A DNA stretch of 64,000 nt from the NCBI RefSeq assembly GCF_029714205.1, contig NZ_CP121648.1, forward strand, positions 5,281,001 to 5,345,000, given 5' to 3'. The notes beneath the pieces are model-generated. The model had not been told where the DNA came from. It made no database searches and saw only the letters and a program-made list of their open reading frames with translations. Every line of letters begins with the position of its first letter. The first letter of the stretch is position 1. Of the stretch, positions 1 to 64,000 are shown in pieces. The DNA is from Methylobacterium sp. CB376 (GTDB taxonomy: Bacteria; Pseudomonadota; Alphaproteobacteria; Rhizobiales; Beijerinckiaceae). A program made the position numbers and the translations under genes.

Positions 1-1
1 G

Positions 2-190
2 AAGCAGGTCACGGGCGGCTTCGCGGCCGGCTTCGTCCTCTACGCAGCCTTCGCGGCCGCGGTGCTCGGCTGCCTGGCGCTGTGGTCGCGCCGGTGGGTC
101 GGACGCTGGGTCGGCCCGCGCGGCAAGGTGCTGAGCGCCGAGCCCGCGCGGGAGGGCGGCGTCCTGGCGGCGGGCGCCCAGCGCGCCTGA
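2..190 (+). CDS. C-terminal end of an MFS transporter, possibly nitrate/nitrite type (partial)
   Basis: Only the last 62 codons are inside the window; the reading frame enters at base 2 and stops with TGA at 188-190. The peptide has one hydrophobic helix (about residues 5-27, rich in Ala, Phe and Leu) followed by a basic segment containing SRRWVGRWVG, as expected for the last membrane helix and cytoplasmic tail of a 12-helix carrier. The short tail with a Trp/Arg-rich end resembles the close of NarK/NasA-type nitrate/nitrite carriers, but too little is present to be sure of substrate. It ends 63 bases before the convergent glutathione transferase gene. Confidence 0.55.
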   Translation, partial: KQVTGGFAAGFVLYAAFAAAVLGCLALWSRRWVGRWVGPRGKVLSAEPAREGGVLAAGAQRA

Positions 191-253
191 TGCCCGGGAC
201 GGCGCGCGGGACCACCCCGCCGGGCGCGGCCCGGCGCCGGGCGGGGCGAGGGC

Positions 254-889
254 TCAGGCGGCCTGCGCGGCGGCGAGGGCCGCGTCCCTCTCGCGCACCC
301 GCGCCACGGCCGGGCGCGCCTGGTGGCGCGCCACGTAGGCGGCGATCTCCGGCGTCTCGGGCACGAATCCGAACATCGTCGTCCAGGTGAGCGCCGCCCC
401 CCAGAGGATGTCGGCGGCCGTGAAGCGCTCGCCCAGGAGGTAGGGCCCCTGGCGGAGCTGGTCGTTCACCACCGCGAGCGCGGCCTCGTAGCTGCCGTAG
501 GGCAGCATCGCGCGGACGGACTCGTCCGAGGCGAGCCCGCGCGCCTTGTCGACCACCGCCGGTTCGAAGCTGCTGCCGTAATAGACCATCCAGCGCAGGT
601 AGGGTCCGCGCAGGGGATCGCCGATCGCCGGGGCGAGGCCCGCCTCCGGGAAGGCGTCGGCGAGGTACAGGAACACCGCGACCTGCTCGGTGACCAGCGC
701 GCCGCGATGACGGATGGCCGGGACCTTCCCCATCGGATTGACCGCCAGGTAGGCCGGCTGCCGGTTCTCCCCCGCCTTCATGTTGAGCACCTGGAGGTCG
801 TAGGGGGCGCCCAGCTCCTCCAGCAGCAGCAGGGCGCTCGACGAGCGCGTGTTCGGCGAGTGGTAGAGCGTGACGCGGTCCGCATTCAT
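254..889 (-). CDS. Glutathione S-transferase family protein
   Basis: The 211-residue product has the two-domain GST layout: an N-terminal thioredoxin fold (about 1-80) with the segment [19 protein letters not shown], then [10 protein letters not shown] with the cis-proline loop and [12 protein letters not shown], followed by an all-helical C-terminal domain ending in [10 protein letters not shown]. It would be a soluble enzyme conjugating or isomerising electrophiles with glutathione; the substrate cannot be read from the sequence. An upstream in-frame ATG would add 67 Arg/Pro-rich residues unlike any GST, so the ATG at 889 is chosen; it is preceded by AAGGAGG at a good distance. The gene diverges from rpsB, with 297 bases between the two starts. 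Confidence 0.9.
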
Positions 890-1186
890 GCAGGCATCCT
901 CCTTGGCTCCGTGCCGCGGGCTCCGTGCCGCGCGGCCGCGGCCCCTTGCCGGGGACGGGCGTGGCGGCGCGCCGGAGCGCGAGCGGCCCCGATTCGGGGC
1001 CGAGGCCACGCTCGGGCGACCGGCCGGCCGGATCAAGGGGTCGCCTTGCCTTTCGGAACCCGATCCGATAAAGCGCCCGCCATCCCACACGCGGAGCCGG
1101 CCTCATGCCTGAATGAGGCGTTTCCGGTGGCCGGCACTCGGCCGGCTGCTTCCTCCGCGGCGGATCGAACCGGAGCATTGAGACCC

Positions 1187-2236
1187 ATGGCCCTTCCCGA
1201 TTTCTCGATGCGTCAGCTCCTCGAAGCCGGCGCCCATTTCGGCCACCAGTCGCACCGCTGGAACCCGAAGATGCAGCCCTTCATCTTCGGCACCCGCAAC
1301 AACATCCACATCATCGACCTCGCCCAGACCGTGCCGGCGCTCTACCAGGCGCTGCAGGCGGTGAGCGACACCGTCGCCAAGGGCGGCCGGGTGCTGTTCG
1401 TCGGCACCAAGCGCCAGGCCGCGGACGTGGTGGCGGATTCCGCGCGCCGCTCGGCCCAGTACTTCGTGAATTCCCGCTGGCTCGGCGGCACGCTCACCAA
1501 CTGGAAGACCATCTCGGGCTCGATCCAGCGCCTGCGCAAGGTCGACGAGGTCCTGGCCGGCGGCGGCCAGGGCCTCACCAAGAAGGAGCGCCTGATGCTG
1601 TCCCGCGAGAAGGACAAGCTCGAGAAGGCGCTCGGCGGCATCAAGGACATGGGCGGCGTGCCCGACCTGCTGTTCGTGATCGACACCAACAAGGAGCAGC
1701 TGGCGATCAAGGAGGCCAAGCGCCTCGGGATCCCGGTCGCCGCCATCGTCGACACCAACTGCGACCCGGACGGCATCACCTACGTGGTCCCGGCCAACGA
1801 CGACGCGGGCCGCGCGATCGCGCTCTACTGCGACCTCATCGCCCGCGCGGCGATCGACGGCATCTCCCGCGGCCAGGGCGCGCTCGGCCTCGACATCGGT
1901 GCCTCGGAGGAGCCGGTCGCCGAGGAACTGCCGGCCAACCTCAACGAGCCGGAGGTGGCGCAGGTCGACATCAGCGAGCCCTACGTGGGCGAGCCCTTCG
2001 AGCTGCTCGCCGCCCCGCGCGGCGCGCCCGACGACCTGACCAAGCTCACGGGCGTCGGCCCGCAGCTCGTCCAGAAGCTCAACGACGCCGGCATCTACCA
2101 CTACTGGCAGATCGCCGCGATGGCGCCCGAGGACGTGGCCAAGGTCGATGCCGAGCTGAAGCTCAACGGCCGCATCGCGCGCGACGGCTGGATCAACCAG
2201 GCCCGCGCCTTCGTGGAGGCCGCCGCGGCCGCGTGA
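1187..2236 (+). CDS. rpsB: 30S ribosomal protein S2 with C-terminal helix-hairpin-helix extension
   Basis: The 349-residue protein begins [21 protein letters not shown], a classic S2 start, and contains the S2 landmarks [12 protein letters not shown] and [13 protein letters not shown]2 binds the head of the small subunit. Residues after about 235 form an acidic linker and then a domain with [16 protein letters not shown] and WINQARAFV, a helix-hairpin-helix-like tail known from alphaproteobacterial S2 and absent from the 241-residue E. coli protein. The frame is open far upstream, but the conserved start fixes the ATG at 1187. It is followed by a hairpin and then tsf, the usual rpsB-tsf order. 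A short duplication spans its stop codon. The 890-1186 leader should hold the promoter, but I see only weak -35/-10 matches (TTGCCT and GATAAA near 1046-1072). Confidence 0.98.
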
Positions 2237-2262
2237 GCGGCCGGCCCGCGTGAGCGGCCGGC
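2231..2262. repeat. 15-bp direct repeat across the rpsB stop codon
   Basis: The sequence GCGTGAGCGGCCGGC occurs at 2231-2245 and again at 2248-2262, a 17-bp period. The first copy contains the rpsB TGA; the second puts a TGA in another frame. It looks like a slippage or duplication scar. Confidence 0.85.
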
Positions 2263-2305
2263 GCCTCGGCGCCTGGCCGCGCCGGCACAGCGTTGACGAC
2301 AGATC

Positions 2306-2332
2306 AGCCCGGCGCTGCATCAGCGCCGGGCT
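2306..2332 (+). terminator. Hairpin between rpsB and tsf, terminator or attenuator
   Basis: AGCCCGGCGCTG and its exact complement are separated by CAT, giving a 12-bp stem with a 3-base loop, followed by CCCTTTAT. The short pyrimidine tail makes it a plausible partial terminator. It would make rpsB transcription exceed tsf, or protect the 3' end of an rpsB-only transcript. Confidence 0.7.
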
Positions 2333-2366
2333 CCCTTTATCCGGTTGAGTGGAAAGGACACGTCCG

Positions 2367-3290
2367 ATGGCCAACATCACGGCAGCGATGGTCAAGGACC
2401 TGCGCGAGAAGACCGGCGCGGGCATGATGGATTGCAAGTCCGCCCTGAACGAGACGGCGGGCGACATCGAGGCCGCGGTCGACTGGCTGCGCAAGAAGGG
2501 TCTGGCCAAGGCCGCCAAGAAGGCCGGCCGCGTCGCCGCCGAGGGCCTGGTGGCCGTCGAATCGGCCGGCCGTCACGCCGCCCTCGTCGAGGTGAATTCC
2601 GAGACCGATTTCGTCGCCCGCAACGACGGCTTCCAGGCCTTCGTGCGCGAGGCCGCCAAGGTCGCGCTCAACAGCCAGGGCAATGTCGAGTCGCTGGAGG
2701 CCGCGCATTTCCCGGGCTCGCAGACCACGGTCAAGGACCGCCTGCAGGAACTCATCGCCACGATCGGCGAGAACATGACCCTGCGCCGCGTGGCGACGCT
2801 CGCCGTGTCGCAGGGCGTGATCGCCACCTACGTGCACGGCCAGGTGAGCGAGGGCCTCGGCAAGATCGGCGTGCTGGTCGCGCTCGAATCCGCCGGCAAC
2901 GTCGAGTTCCTGTCGACGCTCGGCCGCCAGATCGCCATGCACGTCGCCGCCACGAACCCGCTGGCGCTCGACGCCTCGGGCATCGACCCGGCCACGGTGG
3001 AGCGCGAGAGCGCCATCCTGCGCGAGAAGAACGCCGGCAAGCCCGATCACGTGCTGGCCAAGATCGTCGAGAGCGGCCTGAAGAGCTACTACAAGGAGGT
3101 CACCCTCCTGGACCAGCCCTTCGTGCACGACACCTCCAAGACGGTGTCTCAGGTGCTGAAGGAGGCCGAGGGCAAGGCCGGCGGCCCGGTCAAGCTCGCC
3201 GCCTTCGTGCGCTACGCCCTCGGCGAGGGCATCGAGAAGGAGGAGGGCCCGGACTTCGCCAGCGAGGTCGCGGCCGCCGTCAAGGGCTGA
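2367..3290 (+). CDS. tsf: Translation elongation factor Ts
   Basis: EF-Ts is the guanine nucleotide exchange factor that recycles EF-Tu-GDP. The 307-residue product starts [20 protein letters not shown] with the N-terminal UBA-like module and the EF-Ts signature [12 protein letters not shown], then [11 protein letters not shown], the segment that contacts EF-Tu, in the core domain. The length matches alphaproteobacterial EF-Ts. The in-frame ATG 18 bases upstream is discarded because the conserved start is at 2367, with GGAAAGGA upstream. It forms the rpsB-tsf operon and is closed by a GC-rich hairpin at 3321-3345. Confidence 0.98.
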
Positions 3291-3320
3291 CGCCCTCCCC
3301 ATCGCCGGATCGTTCCGGGC

Positions 3321-3345
3321 CGGAGCGGGCCGCGCGCCCGCTCCG
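3321..3345 (+). terminator. GC-rich hairpin after tsf
   Basis: CGGAGCGGGC and its exact complement are separated by five bases, giving a 10-bp stem followed by ACCCTTGTCGTCT. It lies in the 84-base gap between tsf and the convergent cupin gene, so it may stop transcription from both sides. There is no clean U-tract. Confidence 0.55.
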
Positions 3346-3374
3346 ACCCTTGTCGTCTCGGGACCGGGCTCGGC

Positions 3375-3923
3375 TCAGCGGGCCCGCGACGGATCGATGA
3401 CCAGGAGGTAGTCGCAGGGCTCCGCGGCGGGGTTGGCGAAGGCGTGGCCGGCATCGGCCTCGAAGTAGAGGCTGTCCCCCGCCTCCATCTCGACCGTGCG
3501 CTCCCCGATCGTCACGCGAAGCCGCCCGCCGAGCACGTGGACGTATTCCGAGACGCCGCGGCGATGGGCCACGAACTCGCCGGTCCGGGCCCCGGGCGGC
3601 AGGGTGTTGCGCACCCAGTCGATGCCGCGCCCCGGCAGGACCGGCGAGAGGATGCGGCGCGTGAGGCCCGAACTCTCGTCGCGCAGCACGGGCTGGCGGG
3701 CCGCCTTGATCAGCAGCACCTCCTGCTCCGTCGCGGGCACCATCAGGCGCGCCGCCGTCACCCCGAGCGCCTCGGCGAGGCGCGAGAGCACGACGGTCGA
3801 GGGCACCGCCTCGAGGGAGAGGCCGAGCTCCCGCCTGCGGCGTCGGATCTCCTCCGAGATGTGGACCTGGGTCGGGGTCGGGCCCGGGGCCGCCTCCTCG
3901 GGCGGTGTCTCGTTCTGCCCCAT
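3375..3923 (-). CDS. XRE-cupin family protein with a truncated DNA-binding domain
   Basis: The C-terminal two thirds (about 95-182) form a cupin domain: PGARTGEFVAHRRGVSEYVHVLGGRLRV, then EMEAGDSLYFEADAGHAFANP, as in small-molecule-sensing XRE-cupin regulators. The N-terminal part begins as an XRE helix-turn-helix (EEIRRRRRELGLSLEAV) but runs directly into PSTVVLSRLAEALGVTAARLM, which normally follows the recognition helix. About 20 residues, holding HTH helices 2 and 3, are missing in frame. The family normally represses or activates a neighbouring operon, here presumably the divergent transporter/MOSC/reductase genes, but this copy may no longer bind DNA. The total length of 182 is slightly short for the family. 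Confidence 0.8.
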   Translation of the reverse strand: MGQNETPPEEAAPGPTPTQVHISEEIRRRRRELGLSLEAVPSTVVLSRLAEALGVTAARLMVPATEQEVLLIKAARQPVLRDESSGLTRRILSPVLPGRGIDWVRNTLPPGARTGEFVAHRRGVSEYVHVLGGRLRVTIGERTVEMEAGDSLYFEADAGHAFANPAAEPCDYLLVIDPSRAR

Positions 3924-4067
3924 CCTCGTCCCACCTCCCGTCCGGCCGGCCTCGCGGCACGCGCAATCCCCTCCGCCGCCCGGAGGCGCCCGTCAACCGG
4001 GGCTGTGGCACGCCGCTTGCCTCCACTGTGGTGGAAATTCCTCCAAGGCAGTGGATGGGATTGGGCC

Positions 4068-5396
4068 ATGGTCGATGCAGCACCCCCGATCGAGTCCGGG
4101 GCACCTCAGCTGGCCGGGGCCGTGCCGTCGGCCGATCGCCGGCAGATCGTCTGGTCGAGCGTGATCGGCACCACGGTCGAGTGGTACGACTTCCTGATCT
4201 ACGGGACCGCGAGCGCGCTCGTCTTCAACAAGCTTTTCTTCCCGAGCTTCGACCCGCTGGTCGGCACGGTGGCGGCCTTCGGCTCCTACGCGGTCGGCTT
4301 CCTGGCGCGGCCGCTCGGCGGGATCATCTTCGGGCATTTCGGCGACCGGCTCGGCCGCAAGGCGATGCTCTCGCTCACCATCATCATCATGGGCCTCGGC
4401 ACCTTCCTGATCGGCTGCCTGCCGACCTACGCGCAGGCGGGCCTCCTCGCCCCGGTCCTGCTCGTGGCCCTGCGCCTCGTGCAGGGGATCGGCATCGGCG
4501 GCGAATGGGGCGGCGCCGTCCTGATGGTGGTGGAGACCGTGCCCGCCGAGCGGCGGGGCCTGTTCGGCAGCATCGTCCAGCTCGGCTACCCGCTCGGCGT
4601 CATCACCTCGACCGGCGCCTTCGCGCTGACCGGCCTGATGCCGGAGGCGGATTTCCTCGCCTGGGGCTGGCGCCTGCCCTTCCTGGGCAGCCTGCCGCTG
4701 ATCGTCGTCGGGCTGTTCATCCGCCTGCGCCTGCACGAGACGCCCTCCTTCCGGCGGATCAAGAGCCGGGACGCGGTCGCCCGCCTGCCCGTCCTGGAGA
4801 TCCTGACCGCGCATCCGCGCACCTTCGCGACGGCGGTCGGGCTCAAGCTCTCGGAGATCGCCTATGTCAGCGTCGTCACGGTGTTCGGCATCGCCTACGT
4901 CACCGGCCAGCTCGGCCTGCCGCGCAGCGTCATCCTGAACGGGATCCTGGTGGCGGCCATCATCGAGCTGTTCACCCTGCCGGCCTTCGGCTGGCTCTCG
5001 GACCGCTACGGGCGAAGGAGCCCGTTCGTCGCGGCCTGCCTGTTCTCCATCGCCTTCGCGTTCCCGCTGTTCTGGCTCCTCGGCACCCGCGACCCGCTGG
5101 TCATCAGCCTGACGGTGGCGGTGGCCGTGAGCTTCGGCCAGGGCATCATGTTCGGCACCGGGGCGGCCTGGATGTCGGAGCTCTTCGACGCGCGCCTGCG
5201 CTACAGCGGGGCCTCCCTGGGCTTCCAGGTCGGGGCAGCCCTGAGCGGCGGCTTCACGCCGCTGATCTGCGCGGCCCTGCTGGGCGGGAGCGGCGGCGCG
5301 ACCTGGCCGATCTCGGTCTACCTCGTCGTCCTCGCCAGCGTGACGCTCGCGGCGGCCCTGATCGCCCCGGAGACGGCCCGCCGCCCGATCGACTGA
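4068..5396 (+). CDS. MFS transporter, metabolite:H+ symporter (MHS) family
   Basis: This 442-residue membrane protein has 12 hydrophobic segments and the MHS signature near the N-terminus: GTTVEWYDFLIYG, then GFLARPLGGIIFGHFGDRLGRKAML with the MFS motif between helices 2 and 3, and GIGIGGEWGGAVL. The loop between helices 8 and 9 has DRYGRRSP. MHS carriers (ShiA, KgtP, ProP, citrate relatives) import organic acids or osmolytes with protons; the substrate cannot be named. The start at 4068 is chosen because residues before it in the open frame are not transporter-like. It is the first gene of a run with the MOSC protein and the flavoprotein. Its 144-base upstream region holds short inverted repeats (CCACTG at 4023 and CAGTGG at 4049). 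Confidence 0.9.
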   Translation: MVDAAPPIESGAPQLAGAVPSADRRQIVWSSVIGTTVEWYDFLIYGTASALVFNKLFFPSFDPLVGTVAAFGSYAVGFLARPLGGIIFGHFGDRLGRKAMLSLTIIIMGLGTFLIGCLPTYAQAGLLAPVLLVALRLVQGIGIGGEWGGAVLMVVETVPAERRGLFGSIVQLGYPLGVITSTGAFALTGLMPEADFLAWGWRLPFLGSLPLIVVGLFIRLRLHETPSFRRIKSRDAVARLPVLEILTAHPRTFATAVGLKLSEIAYVSVVTVFGIAYVTGQLGLPRSVILNGILVAAIIELFTLPAFGWLSDRYGRRSPFVAACLFSIAFAFPLFWLLGTRDPLVISLTVAVAVSFGQGIMFGTGAAWMSELFDARLRYSGASLGFQVGAALSGGFTPLICAALLGGSGGATWPISVYLVVLASVTLAAALIAPETARRPID

Positions 5397-5409
5397 GCGA
5401 CGGCCCGCC
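5372..5409. repeat. 11-bp direct repeat flanking the MHS transporter stop codon
   Basis: GACGGCCCGCC occurs at 5372-5382 inside the gene and at 5399-5409 just after its TGA. It is a short exact match and could be chance in GC-rich DNA. Confidence 0.45.
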
Positions 5410-5430
5410 CCCGTCCGGAGATGAACCCGC

Positions 5431-6000
5431 ATGACCGAGATGCCCGCGCCTCGCATGATCCCGGCCCTCGCGCACCCGGCCGGCGCCGCCGCCGCGGAGG
5501 TCCCGGGCGGCGCGACCGGGTGGAGCGGCCGCCTGCTCCACATCCACGTCGCCCCGGCCGCGAGCTACGAGATGGAGGAGCGCGCCGAGGCCCTCTGCGT
5601 GGCCGGCCGCGGCATCGAGGGCGACCGCTACTTCGCCGGCATCGGCACCTACTCGGCCAAGCCCGACGTGCGCGAGGTCACCCTGATCGAGCAGGAGGCC
5701 CTCGACGCCCTCGCCCGCAACGACCCGCCGCTTCAGGGCGGGCCCCTCCGCCTCGCGCCGGGCGACCACCGGCGCAATCTCACGGTCGTCGGGGTGCCGC
5801 TCAACCACCTGGTCGGCCGGCGCTTCCGGGTCGGCGAGGTGATCCTGTGCGGGGGTCGGCTCAACTTCCCGTGCAAGTACCTGGAGGAATTGCTCGGCAT
5901 GCCCGTCTACCTGCCGCTCTTCAACCGCTCCGGCCTCAATTGCGGCATCGAGCGGGGCGGCCTCATCCGGCCGGGCGACCCGGTCGCGCTCCTGGATTGA
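5431..6000 (+). CDS. MOSC domain-containing protein
   Basis: The 189-residue product is a stand-alone MOSC (molybdenum cofactor sulfurase C-terminal) domain. Visible landmarks are GIEGDRYFAGIGTYS, REVTLIEQEALDAL, LAPGDHRRNLTVVGVPLNHLVGRRF, GEVILCGGRLNFPCKYLEELLG and NRSGLNCGI. MOSC proteins bind molybdenum cofactor or carry sulfur or N-hydroxyl chemistry through a conserved Cys. The gene starts 34 bases after the transporter and ends four bases before the flavoprotein, whose GTG start would be translationally coupled. MOSC proteins beside 2Fe-2S flavoreductases suggest an N-hydroxyl or related reductase function, but this is inference. Confidence 0.85.
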   Translation: MTEMPAPRMIPALAHPAGAAAAEVPGGATGWSGRLLHIHVAPAASYEMEERAEALCVAGRGIEGDRYFAGIGTYSAKPDVREVTLIEQEALDALARNDPPLQGGPLRLAPGDHRRNLTVVGVPLNHLVGRRFRVGEVILCGGRLNFPCKYLEELLGMPVYLPLFNRSGLNCGIERGGLIRPGDPVALLD

Positions 6001-6004
6001 GCCG

Positions 6005-6952
6005 GTGACCGCTCGCCTAATCATGAAGCTGCGGGTCGCGACGGCGGAGGCGGCGACGCCGCAGGTGCGGCGGGTCGTCCTCGTCCACCCCCGGCGCCCG
6101 GACCTGCCGGCCTGGGAGGCCGGCGCCCACGTCGCGCTCCACCTCCCGGACGGGCGGGTGCGGGCCTACTCGCTCTGCGGCGACCCGGCGGATCGGAGCC
6201 GCTACGAGATCGCGATCAAGCGGGAGGAGGCCGGCCGGGGCGGGTCGGTCTGGGCGCACGACGCGCTGCGGCCAGGCGCGATCGTGCCCGTCGCCGCCCC
6301 GCGCAGCGCCTTCCGCCTGGCCGGGGAGGCGCGCCACCACGTCCTCGTCGGCGGCGGCATCGGCGTGACCCCGCTGCTCGCGATGGCCCGGACGCTCGCG
6401 GCCGAGGGCGCAGACTTCGCGCTGCACCTGTGCGCCCGGTCGGCCGGGGCGGCCCCGCTCCTGGGGGAGGCCGAGGCGGTCTGCGGCGGGCGCCTGCGGC
6501 GCTGGTTCTCCGCCGAGGGCCGGCGCTTCGACCCCGCCGTCCTGGCGGAGCGCCGGGAGGGCTCGCACCTCTACCTGTGCGGCCCGGAGAGCCTGATCGA
6601 GGCGGCGCGCCGCGCCGCCGCGGCTCACGGCTGGCCGCCCGCCTCGGTGCACGTGGAGCGCTTCGCCCCCGCGGCCGAGGACCGGGCGGCGGAGGAACCC
6701 TTCGTCGCGGTGATCGGCTCCACCGGGCAGGAGATCGAGGTGCCGGCCGGCCTCTCGCTCCTCGCGGCGCTGCGGGCACGGGGATTCTCCCTGCCCTCAT
6801 CCTGCGAGACAGGCCTGTGCGGCGCCTGCGCCTGCGGGTATCGCGAGGGGACCGTCCTGCACCGCGACGCGGCGCTGTCGCCCGCCGCGCGGACGGCGCA
6901 GCTCACGCCCTGCGTCTCCCGGGCCCGGGGCCGCGTCGTGCTCGCTCTGTGA
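6005..6952 (+). CDS. PDR/VanB-type ferredoxin reductase (FMN, NAD and 2Fe-2S domains)
   Basis: This 315-residue protein has the phthalate dioxygenase reductase order: flavin-binding beta barrel with RAYSL (residues 53-57), NAD-binding domain with GGGIGVTP (116-123) and a CGPESLIEAARRAA segment, then a C-terminal plant-type 2Fe-2S ferredoxin with Cys267, Cys272, Cys275 and Cys303 in the C-x4-C-x2-C...C pattern. It passes electrons from NAD(P)H to a partner. No oxygenase subunit lies next to it, so the partner may be the upstream MOSC protein or a distant oxygenase. The start is GTG at 6005, four bases after the MOSC gene; an ATG at 6023 is an alternative. Confidence 0.92.
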   Translation: MTARLIMKLRVATAEAATPQVRRVVLVHPRRPDLPAWEAGAHVALHLPDGRVRAYSLCGDPADRSRYEIAIKREEAGRGGSVWAHDALRPGAIVPVAAPRSAFRLAGEARHHVLVGGGIGVTPLLAMARTLAAEGADFALHLCARSAGAAPLLGEAEAVCGGRLRRWFSAEGRRFDPAVLAERREGSHLYLCGPESLIEAARRAAAAHGWPPASVHVERFAPAAEDRAAEEPFVAVIGSTGQEIEVPAGLSLLAALRARGFSLPSSCETGLCGACACGYREGTVLHRDAALSPAARTAQLTPCVSRARGRVVLAL

Positions 6953-6954
6953 CG

Positions 6955-6984
6955 CGGCGGGCCCGGCGCGCCGCCTGCCCGCCG
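6955..6984. terminator. Possible bidirectional hairpin between convergent genes
   Basis: CGGCGGGC at 6955-6962 and GCCCGCCG at 6977-6984 can form an 8-bp stem over a GC-rich loop that itself contains GGCGCGCC. It fills the gap between the reductase and the convergent small gene. There is no U-tract. Confidence 0.35.
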
Positions 6985-7203
6985 TCAGCGCGCCGTGTCC
7001 GACAGGAGCCGTTGCAGGCCGCGCTGGTCGAGGCCGGCCGGCCTGCGGCGGGCCGGCAGCGCGCCCGTCGTCGCCGGGTCGCGGATCGTCGCGGCGAGGG
7101 CCGGTCCCTTCGGCTCCTCCCGCCGCGCCGCCCAGTGGGCGGCGAGGGACAGCCCCGTGATCACCAGCATCGCCTTGATACCGCCGGTCAGGAGGCGCCA
7201 CAT
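6985..7203 (-). CDS. Small single-span membrane protein, function unknown
   Basis: The 72-residue product has one N-terminal hydrophobic stretch (GGIKAMLVITGLSLAAHWAA, about residues 7-26) followed by a basic soluble tail. No family is recognised. It sits between the flavoprotein operon and a dispersed repeat. Codon use is normal for the genome, and a membrane anchor plus charged tail is typical of real small inner-membrane proteins, but coding status rests only on that. Confidence 0.5.
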   Translation of the reverse strand: MWRLLTGGIKAMLVITGLSLAAHWAARREEPKGPALAATIRDPATTGALPARRRPAGLDQRGLQRLLSDTAR

Positions 7204-7668
7204 CGCCGGGATCTCGCCATCGCGTCAGAGTGGCGCCCACCTTAGGCCGCGGGCGTTAACAAGCGGGTCATCCGGCATCCGGTTGATCGCTTCGCCATCT
7301 CGCATTTCGGCGATGCGGATGTCGGCTCCGCTCAGGCGCCGCGCGGGCTCGTGATCCGGGATCCGCTCGATCGAGCGGATCCCGCATCAATCCGCCGGAG
7401 AGAGGTGGGCCATGCGCCAGGGTAGCGGTTCCTGTTCCCCGAACCCGTGACGCTCCTGCGACTACTCGGCCCACTGAGCCTCACAGGCAAGGTTGCAGAG
7501 AACTGGTCCGCACCGTCCCGTCGTCGCCGGCCCTCCCACCGCGCGGCCCAGACGGGTTCCGGAAGCCTCCGGGCGCGCTGGCGGTCAGGACGGCCCGTGT
7601 AGCAGACCCCGGGCCCGGAGCAACAGGAATGGTCGCGCTCGCCTGCGTCGAAACGTGGCGGTCGCGTC
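7204..7668. other. Non-coding gap with a dispersed repeat
   Basis: This gap between the small membrane gene and cheR holds a dispersed palindromic element at 7268-7389. In the remaining bases I see no convincing ORF or RNA. Small ORFs that can be drawn here read through the repeat. Confidence 0.6.
7268..7389 (-). repeat. Dispersed palindromic element, copy A
   Basis: Read on the minus strand it has the family layout: a hairpin of 19-base arms (7352-7389, one mismatch, with GGGATCCGCTCGA and its complement meeting at the centre), then GCGCGGCGCCTGAGCGGAGCC, then a GACATCCG...CGGATG inverted pair. It is the most regular copy in the window but lies about 280 bases beyond cheR, not at a stop codon. 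Confidence 0.8.
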
Positions 7669-8559
7669 TCAGCGCACGGCGAAGCGCGGCAGGCTCGGGA
7701 CCGGCGCCGCCGCGGGCGCGGCGACCGGCGGCACCAGGGAGGCGCGCGCGCCGCCGTGGCGATAGAGGCCGCGGTGCTTGGGGTCCGGGGTCAGCGCGTC
7801 GGTGATGCCGATCACCGTCTCGGCCGCCCCGAGCAGCACCGCCCCGTCCGGGGCGAGCTGCGCGGCGATCCGCCCGAGCACGTCCGCCTTGGTCGGCGCG
7901 TCGAAATAGATCAGCACGTTGCGGCAATACACGATGTCGAAGGTGCCGAGCTGGTCGAACCGGTCCAGCAGGTTGAGCGGGCGGAAATCCACCATCTGCC
8001 GCAGGGCCGCGCTGATCCGCCACTGCTCGCCGACCTGCTCGAAGTACTTCAGCATGAGCTGGACCGGCAGCCCGCGCTGGACCTCGAACTGGTTGTAGAG
8101 GCCGAGCCGGGCCTTCTCCAGGACCTCGGTCGAGAGGTCGGTGCCGACGAGCTCGATCCGCCAGCCGGCCAGGAGCGGCGCCGCCTCGGTGAGCAGCATC
8201 GCCAGCGAGTAGGGCTCCTGCCCGGTCGAGGCGGCCGCGCACCAGATGCGCAGCCGGCGCGCCGCGGCGCGCGCGGCGATCATCTGCGGCAGCAGCACGT
8301 CGCGGAACAGGTCGAAGGGCGCCCTGTCCCGGAAGAAGAAGGTCTCGTTGGTGGTCATCGCCTCGACCACCGCCTTCTCGATCGCGCCCTCGCGCGCGAC
8401 CCGCAGGGCGCCGACGAGTTCGGTGAGGGTGGCGATCCCGAAGCGGCGGCAGACCGGCGTGAGCCGGCTCTCGATCAGGTAGCGCTTCTCGGGGGTCAGG
8501 GCGAGGCCGGACCGCTGCTTGAGATAGCCGCGCAGGAACTCGAACTCGGTCTCGGTCAT
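7669..8559 (-). CDS. cheR: Chemotaxis protein methyltransferase CheR
   Basis: CheR methylates glutamates of chemoreceptors using S-adenosylmethionine. The 296-residue product has the N-terminal helical domain (FEFLRGYLKQRSGLALTPEKRYLIESRL), the loop TNETFFFRD that lies over the active site, and the SAM-binding fold with CAAASTGQEPYSLAML, VGTDLS and FDIVYCRNVLIYFD. The C-terminal 35 residues are Ala/Pro-rich and not conserved; there is no VieA-like pentapeptide-binding insert that I can identify. An upstream open frame is rejected because MTETEFEFLRGYL is the family start. It is the last gene of cheA-cheW-cheY-cheB-cheR, with 40 bases between cheB and cheR. Confidence 0.97.
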   Translation of the reverse strand: MTETEFEFLRGYLKQRSGLALTPEKRYLIESRLTPVCRRFGIATLTELVGALRVAREGAIEKAVVEAMTTNETFFFRDRAPFDLFRDVLLPQMIAARAAARRLRIWCAAASTGQEPYSLAMLLTEAAPLLAGWRIELVGTDLSTEVLEKARLGLYNQFEVQRGLPVQLMLKYFEQVGEQWRISAALRQMVDFRPLNLLDRFDQLGTFDIVYCRNVLIYFDAPTKADVLGRIAAQLAPDGAVLLGAAETVIGITDALTPDPKHRGLYRHGGARASLVPPVAAPAAAPVPSLPRFAVR

Positions 8560-8599
8560 CGCGGCGGGCCCTTCCCGGCGGTGTCGCGCGTCGAGGGCA

Positions 8600-9760
8600 T
8601 CAGGGCTGCCCGCCCGTGATCTGGGCGCGCAGCGCGGGGCCGATCGCGGGGAGTGCCAGGATCTCGTGGGCGTAGCCGGCCTTGGCGATGCTGCCGGGCA
8701 TGCCCCAGACGGTCGAGGAGGCCTCGTCCTGCACCAGCATGGTGCCGCCCGCATCCACCAGGGCCTTGGCGCCGTGGGTCCCGTCCGAGCCCATCCCGGT
8801 GAGCACCACCGAGAGCGTCGAGGCGCCGTAGAGCTCGGCCGCGTCGCGGAACAGCACGTCCACCGCCGGCCGGCAGAAATTCACCGGCGGGCCGTCGTCG
8901 AGGCGGATGGCGATCTCCGCGCCATGGCCGGAGAGGCCCATGTGCCGCCCGCCCGGCGCCACGTAGAGGGTGCCGGGCCGCACCGGCTCGCCGTGCTTGC
9001 CCTCCGCCGCCGGCAGGCCCGTGCGGGTGCGCAGGTGCTCGGCGAAGACGCCGGTGAAGACCGGCGGCATGTGCTGCACGATCAGGATCGGGAGCCGCCG
9101 CAGGGCCGCCGCGCCGATCCCCTCCAGCACCTCGCCCACCGCCCTCGGACCGCCGGTCGAGGCGCCGATCAGCAGCACCTTCGGCGGCGTGCGGGCGTGC
9201 CGCGGGCGCAGGGAGACCGGGGGGGCGGCGGGCCGCGGCGGCGGCGGCACGGCGCCGGCCCGCTCCGGCGCGGGCCGCTCGGCGACGGCGCGCCGCAGGG
9301 CCCCCGCCCCGCCGCGCAGGGCAGCGCCGAGCATCCGCACCTTCTGGATCAGGTCCTCCCGGAAGGTCGCCGTGGTGGTCACGCCCCGGTTGCCCTCGGG
9401 CTTGGGCAGGTAGTCCACCGCCCCGAGGGCGAGGCAGCGCAGGGAGATCTCCGCGTTGCGCTGCGTCAGGGTCGACATCATCACGACCTGGAGGCCCGGC
9501 CGCTTGGCCAGCATGCGCGGCAGGGCCTGCGTGCCGTCGAGCTCCGGCATCTCGACGTCGAGGAGGACGATCTCCGGGCTGACCCGGTCGAGGGTTTCGA
9601 GGGCGATCCGGCCGTTCGAGGCGGTCGCCACCACGTCGCATCCCGCCTCCTGCAGCCAGCGCGAGACGAGGCCGCGCACCACGGCGGAGTCGTCGGCCAC
9701 CATCACCTTGACACGCGGCGCTGCGGGGCTGGCCTGGGACGGCGCGAGGGAAGCTGCCAT
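8600..9760 (-). CDS. cheB: Chemotaxis response regulator protein-glutamate methylesterase CheB
   Basis: CheB demethylates and deamidates chemoreceptors when phosphorylated by CheA. The 386-residue protein has an N-terminal receiver (about 16-135) with phospho-acceptor Asp68 in LLDVEMPELDG and Lys120 in PKP, a variable Pro/Ala linker (about 145-192), and the methylesterase domain with the catalytic triad Ser201 (GASTGGP), His230 (QHMPP) and Asp326 (GMGSDGT). All key residues are present. It lies between cheY and cheR; a gap of 88 bases separates cheY from cheB, the largest in the operon apart from cheW-cheA. Confidence 0.97.
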   Translation of the reverse strand: MAASLAPSQASPAAPRVKVMVADDSAVVRGLVSRWLQEAGCDVVATASNGRIALETLDRVSPEIVLLDVEMPELDGTQALPRMLAKRPGLQVVMMSTLTQRNAEISLRCLALGAVDYLPKPEGNRGVTTTATFREDLIQKVRMLGAALRGGAGALRRAVAERPAPERAGAVPPPPRPAAPPVSLRPRHARTPPKVLLIGASTGGPRAVGEVLEGIGAAALRRLPILIVQHMPPVFTGVFAEHLRTRTGLPAAEGKHGEPVRPGTLYVAPGGRHMGLSGHGAEIAIRLDDGPPVNFCRPAVDVLFRDAAELYGASTLSVVLTGMGSDGTHGAKALVDAGGTMLVQDEASSTVWGMPGSIAKAGYAHEILALPAIGPALRAQITGGQP

Positions 9761-9848
9761 GATACTCTCGGCACTTGCAATACGGGAGACGCGCGCGGGC
9801 GCGCGGCCGGCGCGGGAGCGGGGCGCCCGGTCCGAGACCGCGCGAGGA

Positions 9849-10214
9849 TCAGGCGAGGCCGACTTCCTGGAGCTTCGCCGTGATGATGTCCTTGTCGAAC
9901 GGTTTCATGATGTACTCGTCCGCCCCCGCGTGCAGGGCGCGGGCGATGGAGCTCACGTCGTTCTCGGTGGTGCAGAACACCACCTTGGGGTGCTCGCCCG
10001 AGGGCAGCCGGCGCAATTCCCGCAGGAACTCGTAGCCGTCCATCTGCGGCATGCGCCAGTCGAGCAGGATCGCGTCCGGCATCGCCTCCCGGCACAGGCC
10101 GATGGCGTCGGCGCCGTCCTCCGCCTCCGCGACGCGGAACCCGATCCCCTCCAGGATGCGCCGCGCCACCTTCCGGATCACGGCGGAATCATCGACGATC
10201 AGGCAGGTTCTCAT
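9849..10214 (-). CDS. cheY: CheY-like single-domain response regulator
   Basis: The 121-residue product is a bare receiver domain. The acidic pair is in VDDSAVIRK, the phospho-acceptor is Asp52 in LLDWRMPQMDG, and the conserved Thr and Lys are in CTTEND and MKPFD. As a partner of the adjacent CheA it would either carry the signal to the flagellar switch or act as a phosphate sink. Because CheA itself carries a receiver domain, the division of labour between the two is not obvious from sequence. Confidence 0.95.
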   Translation of the reverse strand: MRTCLIVDDSAVIRKVARRILEGIGFRVAEAEDGADAIGLCREAMPDAILLDWRMPQMDGYEFLRELRRLPSGEHPKVVFCTTENDVSSIARALHAGADEYIMKPFDKDIITAKLQEVGLA

Positions 10215-10230
10215 CGCGCTGCGTCCCTGC

Positions 10231-10740
10231 TCAGGCGGCCGAGGCGTTGGCCCGGTCGTCGCCGAAGGCCAGGACCGCGTCGACGTCGAGGATGATCAGC
10301 AGGCGCCCGTCGAGGCGGTGCACCCCGCGCGAGACGGCGCGCCAGCGGGTGTCCATGTGCACCGGGTTCGGCCCGTAGGTGTCGGCGGAGAGCTTCATCA
10401 CCTCGCCGACCTGATCGACCAGGAGCCCGTAGGCCTCGCCGCCGAGCTCGAAGCCCACCGCCATCTCGCGCCCCTCCGAGACCCGGTCGGGCAGGCCGAG
10501 GCGGCGGCGCAGGCAGATCGCGGTCACCACCCGCCCGCGCAGGTTGAGCAGGCCCTTGATCTCGGGCGGCGACAGCGGAACGTCCGTGAGGTTGGTGGCG
10601 ATGAAGACGTCGTGGACCCGGTCGATCGGCAGGCCGAACATCTCGTCGCCGAGGGTCACGGTGACGTAGTCGATGGTGTCGCCGATCACGGCGGAGCTGG
10701 TCTCGCCCGCGCGGGCGACGTTGCTGTTGGCGGCCATCAT
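10231..10740 (-). CDS. cheW: Chemotaxis adaptor protein CheW
   Basis: The 169-residue product consists of one CheW SH3-like domain: YVTVTLGDEMFGLPIDRVHDV, then PEIKGLLNLRGRVVTAICLRRRLGL and GLLVDQVGEVMKL. It couples chemoreceptors to CheA. It has about 22 extra N-terminal residues before the domain. Sixteen bases separate it from cheY, so the two are probably co-translated. Confidence 0.96.
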   Translation of the reverse strand: MMAANSNVARAGETSSAVIGDTIDYVTVTLGDEMFGLPIDRVHDVFIATNLTDVPLSPPEIKGLLNLRGRVVTAICLRRRLGLPDRVSEGREMAVGFELGGEAYGLLVDQVGEVMKLSADTYGPNPVHMDTRWRAVSRGVHRLDGRLLIILDVDAVLAFGDDRANASAA

Positions 10741-10847
10741 GGGCGTCGCTCGGTTCTCATCGGGTTGCGGGAGGGCGCCGCCGCGGGCGGGGCGCCGGGA
10801 GGCCTGCGCGGACCGCCGCGGGCGGGCCGCTCAGGCCGGGGCGGCGG

Positions 10848-13664
10848 TCAGGCCGCGGCGTCGAGGCTGGGCGCGGTGATCTCGTTGAGGGCGGCGACGA
10901 GGCCGCTGCGGTCGAACTTCGCGACGAAGTCGGCGATCCCGAGGGCGCGCGCCCGCTCGATCCCCTCCGGGGCGACGCTCGAGGCGAGCGCGATCACCGG
11001 CATCTCGGCGAGGCGCGGCCCGGTCCGGCGCATCTGCTCGATCAGGTCGAAGCCGGAGCGGCCCGGCATCTCCAGATCGGCGACGACGACGTCGATCGGC
11101 GTCTCGCCGGTGAGCACCGTGAGAGCCTCCTCGGCGCTGGCGGCCGGGATCACCCGGTAGCCGGCGGCCTTCAGCACGGGCGTCAGCATCTCGCGGAAGA
11201 AGGCCGAGTCGTCGACCAGGAGCAGCCGCCGCGGCGCCTGCTCCTCCTTGCGGCGCGGCGCGCGCGCCCAGTCGTCGTGCGCGAGCGGCAGGTAATGGGC
11301 GATGTTGACGATCTCGGTCGCGCGCCCGCGCACCACCGCCGAGCCGATCAGGTCGGACCGGTCCGCCGTGAGTTCGACGTCGAGCACCTCGTCGACGATG
11401 TCGACGATCTCGTCCACCGCGAGGCCCATCGAGCGCTCGCCGTCCGAGAACACCACCAGGGCCTGCGCGCCCTCGCGCCGCAGCACCTGATCGGGATCGA
11501 CGGGCACCAGGGGCATGAGCCGGCCCCGGTACTGGATGAGCGGCCGCCCGCCCACCCACTCGACCTTGGCGCCGTCGACCTCCTCCAGGCGCGTGACCAG
11601 CGACAGGGGCACCGCCTTCAGCGCGTCGCCGCCGCCCTTGAACACCAGCAGCGTGACGGTCTGATCGGCCGACGCCGCCGCCTCCTCGGCCTCGGCATCC
11701 GCCTCCGCGGGCTGCCCGGTCGCCGTGCCGGAACCGACCATGCGGGCGACCCCGTTCGGGTCGATGATCAGCACGACCGCGCCGTCGCCCAGGATCGTGT
11801 TGCCGGAGAAGAGCGGGATGTGCCGCAGCTTCGTCGACATCGGCTTCACGACGATCTCTTCCGTGTGGAAGACGCCGTCCACCAGGATGCCGAAGCGCTG
11901 GCGCCCGACCTGGCTCACCACCACGAAGCCCTCGTCGGAGGAGGCGGTGGTGGGATCCTTGTCCAGGCCGAGCATGGCGGCGATCGGCACGATCGGCAGC
12001 AGGCGGTCGCGCAGGCGCAGCACCGGCGAGCCGTTGATGCGCTCGACCTGGTGGTCGCTGCCCGGCTGCACCCGCACGAGTTCGAGCACCGAGACCTGCG
12101 GGATCGCGAAGCGGTGGTCGCGGGCCGAGACGATCAGCGCCGCGACGATGGCGAGCGTCAGCGGGATCTTGATCGTGAAGGTGGTGCCCTGGCCGAACTG
12201 GGTGCGGATGTCGACGGTGCCGCCGATCAGCTCGATGTTGGTCTTGACCACGTCCATGCCGACGCCGCGGCCCGAGACCGAGGTGACGGCCTTGGCGGTC
12301 GAGAAGCCGGCGTGGAAGATGAACTTCGCGACCTGCGCGTCGGTCATCCGCTCGACCTCGGCCTCGGTGGCGATGCCCCGCTCCACGGCCTTGCGGCGGA
12401 TCGTGGCGAGGTCGAGCCCCTTGCCGTCGTCCGAGATCTCGATCGTGATCGTGCCGCCCTCGTGGAAGGCGTTGAGGCGGATCGTCCCCTTCTCGGGCTT
12501 GCCCGCGGCCTTGCGCTCCAGCGCCGACTCGATGCCGTGGTCGGCGGAGTTGCGCACCATGTGGGTGAGCGGGTCCTTGATGACCTCCAGCACCTGACGG
12601 TCGAGTTCCGTCTCGGCGCCCTGCATCACCAGGTCGATCTTCTTGCCGAGTTCCGACGAGAGGTCGCGCACCACCCGCGGCAGCTTCTGCCACGCCGAGC
12701 CGATCGGCTGCATGCGGGTCTTCATGACCCCTTCCTGCAGCTCGGCGGTGACGTTCGAGAGCCGCTGCAGCGGCACCTTGTAGCTGTTGTCCTCCTGCCG
12801 GCGGGCGATCTCGAGGAGCTGATTGCGGGTCAGGACCAGTTCCGAGACCATCGTCATCAGGTGCTCGAGGGTGTCGACGTTCACCCGGATCGTCTGCACC
12901 TTGTTGATGGCGGCGCCGTCCGTCTCGGGCGCGGCGTCGGCGCGGGGCGCCTCGGCCGGAGCGGGCGCGGCCTTCGGCGCGCTCACCGCCTTGGCGGGCG
13001 CCGCGGAGGGCCCGGGCGTGTCGCGGAAGGCGCGCTCCAGGTCGTCCAGGGAGACCTCGCCCGGCTTGAGGGCCCGCTCCAGCGTCTGCGGCACCAGCGA
13101 GCCCGTGGTCATGGGCGCGGGCGAGGCCTCGGGCCCGGGCGTGTCGCGGAAGGCGCGCTCCAGGTCGTCCAGGGAGACCTCGTCGGCCTTGAGCGCCCGC
13201 TCCAGCGTCTGGGACACCAGGGAGCCGGTGGTCATCGGGACGGGCGGCGGCGGCGGGGCGGGCGCCGGGGCGGGAGCGGCCTCGCCCTCGGCCATGCGCT
13301 CCAGGGCGCCGATCAGGTCCTCGTCGGCGCCCACGGGCTCGGCCGCCGTGCGCTCCAGCTCCGCGACGATCACCTTGATGCGGTCGAGCGTCTGCAGGAT
13401 CAGCGTCACCGCCTCGCTCGTGACGCCCATCCCGTCGCGGAACTTGCCCATCAGCGTCTCGGCCGCGTGGGCCAGCGCCTCGAGGCGCGGCAGTCCGAGG
13501 AAGCCGCAGGTGCCCTTGATGGTATGCACGAGCCGGAAGATGTTCCGGAGGATCGTCTGGTTGTTCGGATCCTGCTCGAAGCGGACGAGCTCCAGGTCGA
13601 CCGTATCCAGGTGTTCGCCGGTCTCGGTCAGGAATTCACGCAGCAAATCGTCCATGTCCGCCAC
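10848..13664 (-). CDS. cheA: Hybrid chemotaxis histidine kinase CheA with tandem CheW-like domains and a receiver
   Basis: The 938-residue protein has, in order: HPt/P1 domain with phospho-His47 (LVHTIKGTCGFLGLPRLEALAHAAE); a Pro/Ala linker (about 130-255) containing two copies of a 41-residue unit; P3 dimerisation (VDTLEHLMTMVSELVLTRNQLL); P4 ATPase with the N box (VRNSADHGIE) and G boxes (DDGKGLD, GRGVGMDVV); P5 CheW-like domain; a second CheW-like region (about 660-790); and a C-terminal receiver (about 800-925) with VVADLEMPGRSG. It phosphorylates CheB and CheY and probably its own receiver. It heads the che operon. No chemoreceptor gene is adjacent, only a remnant beyond chpT. An alternative start lies three codons downstream. 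Confidence 0.96.
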   Translation of the reverse strand: MADMDDLLREFLTETGEHLDTVDLELVRFEQDPNNQTILRNIFRLVHTIKGTCGFLGLPRLEALAHAAETLMGKFRDGMGVTSEAVTLILQTLDRIKVIVAELERTAAEPVGADEDLIGALERMAEGEAAPAPAPAPPPPPVPMTTGSLVSQTLERALKADEVSLDDLERAFRDTPGPEASPAPMTTGSLVPQTLERALKPGEVSLDDLERAFRDTPGPSAAPAKAVSAPKAAPAPAEAPRADAAPETDGAAINKVQTIRVNVDTLEHLMTMVSELVLTRNQLLEIARRQEDNSYKVPLQRLSNVTAELQEGVMKTRMQPIGSAWQKLPRVVRDLSSELGKKIDLVMQGAETELDRQVLEVIKDPLTHMVRNSADHGIESALERKAAGKPEKGTIRLNAFHEGGTITIEISDDGKGLDLATIRRKAVERGIATEAEVERMTDAQVAKFIFHAGFSTAKAVTSVSGRGVGMDVVKTNIELIGGTVDIRTQFGQGTTFTIKIPLTLAIVAALIVSARDHRFAIPQVSVLELVRVQPGSDHQVERINGSPVLRLRDRLLPIVPIAAMLGLDKDPTTASSDEGFVVVSQVGRQRFGILVDGVFHTEEIVVKPMSTKLRHIPLFSGNTILGDGAVVLIIDPNGVARMVGSGTATGQPAEADAEAEEAAASADQTVTLLVFKGGGDALKAVPLSLVTRLEEVDGAKVEWVGGRPLIQYRGRLMPLVPVDPDQVLRREGAQALVVFSDGERSMGLAVDEIVDIVDEVLDVELTADRSDLIGSAVVRGRATEIVNIAHYLPLAHDDWARAPRRKEEQAPRRLLLVDDSAFFREMLTPVLKAAGYRVIPAASAEEALTVLTGETPIDVVVADLEMPGRSGFDLIEQMRRTGPRLAEMPVIALASSVAPEGIERARALGIADFVAKFDRSGLVAALNEITAPSLDAAA
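13008..13235 (-). repeat. Tandem duplication inside cheA, 123-bp period
   Basis: Residues 144-183 and 185-220 of CheA are near-identical: each begins MTTGSLV, continues with QTLERALK and ends with SLDDLERAFRDTPGP. The nucleotide copies are also nearly identical, so the duplication is recent or kept homogeneous. It replaces the usual P2 region. Confidence 0.92.
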
Positions 13665-14236
13665 TCGCCGATCGTCGCAGGGCCTCCCCGCTCCATGACA
13701 GTGGCACCGGAGCGTTGATGATCCGTTGCCACAGTCGATCGGCCCCGAGCGATGTTGCAGGGGCGCGGGTCACGCAGCGGAGTCCCGCGCCCGGCCGAGT
13801 GCCGCCGGCGACAGCGAGAATTCATGTCACGACAATGAGATAAGGCGCCACCCGGAAGGCGCTTCGCGGCCCCGGTCATCCGCCGTCGGACTAATCCATC
13901 AGGCGGAACGCGCGCCGCTCCACTCGCGAAAAATATTCGTTTAACGGAACTCCCGTGCTCTTTCCTCAACGGCACGTGCGCCGCGGGGCGGCGGAAGGCG
14001 GGCCGCGACCCTGCGCGGCGGCAAGAGCGCGGGCGCGCGGGCCCGCCAGGGGCTCGGGGCGGGACGCTCGGGGCTTGCGCGGCGAGGCTCCCGTGCCGGC
14101 CGACGGGCGCGCGGGCGGCCGCCGGAGGGAGAGCGACGGGTCGCGCGCGAGGGGCCGCTCGCCCTCAGCCGCAGCGCGCGCGCCCTCGCGCCGGAACCCT
14201 GCGCGCGGCGCGGCCTGCGGAACGGTGCGGCGCGGC
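13665..14236. other. Intergenic region upstream of the che operon
   Basis: No supported gene. The half next to chpT (13970-14236) is extremely GC-rich; ORFs there translate to Arg/Ala/Pro-rich low-complexity sequence and are rejected. An AT-rich island (13928-13945, AAAAATATTCGTTTAACGGA) is the most promoter-like segment and includes one GTTTAAC half site reminiscent of CtrA, but not a full TTAA-N7-TTAA pair. It lies about 265 bases upstream of cheA. Confidence 0.5.
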
Positions 14237-14884
14237 TCAGGCGGCGGCGGGCTCGGCGCGGATCGTCACGGTGTCGCCGTCGATCCCGAAGGAGACGGTC
14301 ATGCCGGCGGCCCGGGCCACGAGGCCCGCGTAGTAGGGCTGCACGCCGTGCGCGTCGACCGTGCCGCTCTCCGGGCTGCCGGCGATCAGCGCCTCGACAT
14401 GGGCCGGGATGCGCGCATGCGAGCCCCGGCAGGTGAGCACGAAGACCGGCGCCTCGGCCTCGCCGGTCACCGCCACGTCGATCAGGCCGCCGCGCGGGAT
14501 CGTGGTGACGGCGATCACCACGAGGTTGAGCAGGAGCTTGACCTTGTTCTTCGGAAACAGGGCGCGGGGCGCGCTCCAGGCGAGCTTCGTCTTCTCGTCC
14601 GAGAACAGGCCGCGGGCGACGCTCTCGGCATCGGCGAGGTCGATCGTCGCCCCGACCGAGCCCGCCGCCCCGAAGGCGATGCGGGCGAATTGGAGACGCG
14701 CCGAGGCCTGCTTGGCGCTCTTGCGGATCAGGTCGATGGCGAAGTCGCGCATCCCCGGATCGTCCTCGTCCTCCAGAACCTCCAGGCCGTTCACGATCGC
14801 GCCGACCGGGCTGATCACGTCGTGGCACACGCGGGAGCAGAGCAGCGCGGAGAGGTCGAGGGCGTCGAGCGTGACGGTGATCAT
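14237..14884 (-). CDS. chpT: Histidine phosphotransferase ChpT
   Basis: ChpT relays phosphate from the hybrid kinase CckA to CtrA and CpdR in alphaproteobacterial cell-cycle control. The 215-residue product has the pseudo-kinase layout: a helical-hairpin dimerisation domain with phospho-His21 in SRVCHDVISPVGAIVNGLEVL, and a degenerate ATPase-like C-terminal domain (residues about 85-215) without nucleotide-binding G boxes. The start at 14884 is taken because the conserved domain begins at once; an upstream ATG adds 21 Arg/Pro-rich residues. It lies upstream of the che operon on the same strand but 570 bases away, so it likely has its own promoter. Confidence 0.92.
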   Translation of the reverse strand: MITVTLDALDLSALLCSRVCHDVISPVGAIVNGLEVLEDEDDPGMRDFAIDLIRKSAKQASARLQFARIAFGAAGSVGATIDLADAESVARGLFSDEKTKLAWSAPRALFPKNKVKLLLNLVVIAVTTIPRGGLIDVAVTGEAEAPVFVLTCRGSHARIPAHVEALIAGSPESGTVDAHGVQPYYAGLVARAAGMTVSFGIDGDTVTIRAEPAAA

Positions 14885-14999
14885 CGGGGGTCTCCGGGGC
14901 CCGGTCCGGGGCATCCGGCGCGGGATTCGCCGTGTGCGGAGCGGCACGGATAGCGGCCCCGCACCGGTTTGGAAAGCGTGCAGCCGGCAGGGATCGGGC

Positions 15000-15512
15000 G
15001 CGGGAGGCCGTGCGGAAGCCGCCCCAGTGCCGCCCGCGCACCCGGATCGGCGCGTCGACCTCCTTCATGGGCACGCGCTGCCCGCCGCCCATGTCGCGGA
15101 TGTCGGATTGGACCAGCACCGGCGCGGCGGAGCGCGCCGCCACCAGCCCGGCGCGGTCGTCGACGATGCGGCGGTTGCGGCAATTGGCGGCGTTCCAGAC
15201 CGGATCCCCCGGCCGCCGCGGATGCGCGGACTTGGCCGCGGACTTGGCCACGGACTTGGCCACGGACTTGGCCGCGTTTTTGGCCGCGGACGTGGCGTTG
15301 CGAACCGGCAGGGCGCCGTTGCGGTCGGCGGCGGCGCAGACGACCATGCCGGCGTCCGAGGCGAGGAGCCGCTCCTGGATCGGTGCGAGCACCGCCTCCA
15401 GCGCCGGCACCGCCCGGGTGAGGTAGGCGCGGCGCGGCCGAGCGCCCCGCAGAGCGTCCCGCGCGCCCGGCCAGGCGGGACCGCCATCGACAAACCCGCG
15501 GGCTCGGGGCAT
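15000..15512 (-). pseudogene. Remnant of a methyl-accepting chemotaxis protein C-terminal sensory domain
   Basis: The frame encodes LEAVLAPIQERLLASDAGMVVCAAADRNG, then RPGDPVWNAANCRNRRIVDDRAGLVAARS, VQSDIRDMGGGQRVPMKEVDAPI and VRGRHWGGFRTASR. This matches the C-terminal extracytoplasmic-like domain that follows the signalling hairpin in many alphaproteobacterial chemoreceptors (family patterns such as RNRRIFDDRVGLAA and RDMGGG). Everything N-terminal (membrane helices, HAMP, signalling domain) is absent, and there is no stop codon at the usual place after the final motif: the frame runs on into chpT out of phase. The first available ATG is at 15512, ten bases from the divergent cysQ start. 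A 12-bp array interrupts the domain. A free-standing functional protein is possible but less likely. Confidence 0.6.
15227..15298 (-). repeat. Six-copy 12-bp tandem array in the chemoreceptor remnant
   Basis: Units of CGGACTTGGCCG or CGGACTTGGCCA repeat with a 12-bp period at 15227, 15239, 15251, 15263, 15275 and 15287; the last two are diverged. On the minus strand they encode (A/V)AKS repeats. The period is a multiple of three, so the frame is kept. Confidence 0.9.
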
Positions 15513-15521
15513 GAGGACCCG

Positions 15522-16358
15522 ATGTCCGTCGACCTGACCCAGGACCGCGTGCCGGACGCGGCCGAGCGCGACGCCGTCGCCGCCCTCCTCGCCGAGATTG
15601 CCTGCGCGGCCGGCGCCATCCTGCGCGCCTACGAGACCGGGTCCTGCCCCCACCGCGTGAAGCAGGACGGCTCGCCGACCTCGGACGCCGACCTCGCGGC
15701 CGAGGCCCACATCGTGGCGGAACTGAACGCGCGGTGGCCCGCCATCCCGGTGATCGCCGAGGAGACGGCGAACCGCCGGGAGGCGGCGCGCCTGTTCTTC
15801 CTGGTCGATCCCCTCGACGGAACCCGCGACTTCCTGCGCGGCACCGGCGAGTACAGCGTGAACATCGCCCTGGTGGCGGAGGGCCGGCCGGTCGCCGCGG
15901 CGCTCGCCGCCCCGGTCCTCGGCCGGGTCTGGAGCGCGGGCCAGCACGCCGTCGAGGCGCCGATCGCCGACGGGCGGCCGGGTCGCGCCGCCGCGATCGC
16001 GGTGCGCCCGACCCCGCCGGAGGGCATGGTCGCCCTGGTGAGCCGCAGCCACGGCGAGGCGGCGGACGAGACCTGCCTGGCGGGATTGCCGGTGGGCCGC
16101 CGCCGCCCGGCCTCCTCGGCCCTCAAGTTCGGCCTGATCGCGGCCGGGGATGCCGACCTCTACGTGCGCTCGGGCCCGACCATGGAATGGGACACGGCGG
16201 CGGGCGACCACATCCTCACCCAGGCGGGGGGCTGCGTCGTCGATCCGGCGGGCCGCCCGTTCCGCTACGGCCGCAGCGCGGCGGGCTACCTCAACGGGCC
16301 CTTCGCGGCGCTCGGCGATCCCGCCTATGCGAGCCGCGTGGTGCTGCCCGCCGCCTGA
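15522..16358 (+). CDS. cysQ: 3'(2'),5'-bisphosphate nucleotidase CysQ-like inositol monophosphatase family protein
   Basis: The 278-residue product has the Li+-sensitive phosphatase signatures: the metal-binding EET (in VIAEETANRR), DPLDGTRDFL, and the C-terminal WDTAAGDHIL with KFGLIAAGDADLY before it. CysQ removes 3'-phosphoadenosine-5'-phosphate made by sulfate assimilation and sulfotransfer; inositol-1-phosphatase is the alternative reading, but the DFLRG-type context and the GRPFRYG end favour CysQ. It diverges from the chemoreceptor remnant, with only nine bases between the two start positions, and ends three bases from the convergent YHS gene. Confidence 0.85.
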   Translation: MSVDLTQDRVPDAAERDAVAALLAEIACAAGAILRAYETGSCPHRVKQDGSPTSDADLAAEAHIVAELNARWPAIPVIAEETANRREAARLFFLVDPLDGTRDFLRGTGEYSVNIALVAEGRPVAAALAAPVLGRVWSAGQHAVEAPIADGRPGRAAAIAVRPTPPEGMVALVSRSHGEAADETCLAGLPVGRRRPASSALKFGLIAAGDADLYVRSGPTMEWDTAAGDHILTQAGGCVVDPAGRPFRYGRSAAGYLNGPFAALGDPAYASRVVLPAA

Positions 16359-16361
16359 GCC

Positions 16362-16841
16362 TCAGACGCCGTGGCGCTGGCGCAGGGCCGGCCAGCGCGC
16401 CTCCGCGGCCGCGAGCAGGGCCGGGTCGGCGGCCGCGCGGCGCTCCGGATTGCGGAAGAGGTAGAGCAGGTCGCCGCGGCGCAGCGGCACCGCGGGGTCG
16501 GCGCCCACGAGCCGCCCATCGGCCACGCCGAGAGGATCGTAGCCTCCGAGCCGCGGCGCGTAGACCTCCGGGTCGTGCGCGAAGGCGGCGCGGTTGGCCG
16601 GGCCGGCGAAGCGCCAGGTCAGGCCCGCCCAGAGCATCTCGATCCCCTCCCGGCCCGGGACGGGCCCGTCGCTGAGGGCGTAGCTGACCGCGTCGCGGCC
16701 GCGCAGCGCGATCCCGGTGAGCGGGTCGGCCGCGTAGAGATCCGGCAGGACCGCGTCCCCGGCCTCGGCGGCGCCCGAGGCGGCCGGCCAGGCCAGGGCC
16801 AGCGACAGCACGCCGCGCCGCGTTAACGAGTTCTTGCCCAT
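16362..16841 (-). CDS. Tat-exported YHS-domain protein
   Basis: The 159-residue product begins MGKNSLTRRGVLSLALA, a twin-arginine type signal (Arg8-Arg9) ending near ASGAAEA (about residue 27). The mature part has a YHS domain: YAADPLTGIALRGRDAVSYAL and then RFAGPANRAAFAHDPEVYAPRLGGY. Stand-alone YHS proteins are small periplasmic proteins probably binding a metal such as copper; the Cys present in some members is absent here. The 49 codons upstream in the same frame are rejected because they hide the signal peptide. It is convergent with cysQ. Confidence 0.82.
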   Translation of the reverse strand: MGKNSLTRRGVLSLALAWPAASGAAEAGDAVLPDLYAADPLTGIALRGRDAVSYALSDGPVPGREGIEMLWAGLTWRFAGPANRAAFAHDPEVYAPRLGGYDPLGVADGRLVGADPAVPLRRGDLLYLFRNPERRAAADPALLAAAEARWPALRQRHGV

Positions 16842-16972
16842 ATCGCGCGCATCCTGGCGTGACCGGCGCCGGCCGGCCGCCCTTCCGCGGCGCCGTCCCC
16901 CGCCGGACGTCTTTGGTTCCGCCTCGGCCGGCTCCCGCGCCGGCCCGATGCATAGCGCCGGGAGCCTAACAG

Positions 16973-17578
16973 ATGCTCTTCGCCCCATCCCCCGGCCCCG
17001 CGCGCCCGACGCGCCGGGCGGTGCTGCGCGCCGCGGCTTTCCTCGCTGCGGCCGCGCCGCTCGCGGCCCGCGCCGCCGCGCAGGAGCCGAGCCCCGAGAG
17101 CTTCGACAGCCGGGAGATCCTCGATTCCGGCCACCGCTTCTTCGGCGCGACGACCCGGGGCCTCGCGCTCGCGGTGCAGGAGGCGGCCCGGCGCTGGGGC
17201 GAGCCGAACGGCTACATCCTCGGCCAGGAGGCCTCGGGCGCGGTGATCGGCGGCGTGCGCTACGGCGAGGGCACGCTCTACACCCGCAATGCCGGGCAGC
17301 GCCGGATCTACTGGCAGGGTCCCTCCCTGGGTTTCGACGTCGGGGGCGACGGCGCCCGCACCATGATGCTGGTCTACAACCTGCCCTCCCTGCGCGGGCT
17401 CTACCGGCGCTTCGTCGGGATGGACGGGTCGGCCTACGTGGTCGGGGGCGTCGGCATGTCGGCCGCGACCGCCGACAACATCGTGGTGGTTCCGATCCGC
17501 ACCGGGGTCGGCGCCCGGTTCGGGATCAATGTCGGCTATCTGAAGTTCACCGAGGCGCCGACCTGGAACCCGTTCTGA
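16973..17578 (+). CDS. eipA: EipA family (DUF1134) periplasmic protein
   Basis: The 201-residue product has a twin-arginine type signal (RPTRRAVLRAAAFLAAAAPLAARAAAQ, residues 11-37) and a compact beta-rich domain: ILDSGHRFFGATTRGLALAVQEAARRWG, NGYILGQEASGAVIGGVRYGEGTLYT and GVGMSAATADNIVVVPIRTGVGARFGINVGYLKFT. This is the DUF1134 family; the Brucella member EipA is a periplasmic small barrel protein needed for envelope integrity. Length and the C-terminal WNPF match the family. It diverges from the YHS gene. The 148 bases after it look gene-free. Confidence 0.88.
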   Translation: MLFAPSPGPARPTRRAVLRAAAFLAAAAPLAARAAAQEPSPESFDSREILDSGHRFFGATTRGLALAVQEAARRWGEPNGYILGQEASGAVIGGVRYGEGTLYTRNAGQRRIYWQGPSLGFDVGGDGARTMMLVYNLPSLRGLYRRFVGMDGSAYVVGGVGMSAATADNIVVVPIRTGVGARFGINVGYLKFTEAPTWNPF

Positions 17579-17726
17579 GCTGGGCGCTTGCTTGGTCGAA
17601 CTTGTCCGCTCGCGGTGTCGACCCCGATCGGGCCTTGGCCCGGGCCCCGGTCCCGTGGCAGGGTCCGGTCGGTCCCGGAACCCGGGCCCGTAACCCTGGC
17701 GAGCGCCCGATGAGAGTTCTGCCCGC

Positions 17727-18644
17727 GTGATCGAATCCGTCATGATCTTCGCGCTGGGCGCCCTCGGCGCAAGCCTGTGCGCGCTCCTCGTCCTGCCCGC
17801 CCTCAACGCGCGGGCCGAGCGGCTCGCGCGGCGGCGGCTGGAGAGCCAGTTCCCGATGTCGATCGCCGAGCTGACCGCCGAGAAGGACCATCTGCGGGCC
17901 GAGTTCGCGGTGCTGCAGCGCCAGCTCGAGCGCAAGGTCGAGGAGGCGCGCGGCGAGCGCCGCGCCGAGATGGAGGAGCTCGGCCGGCGAGCCGTCAGGA
18001 TCGGGGCGCTCACCACCGAACTGGCGCAGCGCGACGAGCGCCTCGCCGGGCTGGAGCGGGACCTCGCCAAGACGCGGGCGCGGCTCGCCGCGGTGGAGAC
18101 GGAGCGGGACGAGCTGCGCGTGGCCCGGGCGGCGGCCGAGGAGGCCCTGCGCGCCCTCGAAGGCCCGCACCAGCGCGCCCTCGCCGACCTCGACGGCAGC
18201 CGGGCCGAGCTGGAGAGCACCCGCCGCGCGCTGAGCGAGGCGCAGACCGCCCGCGACCTCGCGCAGGCGCAGGCGCTGGAGGCCCGCGAGCGCCTCGCCA
18301 GCATCGGCGAGAGCGTCGCGGCCGGGGCCCGCGCCCAGATCCAGGCCCTGGAGGACGCCCTCGCCGACCTGACCAGCCGCCACGTCGCCGCCGAGGAGGA
18401 ACTCGCCGCGCTCCGCCCCGCCCATCAGGCCGCCCTCGAAGGCCTGGCGGGCGCCCGCCGGGCCCTGGCCGAGGCGCAGGCGACGCCGCCCGCCGAGCGG
18501 CTGCTCGCCGAGAACGCGGCCCTGGAACGCCGGATCGTCGAGGTGGCGGAGGCCCTGATGGCCCAGGCGCGCGGCCCCGCCGCCCGGGCCGAGCCGCGGC
18601 TGCCCCCGGCCACCCCGATACCCTCCCAGGCCGCGGCGCGCTGA
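17727..18644 (+). CDS. Membrane-anchored coiled-coil protein, function unknown
   Basis: The 305-residue product has one N-terminal membrane helix (about 3-24, MIFALGALGASLCALLVLPAL) and then an almost uninterrupted charged heptad pattern from residue 35 to 285, rich in Ala, Glu, Arg and Leu, with 'LERDLAKTRARLAAVETERDEL' style repeats. The C-terminus is a short Pro-rich tail. I recognise no catalytic motif. Similar architecture is seen in envelope spacer and cell-division proteins, but no family can be named. The start is GTG at 17727; ATG at 17742 would shorten it by five residues. Confidence 0.75.
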   Translation: MIESVMIFALGALGASLCALLVLPALNARAERLARRRLESQFPMSIAELTAEKDHLRAEFAVLQRQLERKVEEARGERRAEMEELGRRAVRIGALTTELAQRDERLAGLERDLAKTRARLAAVETERDELRVARAAAEEALRALEGPHQRALADLDGSRAELESTRRALSEAQTARDLAQAQALEARERLASIGESVAAGARAQIQALEDALADLTSRHVAAEEELAALRPAHQAALEGLAGARRALAEAQATPPAERLLAENAALERRIVEVAEALMAQARGPAARAEPRLPPATPIPSQAAAR

Positions 18645-18773
18645 GCGGCCTCGCCCGGGCGGTCCGCCGCGGTGCCTGACCTCGCGTCGCCCGAACGCCG
18701 CGGCGCTCTTGCCAGGGCCGCCGTTTCGGGCCATCTCCGCGCCATCCCCTCACAAGCTGCGAGGCTCAACGCC

Positions 18774-19034
18774 ATGACGCTCAAGCCGACGTCGTTTGCT
18801 CTCTTGTTCGCGGGCGCCTCGCTGATCGCCGCCCCCGCCCTGGCGCAGCGGGACGATCCGACCCTGAAGAAATACTGCACCGGCGATTACCTGACCTATT
18901 GCGGCAATCTTCCGCCCGAGAGCCCCGAGGTCGACCGCTGCTTCGAGAAGAACATGAAGAAGATCTCGGTCAACTGCAAACGGGCGATCGACGCCTACGA
19001 AGAGGGCCTGAAGCAGAACAGCAGCAAGAACTGA
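18774..19034 (+). CDS. Small secreted four-cysteine protein
   Basis: The 86-residue product has a clear Sec signal (MTLKPTSFALLFAGASLIAAPALAQ, cleavage after residue 25) and a 61-residue mature part with four Cys in YCTGDYLTYCGNL, DRCFEKNM and VNCKRAID. The spacing suggests two disulfides and resembles one cysteine-rich GLG1-type repeat. Periplasmic location is predicted; the function is unknown. An upstream in-frame ATG is rejected because it would bury the signal peptide. It is convergent with the hybrid kinase gene. Confidence 0.75.
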   Translation: MTLKPTSFALLFAGASLIAAPALAQRDDPTLKKYCTGDYLTYCGNLPPESPEVDRCFEKNMKKISVNCKRAIDAYEEGLKQNSSKN

Positions 19035-19072
19035 GCGGCGCGAGGGCGGGACGGGCGGCGCCGCTGCCCGGA

Positions 19073-21178
19073 TCAGGCGGAGGCTTCCTCGCGCGAGACC
19101 GCCTGCAGGGCGGCGGCGAGATCCTCGATGGTGAAGGGCTTGCGCAGCACGGTCTCGCCGGGTCCCGGCAGCGGCCCCTCCCGGCCCTCCTCGCGGCCGT
19201 GCCCGGTGGCGAAGACCACCTTGAGGTCGGGCCGGCGCCGCCGCGCCTCCGCCGCGAGGCTCGGCCCGTCGAGGCCCGGCATCACCACGTCCGTGAACAG
19301 CACCGCCACGTCCCGGTTGCTGTCGAGGCAGGCGAGCGCCGCCGCGCCGTCCGGGGCGGTGATCGTCCGGTAGCCGAGTTCGCCGATCGTCTCGGCGCTG
19401 GCCCGGCGCACCATCGCGTCGTCCTCGACCACCAGCACGGTGCGGGCCTGACGCGGCGGCGCGGGGCCGCCGACGCGCCCGCGCCCCGTCCCCTCGACCG
19501 GTGCGCTGCCCTCGTAGACGGGCAGGATCAGCACGACGGCGGTGCCGAGACCGGGGGCGCTGTCGATCCGCACCTCGCCCCCCGATTGGGTGACGAAGCC
19601 GTAGACCTGGGACAGGCCGAGCCCGGTGCCGCGGCCCTGCGGCTTCGTCGTGAAGAAGGGCTCGAAGGCGCGGGCCACGACCTCGGGCGGCATGCCGGTC
19701 CCGGTGTCGCGCACCGTGACCGCCACCGCCGCGCGCCCGTCCCGGGCGCCGTCGCGGGCGGTCTCCAGGGTCAGGCGCCCGCCCCCCGGCATCGCGTCGC
19801 GGGCATTGACCGCGAGGTTCAGGATCGCGTTCTCGAGTTGGTTCTGGTCGACGAAGATCGGCGGCACCCCGACGGCGAGCCGCGTCTCGACCGTCACCGT
19901 CTCCCCGAGCGTGCGCCGCAGGAGGTCGACCATGCCGGTGATCAGCCGGTTCGGGTCGGTGGGGCGCGGCTCCAGCGGCTGCTGGCGCGCGAAGGCGAGG
20001 AGCCGGTGGGTGAGCTTGGCCGCCCGGTCCGCCCCGTCGAGGGCGCCCTCGATGAAGCGGCCCACGTCGGTGTCGCCGCGGGCGAGGCGCCGCTGCAGCA
20101 CCTCCAGCGAGCCCGTGATCACGGCGAGCAGGTTGTTGAAATCGTGGGCGATGCCGCCGGTGAGCTGGCCCACCGCCTCCATCTTCTGCGACTGGCGCAG
20201 CCGCTCCTCGGCGGCGGCGCGCTGGGCCGTCTCGCGGGTGAGGCGCGCCAGCGCCTCCTCCTCGGCCCTGGCGCGGCGCAGGGCGAGCCAGGCCATCAGC
20301 ACCAGCGTGAGGGCCGAGACCGTCGCGACCGCCCCGTAGAGCTGCAGGTTCTCGTACCAGCGCTCCTCGGCGACGCGGCTCTCGACCGAGAAGGCGACCT
20401 GAACCGGGTAATCCCCGACCCGGCGCCAGGCCACCCGCGCCTCGCGCCGCCCGGGGGGCGTCGCGACCGCGAAGCCGCCCTGCGGGCCGCCGTGGATCGC
20501 CCGCATGAACGGATCGCCCGGAGGGAGCCGCGGCTCGGCCCCGACGCGCTCGGGCTCGCGCACCAGGACGGCCCCGTCGGCGCGCAGGAGCAGCGCCTCG
20601 TGGGCGGTCGGTGCCGCGACCTCCGCGTAGAAGCGCCCGAAATAGCCCGTGCCGAGGGCGATCACGATGACGCCGTCGAAGCGGCCGTCCTCGGTCGAGC
20701 GCCGCCGGCTCACCGCGAAGGTCTCCTGCTCGCCCTCGCGCAGGGCCGGCCCGACATAGATCCCGATGTCGCGGGCGCGGTGCACCGCGAAGATGTCGCG
20801 GCCCGCCAGCGCCGCGCCGACGTCGCCCGCGCGGCTGCTCGCCCGCACCACGCCCTCGGGATCCACCACCCAGACCGCCACCGCCTGGGCCAGCGGCGCC
20901 TTGAGCGTCGACAGGAAGGCGTTCGTGGCCGGGGCCCCGATCTGGCCCCAGGGCCGGTCGAAGACGTAGTCGTCGACGCGGTCCATGGCGAGTTCGGCGG
21001 TGTCGAAGACCTTCGAGGCGTGCTCGTGCATCACCGCGGCCGTGCGCTGGACGGCGCTGTCGGCCTCCCGCAGCACCTCCGTCCGGTTCCACCACGCGGC
21101 CCCGAGGAGGACCACGCACGGCACCAGGAAGGCCGCGGCGACGAGGAGCTGGTGCAGGCGCACCGTCGAAAGACTCAC
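19073..21178 (-). CDS. Cache-domain hybrid sensor histidine kinase
   Basis: The 701-residue protein has a membrane helix (about 9-27), a roughly 245-residue periplasmic double-Cache-like sensor (WVVDPEGVVRASSRAGDVG; ALGTGYFGRFYAEVA), a second helix (about 278-298), a short coiled coil, HisKA with the phospho-His in [25 protein letters not shown], HATPase with [32 protein letters not shown] and GTGLGLSQVYGF, and a C-terminal receiver with LFTDVVMPGLDG. The ligand and output are unknown; it has no adjacent response regulator with a DNA-binding domain. It belongs to the same broad kinase type as the LOV kinase at 49.5 kb. Confidence 0.93.
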   Translation of the reverse strand: MSLSTVRLHQLLVAAAFLVPCVVLLGAAWWNRTEVLREADSAVQRTAAVMHEHASKVFDTAELAMDRVDDYVFDRPWGQIGAPATNAFLSTLKAPLAQAVAVWVVDPEGVVRASSRAGDVGAALAGRDIFAVHRARDIGIYVGPALREGEQETFAVSRRRSTEDGRFDGVIVIALGTGYFGRFYAEVAAPTAHEALLLRADGAVLVREPERVGAEPRLPPGDPFMRAIHGGPQGGFAVATPPGRREARVAWRRVGDYPVQVAFSVESRVAEERWYENLQLYGAVATVSALTLVLMAWLALRRARAEEEALARLTRETAQRAAAEERLRQSQKMEAVGQLTGGIAHDFNNLLAVITGSLEVLQRRLARGDTDVGRFIEGALDGADRAAKLTHRLLAFARQQPLEPRPTDPNRLITGMVDLLRRTLGETVTVETRLAVGVPPIFVDQNQLENAILNLAVNARDAMPGGGRLTLETARDGARDGRAAVAVTVRDTGTGMPPEVVARAFEPFFTTKPQGRGTGLGLSQVYGFVTQSGGEVRIDSAPGLGTAVVLILPVYEGSAPVEGTGRGRVGGPAPPRQARTVLVVEDDAMVRRASAETIGELGYRTITAPDGAAALACLDSNRDVAVLFTDVVMPGLDGPSLAAEARRRRPDLKVVFATGHGREEGREGPLPGPGETVLRKPFTIEDLAAALQAVSREEASA

Positions 21179-21353
21179 GAATCTCCCTCTCCGCGCAGCA
21201 TCGGGACGATGCGCGTACTACGTAAGCTTAACCGTTCAGCAACACGATGGCGAGCGGCGTCTTGCGGCCCGTCCCCAGCGCGCGACGCGCCGGCCGGGCT
21301 CGCCTCGCCGCGTCCGCGCCGCTATGGTGCCGCCGCCACGCTTCGGATCCCGG

Positions 21354-21638
21354 ATGACCCTGCTCCGCCTCCTCCTCGTGATCGGTACGGTCGCGCTCCT
21401 CGGCGCCTGCGGCCGGCGCGGACCGCTCGAAGCGCCCCAGGCGGTCGCCCCGGCCGCCTCCGGCCTGCCCGGCACGTCGGGCGCGGCGGCGCGCGCCGAG
21501 GATGAGGATGTCGATCCGGCCCTGCCGCAGATCCCCGACACGCCCGGCGTCGCCCAGCCCTCGCGGCAATCCTCGGGCAACAGCCGCAAGCGCTTCACCG
21601 TGCCCCGGGGACCCTTCCCGCTCGATCCGCTGCTCTAA
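21354..21638 (+). CDS. lptM: LptM-like LPS-assembly lipoprotein
   Basis: The 94-residue product has a lipoprotein signal with lipobox LGAC at residues 16-19, followed directly by GRRGPLEAP, the hallmark of the LptM (YifL) family, which assists LptD oxidation and maturation in enterobacteria. The rest is Pro/Ala-rich and ends with KRFTVPRGPFPLDPLL. Position before lysA is the conserved neighbourhood of this gene (argH-lptM-lysA elsewhere); argH is not present here. The 329-base gap before lysA is unusually long. Confidence 0.85.
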   Translation: MTLLRLLLVIGTVALLGACGRRGPLEAPQAVAPAASGLPGTSGAAARAEDEDVDPALPQIPDTPGVAQPSRQSSGNSRKRFTVPRGPFPLDPLL

Positions 21639-21967
21639 GCATCCTTCGCCGAAGGGGTCACCGTTTCGGCGGCGAACCGAAGCACCGCGTCAGCGGAAAA
21701 TGATGCAAGAACAAGGGCTAAGCGGAGTTGCCGCGCGCAACTCCGCTGAGAGGCCGTGATGGCCCGCGCGGCGAGACCCCGCGGCGGATCGGGCGACCGA
21801 GCAGGGGGGCGCGGCGATTCCCCTCGGGGTGCCGGACCCGCGTGGTTCCTGCCGCATTCCTGCCGCCCGAGCGGCGACCGCTTCGGCGAAGGGGGCCGGG
21901 CAGATTGGCGTTGGCGCGCCGGCGCAAATCTGCGTAAGCCGCCAGCCGCAGATCCGTCGAGAGCCCG
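21639..21967. other. lptM-lysA intergenic region
   Basis: No supported gene. It contains a perfect hairpin at 21721-21747. The lower-GC patch at 21680-21720 (GGAAAATGATGCAAGAACAAGGG) is the most likely promoter or leader area for lysA. Confidence 0.5.
21721..21747. other. Perfect inverted repeat upstream of lysA
   Basis: AGCGGAGTTGC and GCAACTCCGCT flank the five bases CGCGC: an 11-bp stem without a U-tract on either strand. It could be an operator, an mRNA-stability hairpin, or a terminator for lptM. It lies about 220 bases before lysA. Confidence 0.6.
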
Positions 21968-23239
21968 ATGCACCACTTCACCTACCGGGACGGCACGCTC
22001 CACGCCGAGGAGGTCGACCTCGCGCGGCTCGCCGAGGCCGTCGGCACCCCGTTCTACTGCTACGCCTCCGCCACCCTGGAGCGGCATTTCCGCGTCTTCG
22101 CCGAGGCCTTCGCGGGCGACGATCCCCTCGTCTGCTTCGCCGTGAAGGCGAATTCGAACCAGGCGGTGCTCGCCAGCCTGGCCCGGCTCGGCGCCGGCAT
22201 GGACATCGTGTCGGAGGGCGAGCTGCGCCGCGCCCTCGCGGCGGGCGTGCCGGGCGAGCGGATCGTGTTCTCGGGCGTGGCCAAGACCCGCGCCGAGATG
22301 GCGGTCGCGCTCGACGCCGGCATCCTGTGCTTCAACGTCGAGAGCGAGCCGGAACTCGAAGCCCTCTCGGAGGTGGCGCGGGCGCGCGGGCAGACTGCCC
22401 CGGTCTCGATCCGCGTCAATCCCGACGTCGATGCCCGGACCCACGCCAAGATCTCGACGGGCAAGTCCGAGAACAAGTTCGGCATCCCGATCAGCCGCGC
22501 CCGCGAGGTCTATGCCCGCGCGGCGGCGCTGCCGGGGCTCGCGGTCGCGGGCGTCGACATGCATATCGGCAGCCAGATCACGGATCTCGCCCCCTACGAC
22601 AACGCGGCTTCCCTGCTCGCCGAACTCGCCCGCGACCTGATGGCGGCGGGGCACCGGCTCCACCACATCGATTTCGGCGGCGGCCTCGGCATCCCCTACC
22701 GGGACGACAACGCGCCGCCGCCGGACCCGGCGGCCTTCGCGGCGGTGATCCGCCCGCACTTCCGGCCGCTGGGGCTGCGGCCGGTCTTCGAGATCGGCCG
22801 GATGATCGCCGGCAATGCCGGCATCCTCGTCACCCGGGTCGTGTACGTGAAGGAGGGCGAGGGCCGCAGCTTCGTGATCGTGGATGCGGGGATGAACGAC
22901 CTGATCCGCCCGACCCTCTACGAGGCCTATCACGCGCTGCGCCCGGTGCGGCAGCCGGACCCGGAGGCGCCGCGCCTCACCGCGGACGTGGTGGGGCCGG
23001 TCTGCGAGAGCGGGGATTACCTCGCGCTCGGCCGCGAGATGCCGGCGGTGGCGCCCGGCGACCTCCTCGCGGTGATGAGCGCGGGCGCCTACGGGGCGGT
23101 GCAGGCCGGCACCTACAACACGCGCCGCCTGGTGCCGGAGGTGCTGGTGCGCGGCGCCGCCCACGCGGTGGTGCGCCCGCGCCAGAGCTACGAGGAGCTG
23201 ATCGGTCTCGACCGCGTGCCCGACTGGCTGGCGCCCTGA
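21968..23239 (+). CDS. lysA: Diaminopimelate decarboxylase
   Basis: LysA makes L-lysine from meso-diaminopimelate with pyridoxal phosphate. The 423-residue product has the fold-type III barrel with PLP lysine Lys60 (CFAVKANSNQAVL), HIGSQI, the phosphate-binding GGGLGIPY, EIGRMIAGNAG (the usual family form is EPGR), and the C-terminal GPVCESGDYLALGREMP with the catalytic Cys from the partner subunit. Length is typical. It lies downstream of lptM and upstream of the TIGR02302 gene, the arrangement seen in many alphaproteobacteria. Confidence 0.97.
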   Translation: MHHFTYRDGTLHAEEVDLARLAEAVGTPFYCYASATLERHFRVFAEAFAGDDPLVCFAVKANSNQAVLASLARLGAGMDIVSEGELRRALAAGVPGERIVFSGVAKTRAEMAVALDAGILCFNVESEPELEALSEVARARGQTAPVSIRVNPDVDARTHAKISTGKSENKFGIPISRAREVYARAAALPGLAVAGVDMHIGSQITDLAPYDNAASLLAELARDLMAAGHRLHHIDFGGGLGIPYRDDNAPPPDPAAFAAVIRPHFRPLGLRPVFEIGRMIAGNAGILVTRVVYVKEGEGRSFVIVDAGMNDLIRPTLYEAYHALRPVRQPDPEAPRLTADVVGPVCESGDYLALGREMPAVAPGDLLAVMSAGAYGAVQAGTYNTRRLVPEVLVRGAAHAVVRPRQSYEELIGLDRVPDWLAP

Positions 23240-23350
23240 GCGCGGCCGGGGCGGCCCCGGGCGACGGGATTCGCTCAAATGCGACCGATCGGCGAAACGG
23301 CGCGGCGACGGGGGGGTGCGAGGCTGCAGGCATCAGGTTCGAGGCCCGCC

Positions 23351-23512
23351 ATGTCGCAAACCCGCTCCCTCACCGCCCGCGCCGAGGCCGTCGTCGCCCA
23401 GGCGCGCCAGCTCGCCGCGGATCACCACGCGCTGCTCGCCGCCGTGCGCGCCGCGCTGAAGGACGCCCCGCAGGACCCGCCCGGCCGCGCCCGGACGCCT
23501 GAGCGGATTTGA
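23351..23512 (+). CDS. Small helical protein, function unknown
   Basis: The 53-residue product (MSQTRSLTARAEAVVAQARQ...) is predicted to be mainly helical and charged, with a Pro-rich C-terminus. It has no recognised motif. It lies between lysA and the TIGR02302 gene on the same strand. An upstream in-frame ATG would add 24 Arg/Gly-rich residues and is not preferred. Coding status is uncertain. Confidence 0.45.
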   Translation: MSQTRSLTARAEAVVAQARQLAADHHALLAAVRAALKDAPQDPPGRARTPERI

Positions 23513-23599
23513 CCCGCTGGTCGGCGGCGCCCCGCGTGCTAGCCTCCCCTACGGTCCGGCGAGGGAGGTTCGGCGGGCAGGCGTGAGCGGGAGCAGCCG

Positions 23600-26235
23600 A
23601 TGAGCGAGGCCGGGCCGAAGAGAGCGGAGCATCCGTCCGACGCGCCGGCCCTGCGGGCGGGACTCGACCGGCTGGTCCTCCGCGCCGCCCGGGTCACCGT
23701 CTGGGAGCGGGCCTGGCCGATCCTGTGGCGGGGGCTCGCGGTGGCGCTCCTCTTCCTCGCCGCCTCCTGGCTCGGGCTGTGGCTCGACCTGCCGCCGTCC
23801 TGGCGCATGGCGGGCGTCGCCGCCTTCGGCCTCGCCTTCCTGGCCGCCCTGCTGCCGCTCCTGCGCCTGCGCCCGCTGCCGCGCGGCGAGGCCCTGGCGC
23901 GGATCGACCGCGACGCGGGCCTGCGCCACGGCCCGGCGCGCGCCCTCGAGGACACGCTCGCGATCGGCCGGCAGGACCCGGCCACCCGGGCGCTCTGGGA
24001 CCTGCACCGTCGGCGCGCCGCCCAGACCCTCGGGCGCCTGAAGGTCTCGGGCCCGCGACCCGGAATGGTGCGGCGCGATCCCTACGCGCTGCGGGCCGGC
24101 GCGCTGCTCGCCGCGGTGGCCGGCGCCTTCGTGGCCGGGCCGGAGGCGGGCGAGCGGATCGCCGCGGCCTTCGACTGGCGCGGCCCCCGGCCGCGGCGCC
24201 CGCCTTCCGCGTGGACGGCTGGATCGACCCGCCCCTCTACACGCGGCTGCCGCCGCTGATCGTCGCGATCGCGGAATCCGACCAGCACCTGCGGGCGCCG
24301 ATCAACTCCACCCTCGTCATCCGCATCGCCGGGGCGGCGGACGCCGCGGTCACGCCGGGGAGCGGCCTCAAGCCGGTGCCGCCGGCCGGGCCGCAGAAGC
24401 CGGAACTCCGCGAGGAGCGCTTCACCCTGACCGGCGGCAGCGCCGACCTCTCGGTGCAGACCGGGCTCGCCCGCGGGCACCGGCTCACCGTCGAGACCAT
24501 CCCCGACAAGCCGCCGGAGATCGCCTTCGCGGGGCCGCCGGAGGCGAACGGGCGCGGCACCTTCACGATCGCCTACCGGGCCAAGGACGATTACGGCATC
24601 GCCTCCGCCGAGGGGCTGGTCGAGCCGCTGCGGCGCGGGGCGCGCAGCCTCGTGCCGCCGCCGCGCCTCGCCCTCAGCCTGCCGGCCGAGGCGCAGGGCG
24701 GGCAGGACACCCGCACCCTCATCGACCTGACCGACAATCCCTGGGCGGGGGCGCGGGTGCGCCTCACCCTCGTCGCCCGGGACGAGGCGGGCCAGGAGGG
24801 CCGCAGCGAGACGCTGACCACGACCCTGCCCGGCCGGGTCTTCACCCAGCCCCTCGCCCGCGCCCTCGCGGAGGAGCGCCGCCGCCTCGTGCTCGACCCG
24901 GACAGCAGCCGGGCGCGGGTGCAGACCTCCCTGGAGGCGCTGCTAATCGCCCCCGAGCGCTTCACGCCGCAATGGGGCGTCTATCTCGGCCTCAAGGAGG
25001 CGCTGCGGCGCCTCACCGCCGCCCGCAGCGACGAGGCGCTCGGCGAGGTGGCCGACCTCCTCTGGGCGATGGCGCTGCAGATCGAGGAGGGCGACCTCTC
25101 CGACGCCGAGAAGGCCCTGCGCGCCGCCCAGGACCGCCTGAAGGAGGCCCTCGACCGCGGCGCCTCCGACGAGGAGGTCCGCAAGCTCACCGAGGACCTC
25201 AAGCAGGCGATGGACCGGTTCCTGAAGGAATTCGCGCAGCGCCAGCAGCGGGACCAGCAATCCGGCGACCCGAACCGGCAGCAGCAGGCCGACCGCACCG
25301 TCACGCCCGACGACCTCAACCGCATGCTCCAGCAGATGCAGGAGGCGATGAAGCGGGGCGACGTGGCGGAGGCGCAGCGGCTGCTCGACCAGCTGCGCGG
25401 GATCCTGGAGAACCTGCAGATGGCGCAGCCCGGATCGCGCATGTCCGACCCGGCCATGCGCGAGATGAACCGCTCGATGCAGGAATTGGAGACCATGGCC
25501 CGCGAGCAGCAGGGCCTGCGCGACGAGACCTTCCGGCAGGGCCAGGAGCGGCGCTTCGGCCGCAACGGCCAGCAGCCCCAGAGCGGCCAGCAGGGCGAGC
25601 GCCAGCAGCAGGGCCCGCGCGGGCGCCAGGGCCAGCGCCCGGGCCAGCAGCCCGGCGAGGGCGAGCAGGGGCAGCCAGGACAGCAGGGGCAGAAGGGGCA
25701 GAAGGGCCAGCAGCCGGGCCAGGGCAGCCTCGGCGAGCGGCAGCAGGCCCTGCGCGAGCGGCTGGAGGAGCTGCAGCGGCGCATGAAGGAACTCGGCATG
25801 CAGGGCGAGCAGGGCCTCGCCGATGCCGAGCAGGCCATGCGCGAGGCCGAGCAATCCCTGGGCCAGGGCCAGGAGGGCAGCGCGGTCGACGCCCAGGGCC
25901 GCGCCCTGGAAGGGCTGCAGCGCGGCACCCAGGGCATGGCTCAGCAGATGCAGCAGATGGGTCAGGACGGCCAGGACGAGCAGCCCGGCGAGGGCCAGCA
26001 GAGCAACGGCCAGCCCGGCCAGCAGGGCCGCCAGGGCTCCCGCGACAACGATCCCCTCGGCCGCCCGACCCGCAGCCGCGACTACCAGAACGGCAACGTG
26101 CGGGTGCCGACCGCCGAGGAATCCGGCGTCGAGCGCGCCCGCCGCATCCTGGAGGAGTTGCGGCGCAAGCTCGGCGACCCGAACCGCGCCCGCGAGGAAC
26201 TCGACTATTTCGAGCGGCTGCTGCGACGCAACTGA
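23600..26235 (+). pseudogene. TIGR02302/DUF4175 family membrane protein, interrupted by a frameshift
   Basis: The family consists of alphaproteobacterial proteins of about 850 residues with two or three N-terminal membrane helices and a long Gln/Gly-rich region; this locus matches in order, size and position after lysA. The N-terminal 195 codons (MSEAGPKRAEHPSD..., helices near 50-95 and 165-185) are in one frame up to AAFDWRGP at about 24185; the remainder, from PAAAPAFRVDGWIDPPLYTRLPPLI to FERLLRRN, is in the frame one base back. The break is at a run of five C at 24184-24188; one extra C would restore a single 878-residue reading frame. Residues near 630-730 are QQGQKGQKGQQ-type low complexity. 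The shift may be a sequencing error, a true mutation or, less likely, programmed slippage. Confidence 0.8.
25560..26060 (+). repeat. Gln/Gly-rich low-complexity coding segment
   Basis: Irregular CAGCAGGGC-type repeats encode runs of Gln, Gly, Arg and Pro in the C-terminal half of the TIGR02302 gene, interrupted by a helical Glu/Arg-rich segment near 25730-25900. This is a known character of the family and not a separate element. Confidence 0.8.
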
Positions 26236-26337
26236 GGCGCCCGCCGCCCCTTCCGACCGCCCCCACGCCCGGGCTCCCGGCGCGGACGATCGTCCGACGC
26301 CGGGTGCCCGGCTTCGCCTCACCTCCGGATCCGACCG

Positions 26338-26523
26338 ATGTCCGCCGACACCCTCGTCCTCATCGCCTGCCTCGCCGTCGCGGTCGTGCTGCTCTTCGGC
26401 CTCGCCAACATGCTGCGCGGCGGCAGCGCCAACCTCTCGCAGCGCCTGATGCGGCTGCGGGTGCTCCTGCAATTCGTCGCGATCGTGCTGATCATGGGCG
26501 TGATCTGGTGGCGCGGCGCCTGA
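26338..26523 (+). CDS. Small protein with two membrane helices
   Basis: The 61-residue product has two hydrophobic helices (LVLIACLAVAVVLLFGLANML and LLQFVAIVLIMGVIWW) joined by a short loop with GGSANLSQRLMRLR, the layout of the twin-transmembrane/HIG1-like family of alphaproteobacteria. In relatives this gene often precedes the cobalamin adenosyltransferase gene; that gene is not here. It is followed at once by a strong hairpin at 26525-26553. Confidence 0.8.
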   Translation: MSADTLVLIACLAVAVVLLFGLANMLRGGSANLSQRLMRLRVLLQFVAIVLIMGVIWWRGA

Positions 26524-26524
26524 G

Positions 26525-26553
26525 ACCGGCGGTCATGTCCCATGACCGCCGGT
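26525..26553 (+). terminator. Strong hairpin after the twin-helix gene
   Basis: ACCGGCGGTCATG and its exact complement are separated by TCC: a 13-bp stem beginning two bases after the stop codon, followed by TCCGTTCTCGCATTCTCG. It is a likely intrinsic terminator. A second 7-bp hairpin (CGACCCT...AGGGTCG) follows at 26592-26610. Confidence 0.65.
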
Positions 26554-26665
26554 TCCGTTCTCGCATTCTCGCCACGCCGTCAGCGCGGTGCCGACCCTTC
26601 GAGAGGGTCGACGGCCCGATGCGCCGGCATCCCGGGCCGCTGGGATGAGGGGCCGGCCGCCGCGG

Positions 26666-27727
26666 TCACAGCCCGAAATCGAGCCGCGCGACGGTGCCGC
26701 CCTCGGAGGCGAAGCGGATCTCCCCGCCGAGTTGCGCGGCGAGGCTCTGAACGATCCGGAAGCCCAGGCGCGACCCGACCTGCCGGTCGAAACCCGCGGA
26801 CAGGCCGCGCCCGTCATCCGCGATGGTGAGCCGGGCCCGCCCGGCCCCGAGGCGGTCCAGGCGGATCGTGATCGTGCCCGGCCCGCCCGGCGGGAAGGCG
26901 TGCTTGAGCGCGTTCGTGACGACCTCGACCACCAGCAGCGAGAGGGTGGTCAGGCGGCTCAGGTCGAGGCGCAGCGGCTCGATCTCGACCCGGCAGACGA
27001 TCTCCCCCGCACCGGCCGTCGCGATCAGGTCCGAGCAGATCTCCTGCAGGTACTCGCCGACCGGCCGGTCGAGGCTGTCGGGATCGTAGAGCCGCCGGTG
27101 GATGCGGGCGATCGTCTCCAGGCGCGTCCGCGCCTCGTCGAGCGCCAGCAGGGCCCGCTGCGGGTCGCCGGCCGCCTGCCGCCGCTGCAGCGCCAGCAGG
27201 GAGGCGACGAACTGCATGTTGTTGGCGACGCGATGCTGCAGTTCCTGGAACAGGACGCGCTGCTGCTCCGACAGGCGGTGGGACACCTCCTTCTCCCGCT
27301 GCAGCCGCTCGGAGACGCTCTGCATCGAGGCGATGACCAGGATGTCGACGCCGACGATGAAGGCGAAGAGGGCGAGCGCGAGGGCGCTCTCCCCGGTCAG
27401 CGTCAGGGAGAAGCGCGGGGTCAGGAATACGAACCAGGCCGCCACGCCCGACAGCACGGCGCAGACCGTGCCCGGCCGCGGGCCGCAGGCGAAGGTGGTG
27501 ATGATGACGGCGGGAAAGAAGGTCAGGAACGGGAAGCCGGAGGACAGGATGCCGTCGAGGGCGAACCGGAGCGCGAGGGCGACCGCGAAGGCGGCCACCC
27601 CGCAGGCGTCGCTCAGCCGCCGGCTGCGCCGCACCTGCCGCGTCGCCTGCGTCCAGCGCTCGAGCCGGGTCAGGCGCGAGGGGGGCAGGGAGGTCGCGGC
27701 CTGCGTCGCGGTCATCTCGTCGTCCAT
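26666..27727 (-). CDS. Sensor histidine kinase with DUF4118 membrane sensor (HisKA_2 type)
   Basis: The 353-residue protein has an N-terminal four-helix membrane region (about 35-140; FPFLTFFPAVIITTFACGPRPGTVCAVLSG is the DUF4118/KdpD-like part), then a short coiled coil and the HisKA_2 box FQELQHRVANNMQFVASLLALQRRQ, and an HATPase with VVTNALKHAFPPG, DDGRGL and GFRIVQSLAAQLGGE. Kinases of this type often act in the alphaproteobacterial general stress response or light responses, but no partner regulator is adjacent. The start at 27727 is preferred over one 34 codons upstream that adds an Arg/Pro-rich leader; ATG at 27715 is also possible. Confidence 0.9.
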   Translation of the reverse strand: MDDEMTATQAATSLPPSRLTRLERWTQATRQVRRSRRLSDACGVAAFAVALALRFALDGILSSGFPFLTFFPAVIITTFACGPRPGTVCAVLSGVAAWFVFLTPRFSLTLTGESALALALFAFIVGVDILVIASMQSVSERLQREKEVSHRLSEQQRVLFQELQHRVANNMQFVASLLALQRRQAAGDPQRALLALDEARTRLETIARIHRRLYDPDSLDRPVGEYLQEICSDLIATAGAGEIVCRVEIEPLRLDLSRLTTLSLLVVEVVTNALKHAFPPGGPGTITIRLDRLGAGRARLTIADDGRGLSAGFDRQVGSRLGFRIVQSLAAQLGGEIRFASEGGTVARLDFGL

Positions 27728-27844
27728 GGTCCGTCGCGGCCGCCTCTCGCCGTGCTGGCCGCCGGGTGCGGCCGGGCGACGCCGCGGCCGGGGAGCCGGC
27801 CGACGCGACCCGGCGCTGCATCGCGGCATGGTCGGCCGGAGCTG

Positions 27845-28393
27845 ATGGCAGCTTTGTTAATAAATCCCCACAATCAGCCATCTCCCGCCCCGGCCAAGCC
27901 GTGCAGACGGCCTAGTTCGCCCTGGCTATGCCGCGCCCCCATCGCCCGGGCCGCGCCCGGTCGGCGCGCGGAGGCCCTGCGGAACGTCCTGGTGGCGGGT
28001 GCCGTCCTGGTCGGCCCGAGCGGCCCCGCACTCGGCCAGAGCGTCGTCGCGGCGACCATCCGGAACGCCACCCCGGTCCCGGTCGGGCTGTCGGCGCCCG
28101 CCGGCTGCCTGGGCACGCCCCCCGCCCCGGCGCTCGCCGCCGGCGGCAGCGCGGCGGCCGCCATCGTCAGCCCCCACGCCACCGCGAATGGCTGCTCGGT
28201 GCGCGCCGCGCGGCCGGACACGATGCGCTCCTGCACCTGGATCCTCTCGCGCCTGCGGGGCTCCCCGGCCGGCCCCTGGGCCTATCCGGCGGTGCGGACG
28301 ACGCCGAGCGGGTCGGGCGTCACCTGCCTGTCCGCCATCGGCGCGGTCGGGCCGAACGGCGACTGGTCGGTCGCGCTGACGATCGCCCCGTAG
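27845..28393 (+). CDS. Probable secreted protein, function unknown, start uncertain
   Basis: The C-terminal 130 residues (after ALGQ) look like a small exported beta-rich protein: SVVAATIRNATPVPVGLSAPAGCLG, then ANGCSVRAARPDTMRSCTWILSRL and GVTCLSAIGAVGPNGDWSVAL, with Cys that could pair. A signal-peptide-like stretch (LRNVLVAGAVLVGPSGPALGQ) precedes it, but the only in-frame ATG is at 27845, which places that stretch about 46 residues from the N-terminus. Either a non-ATG start lies near 27960-27990 or the 5' end is damaged. I recognise no family. Confidence 0.5.
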   Translation: MAALLINPHNQPSPAPAKPCRRPSSPWLCRAPIARAAPGRRAEALRNVLVAGAVLVGPSGPALGQSVVAATIRNATPVPVGLSAPAGCLGTPPAPALAAGGSAAAAIVSPHATANGCSVRAARPDTMRSCTWILSRLRGSPAGPWAYPAVRTTPSGSGVTCLSAIGAVGPNGDWSVALTIAP

Positions 28394-28420
28394 CGGCGGC
28401 GGCAGGGTCCCGCTTGCGCC

Positions 28421-29506
28421 TCAGGCCACCGGGGCGCTCTCGCCCTCGGTGTATTCCCGCCACAGCAGCACCAGGGCGGCCATGATGGCCGGGCCGAGGA
28501 ACAGGCCGAGGAGGCCGAAGGTCTCGACCCCGCCCAGGATGCCGAGCAGCACCCAGAGGAAGGGCAGGCGCGTCGCGCCGCCGATCAGGGCCGGGCGCAC
28601 GAAGTGGTCGGCCACGAAGGTAACGACGAAGCCCGCGACCACCACGACCGCCGCGGCGACCAGGCTGCCCTGGGCGGCCGCGAGCGCGGCCGCGAGCGCG
28701 AACACCACCGGCGCCGCGAAGGGGATCATGGCCGCGAGCGCGGTGAAGGCCCCGAGCAGCACCGGGTGCGGCACCCCCGCGAAGGCGTAGACGATCCCGA
28801 GCAGGACGCCCTCCCCCAGGCCGACCAGCACGAGGCCGTCCACGGTGCCGTGGACCGAGGCGGCCATCTGGTGCGCCACGCGCTCGCCGCGCGGCCCGAA
28901 CAGGCGGCGGCAGGCGGCGAGGGCCTGGCCGGCCAGGGCCGGCCCGTCGCGGAAGAGGAAGAACAAGGTCAGCAGCGTGAAGCCGAACAGCATCGCCCGA
29001 TGCACGATCTGGCCCCCGAAGCTGCGCCCGACGCCGAGCAGCGAGGAGCGGTCGAGGCGGTGCAGGAGTTCGGAGGAGCCCGCCGGGTGGCTGAGCGTGT
29101 CCTGCCACCAGGACGCGACCTGCGACGCCCCGAAGGGCAGGCGCGCGACGAAATCCGGCACCGGCCAGCCCTGCTCCTCGATCTGGCGCCAGAAGTGGAG
29201 GACGTCGCGGGCCTCGCGCGCCGCCTGCACGGCCAGGACCGCGAGCGGCACCAGGACCACCAGGGCGGCCCCGAGGGTGAACAGGGCCGGCCACAGGATC
29301 GTCCTGCCGGCCCGGTGCCGCCCGGCGATCCGGGCGTAGAGCGGCCACAGGGCGATGGCGAGGATCACCGCCCAGACGAGGGCCGGCAGGAACTCGTGCA
29401 GGGTCCACAGGCCGACCGCCGCGAGGCCCAGCACCAGGGCGACCCGGGCCGCCGCGTGGAAGGAGTCCGGCTCCCGGCGCCTGCCCGGCAGCGTGACGTG
29501 CTCCAT
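28421..29506 (-). CDS. AI-2E family (PerM-like) transporter
   Basis: The 361-residue membrane protein has about eight helices in the AI-2E/PerM pattern: two pairs at the N-terminus (VALVLGLAAVGLWTLHEFLPALVWAVILAIALWPLY), a hydrophilic central segment (about 95-190) and a C-terminal block with GVPHPVLLGAFTALAAMIPFAAPVVF and FVADHFVRPALIGGATRLPFLWVLLGILGG. Family members export or import small molecules or sodium/protons; the substrate is unknown. The start at 29506 has GGAGGGGAGAGG just upstream, and the same SD-like block is duplicated further upstream. Confidence 0.88.
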   Translation of the reverse strand: MEHVTLPGRRREPDSFHAAARVALVLGLAAVGLWTLHEFLPALVWAVILAIALWPLYARIAGRHRAGRTILWPALFTLGAALVVLVPLAVLAVQAAREARDVLHFWRQIEEQGWPVPDFVARLPFGASQVASWWQDTLSHPAGSSELLHRLDRSSLLGVGRSFGGQIVHRAMLFGFTLLTLFFLFRDGPALAGQALAACRRLFGPRGERVAHQMAASVHGTVDGLVLVGLGEGVLLGIVYAFAGVPHPVLLGAFTALAAMIPFAAPVVFALAAALAAAQGSLVAAAVVVVAGFVVTFVADHFVRPALIGGATRLPFLWVLLGILGGVETFGLLGLFLGPAIMAALVLLWREYTEGESAPVA

Positions 29507-29851
29507 GATCCTCTCCCCTCCATGGGTCCTCCCCTCCATGCCGCGTCTCCCGCCCGGGCGAGCCCCCGCGGCGCGCGGCCCGGAACCTGCCCACACCGCG
29601 CGAGGGGCGAAGCGGCCTGCGGCGAAGCCGAGGCCCCGTCCCGCGGTTGCCCGCCGGGGCCCCCTCGTGTATGCGGGCCGCTCGACCGGGGCGGCGGCGC
29701 ATCCGCACCGCCGGCCCGGCCCGCCCGATCGGCGGAGTATAACCAGACAGATCGAGGCCGACGTCAGCGCGGTCCGTGACCGGGGGCTCGGGCGGAGGCC
29801 CATGCGTCGCGGGGTCGAGCCAGACCTCATCACGAAAGCGGCTGCACGCCC
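29507..29851. other. Divergent intergenic region between perM-like gene and acpXL
   Basis: No gene is seen. TCCCCTCCATG occurs twice (29514-29541), giving a duplicated SD-like block on the minus strand before the permease gene. A TATAAC at 29738-29743 is a possible -10 box for the lipid A operon, about 110 bases upstream of acpXL, but I see no matching -35 box. Confidence 0.45.
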
Positions 29852-30139
29852 ATGTCCGACACCTTCGACCGCGTTGCCGACATCATCGCCGAGACGGCCG
29901 ACATCCCGCGCGACTCGATCACGCCGGAGAGCCACGCGATCGACGATCTCGGCATCGACAGCCTCGCCTTCCTCGACATCGCCTTCGCGATCGACAAGGC
30001 CTTCGGCATCAAGCTCCCCCTCGAACAATGGACCCAGGAGGTCAACGAGGGCAAGGTTCCGGCCGAGCAGTACTTCGTGCTCAAGAACCTCTGCGCGCGC
30101 ATCGACGGCCTGGTGGCCGAGAAGGCCGCCAAGGTCTGA
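29852..30139 (+). CDS. acpXL: Specialised acyl carrier protein AcpXL
   Basis: AcpXL carries the very-long-chain (C26-C30) hydroxy fatty acid used for rhizobial-type lipid A. The 95-residue product has the 4'-phosphopantetheine site Ser37 in [19 protein letters not shown] and the acidic helical profile of ACPs, but it is longer than housekeeping AcpP and has the family's C-terminal [21 protein letters not shown]. It is the first gene of the acpXL-fabZXL-fabF2XL-fabF1XL-...-adh2XL-lpxXL cluster. A 13-bp tandem duplication lies on its stop codon. Confidence 0.95.
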
Positions 30140-30158
30140 CGCGACGGTCTGACGCGAC
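30133..30158. repeat. 13-bp tandem duplication across the acpXL stop codon
   Basis: GGTCTGACGCGAC occurs twice in perfect tandem (30133-30145 and 30146-30158). The first copy holds the acpXL TGA; the second gives a TGA in another frame. Confidence 0.9.
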
Positions 30159-30175
30159 TCCGGGGCCCCGCGCGC

Positions 30176-30640
30176 ATGCGGCTCGAATATTTCGAGATGA
30201 TCGATCGGGTGGTCGCCCTCGACCGGCAGGCAGGCCGGATCGAGGCGCTCGCCCGCGTGCCGCAGGAGAGCCCGGTCTTCGAGGGGCACTTCCCCGGCCA
30301 CCCGCTGGTGCCGGGCGTGCTGCTGACCGAGACCATGGCGCAGGCCTCCGGCTACCTCCTCCTCGCCCGCTCGGATTTCACCCACATGCCGTTCCTGATG
30401 GGCGTCGACAAGGCGCGCTTCCGCGCCTTCGTCGGGCCGGGCGCCGACCTCGCCGTCGAGGCGAGCCTGGAGCATGACGGCTCGGGCTACGCGGTGACGA
30501 AGGCGGCGATCCGCGCCGAGGGCAAGCCCCTCTGCAATGCGGAGCTGCGCTTCCGGACGATGCCCTTCCCGGCCGGGCTCGACGGCCCGATGCGGGCGCG
30601 CGCCCGCGCCATCGGCCTCCTCGACGGGGCCGGCGCGTGA
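30176..30640 (+). CDS. fabZXL: FabZ-like 3-hydroxyacyl-ACP dehydratase (FabZXL)
   Basis: The 154-residue hot-dog-fold protein has the FabZ active-site region FEGHFPGHPLVPGVLLTETMAQ with His42 and Glu52, and MGVDKARFRAFVGPGADLAVEA after it. It would dehydrate AcpXL-bound 3-hydroxyacyl chains during very-long-chain elongation. It lies 36 bases after acpXL, and its stop overlaps the GTG start of the next gene (GTGA), indicating translational coupling. Confidence 0.93.
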   Translation: MRLEYFEMIDRVVALDRQAGRIEALARVPQESPVFEGHFPGHPLVPGVLLTETMAQASGYLLLARSDFTHMPFLMGVDKARFRAFVGPGADLAVEASLEHDGSGYAVTKAAIRAEGKPLCNAELRFRTMPFPAGLDGPMRARARAIGLLDGAGA

Positions 30641-31782
30641 GCCCCCGCGACGTCGTCGTCACGGGCCTCGGGCTCGTCTCCTGCGCGGGCGAGGGCGTGG
30701 CCGCCCACCTGGCGGCCCTCGCCGCGGGCGCGCGCCCGCGCACCGACGCGGAGAGCTTCGCGCCCTGGCCGGTCCACCCGGTCGCGCCCCTCGCCCTCGA
30801 CGGGCAGATCCCCAAGAAGGCCGACCAGCGGCAGATGGAGCCCTGGCAGCGGCTCGGCGTCTACGCGGCCGGGCTCGCGCTCGACGCGGCCGGCCTCAAG
30901 GGCGACGCGGCGCGCAAGGGCGCGCTCCACCTCATCGTGGCGGCGGGCGGCGGCGAGCGCGACTACGCGGCGGACGGGCAGATCCTCACCGGGCTGCGCG
31001 ACGCCGCCGATCCGGGCGCCTACCTCAACGAGCGGCTGCAGAACGACCTGCGCCCGACCCTCTTCCTCGCGCAGCTCTCCAACCTGCTCGCCGGCAACAT
31101 CGCCATCGTGCACGGGGTGACGGGCGCCTCGCGCACCTTCATGGGCGAGGAATCGAGCGGCGTCGACGCGCTGCGGATCGCCGGCGCGCGCATCGCGGCC
31201 GGGCAGGTCGACAGCGTGCTGGTCGGCGGCTCCTACAACGCGGAGCGCGCCGACGTGCTCCTGGTCCACGAGATGGGCGGCTACCTCTACCGGCCGGACT
31301 ACGCCCCGGTCTTCCGGCGCGAGGGGCGCGGCGGCTTCATCCTGGGCAGCGGCGCCGCCTTCCTGGTGCTGGAGGCCGCCGAGACCGCGGCGGCCCGCGG
31401 GGCGGCCCCGCTCGCGCGCCTCGCGGCGGTGGCGAGCGACCGCACGCGGCGCGCACCCGGCAGCGTCGCCGCCAGCCTCACGGCGCTCTGGCGCGAGGCG
31501 GGGCTCGAGGCGCCGGACGCGGTGATCTCCGGCGCCACCGGCTGCGCCGGCATCACGCGGGAGGAGGCGGAGCGCCTCGCCGACCTCGCGCCCGGCGCGC
31601 GGGTGAGCGCCCTGGGCGACCTCACCGGCCACACGCTCGAGGCGACGGCCCCCTTCGGGGCGGCCCTGGCGGCCGCCCTGGTGGCGCGGGGAGCGGCCCG
31701 CGAGGTCGCCGTGACGGCGGTCGGGCACCGCCGCGGCGAGGGCGTCCTGCGCATCCTGCCCGCCCGGGAGGCCGGCCGATGA
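30637..31782 (+). CDS. fabF2XL: Ketosynthase-like protein FabF2XL without active-site Cys
   Basis: The 381-residue product has the thiolase-fold ketosynthase frame (VVVTGLGLVSCAGEG at the start; RRGEM-equivalent AAGQV; GGFILGSGAAFLVLE). When aligned on the SSG motif with the neighbour, the active-site Cys position (TACSSG there) is Glu172 (GEESSG here), and the first active-site His (NAHGTGT) is replaced by GATGCAGIT. The second His is kept (His332, LTGHTLEATAPFG). It cannot act as a normal condensing enzyme. The resemblance is to chain-length-factor subunits (KS-beta) of type II polyketide synthases, which pair with an active KS. Start is GTG, overlapping fabZXL by four bases; its stop overlaps fabF1XL by four bases (ATGA). 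Confidence 0.9.
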   Translation: MSPRDVVVTGLGLVSCAGEGVAAHLAALAAGARPRTDAESFAPWPVHPVAPLALDGQIPKKADQRQMEPWQRLGVYAAGLALDAAGLKGDAARKGALHLIVAAGGGERDYAADGQILTGLRDAADPGAYLNERLQNDLRPTLFLAQLSNLLAGNIAIVHGVTGASRTFMGEESSGVDALRIAGARIAAGQVDSVLVGGSYNAERADVLLVHEMGGYLYRPDYAPVFRREGRGGFILGSGAAFLVLEAAETAAARGAAPLARLAAVASDRTRRAPGSVAASLTALWREAGLEAPDAVISGATGCAGITREEAERLADLAPGARVSALGDLTGHTLEATAPFGAALAAALVARGAAREVAVTAVGHRRGEGVLRILPAREAGR

Positions 31783-33044
31783 GTGCCTATCGCGACGCCA
31801 AGGGACGCCCGCTCGTCGCCGTCACCGGCCTCGGCGTGGTGACCTCGCTCGGCCGGGGGGTGGCGGAGAACTGGGCCGCCCTCACCGCCGGGCGCTCGGG
31901 CATCCACGCCATCACGCGGTTCCCGACCGACGGGCTGCGCACCCGCATCGCCGGCACGGTCGATTTCCTGGCTGCCGAGCCGATGGTGGCGCCGGTCCTG
32001 TCGGAGGCCCTCGCCGCCGCCGCCGCCGAGGAGGCGGTGGCCGAGGCGGGCCTGCCGGGCGATTTCCCGGGGGCGCTCTTCATCGCCGTCCCGCCCGTCG
32101 AGATGGAATGGCCGCAGCGCCAGGCTCTCGCGGCGCAGGCGACGGGCGAGGTCACCTACGCCGACCTGCTGCGGGCGGCGGCCACCCGCCGCTTCGACGA
32201 CTGGCACGACCTCTTCATCTTCGGCACCGTGGCCGACCGCATCGCCGACCGCTTCGGCACCCGGGGCTCGCCGATCTCCCTCTCGACCGCCTGCTCGTCC
32301 GGGGCGACCGCGATCCAGCTCGGCGTCGAGGCGATCCGCCGCGGCGAGATGCGGGCGGCGCTCTGCATCGGCACCGACGGGTCGGTGAACCCGGAATCGC
32401 TGATCCGCTTCTCGCTGCTCTCCGCGCTCTCGACCCAGAACGACCCGCCCGAGGCGGCCGCCAAGCCCTTCGCCAAGAACCGGGACGGCTTCGTGATGGG
32501 CGAGGGCGCCGCCGCCCTGGTGCTGGAGGAGGCCGAGGCCGCCGCCGCCCGCGGGGCGCGCATCCTCGGCTACGTCCTCGGCTGCGGCGAGAAGGGCGAC
32601 GGCTTCCACCGCACCCGCTCCAGCCCCGACGGCGCCCCGATCATCGCGGCGATCCGCGAGGCGATCGCCGATGCCGGGCTGGACCCGGACCGGATCGACA
32701 CCGTGAACGCCCACGGCACCGGCACGCCCGAGAACGACAAGATGGAGGCGCTGGGCTGCCTCGCGGTGATGGGCGAGCGGATGCGCTCGGTCCCGATCTC
32801 CTCGAACAAATCGATGATCGGCCACACGCTGACGGCGGCGGGCGCCGTCGAGGCGGTGGTCTCGCTCCTCACCCTCCGGCACGGCCGCGTGCCGCCGACC
32901 CTGAACTACGCGCTGCCCGACCCGGCGATCCCCCTCGACGTGGTGACGCGGGCCCGCGACCTGCCGGTGCGCACCGTCCTGTCGAACTCCTTCGGCTTCG
33001 GCGGGCAGAATACCTGCCTGGTCTTCGGGGCGGAGCCGGCGTGA
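31779..33044 (+). CDS. fabF1XL: 3-oxoacyl-ACP synthase FabF1XL (active)
   Basis: This 421-residue FabF-type condensing enzyme has the complete triad: Cys172 (SLSTACSSGATAIQ), His312 (VNAHGTGTPEND) and His349 (NKSMIGHTLTAAGAVEA), plus the Lys of the KSM loop. It should extend AcpXL-bound acyl chains with malonyl-ACP. It overlaps fabF2XL by ATGA and the next SDR gene by GTGA, so the three products are made in fixed proportion, which fits a heterodimer with FabF2XL. Confidence 0.95.
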   Translation: MSAYRDAKGRPLVAVTGLGVVTSLGRGVAENWAALTAGRSGIHAITRFPTDGLRTRIAGTVDFLAAEPMVAPVLSEALAAAAAEEAVAEAGLPGDFPGALFIAVPPVEMEWPQRQALAAQATGEVTYADLLRAAATRRFDDWHDLFIFGTVADRIADRFGTRGSPISLSTACSSGATAIQLGVEAIRRGEMRAALCIGTDGSVNPESLIRFSLLSALSTQNDPPEAAAKPFAKNRDGFVMGEGAAALVLEEAEAAAARGARILGYVLGCGEKGDGFHRTRSSPDGAPIIAAIREAIADAGLDPDRIDTVNAHGTGTPENDKMEALGCLAVMGERMRSVPISSNKSMIGHTLTAAGAVEAVVSLLTLRHGRVPPTLNYALPDPAIPLDVVTRARDLPVRTVLSNSFGFGGQNTCLVFGAEPA

Positions 33045-33811
33045 CCGCCTCCCCTGCGCGCGGCGGGCGCGTCCTCGTCACGGGCGGGGCCCGGGGCCTC
33101 GGCGCCGCGATCGTGCGGGCGCTCGCCGCCTCCGGCCACGACGTCGACTTCACCTTCCGCGGCTCGGCCGAGGCCGCGGCGGCGCTGGCGGCGGAGCTCG
33201 CGGCGGCGCATCCGGACCGGGCCGTGCGGGCGCTCCCCCTCGACCTCGCCGACCGGGCGCGCCTCGACGCCTTCGCGGAGGCGGCGGCGGAGACCGGCTA
33301 TCACGGGCTCGTGCACAATGCGGGCCAGTCCTCCGACGCGCTCGCGGCCATGCTCGACCAGGACCGGGCCGAGGCGGCGATGCAGGTGAACTTCTGGTCG
33401 CTCACCCGCCTCGCCAAGGCGCTGGTGCGGCCGATGACCCGGGCGAAGTCCGGCCGCATCGTGGCGATCGGCTCGGTGGCGGCCCTGCGCGGCAACCCGG
33501 GCAACGCCGCCTACGCGGCGAGCAAGGGCGCCCTCATCAGCTACTGCCGCACCCTGGCCCTCGAATGCGCCCGGCGCGGCGTCACCGTGAACGTGGTGGC
33601 GCCGGGCTTCGTCGACACCGCCATGATGGCGCCCTACGCGGCCCACCGCGCCGCCATGGAGAAGCAGATCCCGGCGGGGCGCTTCGCCGCGCCCGAGGAC
33701 GTGGCCGGGCTCGTCGCCTTCCTGATGGGGCCGCAAGCCGCCTACATCACCGGGGCGGTGCTCCCGGTCGATGGCGGGCTCACCGCCATGATGGGCGTGC
33801 ACCGGGGCTGA
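33041..33811 (+). CDS. FabG-like short-chain dehydrogenase/reductase
   Basis: The 256-residue SDR has the NADP-binding TGGARGLG near the N-terminus, VHNAG, a catalytic Ser in IGSVAALRGNPG, and YAASKGAL with the Tyr-x3-Lys pair, then PGFVDTAMM. It fits a 3-oxoacyl-ACP reductase for the AcpXL chain. The GTG start overlaps the fabF1XL stop by four bases. In the rhizobial clusters I know, an SDR is not always listed between fabF1XL and adh2XL, but its coupling here supports membership. Confidence 0.92.
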   Translation: MTASPARGGRVLVTGGARGLGAAIVRALAASGHDVDFTFRGSAEAAAALAAELAAAHPDRAVRALPLDLADRARLDAFAEAAAETGYHGLVHNAGQSSDALAAMLDQDRAEAAMQVNFWSLTRLAKALVRPMTRAKSGRIVAIGSVAALRGNPGNAAYAASKGALISYCRTLALECARRGVTVNVVAPGFVDTAMMAPYAAHRAAMEKQIPAGRFAAPEDVAGLVAFLMGPQAAYITGAVLPVDGGLTAMMGVHRG

Positions 33812-33903
33812 GCGCGCTCTTGAAACCGCCGCATTGTCTGCGCCCAACATCGTCACCGAAGCGGGTTGCGCCGATGACGGCGCGCAATCAGGGACCTCGC
33901 GCG

Positions 33904-34185
33904 ATGCGCCGCATCCGCCTGGCGGCGGCCGCTCTCGTCCTCGCGACCGGAGCGGCCCTCGCCCAATCCGAGACGTTCCGGGTCGACGACGTGCCCCCGG
34001 GCGATTCCCTCAGCATCCGCGAGGCGCCCGACGCCGCCGCGCCGGCGGTCGGCCGTGCCCCCTGGGACGCGCGCCTGCGCGGCTTCGGCTGCACCACCGA
34101 CACGCCGAGCGGGCGCACGTGGTGCCGGGTCAAGTACGGCCGCATCGTCGGCTGGGCCCGGCGCAAGTTCCTGGCGCCGGAGTGA
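33904..34185 (+). CDS. Small secreted SH3-like protein
   Basis: The 93-residue product has a signal peptide (MRRIRLAAAALVLATGAALAQ, residues 1-21) and one bacterial SH3-type domain: LSIREAPDAAAPAVGRAPWDARLRGFGC, then TWCRVKYGRIVGWARRKFLAPE. Two Cys may pair. The ATG at 33904 is chosen because the signal starts there and CAGGGA lies upstream; ATG at 33874 adds ten polar residues. Such proteins bind envelope polymers or regulate hydrolases. It sits between the SDR and adh genes of the lipid A cluster, 92 bases after the SDR, and may be an insertion. Confidence 0.82.
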   Translation: MRRIRLAAAALVLATGAALAQSETFRVDDVPPGDSLSIREAPDAAAPAVGRAPWDARLRGFGCTTDTPSGRTWCRVKYGRIVGWARRKFLAPE

Positions 34186-34340
34186 GGATGGCCTCGCGCG
34201 CCGCGTTGCGGGATCCTGCGGCCGATGGCCATGACGTCTCCCGACACCCCGCGGCGCGGCTCCCCGGCGCCGCCGCGCCGCCCGCACCGGACTCCATCCC
34301 GGGCCCAGCGCCCGGCCTCGCCCCCACCCCGAGCAGAACC

Positions 34341-35363
34341 ATGCAAGCCCTTCAGATCTTCGGCGAACGCGACCTGCGCCTGACGCAGGTCGACGCGCCG
34401 CCCCCGCCCGGCCCGGGCGAGGTCGAGGTGCGGATCCGCGCGGTCGGCCTCAACTTCATCGACGTCTGGGGCTTCCGCGGCATGGCCTTCGCCAAGCGGC
34501 GGCTCCCGCTCACCGTGGGGGCGGAGGCCGCGGGCGAGGTCGCGGCGGTCGGCGAGGGCGTGGCGGGGCTGAGGGCCGGCGACCCGGTCGCCCTCTACGG
34601 CGCCCTCACCTGCGGGCATTGCCGCGCCTGCCGGGAGGGCCGGGACAACCTCTGCGAGGAGGTCGGCGGGGTGATGGGCTTCCACATCGACGGCTTCGCG
34701 CGCGAGCGCGTGGTGATGCCGGCCCGGCTCGTCGTGCCGGTCCCGGCGGGGGTCGGCCTCGTCGAGGCGGCCTGCGCGCCGATCGCCTTCGGCACCGTGC
34801 AGCACATGCTGTTCGACAATGCCCGCCTGGAGCCGGGCGAGTCGATCCTGGTCCATGCGGGCGGCTCGGGCATCGGCACCGCGGCGATCAAGATGGCGAA
34901 GGCGATCGGCTGCACGGTCTTCACCACGGTGGGGGACGACGCCAAGGGCGAGAAGGCCAGGGCGCTGGGGGCCGACCACGTCATCAATTACCGCCGCGAG
35001 CGCTTCGAGGGCGAGGTGCGGCGGCTGACCAGGCGCAAGGGCGTCGACGTGGTCTTCGAGCATGTCGGGGCCGAGACCTGGAACGGCTCGCTGCTCTGCC
35101 TGAAGCGCGGCGGGCGGCTGGTGACCTGCGGCTCGACCTCGGGCGTCTCCGCCACCATGAACCTGATGCAGCTCTTCCAGCAGCAGTACCGGATCACCGG
35201 CTCGTTCGGCTGCCGCCTCGCCAACATCGCGGAGGCGCTGGCCAAGATGGCGGCCGGCCTGACCCCGGTCGTCGACACGGTGCTGCCCCTGGCGCGGTTC
35301 GAGGAGGGGCTCGCCCGGCTCGAATCCCGCCAGGTTTTCGGCAAGATCATCGCCACCCTGTGA
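34341..35363 (+). CDS. Zinc-type alcohol dehydrogenase/quinone reductase family protein (Adh2XL)
   Basis: The 340-residue medium-chain dehydrogenase has the GroES-like N-terminal domain with a structural-zinc loop GALTCGHCRACREGRDNLCEE (four Cys) and a Rossmann domain with HAGGSGIGTAAIKMAKAIG. The catalytic-zinc Cys near residue 38 is not present (GLNFIDVWGFRG), as in enoyl or quinone reductase branches. In the acpXL clusters of rhizobia the gene at this position is adh2XL, an alcohol dehydrogenase/enoyl reductase candidate for the very-long chain. The start follows a 155-base gap. Confidence 0.85.
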   Translation: MQALQIFGERDLRLTQVDAPPPPGPGEVEVRIRAVGLNFIDVWGFRGMAFAKRRLPLTVGAEAAGEVAAVGEGVAGLRAGDPVALYGALTCGHCRACREGRDNLCEEVGGVMGFHIDGFARERVVMPARLVVPVPAGVGLVEAACAPIAFGTVQHMLFDNARLEPGESILVHAGGSGIGTAAIKMAKAIGCTVFTTVGDDAKGEKARALGADHVINYRRERFEGEVRRLTRRKGVDVVFEHVGAETWNGSLLCLKRGGRLVTCGSTSGVSATMNLMQLFQQQYRITGSFGCRLANIAEALAKMAAGLTPVVDTVLPLARFEEGLARLESRQVFGKIIATL

Positions 35364-35464
35364 GGCCCGGGGCGCGTCTTCCGCGCGCCCGACCCGCCCC
35401 TCTCTGAGCCCGTGCGGCGGACAGGCACCGGCCGGTCCCGCCGCCCCGACCTGCGAGTTCCCCC

Positions 35465-36469
35465 GTGCTGCGCCTGAAGTTGAGGCTGTACCGCACCGCC
35501 TCCCGCCTCGCCGAATGGCCGATGATCGCGCTGGTGCGCCTGCTCTTCGGCATCGCGAGCCTGCTCGGGCCGCGGCGGGCGGGCGGCTTCGGGGCCTGGC
35601 TCGGCCGGACGCTCGGGCCGCGCCTGCCCGCGCACCGCACCGCCCTCGACAACCTGCGCCAGGCCTTTCCGGAGCGCAGCGAGGCGGAGATCGCCGCCCT
35701 CGCCCGCGGGGCCTGGGAGAATCTCGGCCGCACCGGCGCCGAGTACGCCCATCTCGGCGAGATCTTCGATTACGACCCGCAGGCCCCGGCTCCCGGCCGG
35801 ATCGAGGTCGAGGGCATCGAGCACTTCTTCGCGCTGCGCGACGACGGCCGGCCGGGCCTGATCTTCTCCGCGCACCTCGGCAACTGGGAATTGCCGGCGA
35901 TCTGCGCGGCGCGCTTCGGCCTGGAGGCGAGCGCGGTCTTCCGCCCGCCCAACAACCCGGCGGCCAAGCGCCTCGTCGCCGAGGTGCGCCGGGCCACGAT
36001 GGGCGGCCTCACCGCGGCGGGCCCGGGCGCCGCCTTCGCCATGCAGGGCGTGGTCGAGCGCGGCGGCCATCTCGGGATGCTGGTCGACCAGCACTTCACC
36101 CGCGGGGTGGTGGTCGAGTTCTTCGGCCGGCCGGTCCTGGTCAACCCGCTCCTGGCCAAGCTCGCGCGCCACTACGAGTGCCCGGTCCACGGCGTGCGGG
36201 TGATCCGCCTCGGCGCGGACCGCTTCCGGCTCGAACTCACCCCGGCCCTCGACCTGCCCCGCGACGCCGCCGGGGCGGTGGACGTCCGCGGCGCCATGCA
36301 GGCGATGACGCGGGTGATCGAGGGATGGGTGCGCGAGCATCCCGACCAGTGGATGTGGATGCACCGGCGCTGGCGGCCCGCGATGCTGCCGCGCACGGAG
36401 CAGCCGGGCGTGTCCTCGGCCCCGGCTCAAGCTAACGTGACTTCCGTCGGGCCGATCACGGGGGCTTGA
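35465..36469 (+). CDS. lpxXL: Lipid A very-long-chain acyltransferase LpxXL
   Basis: The 334-residue product is an HtrB/LpxL-type acyltransferase: N-terminal membrane-associated helix (about 19-36), catalytic HX4E motif with His137 and Glu142 (FSAHLGNWELPAI), FRPPNNPAAKRLVAEVR, LVDQHFTRGVVVEFFGRP and the C-terminal QWMWMHRRWRP. It transfers the AcpXL-bound very-long acyl chain to lipid A at the inner face of the inner membrane and closes the cluster. The start is GTG at 35465. The next gene begins seven bases after its stop. Confidence 0.93.
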   Translation: MLRLKLRLYRTASRLAEWPMIALVRLLFGIASLLGPRRAGGFGAWLGRTLGPRLPAHRTALDNLRQAFPERSEAEIAALARGAWENLGRTGAEYAHLGEIFDYDPQAPAPGRIEVEGIEHFFALRDDGRPGLIFSAHLGNWELPAICAARFGLEASAVFRPPNNPAAKRLVAEVRRATMGGLTAAGPGAAFAMQGVVERGGHLGMLVDQHFTRGVVVEFFGRPVLVNPLLAKLARHYECPVHGVRVIRLGADRFRLELTPALDLPRDAAGAVDVRGAMQAMTRVIEGWVREHPDQWMWMHRRWRPAMLPRTEQPGVSSAPAQANVTSVGPITGA

Positions 36470-36476
36470 TGATCGC

Positions 36477-37217
36477 ATGACGCGCGCGGCGGTTCTCCGA
36501 TGGCTTCTCCCGGCGCTGCTCCTCACCGGGGCGCCGCCGGCCGGCGCGGGCGAGGAGCCGCGGGCGGTGATCGAACTCTTCACCAGCCAGGGCTGCTCGG
36601 CCTGCCCGCCCGCCGACCGCATCATCGGGGACCTGTCGCGGGACCCGAGCGTCATCGCCCTGAGCCTGCCCGTCACCTACTGGGACTATCTCGGCTGGAA
36701 GGACACCCTCGCCCACGCGGCCTTCACGGAGCGCCAGCGCGCCTATGCGGGGGTGCGCGGCGACCGGCAGGTCTACACGCCGCAGGCGGTGATCAACGGC
36801 GCCTCGGCGGTGGTCGGCTCCGACCGCAGCGCCCTCGAGCACACCATCCGCGATCCCGGGACGGCCGTGAGCCTGCCGGTGCCGATCCGCTCCGTGGTCG
36901 AGGACGACCGCATCCGGATCGAGGTCGGGGCGGCGCCGGATGCCGGCCGCACCGCCGAATTGTGGCTGCTGCCGGTGTCCCGCTCGCGGGAGGTCGCCAT
37001 CGCGCGCGGCGAGAACCGCGGCAAGACCGTCACCTACCGCAACGTGGTGCGCGGCATGCACCATGTCGGCCACTGGACCGGCGCGCCCGCCCGCTACGAG
37101 GTGCCGCGCGGCCTGCTCCAGGCCTCGGGCGACGCGGATTCCTACGTGCTGGTGCTGCAGGCCGAGTATGGCGGGCCGGGGCGGATCCTGGGAGCCGCCA
37201 AGGGCCCGGGCCTGTGA
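36477..37217 (+). CDS. Secreted DUF1223 thioredoxin-like protein
   Basis: The 246-residue product has a signal peptide (about 1-24) and a DUF1223 domain: AVIELFTSQGCSACPPADRIIGDLS with a CxxC pair (Cys39-type, GCSAC), LPVTYWDYLGWKDTLAHAAFTERQRAYA, VYTPQAVING and RNVVRGMHHVGHWTG. The fold is thioredoxin-like and likely periplasmic; the role in the family is not established. It starts seven bases after lpxXL and may be transcribed with it. Confidence 0.9.
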   Translation: MTRAAVLRWLLPALLLTGAPPAGAGEEPRAVIELFTSQGCSACPPADRIIGDLSRDPSVIALSLPVTYWDYLGWKDTLAHAAFTERQRAYAGVRGDRQVYTPQAVINGASAVVGSDRSALEHTIRDPGTAVSLPVPIRSVVEDDRIRIEVGAAPDAGRTAELWLLPVSRSREVAIARGENRGKTVTYRNVVRGMHHVGHWTGAPARYEVPRGLLQASGDADSYVLVLQAEYGGPGRILGAAKGPGL

Positions 37218-37405
37218 GCGGGCCGGCCGCGCCGATCGCCGCCCGAGGATCCCGGGCCGGCCCGTCCCTTCCGCCGGCGCATGCGACGTCGCCCGGCTCC
37301 GGTGAGGGCGGCGCGCAGCGCATGACCCGGTCGTTGCCGCGCAATCGTTAGGACCCTACTTATCGGCCTCCGCAACGGTCGCCCGGGCCGTCGCAGCGAG
37401 GTGCC

Positions 37406-37879
37406 ATGCGCCGGATGCTCCTCCAGACCCTGACCCTCGGCCTCGTGCGGGCCGGCCGCGCCTGGCGGCGCGCCGCCGACGAGGTCGTCACCGCCTTCGG
37501 CCTCACCGAGGCCACCGCCCTGCCGCTCCTGATGGTCGGGCGCCTCGGCGGCGAGCCGCGCCAATCGGCCCTGGCCGAGGCGCTCGGCGTCGAGGGACCG
37601 ACGCTCGTGCGCCTGCTCGATCAGGTCGAGGAGGCAGGCCTGGTGACCCGGCGGGAGGACCCGACCGACCGGCGCGCCAAGGTGATCAGCCTCACCGAGG
37701 AGGGCCGGGCCCGGGTCGGCGCGATCGAGGCGGAGTTCGACCGCCTGCGCGGGCGCCTCTTCGCCGAGGTGCCGGACGAGGACCTGCGCGCGACCCTGCG
37801 GGTGCTGAGCGCCCTGCGCGAGGGCGCCGGCGAGCGGCTCGGCCCGGCGATCCTGCCCGCCGCGAGGGCCGCCTCATGA
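37406..37879 (+). CDS. MarR family transcriptional regulator
   Basis: The 157-residue winged-helix protein has ALAEALGVEGPTLVRLLDQVEEAGLVTRREDPTDRRAKVISLTEEG, the MarR DNA-binding region with the DxR wing motif. It is the first gene of an efflux operon and overlaps the FUSC gene by ATGA. MarR proteins at such loci repress the operon and release DNA on binding aromatic acids. The start follows a 188-base gap with no other gene; I see no obvious palindrome there beyond GC-rich noise. Confidence 0.92.
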   Translation: MRRMLLQTLTLGLVRAGRAWRRAADEVVTAFGLTEATALPLLMVGRLGGEPRQSALAEALGVEGPTLVRLLDQVEEAGLVTRREDPTDRRAKVISLTEEGRARVGAIEAEFDRLRGRLFAEVPDEDLRATLRVLSALREGAGERLGPAILPAARAAS

Positions 37880-39915
37880 CCCTGCCCGGCTGGCGCGCGT
37901 GGCTCTTCGCGGGCAAGACCGCGGGCGCCGCCCTGCTCGCGCTCTGGATCGCCCTCTGGGTCGACCTGCCCCGCCCCTACTGGGCGATGGCGACGGTGTT
38001 CATCACCGCCCAGGCGCTGTCGGGGGCGACCCGCTCGAAGGCCCTCTACCGGGTCGGCGGCACCCTGATCGGCGTGGCGGCGGCGGTCGCCCTGGTGCCG
38101 AACCTCGTCGACGCCCCGGAACTCCTCACCGCCGCCCTCGCCCTCTGGACCGCCGGCTGCCTCTACCTGTCGCTCCTCGACCGGACGCCGCGCAGCTACC
38201 TGTTCATGCTCGCCGGCTACACGGCGGCCCTGATCGGCTTCCCGGCGGTGACCGACCCGGGCTCGATCTTCGACACCGCGGTGGCGCGGGCCGAGGAGAT
38301 CACCCTCGGCATCCTCTGCGCCGCCCTGGTGTCGAGCCTCGTTGTCCCGCAATCGGTCGCGCCGGTGGTGGCGCAGCGCATCGCGGCCTGGCTCGGCGAG
38401 GCCGGGCGCTGGACCGCCGAGGTGCTCTCGGGCGCCGCCGAGGACCCGCAGGTGCGCGCCCGGCGCCTGCGCCTCGCGGCCGACGCGGGCGAGATCGACG
38501 TGCTCGCCTCCCACCTCGCCTACGACACCTCGCGGCAGGCCGCCGCCGCCCCCTGGGTGGCGACGCTGCGGGCGCGCATGCTCCTGCTCCTGCCGGTGCT
38601 CTCCTCCCTGGCCGACCGGATCGCGGCCTTGCGGGCCGTCTCGGGCCTGACCGCGGACCTGCGCGACCTGATGGCGGCGCTCGACGCGTGGTCCGAGGCC
38701 GGGGCACCGGCCGAGGGCATGGCCGCGCTGACCGCCCGGATCGAGGCCGCCGAGCGCGGGCTGCCGGCCGATCCCGACTGGACGCTGCTGGTGCGGGCGA
38801 GCCTGCTCGACCGGCTGCGCGAGCTCGTCGCCCTGTCGCGGGATTGCCGCACCCTCGAGGGGCACATCGCGCGCGGCGGCGGCCCGCTCGCCGCGCCCCT
38901 CGCCCACGGGGGCGAGTTCGCGGCCCGCCCGCCCCGCCACCGCGACCACGGCATGGCGCTGCGCTCGGTCCTCGGCCTGCTGGTCTCGGCGGCACTCTGC
39001 GTCGGCCTGTGGATCGCCACGGCGTGGCCGGACGGCGCCACCGCCGCCATGATGGGCTTCGTCCTCTGCTGCCTGTTCGCCGCGCAGGACGACCCCACCC
39101 CCTCGATCCTCGGCTTCGCGCAATGGTCGGCCGTGGGCGCGGTCGCGGCGGGCCTGCTGCTGTTCGGGGTTCTGCCCCGGGTCCACGACTTCGTCATGCT
39201 GACGCTCGCCGTCGGTCCCCCGCTCCTCCTGTGCGGCCTGCTGATGGCGCATCCGCGCACCGCCGCGGCCGGGATCGCCCTCGGGGTCAACGGCAACGCG
39301 CTCCTCGCCATCCAGGACAGGTACGATGCGGAATTCGCCGCCTTCGTGAATTCCAGCGTGGCGCTGATCGCCGGGATCTGGATCGCCGCTCTCGTCACCG
39401 GCCTGACCCGGTCGATCGGCGCCGAGCAGGGAGGGTGGCGCCTGCTGCGGGCGAGCCGCCGGGACCTCGCCCGGGCCGCCGCGCGGCGCGGGCGCGGCGA
39501 CCGGGTCGCCTTCGCGGCCCTGATGCTCGACCGCCTCGGGCTGCTGGTGCCGCGCATCGCCGCCGCGGCGCCGGACAGCGCGCTGCGCCGGGTCGACACC
39601 TTGGCGGAACTGCGCGTCGGGATGGTGCTGGTCTTCCTGCGGCGCGCCCGCCACGGGCTCCCGGCCGACCACGTCGCCGCCCTCGACCGGGTGCTCGACG
39701 GCGTCGCCCGCCACTATCGCGGCGGCCCGGACACGGCCGATCCGATGCTCCTCGTGGAGATCGACGCGGCCCTGCAGCGGATCGGGGCCGATCCCGGGCC
39801 GGAGGGGCGGCGCGACGCCCTGCTCGGCCTCGCGGGCCTGCGGCGCGCCCTGTTCCCCGACGCGGCGCCCTACGGACCACCCCGCCGTCGCCTCTCCCTC
39901 CCGGAGGCCGCCTGA
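37876..39915 (+). CDS. FUSC family aromatic-acid efflux pump subunit (AaeB-like)
   Basis: The 679-residue inner-membrane protein has two blocks of hydrophobic helices (about 12-160 and 360-520), each followed by a cytoplasmic helical region, as in AaeB/FUSC proteins. Landmarks are ALWVDLPRPYWAMATVFITAQALSGATRSKALYRVGGTLIG and the second-half ALRSVLGLLVSAALCVGLWIATAWPDGATAAMMGFVLCCLFA. With the following DUF1656 and HlyD proteins it should export p-hydroxybenzoate-like acids. Its stop overlaps the next start. Confidence 0.93.
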   Translation: MTLPGWRAWLFAGKTAGAALLALWIALWVDLPRPYWAMATVFITAQALSGATRSKALYRVGGTLIGVAAAVALVPNLVDAPELLTAALALWTAGCLYLSLLDRTPRSYLFMLAGYTAALIGFPAVTDPGSIFDTAVARAEEITLGILCAALVSSLVVPQSVAPVVAQRIAAWLGEAGRWTAEVLSGAAEDPQVRARRLRLAADAGEIDVLASHLAYDTSRQAAAAPWVATLRARMLLLLPVLSSLADRIAALRAVSGLTADLRDLMAALDAWSEAGAPAEGMAALTARIEAAERGLPADPDWTLLVRASLLDRLRELVALSRDCRTLEGHIARGGGPLAAPLAHGGEFAARPPRHRDHGMALRSVLGLLVSAALCVGLWIATAWPDGATAAMMGFVLCCLFAAQDDPTPSILGFAQWSAVGAVAAGLLLFGVLPRVHDFVMLTLAVGPPLLLCGLLMAHPRTAAAGIALGVNGNALLAIQDRYDAEFAAFVNSSVALIAGIWIAALVTGLTRSIGAEQGGWRLLRASRRDLARAAARRGRGDRVAFAALMLDRLGLLVPRIAAAAPDSALRRVDTLAELRVGMVLVFLRRARHGLPADHVAALDRVLDGVARHYRGGPDTADPMLLVEIDAALQRIGADPGPEGRRDALLGLAGLRRALFPDAAPYGPPRRRLSLPEAA

Positions 39916-40118
39916 TGCCCGATCTCGACCTCTACGGCGTCTTCCTGCCGGCGCTCCTGGTCCAGGCCGTGATCGCCTTCGCGCTCAGCCTGGTCCTGCG
40001 CCACCTCATCGCCCGGGCCGGGCTCTACCGCCTCGTCTGGCACCGCCCCCTCTTCGACGCCGCCCTCACGGTGACCTGCCTGGGCGCCGTGGTCGCCCTC
40101 GCCCCGCGCTTCGCCTGA
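39915..40118 (+). CDS. DUF1656 small membrane protein (AaeX-like)
   Basis: The 67-residue product has two membrane helices (PDLDLYGVFLPALLVQAVIAFALSLVLRHL and LTVTCLGAVVALAPRFA) and the DUF1656 pattern with RLVWHRPLFDAAL between them. It always accompanies FUSC/HlyD pumps. The ATG shares one base with the stop of the FUSC gene. A 10-bp unit repeated three times follows its stop. Confidence 0.93.
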   Translation: MPDLDLYGVFLPALLVQAVIAFALSLVLRHLIARAGLYRLVWHRPLFDAALTVTCLGAVVALAPRFA

Positions 40119-40146
40119 GTCCCGCCGAGTCCCGCCGAGTCCCGCC
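40117..40146. repeat. 10-bp unit in three perfect tandem copies at the DUF1656 stop codon
   Basis: GAGTCCCGCC repeats at 40117, 40127 and 40137 and fills the whole space between the TGA (40116-40118) and the ATG of the HlyD gene (40147). Confidence 0.92.
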
Positions 40147-41100
40147 ATGACCCGCTTCCTCGCCTTCCTCGGCCGCTTCGCCGTCACGGGCCTCCTGGTC
40201 CTGGTCGCGCTGGTGGTCGGCGCCGCCCTCTGGGACTATTACCTGGAGGCCCCCTGGACCCGCGACGGGCGCGTGCGCGCCGAGGTGGTCGGCGTCGCCC
40301 CGGACGTGTCCGGGCTGGTCCGCGACGTCGACGTGAAGGACAACCAGGAGGTGAAGCGCGGCGACCTCCTGTTCCGCATCGACCCGGAGCGCTTCACCCT
40401 GGCCCTGCGCCAGGCCGAGGCGGTGGTGGCGGGGCGCAAGGCGACGCTGACCCAGGCCGAGGCCGACCTCGCCCGCTACCAGCAGCTCAGCGACAACGTC
40501 GTGTCGCAGCAGCGGCTCGAACAGGCGCTCGCCACCGAGCAGGGTGCCCGCGCGGCCTACGACCAGGCGGTGGCGGACCGCGACCTCGCCAAGCTCAACC
40601 TCGCCCGCTCCGAGGTGCGCGCCTCGGTCAACGGCCGCATCTCGAACCTCGAACTGCGCCCCGGCAGCTACGTGGCCACCGGCAAGGCCGTGCTGGCGCT
40701 CGTCGACCGCGACACGCTCCACGTGGAGGGCTACTTCGAGGAGACGAAGCTCGACCGCATCCGGGTCGGCGACCCGGTGAGCATCCACCTGATGGGCGGC
40801 GGCCGCGACCTGGCCGGGCGCGTCGAGAGCGTGGCGGCCGGCATCGAGGATCGGGAGCGCAGCGCCGGGGCCAACCTCCTCGCCAACGTGAACCCGACCT
40901 TCGCCTGGGTGCGGCTTGCCCAGCGCGTGCCGGTGCGGGTCACCCTCGACCCGTCCCCGGCGCTGGCGCAGCTGACCGTCGGGCGGACCGCGACCGTGGT
41001 GGTGCGGGGCCGCGGCGAGGGCGAGCCGCGCCCCCTCGACGGGCTCTGGCAGCGCTGGCAGGCCCTCCGGAGCACGCTCGCCACCAGCCGCAAGGGTTGA
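40147..41100 (+). CDS. HlyD family periplasmic adaptor (AaeA-like)
   Basis: The 317-residue membrane-fusion protein has an N-terminal membrane anchor (about 8-30), a biotinyl-lipoyl-like half (VVGVAPDVSGLVRDVDVKDNQEVKRGDLLFRIDPE), a helical hairpin (about 90-160) and the second half RASVNGRISNLELRPGSYVATGKAVLALVD. It links the FUSC pump to an outer-membrane channel, which is not encoded here. It completes the MarR-FUSC-DUF1656-HlyD operon. Confidence 0.94.
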   Translation: MTRFLAFLGRFAVTGLLVLVALVVGAALWDYYLEAPWTRDGRVRAEVVGVAPDVSGLVRDVDVKDNQEVKRGDLLFRIDPERFTLALRQAEAVVAGRKATLTQAEADLARYQQLSDNVVSQQRLEQALATEQGARAAYDQAVADRDLAKLNLARSEVRASVNGRISNLELRPGSYVATGKAVLALVDRDTLHVEGYFEETKLDRIRVGDPVSIHLMGGGRDLAGRVESVAAGIEDRERSAGANLLANVNPTFAWVRLAQRVPVRVTLDPSPALAQLTVGRTATVVVRGRGEGEPRPLDGLWQRWQALRSTLATSRKG

Positions 41101-41121
41101 CGGGCGAGAAGGGTTGACGGG
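41092..41121. repeat. 13-bp direct repeat across the HlyD-gene stop codon
   Basis: AAGGGTTGACGGG occurs at 41092-41104 and 41109-41121, a 17-bp period. The first copy contains the TGA. Confidence 0.88.
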
Positions 41122-41135
41122 TTAGGCCTTCTCGC
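41104..41135 (+). terminator. Possible hairpin after the efflux operon
   Basis: GCGAGAAGG (41104-41112) can pair with CCTTCTCGC (41127-41135): a 9-bp stem with a 14-base loop, followed by ATAGGCGGCATCTC. Weak as an intrinsic terminator. Confidence 0.4.
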
Positions 41136-41215
41136 ATAGGCGGCATCTCAACCCAAAAGGGGGGGGTGCGGCCGCTCGTCGCCCCCTCGGGACAACGGTC
41201 CGGGAGGGACGCCCC

Positions 41216-42553
41216 ATGCCTCACGACGCGCCGCAGGCGGCGTCCGACGCGCTCGGCGCGCGCGCGCTCGACCGCATCACCCGCCGACTGATGCCGCTCC
41301 TCGGCCTGATGTACCTCATCGCGTATATCGACCGGCAGAACGTCTCCTACGCCAAGCTGCAGATGGTGGGCGATCTCGGCCTCAGCGAGGCCGCCTACGG
41401 GCTCGGGGCGTCGCTGTTCTTCATCGCCTACTTCCTGTTCGAGGTGCCCTCCAACGTGATCCTGGAGCGCGTCGGGGCGCGGCTCTGGTTCACCCGCATC
41501 ATGGCGACCTGGGGCCTGATCACGGTGCTGCTCGGCTTCACCCAGGGCACGGCGATGTTCTACGTGCTGCGCTTCCTGCTCGGCGTGGCGGAGGCGGGAT
41601 TCTTCCCCGGCGTGCTCTTCGCCCTGACGCTGTGGTTCCCGCAGAGCCACCGCGGCCGGATGGTCGGCTGGTTCATGATCGCGAGTGCGGTGGCCAACAT
41701 GATCGGCGCGGCGATCGGCGGCGCGCTCCTCGACCTCGACGGCCTGCTCGGCCTGCGCGGCTGGCAATGGGTCTTCGTGGCGACCGGGGTCCCCGCCCTG
41801 CTGCTCGCCGTGGTGGTGTTCTTCATCCTGCCGGAGGGGCCGGAGCGGGCGCGCTGGCTGCCGGCCGAGGAGAAGAGGTGGCTGGCGGACGCCCTCGCCC
41901 GCGAGGCCGCCGCGACGGCCCATACCGACCATTCCAACCCGTTCCGGATCCTGCTCGACCGCCGGGTGATGATCCTCGCGCTCCTCTACGTGGCCTTCCC
42001 GCTCGCGGCCTACGGCCTGAGCTACTGGCTGCCGACCGTCGTGAAGGGCTTCGGCGTCTCCAACACCGTGAACGGCCTCCTCAACGTGATCCCCTGGGCG
42101 GTGGTCGGGCTCGCGCTCTGGTGGGTGCCGCGCCACGCGGCGCGGACCGGCGAGACGACCTGGCACATCGCGGGCCCCGCCCTGGTCGGGGCGCTCGCCC
42201 TGACGCTCAGCGTGGTGGTGCCGGGCTCGGCCCTGAAATTCGTCTGCCTGTGCGTGGCGGCGGCCGGGATCTTCTCGGGCCAGCCGGTCTTCTGGTCGCT
42301 GCCGCCGACCTTCCTGCGCGGCGCCACCGCGGCGGCCGGGATCGCGGCGATCAACTCGGTCGGCAATCTCGGCGGCTTCATCGCCCAGAACGCCGTGCCG
42401 TGGATCCGCGACCGCAGCGGCAGCGACCTCACCCCGATGCTGTTCCTGGCCGCCTGCCTGCTCGTCGGGGCCGCGATGGTCTTCGTCGCGCAGGCGATCC
42501 TGCGCCGCCCGGCCCCCGAGGCGGCGCCCGCCGCGACCCTGGCGCGCCGCTAG
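41216..42553 (+). CDS. MFS transporter, anion:cation symporter (ACS) family
   Basis: The 445-residue 12-helix protein has the ACS signature LMYLIAYIDRQNVSYAKLQMVGDLGLSEAAYGLGASLFFIAYFLFEVPSNVILERVGARLW, then RFLLGVAEAGFFPGVLF. Family members import organic acids such as tartrate, hexuronates, galactonate or phthalate. The substrate cannot be decided. It follows the efflux operon after 115 bases and probably has its own promoter. Confidence 0.92.
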   Translation: MPHDAPQAASDALGARALDRITRRLMPLLGLMYLIAYIDRQNVSYAKLQMVGDLGLSEAAYGLGASLFFIAYFLFEVPSNVILERVGARLWFTRIMATWGLITVLLGFTQGTAMFYVLRFLLGVAEAGFFPGVLFALTLWFPQSHRGRMVGWFMIASAVANMIGAAIGGALLDLDGLLGLRGWQWVFVATGVPALLLAVVVFFILPEGPERARWLPAEEKRWLADALAREAAATAHTDHSNPFRILLDRRVMILALLYVAFPLAAYGLSYWLPTVVKGFGVSNTVNGLLNVIPWAVVGLALWWVPRHAARTGETTWHIAGPALVGALALTLSVVVPGSALKFVCLCVAAAGIFSGQPVFWSLPPTFLRGATAAAGIAAINSVGNLGGFIAQNAVPWIRDRSGSDLTPMLFLAACLLVGAAMVFVAQAILRRPAPEAAPAATLARR

Positions 42554-42747
42554 GGCGGCGCCCCGTTATCCCTTTTCGGACGCGAACCGGCCCGCGAAGG
42601 GATGATCCCTGTTTTCGCAATCGCTTGCATGCGGCATCGATGATGCGCTCGGCCGCCCGGTCCCCGACATGGACGGGCGACCGGACGGCGAGACGCGCAT
42701 GCGCGGTGTCATCGCGTGGAGCGGCGAGCAGGCTCGCCAACGCGCGG
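42554..42747. other. Gap after the ACS transporter
   Basis: It contains a lower-GC stretch (42568-42640, with TTATCCCTTTTCGG and CCCTGTTTTCGCAATCG). No RNA gene is recognised. It may hold a promoter for the small ORF that follows. Confidence 0.4.
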
Positions 42748-42966
42748 ATGCCGAGCAGGTCTTCTGAGGATCGCGCCCCGCTCAAGCGCGCCCGCGATGC
42801 AGCCCAGGCGCGCCTGATCGCGCATTTCCTGGCGACGCGCCTGCCGGGCCCGCGCTTCGACGACCCGGCCCTCGGCGCGATGGCGCGCGCGATGCGGGAC
42901 CGTGCAGGGCGGATCCTCGCGGAACCGGAGCCCGAGGGCCCGGGACGTCTCGATCCCGACGGGTGA
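42748..42966 (+). CDS. Small hypothetical protein
   Basis: A 72-residue ORF (MPSRSSEDRAPLKRARDAAQARLIAHFLATRLPGPRFDDPAL...) with a helical, charged profile and normal codon use. A longer version from 42640 (108 residues) has an Arg/Ser-rich leader and is less likely. Its TGA is the first three bases of a dispersed palindromic element, as for two other genes here, which mildly supports it being a real coding end. No family is recognised. Confidence 0.4.
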   Translation: MPSRSSEDRAPLKRARDAAQARLIAHFLATRLPGPRFDDPALGAMARAMRDRAGRILAEPEPEGPGRLDPDG

Positions 42967-43072
42967 TCCGGGCTCCGCTTGATCGCAGCGGATCCCGTAT
43001 CCCAATCCCGCGCGGCGCCTGAGCGGCGACGACATCCGCCATCCCGAAGGGACCAAGCGGATGTGGCATGAC
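42964..43072 (+). repeat. Dispersed palindromic element, copy B
   Basis: It starts with TGATCCGGGCTCCGCTTGAT and the partial complement AGCGGATCCCG, followed by CGCGCGGCGCCTGAGCGGCGACGACATCCG and ends GCGGATGTGGCATGAC. It is the most diverged copy. Its first three bases are the stop codon of the preceding ORF. Confidence 0.75.
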
Positions 43073-43088
43073 CCCGCCCCTCGCGCGC

Positions 43089-44096
43089 TCACGGCCCGGC
43101 GGCTCGCCACGCCCAGGTGCCGAGAACCAGCACCACCAGCCCCCAGAGCAGCCCGAGCGCCGTCCGATAGAGCGCGAGCGCCCGTTCGATGTCGTCGGCG
43201 CCGGCCTCCGCCCGGCCGTCGCCCATCCAGTGATCCTCGACCCGCACCGCGGCGTAGACCCGCGGCCCGGCGAGCGCGAGGCCCAGCGCCCCGGCCATCG
43301 CGGCCTCCGGCCAGCCGGCATTGGGCGAGCGGTGGCGCCGCGCGTCCCGGCGCACGGCCCGCAGCGCCCCCCCGGCCGAGCAATCCGTCCGCAGGGCCGC
43401 GGCGGCCACGATGAGCGCCGCGGTGAGGCGGGAGGCCGGCAGGTTGACGAGGTCGTCGAGCCGCGCCGCGGCCCAGCCGAAGGCCCGGTGCCGCGCCGTG
43501 CGGTGGCCGATCATGCTGTCGGCGGTGTTGACCGCCTTGTAGAGCGCCCCGCCCGCGAGCCCGCCGACCCCGGTCCAGAGGGCGGGCGCGACGATCCCGT
43601 CGGAGAAATTCTCCGCCAGGCTCTCGATCGCCGCCCGGCACACCGCCGCCGCGTCGAGGCTCTCGGGGTCGCGCCCGACGATCATCGCGACCGCCCGGCG
43701 ACCGCCCGGCAGCCCTTCCCGGCGCAGGCCCTCGGCGACGCGGGCGACGTGCTGGTCGAGGCTGCGCTGCGCCGGCAGGCTCGCCGCCAGGAGGCCGCAG
43801 GCCAGGAGTCCCGCCCAGCGCCCCGCCCCCGCGGCGGCCAGGGCCAGCGCGAGCGCGGCCGCGCCGGTCGCCGCGAGCACGAGGGCGAGGGCCAGGATCC
43901 CGGCCGCCCGCCGCAGGGCCGGCGGATCCTCCTCCCGGTTCAGCCCCCGGTCGAGGGCTGCGATCAGGGCCCCGATCCAGGTGACAGGATGGCCGAGGGC
44001 CCGGTAGAGGCGGTCGGGATAGCCGAGGGCCGCCTCCGCCGCGAGGGCGAGGGCGAGCACGAGGAGGCTGTCGGGCGGATGGAGCGTGGCGGGCAT
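43089..44096 (-). CDS. cobD: Adenosylcobinamide-phosphate synthase (CobD/CbiB)
   Basis: The 335-residue membrane protein attaches the aminopropanol (phosphate) arm to adenosylcobyric acid in cobalamin synthesis. Landmarks are ALGYPDRLYRALGHPVTWIGALIAALDRGLNR, SLAENFSDGIVAPALW, GGALYKAVNTADSMIGHRTARHRAFGWAAARLDDLVNLPASRL and RRHRSPNAGWPEAAMAGALGLALAGPRVY. It is divergent from cobC, and the two start codons overlap. The ATG at 44096 is chosen because the conserved N-terminus begins there. Confidence 0.95.
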   Translation of the reverse strand: MPATLHPPDSLLVLALALAAEAALGYPDRLYRALGHPVTWIGALIAALDRGLNREEDPPALRRAAGILALALVLAATGAAALALALAAAGAGRWAGLLACGLLAASLPAQRSLDQHVARVAEGLRREGLPGGRRAVAMIVGRDPESLDAAAVCRAAIESLAENFSDGIVAPALWTGVGGLAGGALYKAVNTADSMIGHRTARHRAFGWAAARLDDLVNLPASRLTAALIVAAAALRTDCSAGGALRAVRRDARRHRSPNAGWPEAAMAGALGLALAGPRVYAAVRVEDHWMGDGRAEAGADDIERALALYRTALGLLWGLVVLVLGTWAWRAAGP

Positions 44097-45084
44097 GGGG
44101 GCTTTCGCGGGGATCCGGCACGGGGGCGACCTCGGCGAGGCGCGGCGGCTCTTCCCCGACGCGCCCCAGCCGTGGTTCGACCTCTCGACCGGGATCAACC
44201 CGGTCCCCTATCCGTGCCCGCCCCTCGACGCCAGCCTCCTCACCCGCCTGCCCGCCCCGGCGGACCTCGCCGCCCTCGACGCGGCCGCCGCCGCCGCCTA
44301 CGGGGCGGACCCGGCCGAGATCGTGGCGGCGCCCGGCACCCAGGCGCTGATCGCGTGGCTGCCGCACCTGCGCCCGGCCGGCCGGGTGGCGGTGGTCGGG
44401 CCGACCTACGCCGAGCACGCGGCGGCGTGGCGGCGGGCGGGCCACGCCGTCGCGACCGTGCCGGATCTTCCCGCGGCGGCCGACCACGACGTCGCCGTCG
44501 TGGTCAATCCCAACAACCCCGACGGGCGGGTGACGGGGCGCCCGGCCCTCGCGGCCGCGGCCGCCCACCTCGGCGCCCGGGGCGGCCTCCTCGTGGTCGA
44601 CGAGGCCTTCGCCGACCTGGAGCCGGTCGAGAGCCTCTGCGGCGGCGTGCCGGAGGGCGCCGTGGTGCTGCGCTCCTTCGGCAAGACCTATGGGCTCGCG
44701 GGGCTGCGCCTCGGCTTCGCGGTGGCCCCCGCCCCCTTCGCCGCGAGGCTGCGGGCGGCGCTCGGGCCCTGGGCGGTGTCGGGGCCCGCCCTCGCGGCCG
44801 GGATCGCCGCCCTGTCCGACCGGCGCTGGCGCGAGGAGGCCGCCGCGGCCCGGCGGGCGGATGCGGCGCGGCTCGACCGGCTGCTCGCGCGCGCGGGCGG
44901 GCGACTCGTCGGCGGCACCGCCCTGTTCCGCACGGCGGATTTCCCGGACGCGCCGGCCCTGTTCGACCGGCTCGGCCGGGCGGGGCTGTTCGTGCGCCGC
45001 TTCGAGGAGCAGCCGTGCCGGCTGCGCTTCGGCCTTCCCGCCGCGCCGGACGCCTGGGAGCGGCTCGAAGGCGCGCTGGCGTGA
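44086..45084 (+). CDS. cobC: Threonine-phosphate decarboxylase CobC
   Basis: The 332-residue PLP-dependent, fold-type I enzyme decarboxylates L-threonine O-3-phosphate to the aminopropanol phosphate used by CobD. It begins with a GIRHGGDLGEARRLFPDAPQPWFDLSTGINP segment typical of the family and has VNPNNPDGRVTG, VVDEAFADLEP and the PLP-lysine motif SFGKTYGLAGLRLGFA. Starts are possible at 44086 and 44095; the second would overlap the divergent cobD start by only the CATG. Functional link to the divergent partner is exact: product of one is substrate of the other. Confidence 0.95.
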   Translation: MAGMGAFAGIRHGGDLGEARRLFPDAPQPWFDLSTGINPVPYPCPPLDASLLTRLPAPADLAALDAAAAAAYGADPAEIVAAPGTQALIAWLPHLRPAGRVAVVGPTYAEHAAAWRRAGHAVATVPDLPAAADHDVAVVVNPNNPDGRVTGRPALAAAAAHLGARGGLLVVDEAFADLEPVESLCGGVPEGAVVLRSFGKTYGLAGLRLGFAVAPAPFAARLRAALGPWAVSGPALAAGIAALSDRRWREEAAAARRADAARLDRLLARAGGRLVGGTALFRTADFPDAPALFDRLGRAGLFVRRFEEQPCRLRFGLPAAPDAWERLEGALA

Positions 45085-45188
45085 CACGCCGGACACGCGG
45101 GCGCCATCAAAAAGGCCGAAAAAACCGGGATCCCGACCTCGGCCGACAGGGCCGGCCTCGCCCCGCGTCCGGTCCCGGACGCACCTCG

Positions 45189-45218
45189 TTGACCCCCGCC
45201 AGGGTTGGGCCGCATAAG
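45189..45218 (+). promoter_or_regulatory. Candidate sigma-70-type promoter for the KpsE-like gene
   Basis: TTGACC at 45189-45194 and CATAAG at 45213-45218 are separated by 18 bases, about 75 bases upstream of the ATG. The -35 box is good and the -10 box is imperfect. Confidence 0.35.
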
Positions 45219-45291
45219 GCCGGCTTGGCCGCAGGAGCGGGTCCGGGACGGCGAGGATCGGCCGGGCGAGCGGAAGCGGGGACCAGACGGG

Positions 45292-46593
45292 ATGAGCGTG
45301 GACGAGGTCAAGCGGCGCGACAGGCTCGGCGGCGTCATCGCATTCGCGCGGCGCTCGCTGCCCGAACTGCGCCGGGACGCCGAGACGATCCTGCCGGTCG
45401 ACGCGCCGCGCTCGCGCCGCGCGCTGCAGCTCCTCAACCCGCTGCGCTGGACCCGGCTCACCCGGCCGGAGGTCGACCCGCGCCCCCGCCGCATCGGCGC
45501 CGGCCTCGTGCGCAACTTCGTGATCTTCGTCGTCGCGCCGACCTTCGTGTCAGGAATCTACCTGTTCCTGCTCGCCTCCGACCAGTACGTGGTCGAGAGC
45601 CGCTTCGCCGTGCGCGGCGAGACCCTGCCGCTCGGCGAGGTCAGGATCGGCGAGTTCTCCGGGCTCATCCAGAAGAACAACAACCAGGACACCTATATCG
45701 TCGCGGAGTACATCCGCAGCACGCCGATGCTGGAGAGCGCCCAGCAGGCCCTCGACGTGCGCGCCATGTTCACCCGCCGCGAGGCCGATTTCTGGGCGCG
45801 CTACTCCGGCAAGACGCCGATCGAGGAGCTGCTGAAGTACTGGCGCAAGCACGTCCAAACCAGCATCGACCTGGTCTCGGGCATCATCACCCTGAAGGTC
45901 GCGGCCTTCACGCCCGAGGACGGCGTGCGGATCGCGCAGCACATCGTCGGCCGGGCCGAGGCCCTGATCAATGGGATCTCGGAGCGCGCGCAGGAGGACA
46001 TGCTGCGCCACAGCCGCGAGGAGGTGCAGAAGGCGAGCGACCGGCTCACCCAGGCCTACGTCGCCCTGCGGGAATTCCGCAACCGCTGGGGCATTATCGA
46101 CCCGATCAAGTCGGCCGAGGCGACCTACACCACGATGATCGAACTCCGGAAGGAGAAGATCAAGCTCGAGAACGACCTCCAGGTCTTGCGGTCCTCCTCC
46201 CTCGACGAGAAATCCCGCTCGATCCAGGCGATCGTCGCGAACATCGCGGCCCTCGACCAGCAATTGAAGCACCTGCAGGAGAGCCTGACCAGCGACGCGA
46301 TGGCGGGGGACGCGCCGAACGCCGCCCGGGCCCTGCTCGAATACGAGCGCCTGGTGATCGAGCGGACCGTGGCCGAGCGCCTGCACGAATCGGCGGTCGG
46401 CATGCTGGAGCGCGCCCGCATCGCGGCGGGCAAGCAGTCGGTCTACCTCGCGACCTTCGTGCCGCCGGCGCAGCCCCAGTACGCGACCCTGCCGGAGCGG
46501 CCCGAGACGCTGTTCGTCATCTTCTTCTGCCTCCTCGTCGCCTGGGGGAGCGCGACCCTGCTGATCGAGGGTGTGAAGGACCACAACATCTGA
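45292..46593 (+). CDS. KpsE/CtrB-like capsule polysaccharide export inner-membrane protein
   Basis: The 433-residue protein has the polysaccharide co-polymerase layout: a cytoplasmic N-terminus, a membrane helix (about 76-98, NFVIFVVAPTFVSGIYLFLLAS) followed by DQYVVESRFAVRG, a long periplasmic coiled coil (about 230-370), FVPPAQPQYATLPERPETLFVI and a C-terminal helix. This matches KpsE/BexC/CtrB, which links the KpsMT ABC exporter to the outer-membrane channel. No kpsM, kpsT or kpsD is adjacent, so it is an orphan here. A small gene follows 11 bases later. Confidence 0.88.
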   Translation: MSVDEVKRRDRLGGVIAFARRSLPELRRDAETILPVDAPRSRRALQLLNPLRWTRLTRPEVDPRPRRIGAGLVRNFVIFVVAPTFVSGIYLFLLASDQYVVESRFAVRGETLPLGEVRIGEFSGLIQKNNNQDTYIVAEYIRSTPMLESAQQALDVRAMFTRREADFWARYSGKTPIEELLKYWRKHVQTSIDLVSGIITLKVAAFTPEDGVRIAQHIVGRAEALINGISERAQEDMLRHSREEVQKASDRLTQAYVALREFRNRWGIIDPIKSAEATYTTMIELRKEKIKLENDLQVLRSSSLDEKSRSIQAIVANIAALDQQLKHLQESLTSDAMAGDAPNAARALLEYERLVIERTVAERLHESAVGMLERARIAAGKQSVYLATFVPPAQPQYATLPERPETLFVIFFCLLVAWGSATLLIEGVKDHNI

Positions 46594-46604
46594 GGCCCGA
46601 GGTG

Positions 46605-46859
46605 ATGGCGGACTCGGATTTCATCGACCTCGTCGCGCGGGCGATCTCGCCCACGATGAGCCGCGAGGAGCGCGAGGCGGTCTACCAGGTCGTGCGCCAA
46701 GCGGTGCAGCGGCTGCAGGCGCGCGAGGGGCTCTGCCGGGGCGACCCGCGCACCGAATTGCAGCTCCACCTGATCGAGGAGACGATCAGCGAGGTGGAGG
46801 GGATGGTCACCCGCTTCATCGCCCGCCGCACCATCGACACGGCCGCGGCCAGGACCTGA
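46605..46859 (+). CDS. Small helical protein downstream of the KpsE-like gene
   Basis: The 84-residue product (MADSDFIDLVARAISPTMSREEREAVYQVVRQAVQRLQ...) is predicted all-helical and has no recognised motif. It follows the KpsE-like gene with 11 bases between and is presumably co-transcribed. GTG at 46602 immediately before the ATG is an alternative start. A 17-bp tandem duplication covers its stop. Confidence 0.65.
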   Translation: MADSDFIDLVARAISPTMSREEREAVYQVVRQAVQRLQAREGLCRGDPRTELQLHLIEETISEVEGMVTRFIARRTIDTAAART

Positions 46860-46887
46860 GGCGGCACCTGACCTGAGGCAGCACCTG
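46854..46887. repeat. 17-bp tandem duplication at a stop codon
   Basis: ACCTGAGGCGGCACCTG (46854-46870) and ACCTGAGGCAGCACCTG (46871-46887) differ at one base. The first contains the TGA of the small gene. Confidence 0.88.
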
Positions 46888-47008
46888 CGGCGGGGCGGCC
46901 TGCCCGGAGGCGCCGCAGGGGAAAAAATCCGGCCTGGCGGACCCGGGGGGCGGGCGGCGCGTTCAGCGTGCTGTCAGGCTTTGCCCCCGCGACGGATCCC
47001 CGCCCACC

Positions 47009-49282
<2,274 letters not shown>

Positions 49283-49460
49283 GGCATCCGGCCCGCGCCG
49301 GCCGGGTTGCGGCGCGCCGTCGCGCGCGCCCCGCCGGCCCTCGACCGGCGTGGATGCGCATATACTTGGCGGGGAAACGAGTCGGATCGGCAGCCCGGAC
49401 AGGCGCGCTTCCGTCCTCTGGGGAACGCACCGCACGGCACCGGGAGCCACCGAGACCGCG

Positions 49461-51095
49461 ATGACGACGACGCCCGAGCTGCCGCCGCCCGGACGCGCAC
49501 CGACCGTGAAGGACGGCCCGACCGTCCAGGACGGCGCGTCCGGCGAGGTCGCGGATCACCGCAGCGACATCTTCTTCGCCGCGGTCGAGACGACCCGGAT
49601 GCCGATGATCGTCACCGACCCGCGCCAGCCCGACAACCCGATCATCTTCGCCAACCAGGCCTTCCGGGCCCTGACGGGCTACGACCCGTCCGAACTGATC
49701 GGCCGCAATTGCCGCTTCCTGCAGGGTCCCGAGACCGACCCGCAGACGATCGCGGAGGTGCGGCGCGCCATCAAGGAGCGGCGCGAGATCTCGACCGAGA
49801 TCCTGAATTACCGCAAGAACGGCTCCTCCTTCTGGAACGCGCTGTTCGTCTCGCCGGTCTACAACGACGCGGGCGACCTCGTGTACTTCTTCGGCTCGCA
49901 GCTCGACGTCTCGCGCCGCCGCGACGCCGAGGACGCCCTGCGGCAGGCGCAGAAGATGAAGGCGCTCGGCCAGCTGACCGGGGGCATCGCGCACGATTTC
50001 AACAACCTGCTGCAGGTGGTGGTCGGCTACGCCGACATCATGCAGGCGGGGCTCGCCCATCCGCGGCCGGATCCCGGCCGGCTGCTGCGGGCGGCGGAGA
50101 ACATCCGCGGCGCCGCCGACCGGGCGACGACGCTGACCCAGCAGCTCCTCGCCTTCGCCCGCAAGCAGCGCCTGGAGGGGCGCACCGTCAACCTCAACGG
50201 CCTCGTCGAGGGCATGCGCGACCTCGCCAACCGCACCCTCGGCGACGCGGTCACGGTCGTCACCGAGCTGGCCCCCGAGCTGCGCAACGCCCGGCTCGAC
50301 CCGACCCAGACCGAGGTCGCGCTCCTCAACGTGCTGATCAACGCCCGCGACGCGATGCCGTCCGGCGGCACGGTCACGATCCGCACGGAGAACCGCGAGA
50401 TCGGCCCCGACGAGATCGGCCCCGGCCTGCCCCCGGCCGGCCGCTTCGTCGCGATCAGCATCACGGATACCGGCACCGGCATGCCGCCCGAGGTGCTCGC
50501 CCGGGTGACGGAGCCGTTCTTCACCACCAAGGAGGAGGGGCGCGGCACCGGCCTCGGCCTGTCGATGGTCTACGGCTTCGCCAAGCAGTCGGGCGGCACC
50601 CTCCAGATCGAGTCGCGGGTCGGCGAGGGCACCCGGGTGCGGCTGATGTTCCCGGCCGCCGGCGAGGACGAGCGCCCGGCGCCGGTGCGCCTGCGGGGGA
50701 CCGAGCGCCCCGGCACCGAGACGATCCTGATCGTCGACGACCGCCAGGACGTGGCCGAACTCGCGCGCACCATCCTGCAGGATTTCGGCTACACGGTCCT
50801 GACGGCCGCCAACGGGCGCGAGGCCCTCGACGTGCTCGACGGCCACCGCCGGGTCGACCTGCTGTTCTCCGACCTGATCATGCCGGGGGGCATGAACGGC
50901 GTGGTGCTGGCCCGGGAGGCCCGCCGCCGCCAGCCCCGGCTCAAGGTGCTGCTCACCACCGGCTACGCGGAGGCGAGCCTGGAGCGCACCGATGTCGGGG
51001 GCAGCGAGTTCGAGGTGATCAACAAGCCCTATCGCCGCCTCGACCTGGTGCGCCGCGTGCGGGCCGTGCTGGACGGCCCGAACGGGGTGAGCTGA
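49461..51095 (+). CDS. LOV-domain hybrid sensor histidine kinase
   Basis: The 544-residue soluble kinase has an N-terminal PAS domain of LOV type with the flavin-adduct motif [13 protein letters not shown] (Cys84), [20 protein letters not shown] and [13 protein letters not shown], followed by HisKA ([22 protein letters not shown]), HATPase ([42 protein letters not shown]) and a receiver ([14 protein letters not shown]). The intact NCRFLQ indicates blue-light sensing through a cysteinyl-flavin adduct. No membrane helix is present. The ATG at 49461 is preferred over one 37 codons upstream. No cognate output regulator is adjacent. Confidence 0.94.
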
Positions 51096-51104
51096 CGCGG
51101 GCCG

Positions 51105-51248
51105 GTCATCCGACATCCGACGGATCGCGTCACCATGCGGATGTCGGCTTCGCTCAGGCACCGCGCGGGCTTGGCATTTCGGCTTCGCTCAGGCGCCGCG
51201 CGGGCGCGTCATGCGCGTCCCGGACGTGATCGTCCGGACAGCGGATCA
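51105..51248 (-). repeat. Dispersed palindromic element, copy C, with internal duplication
   Basis: Read on the minus strand it begins TGATCCGCTGTCCGGACGATCA at the stop codon of the DJ-1 gene, continues GCGCGGCGCCTGAGCGAAGCC, repeats that block (CGCGCGGTGCCTGAGCGAAGCC) and ends with GACATCCG...CGGATGTCGGATGAC. The hairpin arm is replaced by a different palindrome (GTCCGGAC). Confidence 0.78.
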
Positions 51249-51923
51249 GCCGATCCGCGGCAGTCGGGCCAGGATCGCCTCGCGGGCCGCCCGCGATCCG
51301 GAGAGCCTGTCCCGGACGAGGGCGACGATCTCCGGCGGGGCCTCCCGCGGCGTTCCGGCCGAGAAGGGCGGCGCCGGCGCGTATTCGAGGGCGAGCTGGA
51401 TCGCCTCCGCCTGGTCCCGGCCGCGCAGGGCCGCCACCAGTGCGAGACCGAAATCGATCCCCGCCGTGACGCCGCCCGCGGTGATGAGGGACCCGTCCCG
51501 CACGATCCGCGCCTCGACCGGCGTCGCGCCGAAATGCGCCAGGAGATCGAGGGCGTTCCAGTGCGTGGTGGCCCGCTTGCCGGCGAGGAGCCCGGCCGCG
51601 CCGAGGACCAGCGCCCCGGTGCAGACGGAGGTCACGAAGCGCGCCCCCGCGGCCCGGTCGCGCAGGAAGCCGATCACCTCCGCATCCTCCAGGAGCGCGT
51701 TCACGCCCGCCCCGCCCGGCACGCAGAGCACGTCGAGGGCCGGACATTCCGCAAGGGTCGTCGTCGGCGCGAGGATCAGGCCCGTGGCGGAGGTCAGGGG
51801 CCGGCGATCCTTCCAGAGCAGGTGGACCTCCGCGTCGCCCGCCGAGGCGAAGACCTCGTAGGGACCGGTCAGGTCGAGCTGCTGGACGGCGGGGAAGGCG
51901 AGGATTCCGAAGCGCAGGGGCAT
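51246..51923 (-). CDS. DJ-1/PfpI family protein (isonitrile hydratase-like)
   Basis: The 225-residue product is a single DJ-1 domain: FGILAFPAVQQLDLTGPYEVFASAGD, DVLCVPGGAGVNALLED, and the nucleophile elbow SVCTGALVLGAAGLLAGKRATTHW, then AGGVTAGIDFGLALV. The conserved Cys in VCTG and an upstream acidic residue fit InhA-like isonitrile hydratases or glyoxalase III types; the substrate is unknown. It is divergent from the GlxA-type regulator, with 74 bases between starts, and shares extended similarity with that protein's sensor domain. Confidence 0.9.
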   Translation of the reverse strand: MPLRFGILAFPAVQQLDLTGPYEVFASAGDAEVHLLWKDRRPLTSATGLILAPTTTLAECPALDVLCVPGGAGVNALLEDAEVIGFLRDRAAGARFVTSVCTGALVLGAAGLLAGKRATTHWNALDLLAHFGATPVEARIVRDGSLITAGGVTAGIDFGLALVAALRGRDQAEAIQLALEYAPAPPFSAGTPREAPPEIVALVRDRLSGSRAAREAILARLPRIG

Positions 51924-51968
51924 GGCGGGGCTCCCGGTTGACGCTCGCGATCTTGCCGGGCCAGGATC

Positions 51969-51982
51969 TGGCGCAGGCGCCA
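51969..51982. promoter_or_regulatory. Candidate operator between the divergent DJ-1 and GlxA genes
   Basis: TGGCGCAGGCGCCA is a perfect palindrome of 6-bp arms with a two-base centre in the 74-base shared promoter region. It is a plausible GlxA binding site, but short palindromes are common in GC-rich DNA. Confidence 0.35.
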
Positions 51983-51997
51983 TTCATCCCTCCAATC

Positions 51998-52963
51998 ATG
52001 CCAATCCCGCGACGCCGCGTCGAGATCCTGGCCTTCCCGGACGTCCAGCTCCTCGACGTCGCCGGGCCGCTCCAGGTCTTCGCCTCCGCCAACGACGAGG
52101 CCGGGCCTGACCGGCCCTACGATCCCGTCGTGGTCGCCCGCGAACCCTGCGTGACGGCCTCGGCGGGCCTGGGCCTGGTCGCGGCCCCGCTGCCCCGGGC
52201 CGACGCCCCCCTCGACACGCTCGTGGTGGCCGGCGGCCGCGGGGTCGAGGCCGTGAGCCGCGACCCGGCGATGCTCGCCTTCGTCCGGCAGCGCGCCGCG
52301 GCGGCCGCCCGCACCGCCTCGGTCTGCACCGGGGCCTTCGTGCTCGCCGCGGCCGGGCTCCTCGACGGGCGCCGGGCCGTCACGCATTGGGACCATTGCG
52401 GCCTCTTCGCCGAGCGCTTCCCGCGGGTGCGGCTCGATCCCGATCCGATCTTCGTGCGGGACGGCGCCGTCTGGACCTCGGCCGGCGTCACGGCGGGAAT
52501 CGATCTCGCCCTCGCGATGGTCGAGGAGGATCTCGGCCGGGCGGCGGCCCTCGCGGTCGCCCGGCGCCTCGTCGTGTTCCTCAAGCGCCCCGGCGGGCAG
52601 GCGCAGTTCAGCACCGTGCTGGCCCTCCAGGCCGAGCCGGGCCGCTTCGACGGGCTGCATGCCTGGATCGCCGGCCACCTGCGCGGCGACCTCTCCCTGC
52701 CGGTCCTCGCCGCCCGGGCGGGGATGAGCGCCCGCAGCTTCTCGCGCCACTACCGGCAGGCGACCGGCCGCACCCCCGCCCGCGCCGTCGAGGCGATCCG
52801 GGTCGAGGCGGCCCGGCGCCTGCTGGAGCAGGGCGCGCCGGTCGCCCGGGCGGCGGCGCGCTGCGGCTTCGGCTCCGAGGAGACGATGCGGCGCGGCTTC
52901 CTGCGGGTGCTCGGCACCGCGCCCCGGACCTACCGGGAGCGCTTCGCCGGGCCGTCCGCCTGA
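51998..52963 (+). CDS. GlxA family transcriptional regulator (DJ-1 sensor plus AraC HTH)
   Basis: The 321-residue protein has an N-terminal DJ-1-like domain (VEILAFPDVQLLDVAGPLQVFASAND; SVCTGAFVLAAAGLLDGRRAVTHWDHC) and a C-terminal AraC DNA-binding domain (LSLPVLAARAGMSARSFSRHYRQATGRTPARAVEAIRVEAARRLLEQG; CGFGSEETMRRGFLRVLGTAPRTYRERF). It likely senses a small metabolite and controls the divergent DJ-1 gene. The ATG at 51998 is preferred; a TTG 20 codons upstream is possible. Its stop codon is the first base triplet of a palindromic element. Confidence 0.92.
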   Translation: MPIPRRRVEILAFPDVQLLDVAGPLQVFASANDEAGPDRPYDPVVVAREPCVTASAGLGLVAAPLPRADAPLDTLVVAGGRGVEAVSRDPAMLAFVRQRAAAAARTASVCTGAFVLAAAGLLDGRRAVTHWDHCGLFAERFPRVRLDPDPIFVRDGAVWTSAGVTAGIDLALAMVEEDLGRAAALAVARRLVVFLKRPGGQAQFSTVLALQAEPGRFDGLHAWIAGHLRGDLSLPVLAARAGMSARSFSRHYRQATGRTPARAVEAIRVEAARRLLEQGAPVARAAARCGFGSEETMRRGFLRVLGTAPRTYRERFAGPSA

Positions 52964-53096
52964 TCCGGGATCCGCTTGCTCAAGCGGATCCCGGATCACG
53001 CGCCTGCGCGGCGCCTGAGCGCGGCGCCTGAGCGAAGCCGACATCCGGATGGCCGAAATGGGAGATGGCGACGCAACCGATCGGATGTCGTACGAC
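52961..53096 (+). repeat. Dispersed palindromic element, copy D, starting at the glxA-type stop codon
   Basis: TGATCCGGGATCCGCTTG (52961-52978) and its exact complement (52981-52998) flank CT, an 18-bp stem whose first three bases are the TGA of the regulator gene. Then come two copies of GCGCGGCGCCTGAGCG, the block GAAGCCGACATCCG and, after about 45 bases, CGGATGTC. It is likely to act as a 3'-end hairpin for the gene. Confidence 0.85.
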
Positions 53097-53105
53097 GCGC
53101 CCGCC

Positions 53106-53945
53106 TCAGGCGAGGCCGAGCCGCGCGCGCAAGCCCTGCGGCGTCGCGCCCCGCGCCCGCAGGGACGCGAGCGGCTCGGAGCCGCGCGACTTGGCGAGCT
53201 TGCCGCCCTCCGGATCGAGGATCAGCCCGTGATGGTGGTAGAGGGGCGCCGGCAGGCCGAGCAGCGCCTGGAGCAGGCGGTGCAGGTCGGTGGCCGCGTC
53301 GAGATCGGCGCCCCGCACCACGTGGGTCACGCCCTGGAGGGCGTCGTCGTGGACCACCGCGAGGTGGTAGCTCGCCGGCACGTCCTTGCGGGCGAGGACC
53401 GCGTCGCCCCAGCGCTCCGGCCGCGCCTCGCGGTGCGTCACCGCGCCCTCCGGGTCGAAGCTCGCGACGAGGAGCGGCTCCGGGCAGGCGGCGCGGGCGC
53501 GCGCCATGTCGAGGCGCCAGGCATGGGGCTCGCCGGCGGCGATCCGTGCCGCCGCGTCCGGGCGCCCGCGGCAGGTGCCCGGATAGAGCGGCGCGCCGTC
53601 GGGATCGCGCCCCGTGCTCGTTCCCGCCACCTCCCGGCGCGTGCAGAAGCAGGGATAGACCAGGGAGCGGGCGCGCAGGCGCGCGAGGGCGGCCGCGTAC
53701 TCGGCGAAATGCGCCGATTGGCGCCGGACCGGCTCCTCGAAGGGGAGGCCGAGCCAGCGCAGATCCTCGATCGTCGCGGCCGCGAGCTCCGGCCGGCAGC
53801 GCGTGACATCGATGTCCTCGATCCGCAGGATCAGGCGGCCGCGCATCCGCGCCGCGAGGGCGGCGTTGAGCAGGGCCGAGTAGGCGTGACCGAGATGCAG
53901 CCGGCCGTTGGGGCTCGGGGCGAAGCGGAAGACCGGAGGGGACAC
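53106..53945 (-). CDS. gluQ: Glutamyl-Q tRNA(Asp) synthetase
   Basis: GluQ-RS attaches glutamate to queuosine in tRNA-Asp. The 279-residue product is a truncated class I GluRS core: FRFAPSPNGRLHLGHAYSAL (HIGH-type motif), RIEDIDVTRC, the zinc-binding YPCFCTRREV...YPGTCRG, and KLAKSRG (KMSKS-type), with no anticodon-binding domain. The length is normal for the family when the GTG at 53945 is used; an upstream ATG would add 63 non-homologous residues and overlap the divergent glycosylase. Its start and that of the glycosylase are seven bases apart. Confidence 0.93.
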   Translation of the reverse strand: MSPPVFRFAPSPNGRLHLGHAYSALLNAALAARMRGRLILRIEDIDVTRCRPELAAATIEDLRWLGLPFEEPVRRQSAHFAEYAAALARLRARSLVYPCFCTRREVAGTSTGRDPDGAPLYPGTCRGRPDAAARIAAGEPHAWRLDMARARAACPEPLLVASFDPEGAVTHREARPERWGDAVLARKDVPASYHLAVVHDDALQGVTHVVRGADLDAATDLHRLLQALLGLPAPLYHHHGLILDPEGGKLAKSRGSEPLASLRARGATPQGLRARLGLA

Positions 53946-53952
53946 GGGCGCG

Positions 53953-54669
53953 ATGGGGCGGGTCGAGCGTGAGCCTGAGATGGGGATGGCGGGCCCCCGC
54001 GTCGATGCCGGCGGGCCGCCGACGCGGCTCCTCGACTCGGAGGCCGTGCTGCGGGAGGGGGTCGCGGCGCTGACCCGGTGCGACCCGCTGATGGCGCGCC
54101 TCGTGGCGGAGGGGGCGACCCCGCCCCTGCGCAAGCGCCCGCCGGGCTACGAGGGGCTCGCCGGCATCATCGTGGCCCAGCAGCTCTCGACGGCGAGCGC
54201 GGGCGCGATCTGGGGCCGGCTCAGGGCGCTGCTGCGGGACGTGACCCCCGAGACCGTCGCGGCGGCGGCCGAGGCGGACCTCAGGGCCGCCGGCCTGTCC
54301 GGGCCGAAGATCCGCACCCTGCGGGCGGTGGCGGAGGCGGTCGCGGCGGGCGACCTGCCGCTCCCCGCGCTCCACACCCTGCCGGCCGACGAGGCGCATC
54401 GCCGGATGGTGGCGGTGCGCGGCATCGGGCCCTGGACCGCGGACGTCTACCTGCTGTTCTGCCTCGGCCACCCGGACGCCTTCCCGGCGGGCGACCTCGC
54501 GCTCCAGGAGGCGGCGCGGCTGGCGGAGGGGCTCGACGCGCGCCCGAGTGCCGCGGCGCTCGCCGCGCGGGCGCAGGCGTGGCGGCCCTGGCGCGGGGTC
54601 GCCGCCAAGGTGCTCTGGGCGTATTACCGCGTGGCCAAGGCGCGCGACGGCGCGCCCCTCGCTCCCTGA
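53953..54669 (+). CDS. DNA-3-methyladenine glycosylase II (AlkA-like)
   Basis: The 238-residue base-excision repair enzyme has the HhH-GPD fold: GLAGIIVAQQLSTASAGAIWGRL, MVAVRGIGPWTADVYLLFCLGHPDAFPAGDLALQEA with the helix-hairpin-helix and catalytic Asp in FPAGDLAL, and AWRPWRGVAAKVLWAYYRVAKA. It removes alkylated purines. Starts at 53953, 53980 and 53986 are possible; the conserved part begins near residue 25, so the later ones are equally likely. It is followed by a 29-bp tandem repeat. Confidence 0.92.
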   Translation: MGRVEREPEMGMAGPRVDAGGPPTRLLDSEAVLREGVAALTRCDPLMARLVAEGATPPLRKRPPGYEGLAGIIVAQQLSTASAGAIWGRLRALLRDVTPETVAAAAEADLRAAGLSGPKIRTLRAVAEAVAAGDLPLPALHTLPADEAHRRMVAVRGIGPWTADVYLLFCLGHPDAFPAGDLALQEAARLAEGLDARPSAAALAARAQAWRPWRGVAAKVLWAYYRVAKARDGAPLAP

Positions 54670-54676
54670 GGCGCCG

Positions 54677-54742
54677 CGGCGCGCCGGTCACCACCCGACG
54701 CGCGACGGCGCGCCGGTCACCACCTGACGCGCGACGGCGCGC
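54677..54742. repeat. 29-bp tandem repeat, 2.3 copies
   Basis: The unit CGGCGCGCCGGTCACCAC.. runs 54677-54705 and 54706-54734 with one C/T difference, followed by CGGCGCGC (54735-54742). The last part of the unit (GCGCGACGGCGCGCC) also resembles the 3' coding end of the glycosylase gene, suggesting the array grew from it. Confidence 0.9.
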
Positions 54743-54763
54743 TCCTGCTCCCGAGGTGCCACC

Positions 54764-55447
54764 ATGACGACGCTCACCGGCCCGCGCCTGCCTCCCCGCT
54801 CCGGCCGGGCGCCGCGCCAGCTCGTGGTCCTGCTGCACGGCTTCGGCGCGGACGGCAACGACCTGATCGACCTCGCCCACGCGTGGCAGCCGCTGCTGCC
54901 GGACGCCGCCTTCGTGTCGCCGCACGCGCCCGAGCCCTGCATCCAGGGCTTCGGCCGGCAATGGTTCTCCCTCACCTTCCGGGACCCGCACGAGCGCTGG
55001 CGCGGGGTGAACCGGGCGGCGCCCACCCTCGACGCCTTCCTGGACGCCGAACTCGCGCGGGCCGGGCTCGACGAGAGCCGCCTCGCCCTGGTCGGATTCA
55101 GCCAGGGCTGCATGATGGCGCTGCATGTGGGGCTGCGCCGGCCGCGCCGCCTCGCCGCCGTGGTCGGCCTGTCGGGCATGCTGGTGATCGAGGAGGGCAA
55201 GGGTAGCGAGAGCCTGGGTCCCGAGAGCCTCAAGCCCGCGATCCGCTCCGTGCCGCCGATCCTGCTGGTCCACGGCGACCAGGACGAGGTGATCCCCGTC
55301 GAGGCGCTCTTCCTCTCGGCCGATCTCCTGGCGGCCGCGGAGGTGCCGGTGGAGTGGCACCTCTCGGCGGGCACGGGGCACGGCATCGACGAGGGCGCCC
55401 TGCAGCATGCGGGGCTGTTCCTCGCGAGCGGCTTCGCCGGAAGGTAG
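54764..55447 (+). CDS. Alpha/beta-hydrolase, phospholipase/carboxylesterase family
   Basis: The 227-residue product matches the short acyl-protein-thioesterase/carboxylesterase family: LVVLLHGFGADGNDLIDLAHAWQPLLPDAAFVSPHAPEPC, nucleophile GFSQGCMMALHVGL, LVHGDQDEVIPVEALFLS with the catalytic Asp, and SAGTGHGID with the His. It would hydrolyse short-chain or thio-esters in the cytoplasm. An in-frame insertion near residues 145-160 (KGSESLGPESL) carries a small internal repeat. Confidence 0.93.
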   Translation: MTTLTGPRLPPRSGRAPRQLVVLLHGFGADGNDLIDLAHAWQPLLPDAAFVSPHAPEPCIQGFGRQWFSLTFRDPHERWRGVNRAAPTLDAFLDAELARAGLDESRLALVGFSQGCMMALHVGLRRPRRLAAVVGLSGMLVIEEGKGSESLGPESLKPAIRSVPPILLVHGDQDEVIPVEALFLSADLLAAAEVPVEWHLSAGTGHGIDEGALQHAGLFLASGFAGR

Positions 55448-55480
55448 GGAGGACGCGGGAAGTCCCGGTCCCCGCCCGTC

Positions 55481-56266
55481 TCACCCCCGCACCTCCTTGA
55501 GCGCCGCCTGGGCGCCGAGCCGCAGCAGCGCCCCGTCGCCCATCAGCGCGACGAGGTCGAAGCCCTCCTGCACGTTCTCGCGCCCGCGGGCCGGCGAATG
55601 GGCGTAGACGCCGATCCGCTTGCCGGCCGCGCGCGCCCGCGCCTTGGCGTGGTCGAGGGCCGCGCGCACCACGCTGCCGCCCGGATCGAGGGCGGCGCCG
55701 CCCGAGAGCGCGATCGAGAGGTCGGAGGGGCCGATGAAGATGCCGTCGATGCCCTCGACCGCCAGGATCGCGTCCACCGCGTCCAGGGCCTCGCGGGTCT
55801 CGACCATCGCCAGCGTCAGGCAGAAGCCGTTCGCCTCCTTGAGGTAGTGATCGCCCCCGAGACCCGACAGGGCGAGGGCCGGCAGCGGTCCCCAGCTGCG
55901 CGCGCCGAGCGGCGGGTACTTGGCGAAGGTGGCGAGCATGGCCGCCTCCTCGGCGCTGTTCACCATCGGGGCGATCACCGCCGAGACGCCCGCGTCGAGC
56001 ACCCGCGACACCGTGTTGAAGGCCGCCACCGGCACCCGCGCCAGGGTCGGCTTGCCGCGGGCTGCCACGAGCGGAACCGTGCGCGCGACCGCCGCCTCGT
56101 CGAAGCCGCCGTGCTGCATGTCGAGCGTGATCGCGTCGAAGCCGGGCTCCGCCGCGAGGAGCCCGGCCACGGCCGGCTCGGGGATCCCGCACCAGGCGGA
56201 GACGAGGGGCGTGCCCTCCCGCATCCGCGCCGCGAGCGCCGCCACCGCCCCACCCCGTTCCGCCAT
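55481..56266 (-). CDS. HpcH/HpaI family aldolase
   Basis: The 261-residue product is a class II pyruvate aldolase: [72 protein letters not shown], the metal-binding Glu in [12 protein letters not shown] and [15 protein letters not shown] with the Asp. It cleaves or forms 4-hydroxy-2-oxo acids; the exact substrate is unknown. It is convergent with the esterase (33 bases). Confidence 0.93.
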
Positions 56267-56670
56267 GCCGTTCCTCCCCTGCGCCGCCCGCCGCTCCGGG
56301 CCGGTCCGGCGGCGAGCTTACGATTGCCCCGCCCGCCCCGTCGAGGCCGGGCGCCCGCCCGCGCCGCGGCTTGATCCGCCGCGACATCCGGCGATTCTTG
56401 ACAGACGCGGCGCCCGGGACCACATCCCGGAGATTGCAGCGCACGCCAGGGACGGCGGCCCCCTCTCCGCCGGCAGCGAACCCGCAGACCGGCCGCAGAG
56501 TCGCGGCCCGGTCGATGCGTTGTGCTGCCTTCCCGCTTCGGGTACTTTGCGACCGGCTGCCGGGACAATGCGTCCCCGGCCCGACCTGGTTTCGGGTCGC
56601 CGCGCCGCGGGCCTCACACGTTTTTTGGAGCCACGGCCCCATGGATTTCCTCAAACCACGGTACACGCCT
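56267..56670. other. Divergent region upstream of the aldolase and purC
   Basis: No gene is supported. A weak promoter-like pair (TTGTGC at 56520 and TACTTT at 56543, 17 bases apart) precedes purC. Near its 3' end the TTTTTTGGAGCC at 56621-56632 supplies an SD-like GGAG for a possible upstream purC start at 56641. Confidence 0.4.
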
Positions 56671-57435
56671 ATGAACCGCCGCCGTCGCATCTACGAGGGC
56701 AAGGCGAAGGTCCTCTACGAGGGACCGGAGCCGGGCACGCTCATCCAGCACTTCAAGGATGATGCGACCGCCTTCAACGCTAAGAAGCACGAGGTGATCG
56801 ATGGCAAGGGCGTGCTGAACAACCGGATCTCCGAGTTCGTGTTTCAGCATCTCAACGACATCGGCGTGCCGACTCATTTCATCCGCCGCCTGAATATGCG
56901 CGAGCAGCTGATCCGCGAAGTCGAGATCATTCCGCTCGAAGTCGTGGTGCGCAACGTCGCGGCCGGATCCCTGGCGACGCGGCTCGGCCTGGAAGAAGGC
57001 ACGCAGCTCCCGCGCTCGATCATCGAGTTCTACTACAAGAACGACCAGCTCAACGACCCGATGGTGTCGGAGGAGCACATCACGGCGTTCGGCTGGGCGA
57101 CGCCTCAGGAGATCGACGACATCATGGCCCTGGCCATCCGGGTCAACGACTTCCTGTCCGGCCTGTTCCTCGGCGTCGGCATCCGCCTCGTCGACTTCAA
57201 GATGGAGACGGGCCGGCTCTGGGAAGGCGACCTGATGCGGATCGTCGTCGCCGACGAGATCTCCCCCGATTCGTGCCGCCTCTGGGACATCAAGAGCCAG
57301 GACAAGCTCGACAAGGACCGCTTCCGCAAGGATCTGGGCGGCCTGATCGAGGCCTATTCGGAGGTGGCGCGCCGCCTCGGCATCCTGGGCGAGAACGAGA
57401 AGGTGCAGAGCGGCGGTCCCCGCCTCGTCCAGTAG
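56671..57435 (+). CDS. purC: Phosphoribosylaminoimidazole-succinocarboxamide synthase
   Basis: PurC joins aspartate to CAIR in purine synthesis. The 254-residue product begins [18 protein letters not shown] and has [66 protein letters not shown] with the SAICAR synthetase signatures. Codon use here is clearly less GC-biased than its neighbours, as expected for a conserved, highly expressed gene. An ATG at 56641, with GGAG ten bases upstream, would add ten residues ([10 protein letters not shown]); either start is possible. A strong hairpin follows. Confidence 0.97.
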
Positions 57436-57460
57436 GCGACGGCGAGCATCGGCGATCCGG

Positions 57461-57489
57461 AGCGGGGCCGCCCCTCGGGCGGCCCCGCT
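57461..57489. terminator. Strong bidirectional hairpin after purC
   Basis: AGCGGGGCCGCCC and its exact complement are separated by CTC: a 13-bp GC-rich stem followed by TCGCGTTC. It lies between purC and the convergent glycosyltransferase gene, so it can serve both. Confidence 0.65.
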
Positions 57490-57495
57490 TCGCGT

Positions 57496-59076
57496 TCAGC
57501 GGGGGCCGGCGCCGGGCGCGGGGCGCAGCCGCGTGTAGGTCGGGGCCTGCGGGTCGAAGGCCGGATGGTACCAGGGATCGGCGGCGAGCGCCGCCCCCCA
57601 GCGCGCCCGCAGGGAGGCGACCTCGGCGGCGTGGCGCCGCGCGGCCTCCGGCGTCCAGCGCCGGCTCGCCGCCTCCCGGTGGTGCAGCACCGCGCCGGGC
57701 ACGATCAGGGTGCGGTAGCCCGCCCGGTCGAGGCGCAGGCAGAGGTCGACGTCGTTGAAATCGACCGCGAAGGCTGCCTCGTCGAAGCCGCCGACCTCGG
57801 CGAATTTGCGCGCCTCGACCACGAGGCAGGCGGCCGTCACGGCGGCGACCCGGTGGGTCGCGGCGAGGCGGTGCAGGTAGCCCGGCGCGTCCCCGGGGAA
57901 GTGGCGATGGGCGTGGGTGACGAGCCCGCCCGTGCCGAGCACGATGCCGCCGTGCTGGACGCGGCCGGCCGCGTCGAGGAGCTTCGCCCCGACCGCGCCC
58001 ACCTCCGGCCGCAGCGCCTCCTCGGCCATCCGCCGCAGCCAGTCCGGCCGGAACGCCTCGACGTCGTTGTTGACGAAGCCGAGGAGCCGCCCGCGGGCGA
58101 TCCCGGCGGCCCGGTTGTTCATCGCCGCGAAGTTGAACGGCCCCGGGCAGGGCAGCACCCGGGCCGCGCCCGCCTCCTCCAGCGCCCGCAGATAGGCGAG
58201 GGTCTCGGGCTCGCGGCTGTCGTTGTCGCAGACGATGATGTCGAGGGCCGGCCAGTCCGTGCGGGCGCGCAGGCTGTCGAGGCAGGTGCGCAGGAGGTCG
58301 AGGCGGTCGCGGGTCGGCACGATCAGGCTCACGAGCGGCGGCTCGGGAAGCGGGCGGCGCAGGGTCAGCACGCCGCACGGCCCGGTCTCGATCCCCGCCT
58401 CCGGCGCGCGGGCGCGGGCGAGCGCCCGGCGGGCTTGGCGGGAGGCGTCGCCGGAGGCGGCCGCGAAGGGCCGCCACAGGGAGAGCACGCGGGGCAGGTG
58501 GCGGACGGCGCCGGGGCCGTGCCGATCGTGCAGCCGCAGCAGGAGCGCCGGGACGTCGTCGCCCGCCTCCCCCCGCACCGCGTCGCGCAGGGCGACGACC
58601 GGGCCGACGTAATCGACCGCGAGCAGGAAGTCGGGGTCGAAGGCGGGCCGCAGCAGCGGCAGCAGCGGGCGGTCCCCGGGGCCGAGCACCAGCGCGTCGC
58701 CGTAGAGGGCCCTCAGGCCCGGATCGCTCGCGAAGGCCTCGGCGACCGCGGCGGCGGCCCCCTCCGCGAGGCAATGCCCCTCCGGGCACAGGATCACCGG
58801 GCCGTGCCCGGCGGGCGCGGCCGCCCGCGCGGCGGGCGCGCCCGCGACGGGGCGCGGGCGCAGGCGCGGGTGCGCCCCGAGGAGCGCGGCGGCGCGGTTG
58901 CGGGCGCGCACGCGCTTGCCCGTGAGCCACGCCCAGCCGATGGCGAGGGCCTCGCGCGGGTGCGCCAGCAGCCCCGGCAGCGCCGCGAGGGCGTCCCGCC
59001 CGGAGCCGCGCAGCGGCTCGGCGAAGCGCAGGGCGTCGAGGGCCGGGGATGGGGGGAAGCGGCGCGCGCGCGTCAC
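57496..59076 (-). CDS. GT2 family glycosyltransferase
   Basis: The 526-residue protein has a C-terminal GT-A domain (about 240-480): VSLIVPTRDRLDLLRTCLDSLRARTDWPALDIIVCDNDS, GPFNFAAMNNRAAGIARGRLLGFVNNDVEAF, VGAVGAKLLDAAGRVQHGGIVLG and GGFDEAAFAVDFNDVDLCLRLDRAGY. The N-terminal part (about 85-235) keeps fragments of a second, degenerate GT-A domain (YGDALVLGPGDRP...FDPDFLLAVDYVG). The end carries DPWYHPAFDP. It probably adds sugars to a surface polysaccharide. It is last in a four-gene operon and paralogous to the gene just upstream. Confidence 0.92.
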   Translation of the reverse strand: MTRARRFPPSPALDALRFAEPLRGSGRDALAALPGLLAHPREALAIGWAWLTGKRVRARNRAAALLGAHPRLRPRPVAGAPAARAAAPAGHGPVILCPEGHCLAEGAAAAVAEAFASDPGLRALYGDALVLGPGDRPLLPLLRPAFDPDFLLAVDYVGPVVALRDAVRGEAGDDVPALLLRLHDRHGPGAVRHLPRVLSLWRPFAAASGDASRQARRALARARAPEAGIETGPCGVLTLRRPLPEPPLVSLIVPTRDRLDLLRTCLDSLRARTDWPALDIIVCDNDSREPETLAYLRALEEAGAARVLPCPGPFNFAAMNNRAAGIARGRLLGFVNNDVEAFRPDWLRRMAEEALRPEVGAVGAKLLDAAGRVQHGGIVLGTGGLVTHAHRHFPGDAPGYLHRLAATHRVAAVTAACLVVEARKFAEVGGFDEAAFAVDFNDVDLCLRLDRAGYRTLIVPGAVLHHREAASRRWTPEAARRHAAEVASLRARWGAALAADPWYHPAFDPQAPTYTRLRPAPGAGPR

Positions 59077-59119
59077 GCGGGCCGCCCCGGCGCCCCGGTC
59101 CGGGGAGAGCGGGCCTTCC

Positions 59120-61081
59120 TCACTCCAGATCCTCCCCGAAGGTCGTGACCGAGAAGGCCGGATGATAGTACGGGTCGTCGCGGATGACCGCCCGCCAGCG
59201 CGCCGTGAAGCGGGCCGCCTCCGCCTCGAACCGCGCCCGCGCCGGCCCGACCGAGGGGCCGCGGCTCACCGATTCGTGGTGGTCGAGCACCGCGTGCGGG
59301 CACCAGAGGTTGCGCAACCCCGCCTCCCGCAGGCGCAGGCAGAAGTCGATGTCGTTGAAATCGACCGCGAAGGCGGCCTCGTCGAATCCGCCGACCCGCT
59401 CGAAACCGGCGCGCGTCACCGCGAGGCAGGCCGCGGTGACGCCCGCCACCTCGTGGGTCACGCGGAGCCGCCCGAGATGGCCGGGCGTGTCGGCGGGCCG
59501 GTTGCGCAGCGTGTGGCCGGCCCGCCCGCCGAGGCCGACGACCACGCCGGCATGCTGCAGGCGCCCGTTGCCGTAGAGGAGCTTGGCCCCGACGGCGCCG
59601 ATCCCGGGCCGCACGGCGAGGCGGACCATCTCGGCGAGCCAGCGCGGGTCGCGCACCGCCACGTCGTTGTTGAGGAGCACCACGACGCTGCCGCGCGCGG
59701 CCGCCACCCCGGCATTGACCAGGCTGGAGAAGTTGAAGGGGCCGGGCCGGTCGATCCGGCGCACCCGGGGATCGCCCGACAGGTCCGCGTAGAAGGCGTG
59801 GACGGCGGGATCGACCGAGCCGTTATCGACGAGGACGAGGTCGAGGGCCGGGTAATCGGTCTCCTCCAGCACGCCGCGCACGGCGGTGCGGATCAGGTCC
59901 GGCCGGTCCCGGGTCGGGATCACCACCGAGGCGAGGGGCGGCGGATCGGGGAGCGGCCAGAGCAGATCGGGGGCGCCGCCCTCCTCGCGCACCCGGGCGG
60001 GGGAGCCGGCGCGCCGCAACGCCTCGCGCAGCAATCCGGGCTCCGCCGCCTCGGGGCCGGCCGGCCGGCGGCACAGGATGCGGGGGACGTGGCGCACCCG
60101 CTCGGGCGCGACGGCCAGGAAGGCGGCGGGGGCCAGCGCGCGCGTCCCCTGCGCCTCCTCCCAGCCGCAGCGCGCGAGGAGGTCGCGGGCGAGCAGCATC
60201 GGCCGGCCCGGATAGCCGGTCGCGAGGGCGAGGTCGGGGCTCCAGGCCGGCTTCAGGCGCGGCGCGAGGCCGGAGGGCGTCTCGACCTCCTCGTCCGCGT
60301 AGGCGAGGTCGGCGCCGTCGAGGGCGCGGGCGAGCTGGGCGAGGGCGTCCGGGGCGAGCACGTCGCCCGGGTGCAGGAGGCCCACGGCCTCGACCTCCTC
60401 CGGGAAGGCCGCGCCCTCGCCGATCCGGGGATCGCGCGGCAGCCCGGCCGGCGGCGCGCCGCGCCAGGACAGGGCGAGGCGCCAGTCGCGGTGGCTCTGG
60501 GCGAGGAGCGAGGACAGGCTCGCGCGCAGCGCGGCCTCCTCGCCGGGCGCGGCCGCGAGCAGGAGGCCGATCCGCCGCGGCACCGGGACGAGGCGGTCGA
60601 GGGCGGGCTCGAAGGGCCGGGCGCGCTCGGCCCGCCAGGCCGGGTAGGCGGAGAGCGGCGTCACCGCCGCGGCGATGCGCAGGGTGTTGCGGAAGCGCCG
60701 CCCGTCGCGCTGGGCGGCGCGGAGCAGCGCGACCGCGAGGGTCGCGGGCCGCCGCCGCGCCGCGCGGGCGAGCACGGCCGGGAGCCCGAGGAGCCGCGCC
60801 GCCTCGACCCGGAACCCCGCGGGCGGGGCGGCGAGCAGGATCGCCGTCGTGCCCGGCGGCACCGGCCCGAGCCACGCGGCGCGGCCGAGCACCGGCCCGG
60901 GCAGCAGCGCCTCCGACGGGTCGGGGCCGAGGAAGCGCAGCATCGGCCGCGGCGCCGGGGCGAAGCGGTCGGCCGCGTAGGTGAGCGAGAGCCAGCGCCC
61001 GCCGGGCGCGCCCGGCAGGACCAGGCGGCGCGCGAAATCGGGGTCGTCGTGGGGTTCGAGGCGAACAGGGGGCGGGGACAC
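59120..61081 (-). CDS. GT2 family glycosyltransferase with two GT-A-like domains
   Basis: The 653-residue protein has an N-terminal beta-rich segment, a degenerate GT-A domain (about 170-340: RRIGLLLAAAPGEEAALRASLSSLLAQSHRDWRLAL; DLAYADEEVETPSGLAPRLKPAWSPDLALATGYPGRP) and a complete GT-A domain (about 375-620: LASVVIPTRDRPDLIRTAVRGVLEETDYPALDLVLVDNGS; VVVLLNNDVAVRDPRWLAEM; GGFDEAAFAVDFNDIDFCLRL). It ends DPYYHPAFSVTTFGED. The start is GTG at 61081, 12 bases after the upstream gene. It acts presumably on surface glycans. Confidence 0.92.
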   Translation of the reverse strand: MSPPPVRLEPHDDPDFARRLVLPGAPGGRWLSLTYAADRFAPAPRPMLRFLGPDPSEALLPGPVLGRAAWLGPVPPGTTAILLAAPPAGFRVEAARLLGLPAVLARAARRRPATLAVALLRAAQRDGRRFRNTLRIAAAVTPLSAYPAWRAERARPFEPALDRLVPVPRRIGLLLAAAPGEEAALRASLSSLLAQSHRDWRLALSWRGAPPAGLPRDPRIGEGAAFPEEVEAVGLLHPGDVLAPDALAQLARALDGADLAYADEEVETPSGLAPRLKPAWSPDLALATGYPGRPMLLARDLLARCGWEEAQGTRALAPAAFLAVAPERVRHVPRILCRRPAGPEAAEPGLLREALRRAGSPARVREEGGAPDLLWPLPDPPPLASVVIPTRDRPDLIRTAVRGVLEETDYPALDLVLVDNGSVDPAVHAFYADLSGDPRVRRIDRPGPFNFSSLVNAGVAAARGSVVVLLNNDVAVRDPRWLAEMVRLAVRPGIGAVGAKLLYGNGRLQHAGVVVGLGGRAGHTLRNRPADTPGHLGRLRVTHEVAGVTAACLAVTRAGFERVGGFDEAAFAVDFNDIDFCLRLREAGLRNLWCPHAVLDHHESVSRGPSVGPARARFEAEAARFTARWRAVIRDDPYYHPAFSVTTFGEDLE

Positions 61082-61093
61082 GTGGCCGGCGGC

Positions 61094-61687
61094 TCAGCCC
61101 GCCGGTGCGGAGCCGGCCCCGCGGCCGCGCTTGGCGGGCTTGCCCGCGCCGCCGAGCCCGACCTCGATCTCGAACTCGTTCGCCGCGCGGGCCGGCACCG
61201 TGATGCCGTCCTCCACGACGGCGAAGCTCGCGCTGGCGGCGCCTGCCGGGATCGTCACGCTCGCCCGCCGGGTGCGGCGGGCGAAGACGGTGCCGCCCTG
61301 CTTGACCGTGACGGTCACGGGCGCCTCGAACCGCCCCGGCGCGCCGGCCGGGCCGAGGAGCACCCGTCCCTGGACGCCGACCTTGACCAGGACGGAGCCG
61401 CCCGGCCCGGGGCCGCATTCGCGGCTCACCTGCGCCAGGGAGATCTGGTGGCGGATGCCGGTCCCCGTGCCCGACTGGATCGAGGAGCCGCCCTCGGTGA
61501 TGTCGATGATCGGGCAATAGACGTCGTCGGGGTTCGCCGGCGCCTCGGGCGGCTTGGTGGTGCCGCCGTAGCGGAAGATGTTGAGGAGCGGGTTGCTCCC
61601 GTCATCCTCCTGGGCCGCGGCCGGCCCGGCCAGGGCGACGGCGCAGAGCAGGACCGCGCAGCCTCTCAGGGATGTGCCTGCTGTCAC
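61094..61687 (-). CDS. Secreted protein of unknown function
   Basis: The 197-residue product has a signal peptide (about 1-26, LRGCAVLLCAVALAGPAAAQ) and a mature domain with VYCPIIDITEGGSSIQSGTGTGIRHQISLAQVSRECGPGPGGSVLVKVGVQGRVLLGPAGAPG, a beta-rich pattern with two Cys, and a basic Gly/Ala tail. I do not recognise a family with a known role. It lies between the IalB-like gene (15 bases) and the first glycosyltransferase gene (12 bases), suggesting an envelope role. Confidence 0.82.
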   Translation of the reverse strand: MTAGTSLRGCAVLLCAVALAGPAAAQEDDGSNPLLNIFRYGGTTKPPEAPANPDDVYCPIIDITEGGSSIQSGTGTGIRHQISLAQVSRECGPGPGGSVLVKVGVQGRVLLGPAGAPGRFEAPVTVTVKQGGTVFARRTRRASVTIPAGAASASFAVVEDGITVPARAANEFEIEVGLGGAGKPAKRGRGAGSAPAG

Positions 61688-61702
61688 GATGGCGGCTCCC
61701 GG

Positions 61703-62203
61703 CTATTGCAGCTTGTCGAACCCGGCCGCGAAGCCCTTGAGCGAGAGCGGGATGCCCACGCCCTCCTCGGGCGTCTGGAAGACGATGAAGGTGGCCTGCT
61801 GGCCGGTCTTGAGCTGCCGGATCAGGTTCTCGTCCATCACCACCTCGGCGACGCAGCCGGTGGTCAGGCAACGCACGAACAGGGTGCGGCCGATATCGGC
61901 CTGATCGATCTTCAGGCCGAGGCCGGAGGGAAGCAGGATGCCGAGGGGCGCCACCACGCGCAGCAGGGTGCCGCGGTTGTCGGCCGTCCTCAGCACGATG
62001 ACCGCGAGGGTGAGGTTCGGCCGGTCCTCGGCGGCGACGTACTGGACGAGGGCGCATTGCTCGGCCTTGGCGCCGGCGGGCGTCTCGCAGCGCAGCTGCC
62101 AATCCTCGAAGGTCTGCTTGACCGCACCCTGGGCGGCGGCCCGGCCGGCCGGGAGGCCCGCCGCGAGCAGGAGGGCCGCCAGGAGTACGGCCCGTCGCAC
62201 CAT
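61703..62203 (-). CDS. Invasion-associated locus B (IalB) family protein
   Basis: The 166-residue product has a signal peptide (about 1-25) and the IalB domain: KQTFEDWQLRCETPAGAKAEQCALVQYVAAEDRPNLTLAVIVLRT, LPSGLGLKIDQADIGRTLFVRCLTTGCVAEVVMDENLIRQLKTGQQATFIVF and GIPLSLKGFAAGFDKL. Four Cys are positioned for disulfides. IalB proteins are periplasmic or outer-membrane proteins first linked to Bartonella erythrocyte invasion and common in free-living alphaproteobacteria. It is the first gene of the operon. The start at 62203 is fixed by the signal peptide. Confidence 0.9.
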   Translation of the reverse strand: MVRRAVLLAALLLAAGLPAGRAAAQGAVKQTFEDWQLRCETPAGAKAEQCALVQYVAAEDRPNLTLAVIVLRTADNRGTLLRVVAPLGILLPSGLGLKIDQADIGRTLFVRCLTTGCVAEVVMDENLIRQLKTGQQATFIVFQTPEEGVGIPLSLKGFAAGFDKLQ

Positions 62204-62416
62204 GTCTCGCACCCTCGCCGGCTCCTTCCAGCGCCCCCGTCGAGCGCCACGACCCGCGGCTTCCGACCACGGGGAGTCGTGGCTGTCAAGCGACGCCGCG
62301 TCACGGCCCCGAAGACACAGGCGGGCCGCGACCCGTCCCGGTCGCCGCGGAACGGCTTCCTCCCGGGCCGGCTCGGCCCTAGATTTGCCGGGATCCGTCC
62401 GACCGAAGGACCGCCG

Positions 62417-62788
62417 ATGCGCCCGCCCCTGAGTGCCGTCTCCCTCGCCCTGCTGCTCCTCGCCCCGCTCGCGGCGCGGGCCGAGCCCCTGCCGATGGAG
62501 GAGACCACCTACGTCGAGCGCTCGGTCAACCGCTACGGCCCGCTGACGATCGAGCACCCGCCGGTGCAGCGCAACCCGCGCGGGCGGCGCGCCTCCCGCT
62601 CGGCCGCGATCGCCGGCTTCTGCCGCGAGGGCGGCGTGATCCGCCGCCACGACGAGGCCGGCGTGGTGATCATCCGGCAGCGCGAGGTCTGCGACGCGAT
62701 CGCGCCGCGCACCCTCGCCCCGGGCCAGGTCGATCCGCGCCCGACCTGGCCGGCGGTCACGCGGGTGGTGGTGCGCAGCAGGGGCTGA
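62417..62788 (+). CDS. Small secreted basic protein, function unknown
   Basis: The 123-residue product has a signal peptide (MRPPLSAVSLALLLLAPLAARAE, residues 1-23) and a short basic mature part (YVERSVNRYGPLTIEHPPVQRNPRGRRASRSAAIAGFCREGGVIRRHDEAGVVIIRQREVCDAI) with two Cys likely paired. GAAGGA lies before the ATG. It diverges from the IalB gene and is convergent with the metallopeptidase gene. No family is recognised. Confidence 0.7.
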   Translation: MRPPLSAVSLALLLLAPLAARAEPLPMEETTYVERSVNRYGPLTIEHPPVQRNPRGRRASRSAAIAGFCREGGVIRRHDEAGVVIIRQREVCDAIAPRTLAPGQVDPRPTWPAVTRVVVRSRG

Positions 62789-62789
62789 G

Positions 62790-62806
62790 CCCGGCGCGGC
62801 GCCGGG
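62790..62806. terminator. Small hairpin between convergent genes
   Basis: CCCGGCG and CGCCGGG are separated by CGG, a 7-bp stem two bases after the secreted-protein stop, followed by GGCGGTTTCG. Plausible but short. Confidence 0.4.
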
Positions 62807-62832
62807 GGCGGTTTCGCCGAGGCGCCTCCCCC

Positions 62833-63576
62833 TCACCCGTAGCGGTGCAGCTCGGTCCCGTGCCGCTTGAGCCAGCGCTCGGCCTCCTCGACGCGGGGGT
62901 AGAGGCGGTCGAGCAGGGACCAGAAGCGGTCCGAGTGGTTCATCTCCGCGAGATGGGCCACCTCGTGGGCGGCGAGGTAGTCGAGCACGAAGGGCGGCGC
63001 CAGGATCAGCCGCCAGGAGAAGTTGAGGTGCCCGCTCGCCGAGCAGGAGCCCCAGCGGCTGCGCGTGTCGCGGACGGTGAGGCGCCTCGGGCCGCGGCCG
63101 AGGGCCCGGGCATGCCGGGCCACGGCCTCGCGCAGGTCGCCGCGCGCCTCGGCTTCCAGGTAGTCGCGCACCCGGCGCCCCACATGCGGCACCTGGCAGG
63201 CCACCGCGATCACCGGCGCCTCCTCGGCGTCCCGGGTGGCGACCGTCGCGCCCCCGGCCAGCGACCAGTGCAGGATCCGGTGCGGCACGCCCCGCAGCGG
63301 AACCAGGGCCCCCGGCTCCAGGGCGACCCGGGCCGGCACCCTGGCGACGCGGGCCGCGACCCAGTCCGCGTGCGCGTCGGCGAAGCGCTGGGCCACCGAC
63401 ACCGCCGTGCGCTCGGGCAGCGTCAGCACGACCTCCCCGGTCGCGCTCGACACCCTGAGCGTGATCCGCCGGGCGCTGGCGCGCCGCCGCATCGCCACCC
63501 GGAAGGTGGTTCCGTCGTGCGCGACCGTCAGGTGAGTGGGATCGGGCGCCGACCGGCGCAGCAACGCGACTCGCAT
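62833..63576 (-). CDS. YgjP-like (DUF45) zinc metallopeptidase
   Basis: The 247-residue product has the YgjP pattern: RASARRITLRVSSATGEVVLTLPER at the N-terminus, RLTVRDTRSRWGSCSASGHLNFSWRLILAPPFVLDYLAAHEVAHLAEMNHSDRFWSLLDRL with HExxH and the third ligand in NHSDRFW. It is a soluble metal-dependent peptidase of unknown substrate; relatives cluster with type I restriction genes, but none is here. The length is normal. Confidence 0.9.
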   Translation of the reverse strand: MRVALLRRSAPDPTHLTVAHDGTTFRVAMRRRASARRITLRVSSATGEVVLTLPERTAVSVAQRFADAHADWVAARVARVPARVALEPGALVPLRGVPHRILHWSLAGGATVATRDAEEAPVIAVACQVPHVGRRVRDYLEAEARGDLREAVARHARALGRGPRRLTVRDTRSRWGSCSASGHLNFSWRLILAPPFVLDYLAAHEVAHLAEMNHSDRFWSLLDRLYPRVEEAERWLKRHGTELHRYG

Positions 63577-63639
63577 GGCGCCACTCTAGGCGGTCGGCGG
63601 GCCTGCTGCCAGCGTGCCGGTCGCGCTCCCTTCGCCGCC

Positions 63640-63999
63640 TCAGCTCGCCTGAAGCAGCCGCGGCGGCGCCATCGTGGTGCCCTGCATCTCGTGCATGAAG
63701 GCGGAGATCCGCGGCAGGATCTGCGCCCGGAAGCGCGAGCCGTTGAACACCCCGTAATGCCCCACCCCCTGCTGCAGGTGGTAGAGCTTGCGCGGGTCCG
63801 GCAGGTTCGGGGTGAGGTCCAGGGCCGCCTTGGTCTGGCCGACGCCGGAAATGTCGTCCTTCTCGCCCTCGACCGCCATGATGGCGCAGCGGCGGATCGC
63901 CGTCGGGTCGACCGGCGCACCGTGATGGCGCATCTCGCCCTTCGGCAGGGCGTGCTGGACGAACACCGTCTCGACCGTCTGCAGGTAGAAATCCGCCGT
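63640..63999 (-). CDS. phaZ: Polyhydroxyalkanoate depolymerase, 3' part
   Basis: The gene enters from beyond the window end; 119 C-terminal residues are visible, starting TADFYLQTVETVFVQHALPKGEMRHHG. Then VDPTAIRRCAIMAVEGEKDDISGVGQTKAALDL contains the Asp of the alpha/beta-hydrolase triad and LQQGVGHYGVFNGSRFRAQILPRISAFMHEM the His. This matches intracellular PHA/PHB depolymerase PhaZ, which mobilises stored polyester. An internal ATG must not be mistaken for the start. Confidence 0.9.
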   Translation of the reverse strand, partial: TADFYLQTVETVFVQHALPKGEMRHHGAPVDPTAIRRCAIMAVEGEKDDISGVGQTKAALDLTPNLPDPRKLYHLQQGVGHYGVFNGSRFRAQILPRISAFMHEMQGTTMAPPRLLQAS

Positions 64000-64000
64000 G

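Follow-up and report, generated by a model that had tools for sequence, protein, structure and literature searches.

FabF2XL, a Cys-less ketosynthase homolog and probable chain-length-factor-like partner of FabF1XL in the lipid A gene cluster of Methylobacterium

Introduction

Ketosynthases (KS) that decarboxylate malonyl groups use His and Lys, and the malonyl decarboxylases of the KSQ type carry Gln in place of Cys with His and Lys kept. In KS-CLF pairs an intact KS works beside a chain length factor (CLF), a partner of KS fold lacking the active-site Cys. The relevant passages of PMC8358021 and PMC10698177 describe the aryl polyene pair ApeO-ApeC and the cispentacin pair AmcF-AmcG as heterodimers, as determined by crystal structure, co-expression and gel filtration.

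In rhizobia, Methylobacterium and their kin, a C26-C30 hydroxy fatty acid stiffens the outer membrane, and both fabF1XL and fabF2XL are named as condensing enzymes. A passage of PMC11901934 reports that the lipid A of an Agrobacterium fabF2XL mutant was without very-long-chain fatty acid (VLCFA), which was partly restored by fabF2XL alone in trans. Disruption of acpXL, fabZXL, fabF1XL and fabF2XL failed in Bradyrhizobium ORS278, according to the part of PMC5613085 that deals with these genes, and they may therefore be essential. No description of a CLF-like non-catalytic role for FabF2XL was found in the open-licence literature searched.

Results

Gene layout

The locus lies in a window of 64,000 nucleotides (the whole stretch analysed) from Methylobacterium sp. 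CB376. Its genes are as follows, with the profile scores on which each assignment rests.

29852..30139, + strand, acpXL, acyl carrier protein AcpXL (NF005079, 180.9 bits, cut-off 83)
30176..30640, + strand, fabZXL, 3-hydroxyacyl-ACP dehydratase (FabA-like PF07977; best NCBIfam match FabZ, 92.2 bits, below the cut-off of 113)
30637..31782, + strand, fabF2XL, Cys-less ketosynthase homolog and proposed chain-length-factor-like partner (NF005084, 537.1 bits, cut-off 320; catalytic residues lost)
31779..33044, + strand, fabF1XL, catalytically intact ketosynthase (NF005076, 740.1 bits, cut-off 629)
33041..33811, + strand, SDR, probable dedicated 3-oxoacyl-ACP reductase (KR) (PF13561; NCBIfam FabG, 209.6 bits, below the cut-off of 222)
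34341..35363, + strand, zinc-type dehydrogenase (adh2XL-like), possible enoyl reductase (PF08240 and PF00107; no score over cut-off among the 25 NCBIfam families listed)
35465..36469, + strand, lpxXL, lipid A long-chain acyltransferase (NF005120, 482.4 bits, cut-off 273)

The two ketosynthase-like ORFs, as called in the sequence-only reading, were found at 30637-31782 (GTG start, 381 aa) and 31779-33044 (ATG start, 421 aa), and the ATGA overlap between them was seen at 31779-31782. GTGA overlaps that had not been pointed out before are present at the fabZXL/fabF2XL junction (30637-30640) and at the fabF1XL/SDR junction (33041-33044). FabF2XL passes the curated cut-off of NF005084 (PRK06519, the FabF2XL family).

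Catalytic residues of FabF2XL and FabF1XL

The active-site positions were located by alignment and, for FabF2XL, matched to those of E. coli FabF.

31147..31152, + strand, codons of Glu171-Glu172 of FabF2XL, aligned with Ala162-Cys163 in E. coli FabF
31537..31539, + strand, codon of Thr301 of FabF2XL, which replaces the first active-site His
31630..31632, + strand, codon of His332 of FabF2XL, the second His, kept
32292..32294, + strand, codon of the catalytic Cys172 of FabF1XL
32712..32825, + strand, stretch of FabF1XL with His312, Lys344 and His349

FabF2XL reads SRTFMGEESSG where FabF1XL has STACSSG. In the alignment Glu172 falls on Cys163 of E. coli FabF, Thr301 on His303, Gly327 on Lys335 and His332 on His340. 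The proposed replacement of the Cys by Glu172, with loss of the first His and retention of the second, is thus borne out; the catalytic Lys, which had escaped attention earlier, is also gone. Of the four residues of an active beta-ketoacyl-ACP synthase (Cys, His, His and Lys), FabF2XL keeps only His332. FabF1XL has the complete triad Cys172/His312/His349 attributed to it, and Lys344 as well. Among 255 distinct FabF1XL sequences Cys is found in 254 and the remaining one is unreadable at that position; His, Lys and His are each intact in 255/255.

A Cys in close homologs had been named beforehand as the finding that would point to a local mutation; none was found among 259 distinct FabF2XL sequences, which carry Glu (258) or Asp (1) at this position and never Gln. 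The first His is present in 0/257 readable rows and the Lys in 0/258. The residue before Glu172, not remarked upon earlier, is also a conserved Glu (257/259). The median pairwise identity of the family is 51% (255 aligned pairs), so that a Glu fixed in 258 of 259 relatives is more than chance. Loss of the catalytic site is therefore a family trait of FabF2XL in the 259 relatives checked, and a local mutation or pseudogene is ruled out. The frames are open in the best 30 to 58 rows of each search, save one fragment with a single TAG (genome G684).

Both proteins are annotated as ordinary ketosynthases ('beta-ketoacyl-ACP synthase' for each in an S. meliloti record). In favor of this are the NCBIfam and PLSDB names and the monomer model of FabF2XL, which shows a complete KS fold with both halves present. 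That annotation has next to no chance of being right, as FabF2XL lacks, family-wide, all catalytic residues but one His; an active second ketosynthase is ruled out by the residues.

A KSQ-type decarboxylase that converts malonyl-AcpXL to acetyl-AcpXL and so primes the chain deserves very little credence. Glu at the place of Cys is akin to Gln, and Glu-Glu aligns with the Glu-Gln of an actinorhodin-type CLF. However, FabF2XL does not have the Gln, His and Lys set of KSQ enzymes: Gln occurs in 0/259 relatives, and not one readable row keeps the decarboxylation-site His or Lys. VLCFA synthesis, moreover, probably begins from a long acyl chain. Judged from these sequences, a decarboxylase role for FabF2XL is unlikely.

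Co-inheritance of the pair

In a KS-CLF system the partner genes would be expected to be inherited together, and this pattern was found here. Of 199 genomes of the order, 51 have FabF1XL over the curated cut-off, and the same 51 have FabF2XL over its own. In a class sample of 385 genomes, FabF1XL accompanies FabF2XL in 17/18 genomes at E 1e-130 or better, and FabF1XL without FabF2XL was not encountered. Seven genomes that gave no FabF2XL match in further searches had no FabF1XL either. The duplicates seen are pairs. In one genome (G423), where part of a FabF2XL lies at the end of a contig, FabF1XL was not found; this was counted against the pairing model. The two genes are unlinked in 13 genomes and both are kept in 13/13. 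Retention of both after the operon was broken between them weakens the view that the pairing is due to hitch-hiking only.

A lone FabF2XL homodimer performing some other chemistry with Glu172, His332 and His364 in the old active site would need another reason for this pairing with FabF1XL. Glu-Glu-His-His does occur together in 182/259 relatives, but His332 is missing in 24/257 readable rows and His364 in 62/257, and we regard this explanation as highly improbable.

Conserved regions, models and coevolution

Two stretches of FabF2XL stand out by conservation.

30952..30963, + strand, residues 106-109, GERD motif (Arg108 in 259/259), in a loop that the monomer model predicts with low confidence
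31036..31152, + strand, residues 134-172, where conservation within the family is highest, with Glu171-Glu172 at the end

Near-invariant columns of FabF2XL number 31/80 in residues 96-175 vs 4/121 after residue 260; the same comparison in FabF1XL gives 12/80 vs 53/161. Conservation in FabF2XL is shifted from the C-terminal third and the catalytic motifs to residues 96-175. The monomer model has its lowest confidence at 105-111 and 135-148, both conserved stretches, which may be a slight hint of a partner role; conserved catalytic loops of FabF1XL (211-240) are likewise modelled with low confidence, as are residues 111-130 of FabF2XL, which are not conserved. Residue coevolution between the two proteins gave noise in a first DCA run. 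By MI-APC, 24 of the top 100 pairs lie in the expected region vs 8.1 expected, a count that within-clade permutation cuts to 9-19.

It has to be considered whether FabF2XL partners FabF1XL or AcpXL only as a stabilising or ACP-docking subunit, with chain length set by the FabF1XL pocket or by LpxXL selectivity. No long chain was left in the Agrobacterium mutant described in the cited passage of PMC11901934, a phenotype that amounts to lost function rather than altered length. FabF1XL also has a conserved acidic loop of its own (PPVExEW at 105-111, with Glu108 in 249/255 and Trp111 in 255/255). On the other side, the ApeO-ApeC cavity is lined by both subunits (in the passage of PMC8358021 on that structure), and the conserved FabF2XL stretch is the one expected there. 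We consider a purely docking or stabilising subunit rather unlikely.

Discussion

We infer, with a probability of about 0.7, that FabF2XL is a dead ketosynthase that serves FabF1XL as an obligate CLF-like partner within a type-II-PKS-like elongase, in which a heterodimer with a shared tunnel would measure the chain. FabF2XL probably pairs with FabF1XL to hold the long chain. The sequence-only reading had suggested a chain-length-setting or a decarboxylating partner. A CLF-like non-catalytic partner has good indirect support: Cys, His and Lys are lost throughout the family, the genes are co-inherited even when unlinked, conservation is shifted, and the published mutant shows a need for fabF2XL. 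The decarboxylating version is disfavored, with His and Lys gone and no Gln.

In the proposed mechanism FabF1XL would carry out the Claisen condensations by its Cys-His-His-Lys site and FabF2XL would take the place of the second subunit in the usual ketosynthase dimer. Residues 96-175 of FabF2XL would make up the interface as well as the floor of a tunnel that can accommodate C26-C30 acyl chains bound to AcpXL. FabZXL and the reductases would complete the reduction at each turn, and LpxXL would transfer the chain to lipid A. A more specific version is put forward tentatively, as somewhat less likely than not: in Hyphomicrobiales and some other Alphaproteobacteria, the elongase that serves lipid A would be a fully reducing type-II-PKS-like machine, its obligate FabF1XL/FabF2XL heterodimer held by facing near-invariant charged loops (PPVExEW 105-111 and GERD 106-109), with Glu171-Glu172 and FabF2XL 134-172 closing the tunnel end and so fixing C26-C30.

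If FabF2XL is a CLF-like partner, the name of an entire NCBIfam family is wrong, the condensing step could be reconstituted by co-expressing both proteins, not one, and point changes in a single non-catalytic protein could be used to test chain length. A KS-CLF pair, a type of system most familiar from pigments and antibiotics, would then also have a place in primary envelope metabolism.

Among known systems, E. coli FabF (KAS II) shares the fold of FabF2XL, and in the PDB the FabF2XL profile scores highest against FabF chains (88 bits, vs 58 for the CLF chain 1tqy_B and 53 for the CLF chain 6smo_C). FabF is an active homodimer, whereas FabF2XL is without Cys, first His and Lys.

The actinorhodin-type KS-CLF (1tqy) resembles FabF1XL/FabF2XL in having one intact KS beside a Cys-less full-length partner of KS fold, and two fetched Streptomyces KS-CLF gene pairs overlap by 4 bp, as do fabF2XL and fabF1XL. 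The Gln at the Cys place is not shared: opposite the Glu-Glu of FabF2XL stand Glu-Gln in 1tqy_B and in one of the fetched CLFs, and Asp-Gln in the second. Unlike the actinorhodin type, this operon encodes the dead partner first; it also includes a DH, a KR and possibly an ER, and its role is in lipid A. In the tree FabF2XL is a single, long-stemmed clade (100/100) that does not join the two sampled Streptomyces CLFs; this, like the profile scores above, was weighed against the CLF-like reading.

ApeO-ApeC and AmcF-AmcG likewise combine a KS with a partner without functional motif, as described in those parts of PMC8358021 and PMC10698177. ApeC is roughly half as large and has a single thiolase fold remaining, while FabF2XL keeps both halves.

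The ishigamide pair Iga11-Iga12 (6kxd) and other highly reducing type II PKS pairs like it are also similar: a KS and a Cys-less partner together with KR and DH, in the account given in part of PMC8358021. FabF1XL groups with Streptomyces KSs, two of them ishigamide-like (support 93/93 with four such rows, 91/95 with three); a narrower clade of FabF1XL and ishigamide-like KSs was neither rejected by the AU test (p 0.397) nor shown. The first Foldseek match of FabF2XL is 6kxd_A, the KS chain of the ishigamide pair, and the next matches, FabFs, score alike. Glu108 of FabF1XL may correspond to Asp113, an acidic residue in the pocket of Iga11. This match agrees with the strand predicted at 99-103, but Glu108 is not aligned in this way in three MAFFT alignments. 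Iga12 has Arg at the Cys place, unlike the Glu of FabF2XL, so that Gln is not universal among known partners.

Operon and active-site residues

The ketosynthase (KS) pair lies in an operon-like run of seven genes from acpXL to lpxXL, with XL gene names borrowed from papers describing the rhizobial cluster.

Genes of the run (window coordinates)
29852-30139: acpXL
30176-30640: fabZXL
30637-31782: fabF2XL (NF005084, 537 bits; cut-off 320)
31779-33044: fabF1XL (NF005076, 740 bits; cut-off 629)
33041-33811: SDR reductase gene
34341-35363: zinc-type dehydrogenase gene
35465-36469: lpxXL

The fabF2XL/fabF1XL overlap described in the sequence-only reading measures four bases, and the same overlap is found at the adjoining junctions fabZXL/fabF2XL and fabF1XL/SDR. 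Three consecutive overlaps suggest coupled translation from fabZXL through the SDR gene. Between the SDR and dehydrogenase genes (about 33808-34185) a small protein is encoded that resembles SH3_3 and begins with a signal-like stretch; its Pfam score of 24.8 is slightly below the cut-off of 27.

Alignment to E. coli FabF confirmed that Glu172 (Cys163 in E. coli) takes the place of the catalytic Cys in FabF2XL, that the first active-site His is lost (His303 to Thr301) and that the second is kept (His332, His340 in E. coli), as first read from the sequence. The loss goes further than was claimed, as the catalytic Lys335 is replaced by Gly327. FabF1XL carries the expected Cys172/His312/His349 triad together with Lys344.

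Cys loss across the FabF2XL family

Relatives were collected from GTDB contigs (552 encoded one, best 80 kept) and by whole-genome searches. Six matches, mostly fragments or at contig ends, were left unfetched (genomes G128, G602, G684 and G696, the second copy of G156 and one copy of G654). The 292 loci contained a FabF2XL frame in 264 and a FabF1XL frame in 260, giving 260 pairs. After sequences identical beyond residue 20 were dropped, 259 FabF2XL and 255 FabF1XL remained; incomplete frames, second copies and the gene of the window itself are counted among them.

The sequence-only reading had asked whether the Cys position is always Glu or Gln in homologues. It is Glu in 258 of the 259 FabF2XL and Asp in one, and never Cys. 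The Asp is in locus L280, which reads GEDPGG. A Glu also precedes this position in 257/259. The first-His place is T (131), S (105), C (10), A (5), N (3), V, P or G (1 each) or a gap (2); the Lys place is G (171), A (37), S (32), T (9), Q (5), P (2), V or N (1 each) or a gap (1). The second His is kept in 233 of 257 readable sequences. FabF1XL has Cys in 254/255 (the remaining one is unreadable) and His, Lys and His in 255/255. Over 255 aligned pairs, FabF2XL has a median pairwise identity of 51% and FabF1XL one of 62%; the Glu has thus been held despite considerable change. The Cys-less FabF2XL is real and general. Both proteins are named beta-ketoacyl-ACP synthase in public annotation, and this name looks wrong for NF005084 (PRK06519), a family without the catalytic Cys.

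Conservation and monomer models

Columns with at least 97% identical residues number 55 in FabF2XL (31/80 at residues 96-175, 4/121 after 260) and 113 in FabF1XL (12/80 and 53/161, respectively). By these counts constraint in FabF2XL has moved, being lost on the part bearing His and Lys and gained on the stretch preceding the nucleophile elbow. In ketosynthases, the dimer interface includes the loop about 30 residues ahead of the Cys. For type I enzymes, interface loops carrying TNGQ or VMYH motifs are described in KS dimers (PMC12370991).

The AlphaFold monomer of FabF2XL shows a complete KS fold (pLDDT 86.0, pTM 0.86) with segments under 50 at 105-111, 135-148 and the C-terminus; residues 141-150 are the most conserved ten-residue block of the family. 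Such conserved low-confidence segments would suit a partner-shaped surface, but the FabF1XL control (pLDDT 84.7, pTM 0.89) speaks against leaning on them. FabF1XL is also unsure at its conserved catalytic loops (211-240), FabF2XL 111-130 is low in confidence yet unconserved, and the inputs were shallow (47 and 44 sequences). Covariation of FabF2XL 205 with FabF1XL 128, and of FabF2XL 173/177 with FabF1XL 164, ranks near the top in some phylogeny-controlled rankings and serves as a lead only.

Co-inheritance and gene arrangement

In the order sample (199 genomes), the same 51 genomes are over both cut-offs. In the class sample (385 genomes), FabF2XL is over cut-off in 18; FabF1XL is found at E 1e-130 or better in 17 of these and in none of the remaining genomes. 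In the exception (G423), the FabF2XL match is a fragment at the end of a contig, and FabF1XL has no match at that threshold. FabF1XL is below cut-off in 7 of the 17 although its gene adjoins fabF2XL, so the NF005076 cut-off is slightly strict outside the order. FabF1XL was not found in seven genomes without a FabF2XL match (3/61, 2/61 and 2/7 of genomes searched), and it was present in all six further re-searched FabF2XL-positive genomes. Among 150 genomes of the phylum, FabF2XL (E 1e-40 or better) occurs in 14, all of the window's class.

Genomes seen with two FabF2XL have two FabF1XL (G693, G654, G046, G011, G059, G096 and G156); the last four are of one genus with a second, diverged pair. 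Such second, diverged pairs (loci L287, L288, L289 and L266) occur in some genomes, those of one genus of family f12 and also G693. At L287 its FabF2XL keeps Glu-Glu and its FabF1XL keeps Cys.

Both genes lie in one fetched locus in 246 of the 260 pairs, always on the same strand, with a median gap of 16 bases. The run is split between them in 13 loci (L003, L004, L008, L013, L015, L017, L023, L028, L029, L031, L037, L040, L043), 12 from Methylobacterium and one from a Beijerinckiaceae bin. All 13 have acpXL-fabZXL-fabF2XL at one site and fabF1XL-SDR at another, with the dehydrogenase gene in view at the latter in 10, and all 13 genomes retain both proteins. These split operons are a natural test case for whether the pair must be co-translated. 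Of the 82 loci searched (L001-L080, L293, L294), 61 have a dedicated SDR reductase gene after fabF1XL; none was found in the cluster of S. meliloti or in six loci like it. A conjugative Bradyrhizobium plasmid (L294:6965-9486) bears fabF2XL-fabF1XL, with Glu-Glu and Cys respectively, adjoining a methyltransferase gene; no acpXL or fabZXL was found nearby in the 15 kb fetched.

Published mutants and proposed mechanism

Agrobacterium fabrum insertion mutants in fabF2XL and in the dehydrogenase gene make lipid A without the very-long-chain fatty acid (VLCFA), and plasmid-borne fabF2XL partially rescues the former (PMC11901934). The insertion cassette may have affected downstream genes as well. S. 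meliloti FabF2XL has Glu-Glu; the A. fabrum protein was not seen under its name. In Bradyrhizobium ORS278, acpXL, fabZXL, fabF1XL and fabF2XL are described as refractory to mutation (PMC5613085). Going by these mutants, VLCFA synthesis needs a protein that has no ketosynthase active site. Since the VLCFA is wholly lost in the fabF2XL mutant and not altered in length, they suggest that FabF2XL is needed in elongation itself.

The most probable arrangement is a heterodimer of FabF1XL and FabF2XL like that of a KS and its chain-length factor (CLF). The two subunits would share a tunnel in which FabF2XL would measure the chain. In KS-CLF pairs the cavity extends to both subunits, which together form its lining, and the depth of the cavity restricts how long the chain can become (PMC8358021, PMC12664062). 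Joined by AcpXL, FabZXL, the dehydrogenase as a possible enoyl reductase and, in loci that have one, the SDR, the pair would make up a nearly self-contained reducing elongation cycle.

Comparison with KS-CLF pairs

FabF2XL sequences form a single long-stemmed clade (100/100). FabF1XL forms another (100/100) and groups with Streptomyces KSs, at 93/93 when four of these are included and at 91/95 when three are, two long-branch sequences being excluded. Two of these KSs are ishigamide-like; one matches Iga11 (6kxd_A, 556 bits), and its neighbour matches the Cys-less partner Iga12 (6kxd_B, 238 bits). For a tighter clade restricted to FabF1XL and the two ishigamide-like KSs, the AU test gave p 0.397; such a clade was neither shown nor rejected. 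In the solved PDB entry 9s5h, chains B and C are distinct synthases; by alignment C seems to lack the Cys, and the two are perhaps another KS-CLF pair.

Against the FabF2XL profile, FabF chains score above CLF chains, and the actinorhodin CLF (58 bits) scores above the actinorhodin KS (49 bits). The elbow reads SDQ and SEQ in the two actinorhodin-type CLFs fetched and GEE in FabF2XL; other Cys-less KS partners have Ala or Arg at the Cys place, where FabF2XL has Glu. The Glu-Glu resembles the Glu-Gln of CLFs, a likeness that may have arisen with or without common descent. The pair is like KS-CLF pairs in its intact adjacent KS, Cys-less fold and co-inheritance, but differs in having no Gln at the Cys place. 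Judged by its sequence, FabF2XL fails on Gln but resembles a CLF in the majority of features that can be compared.
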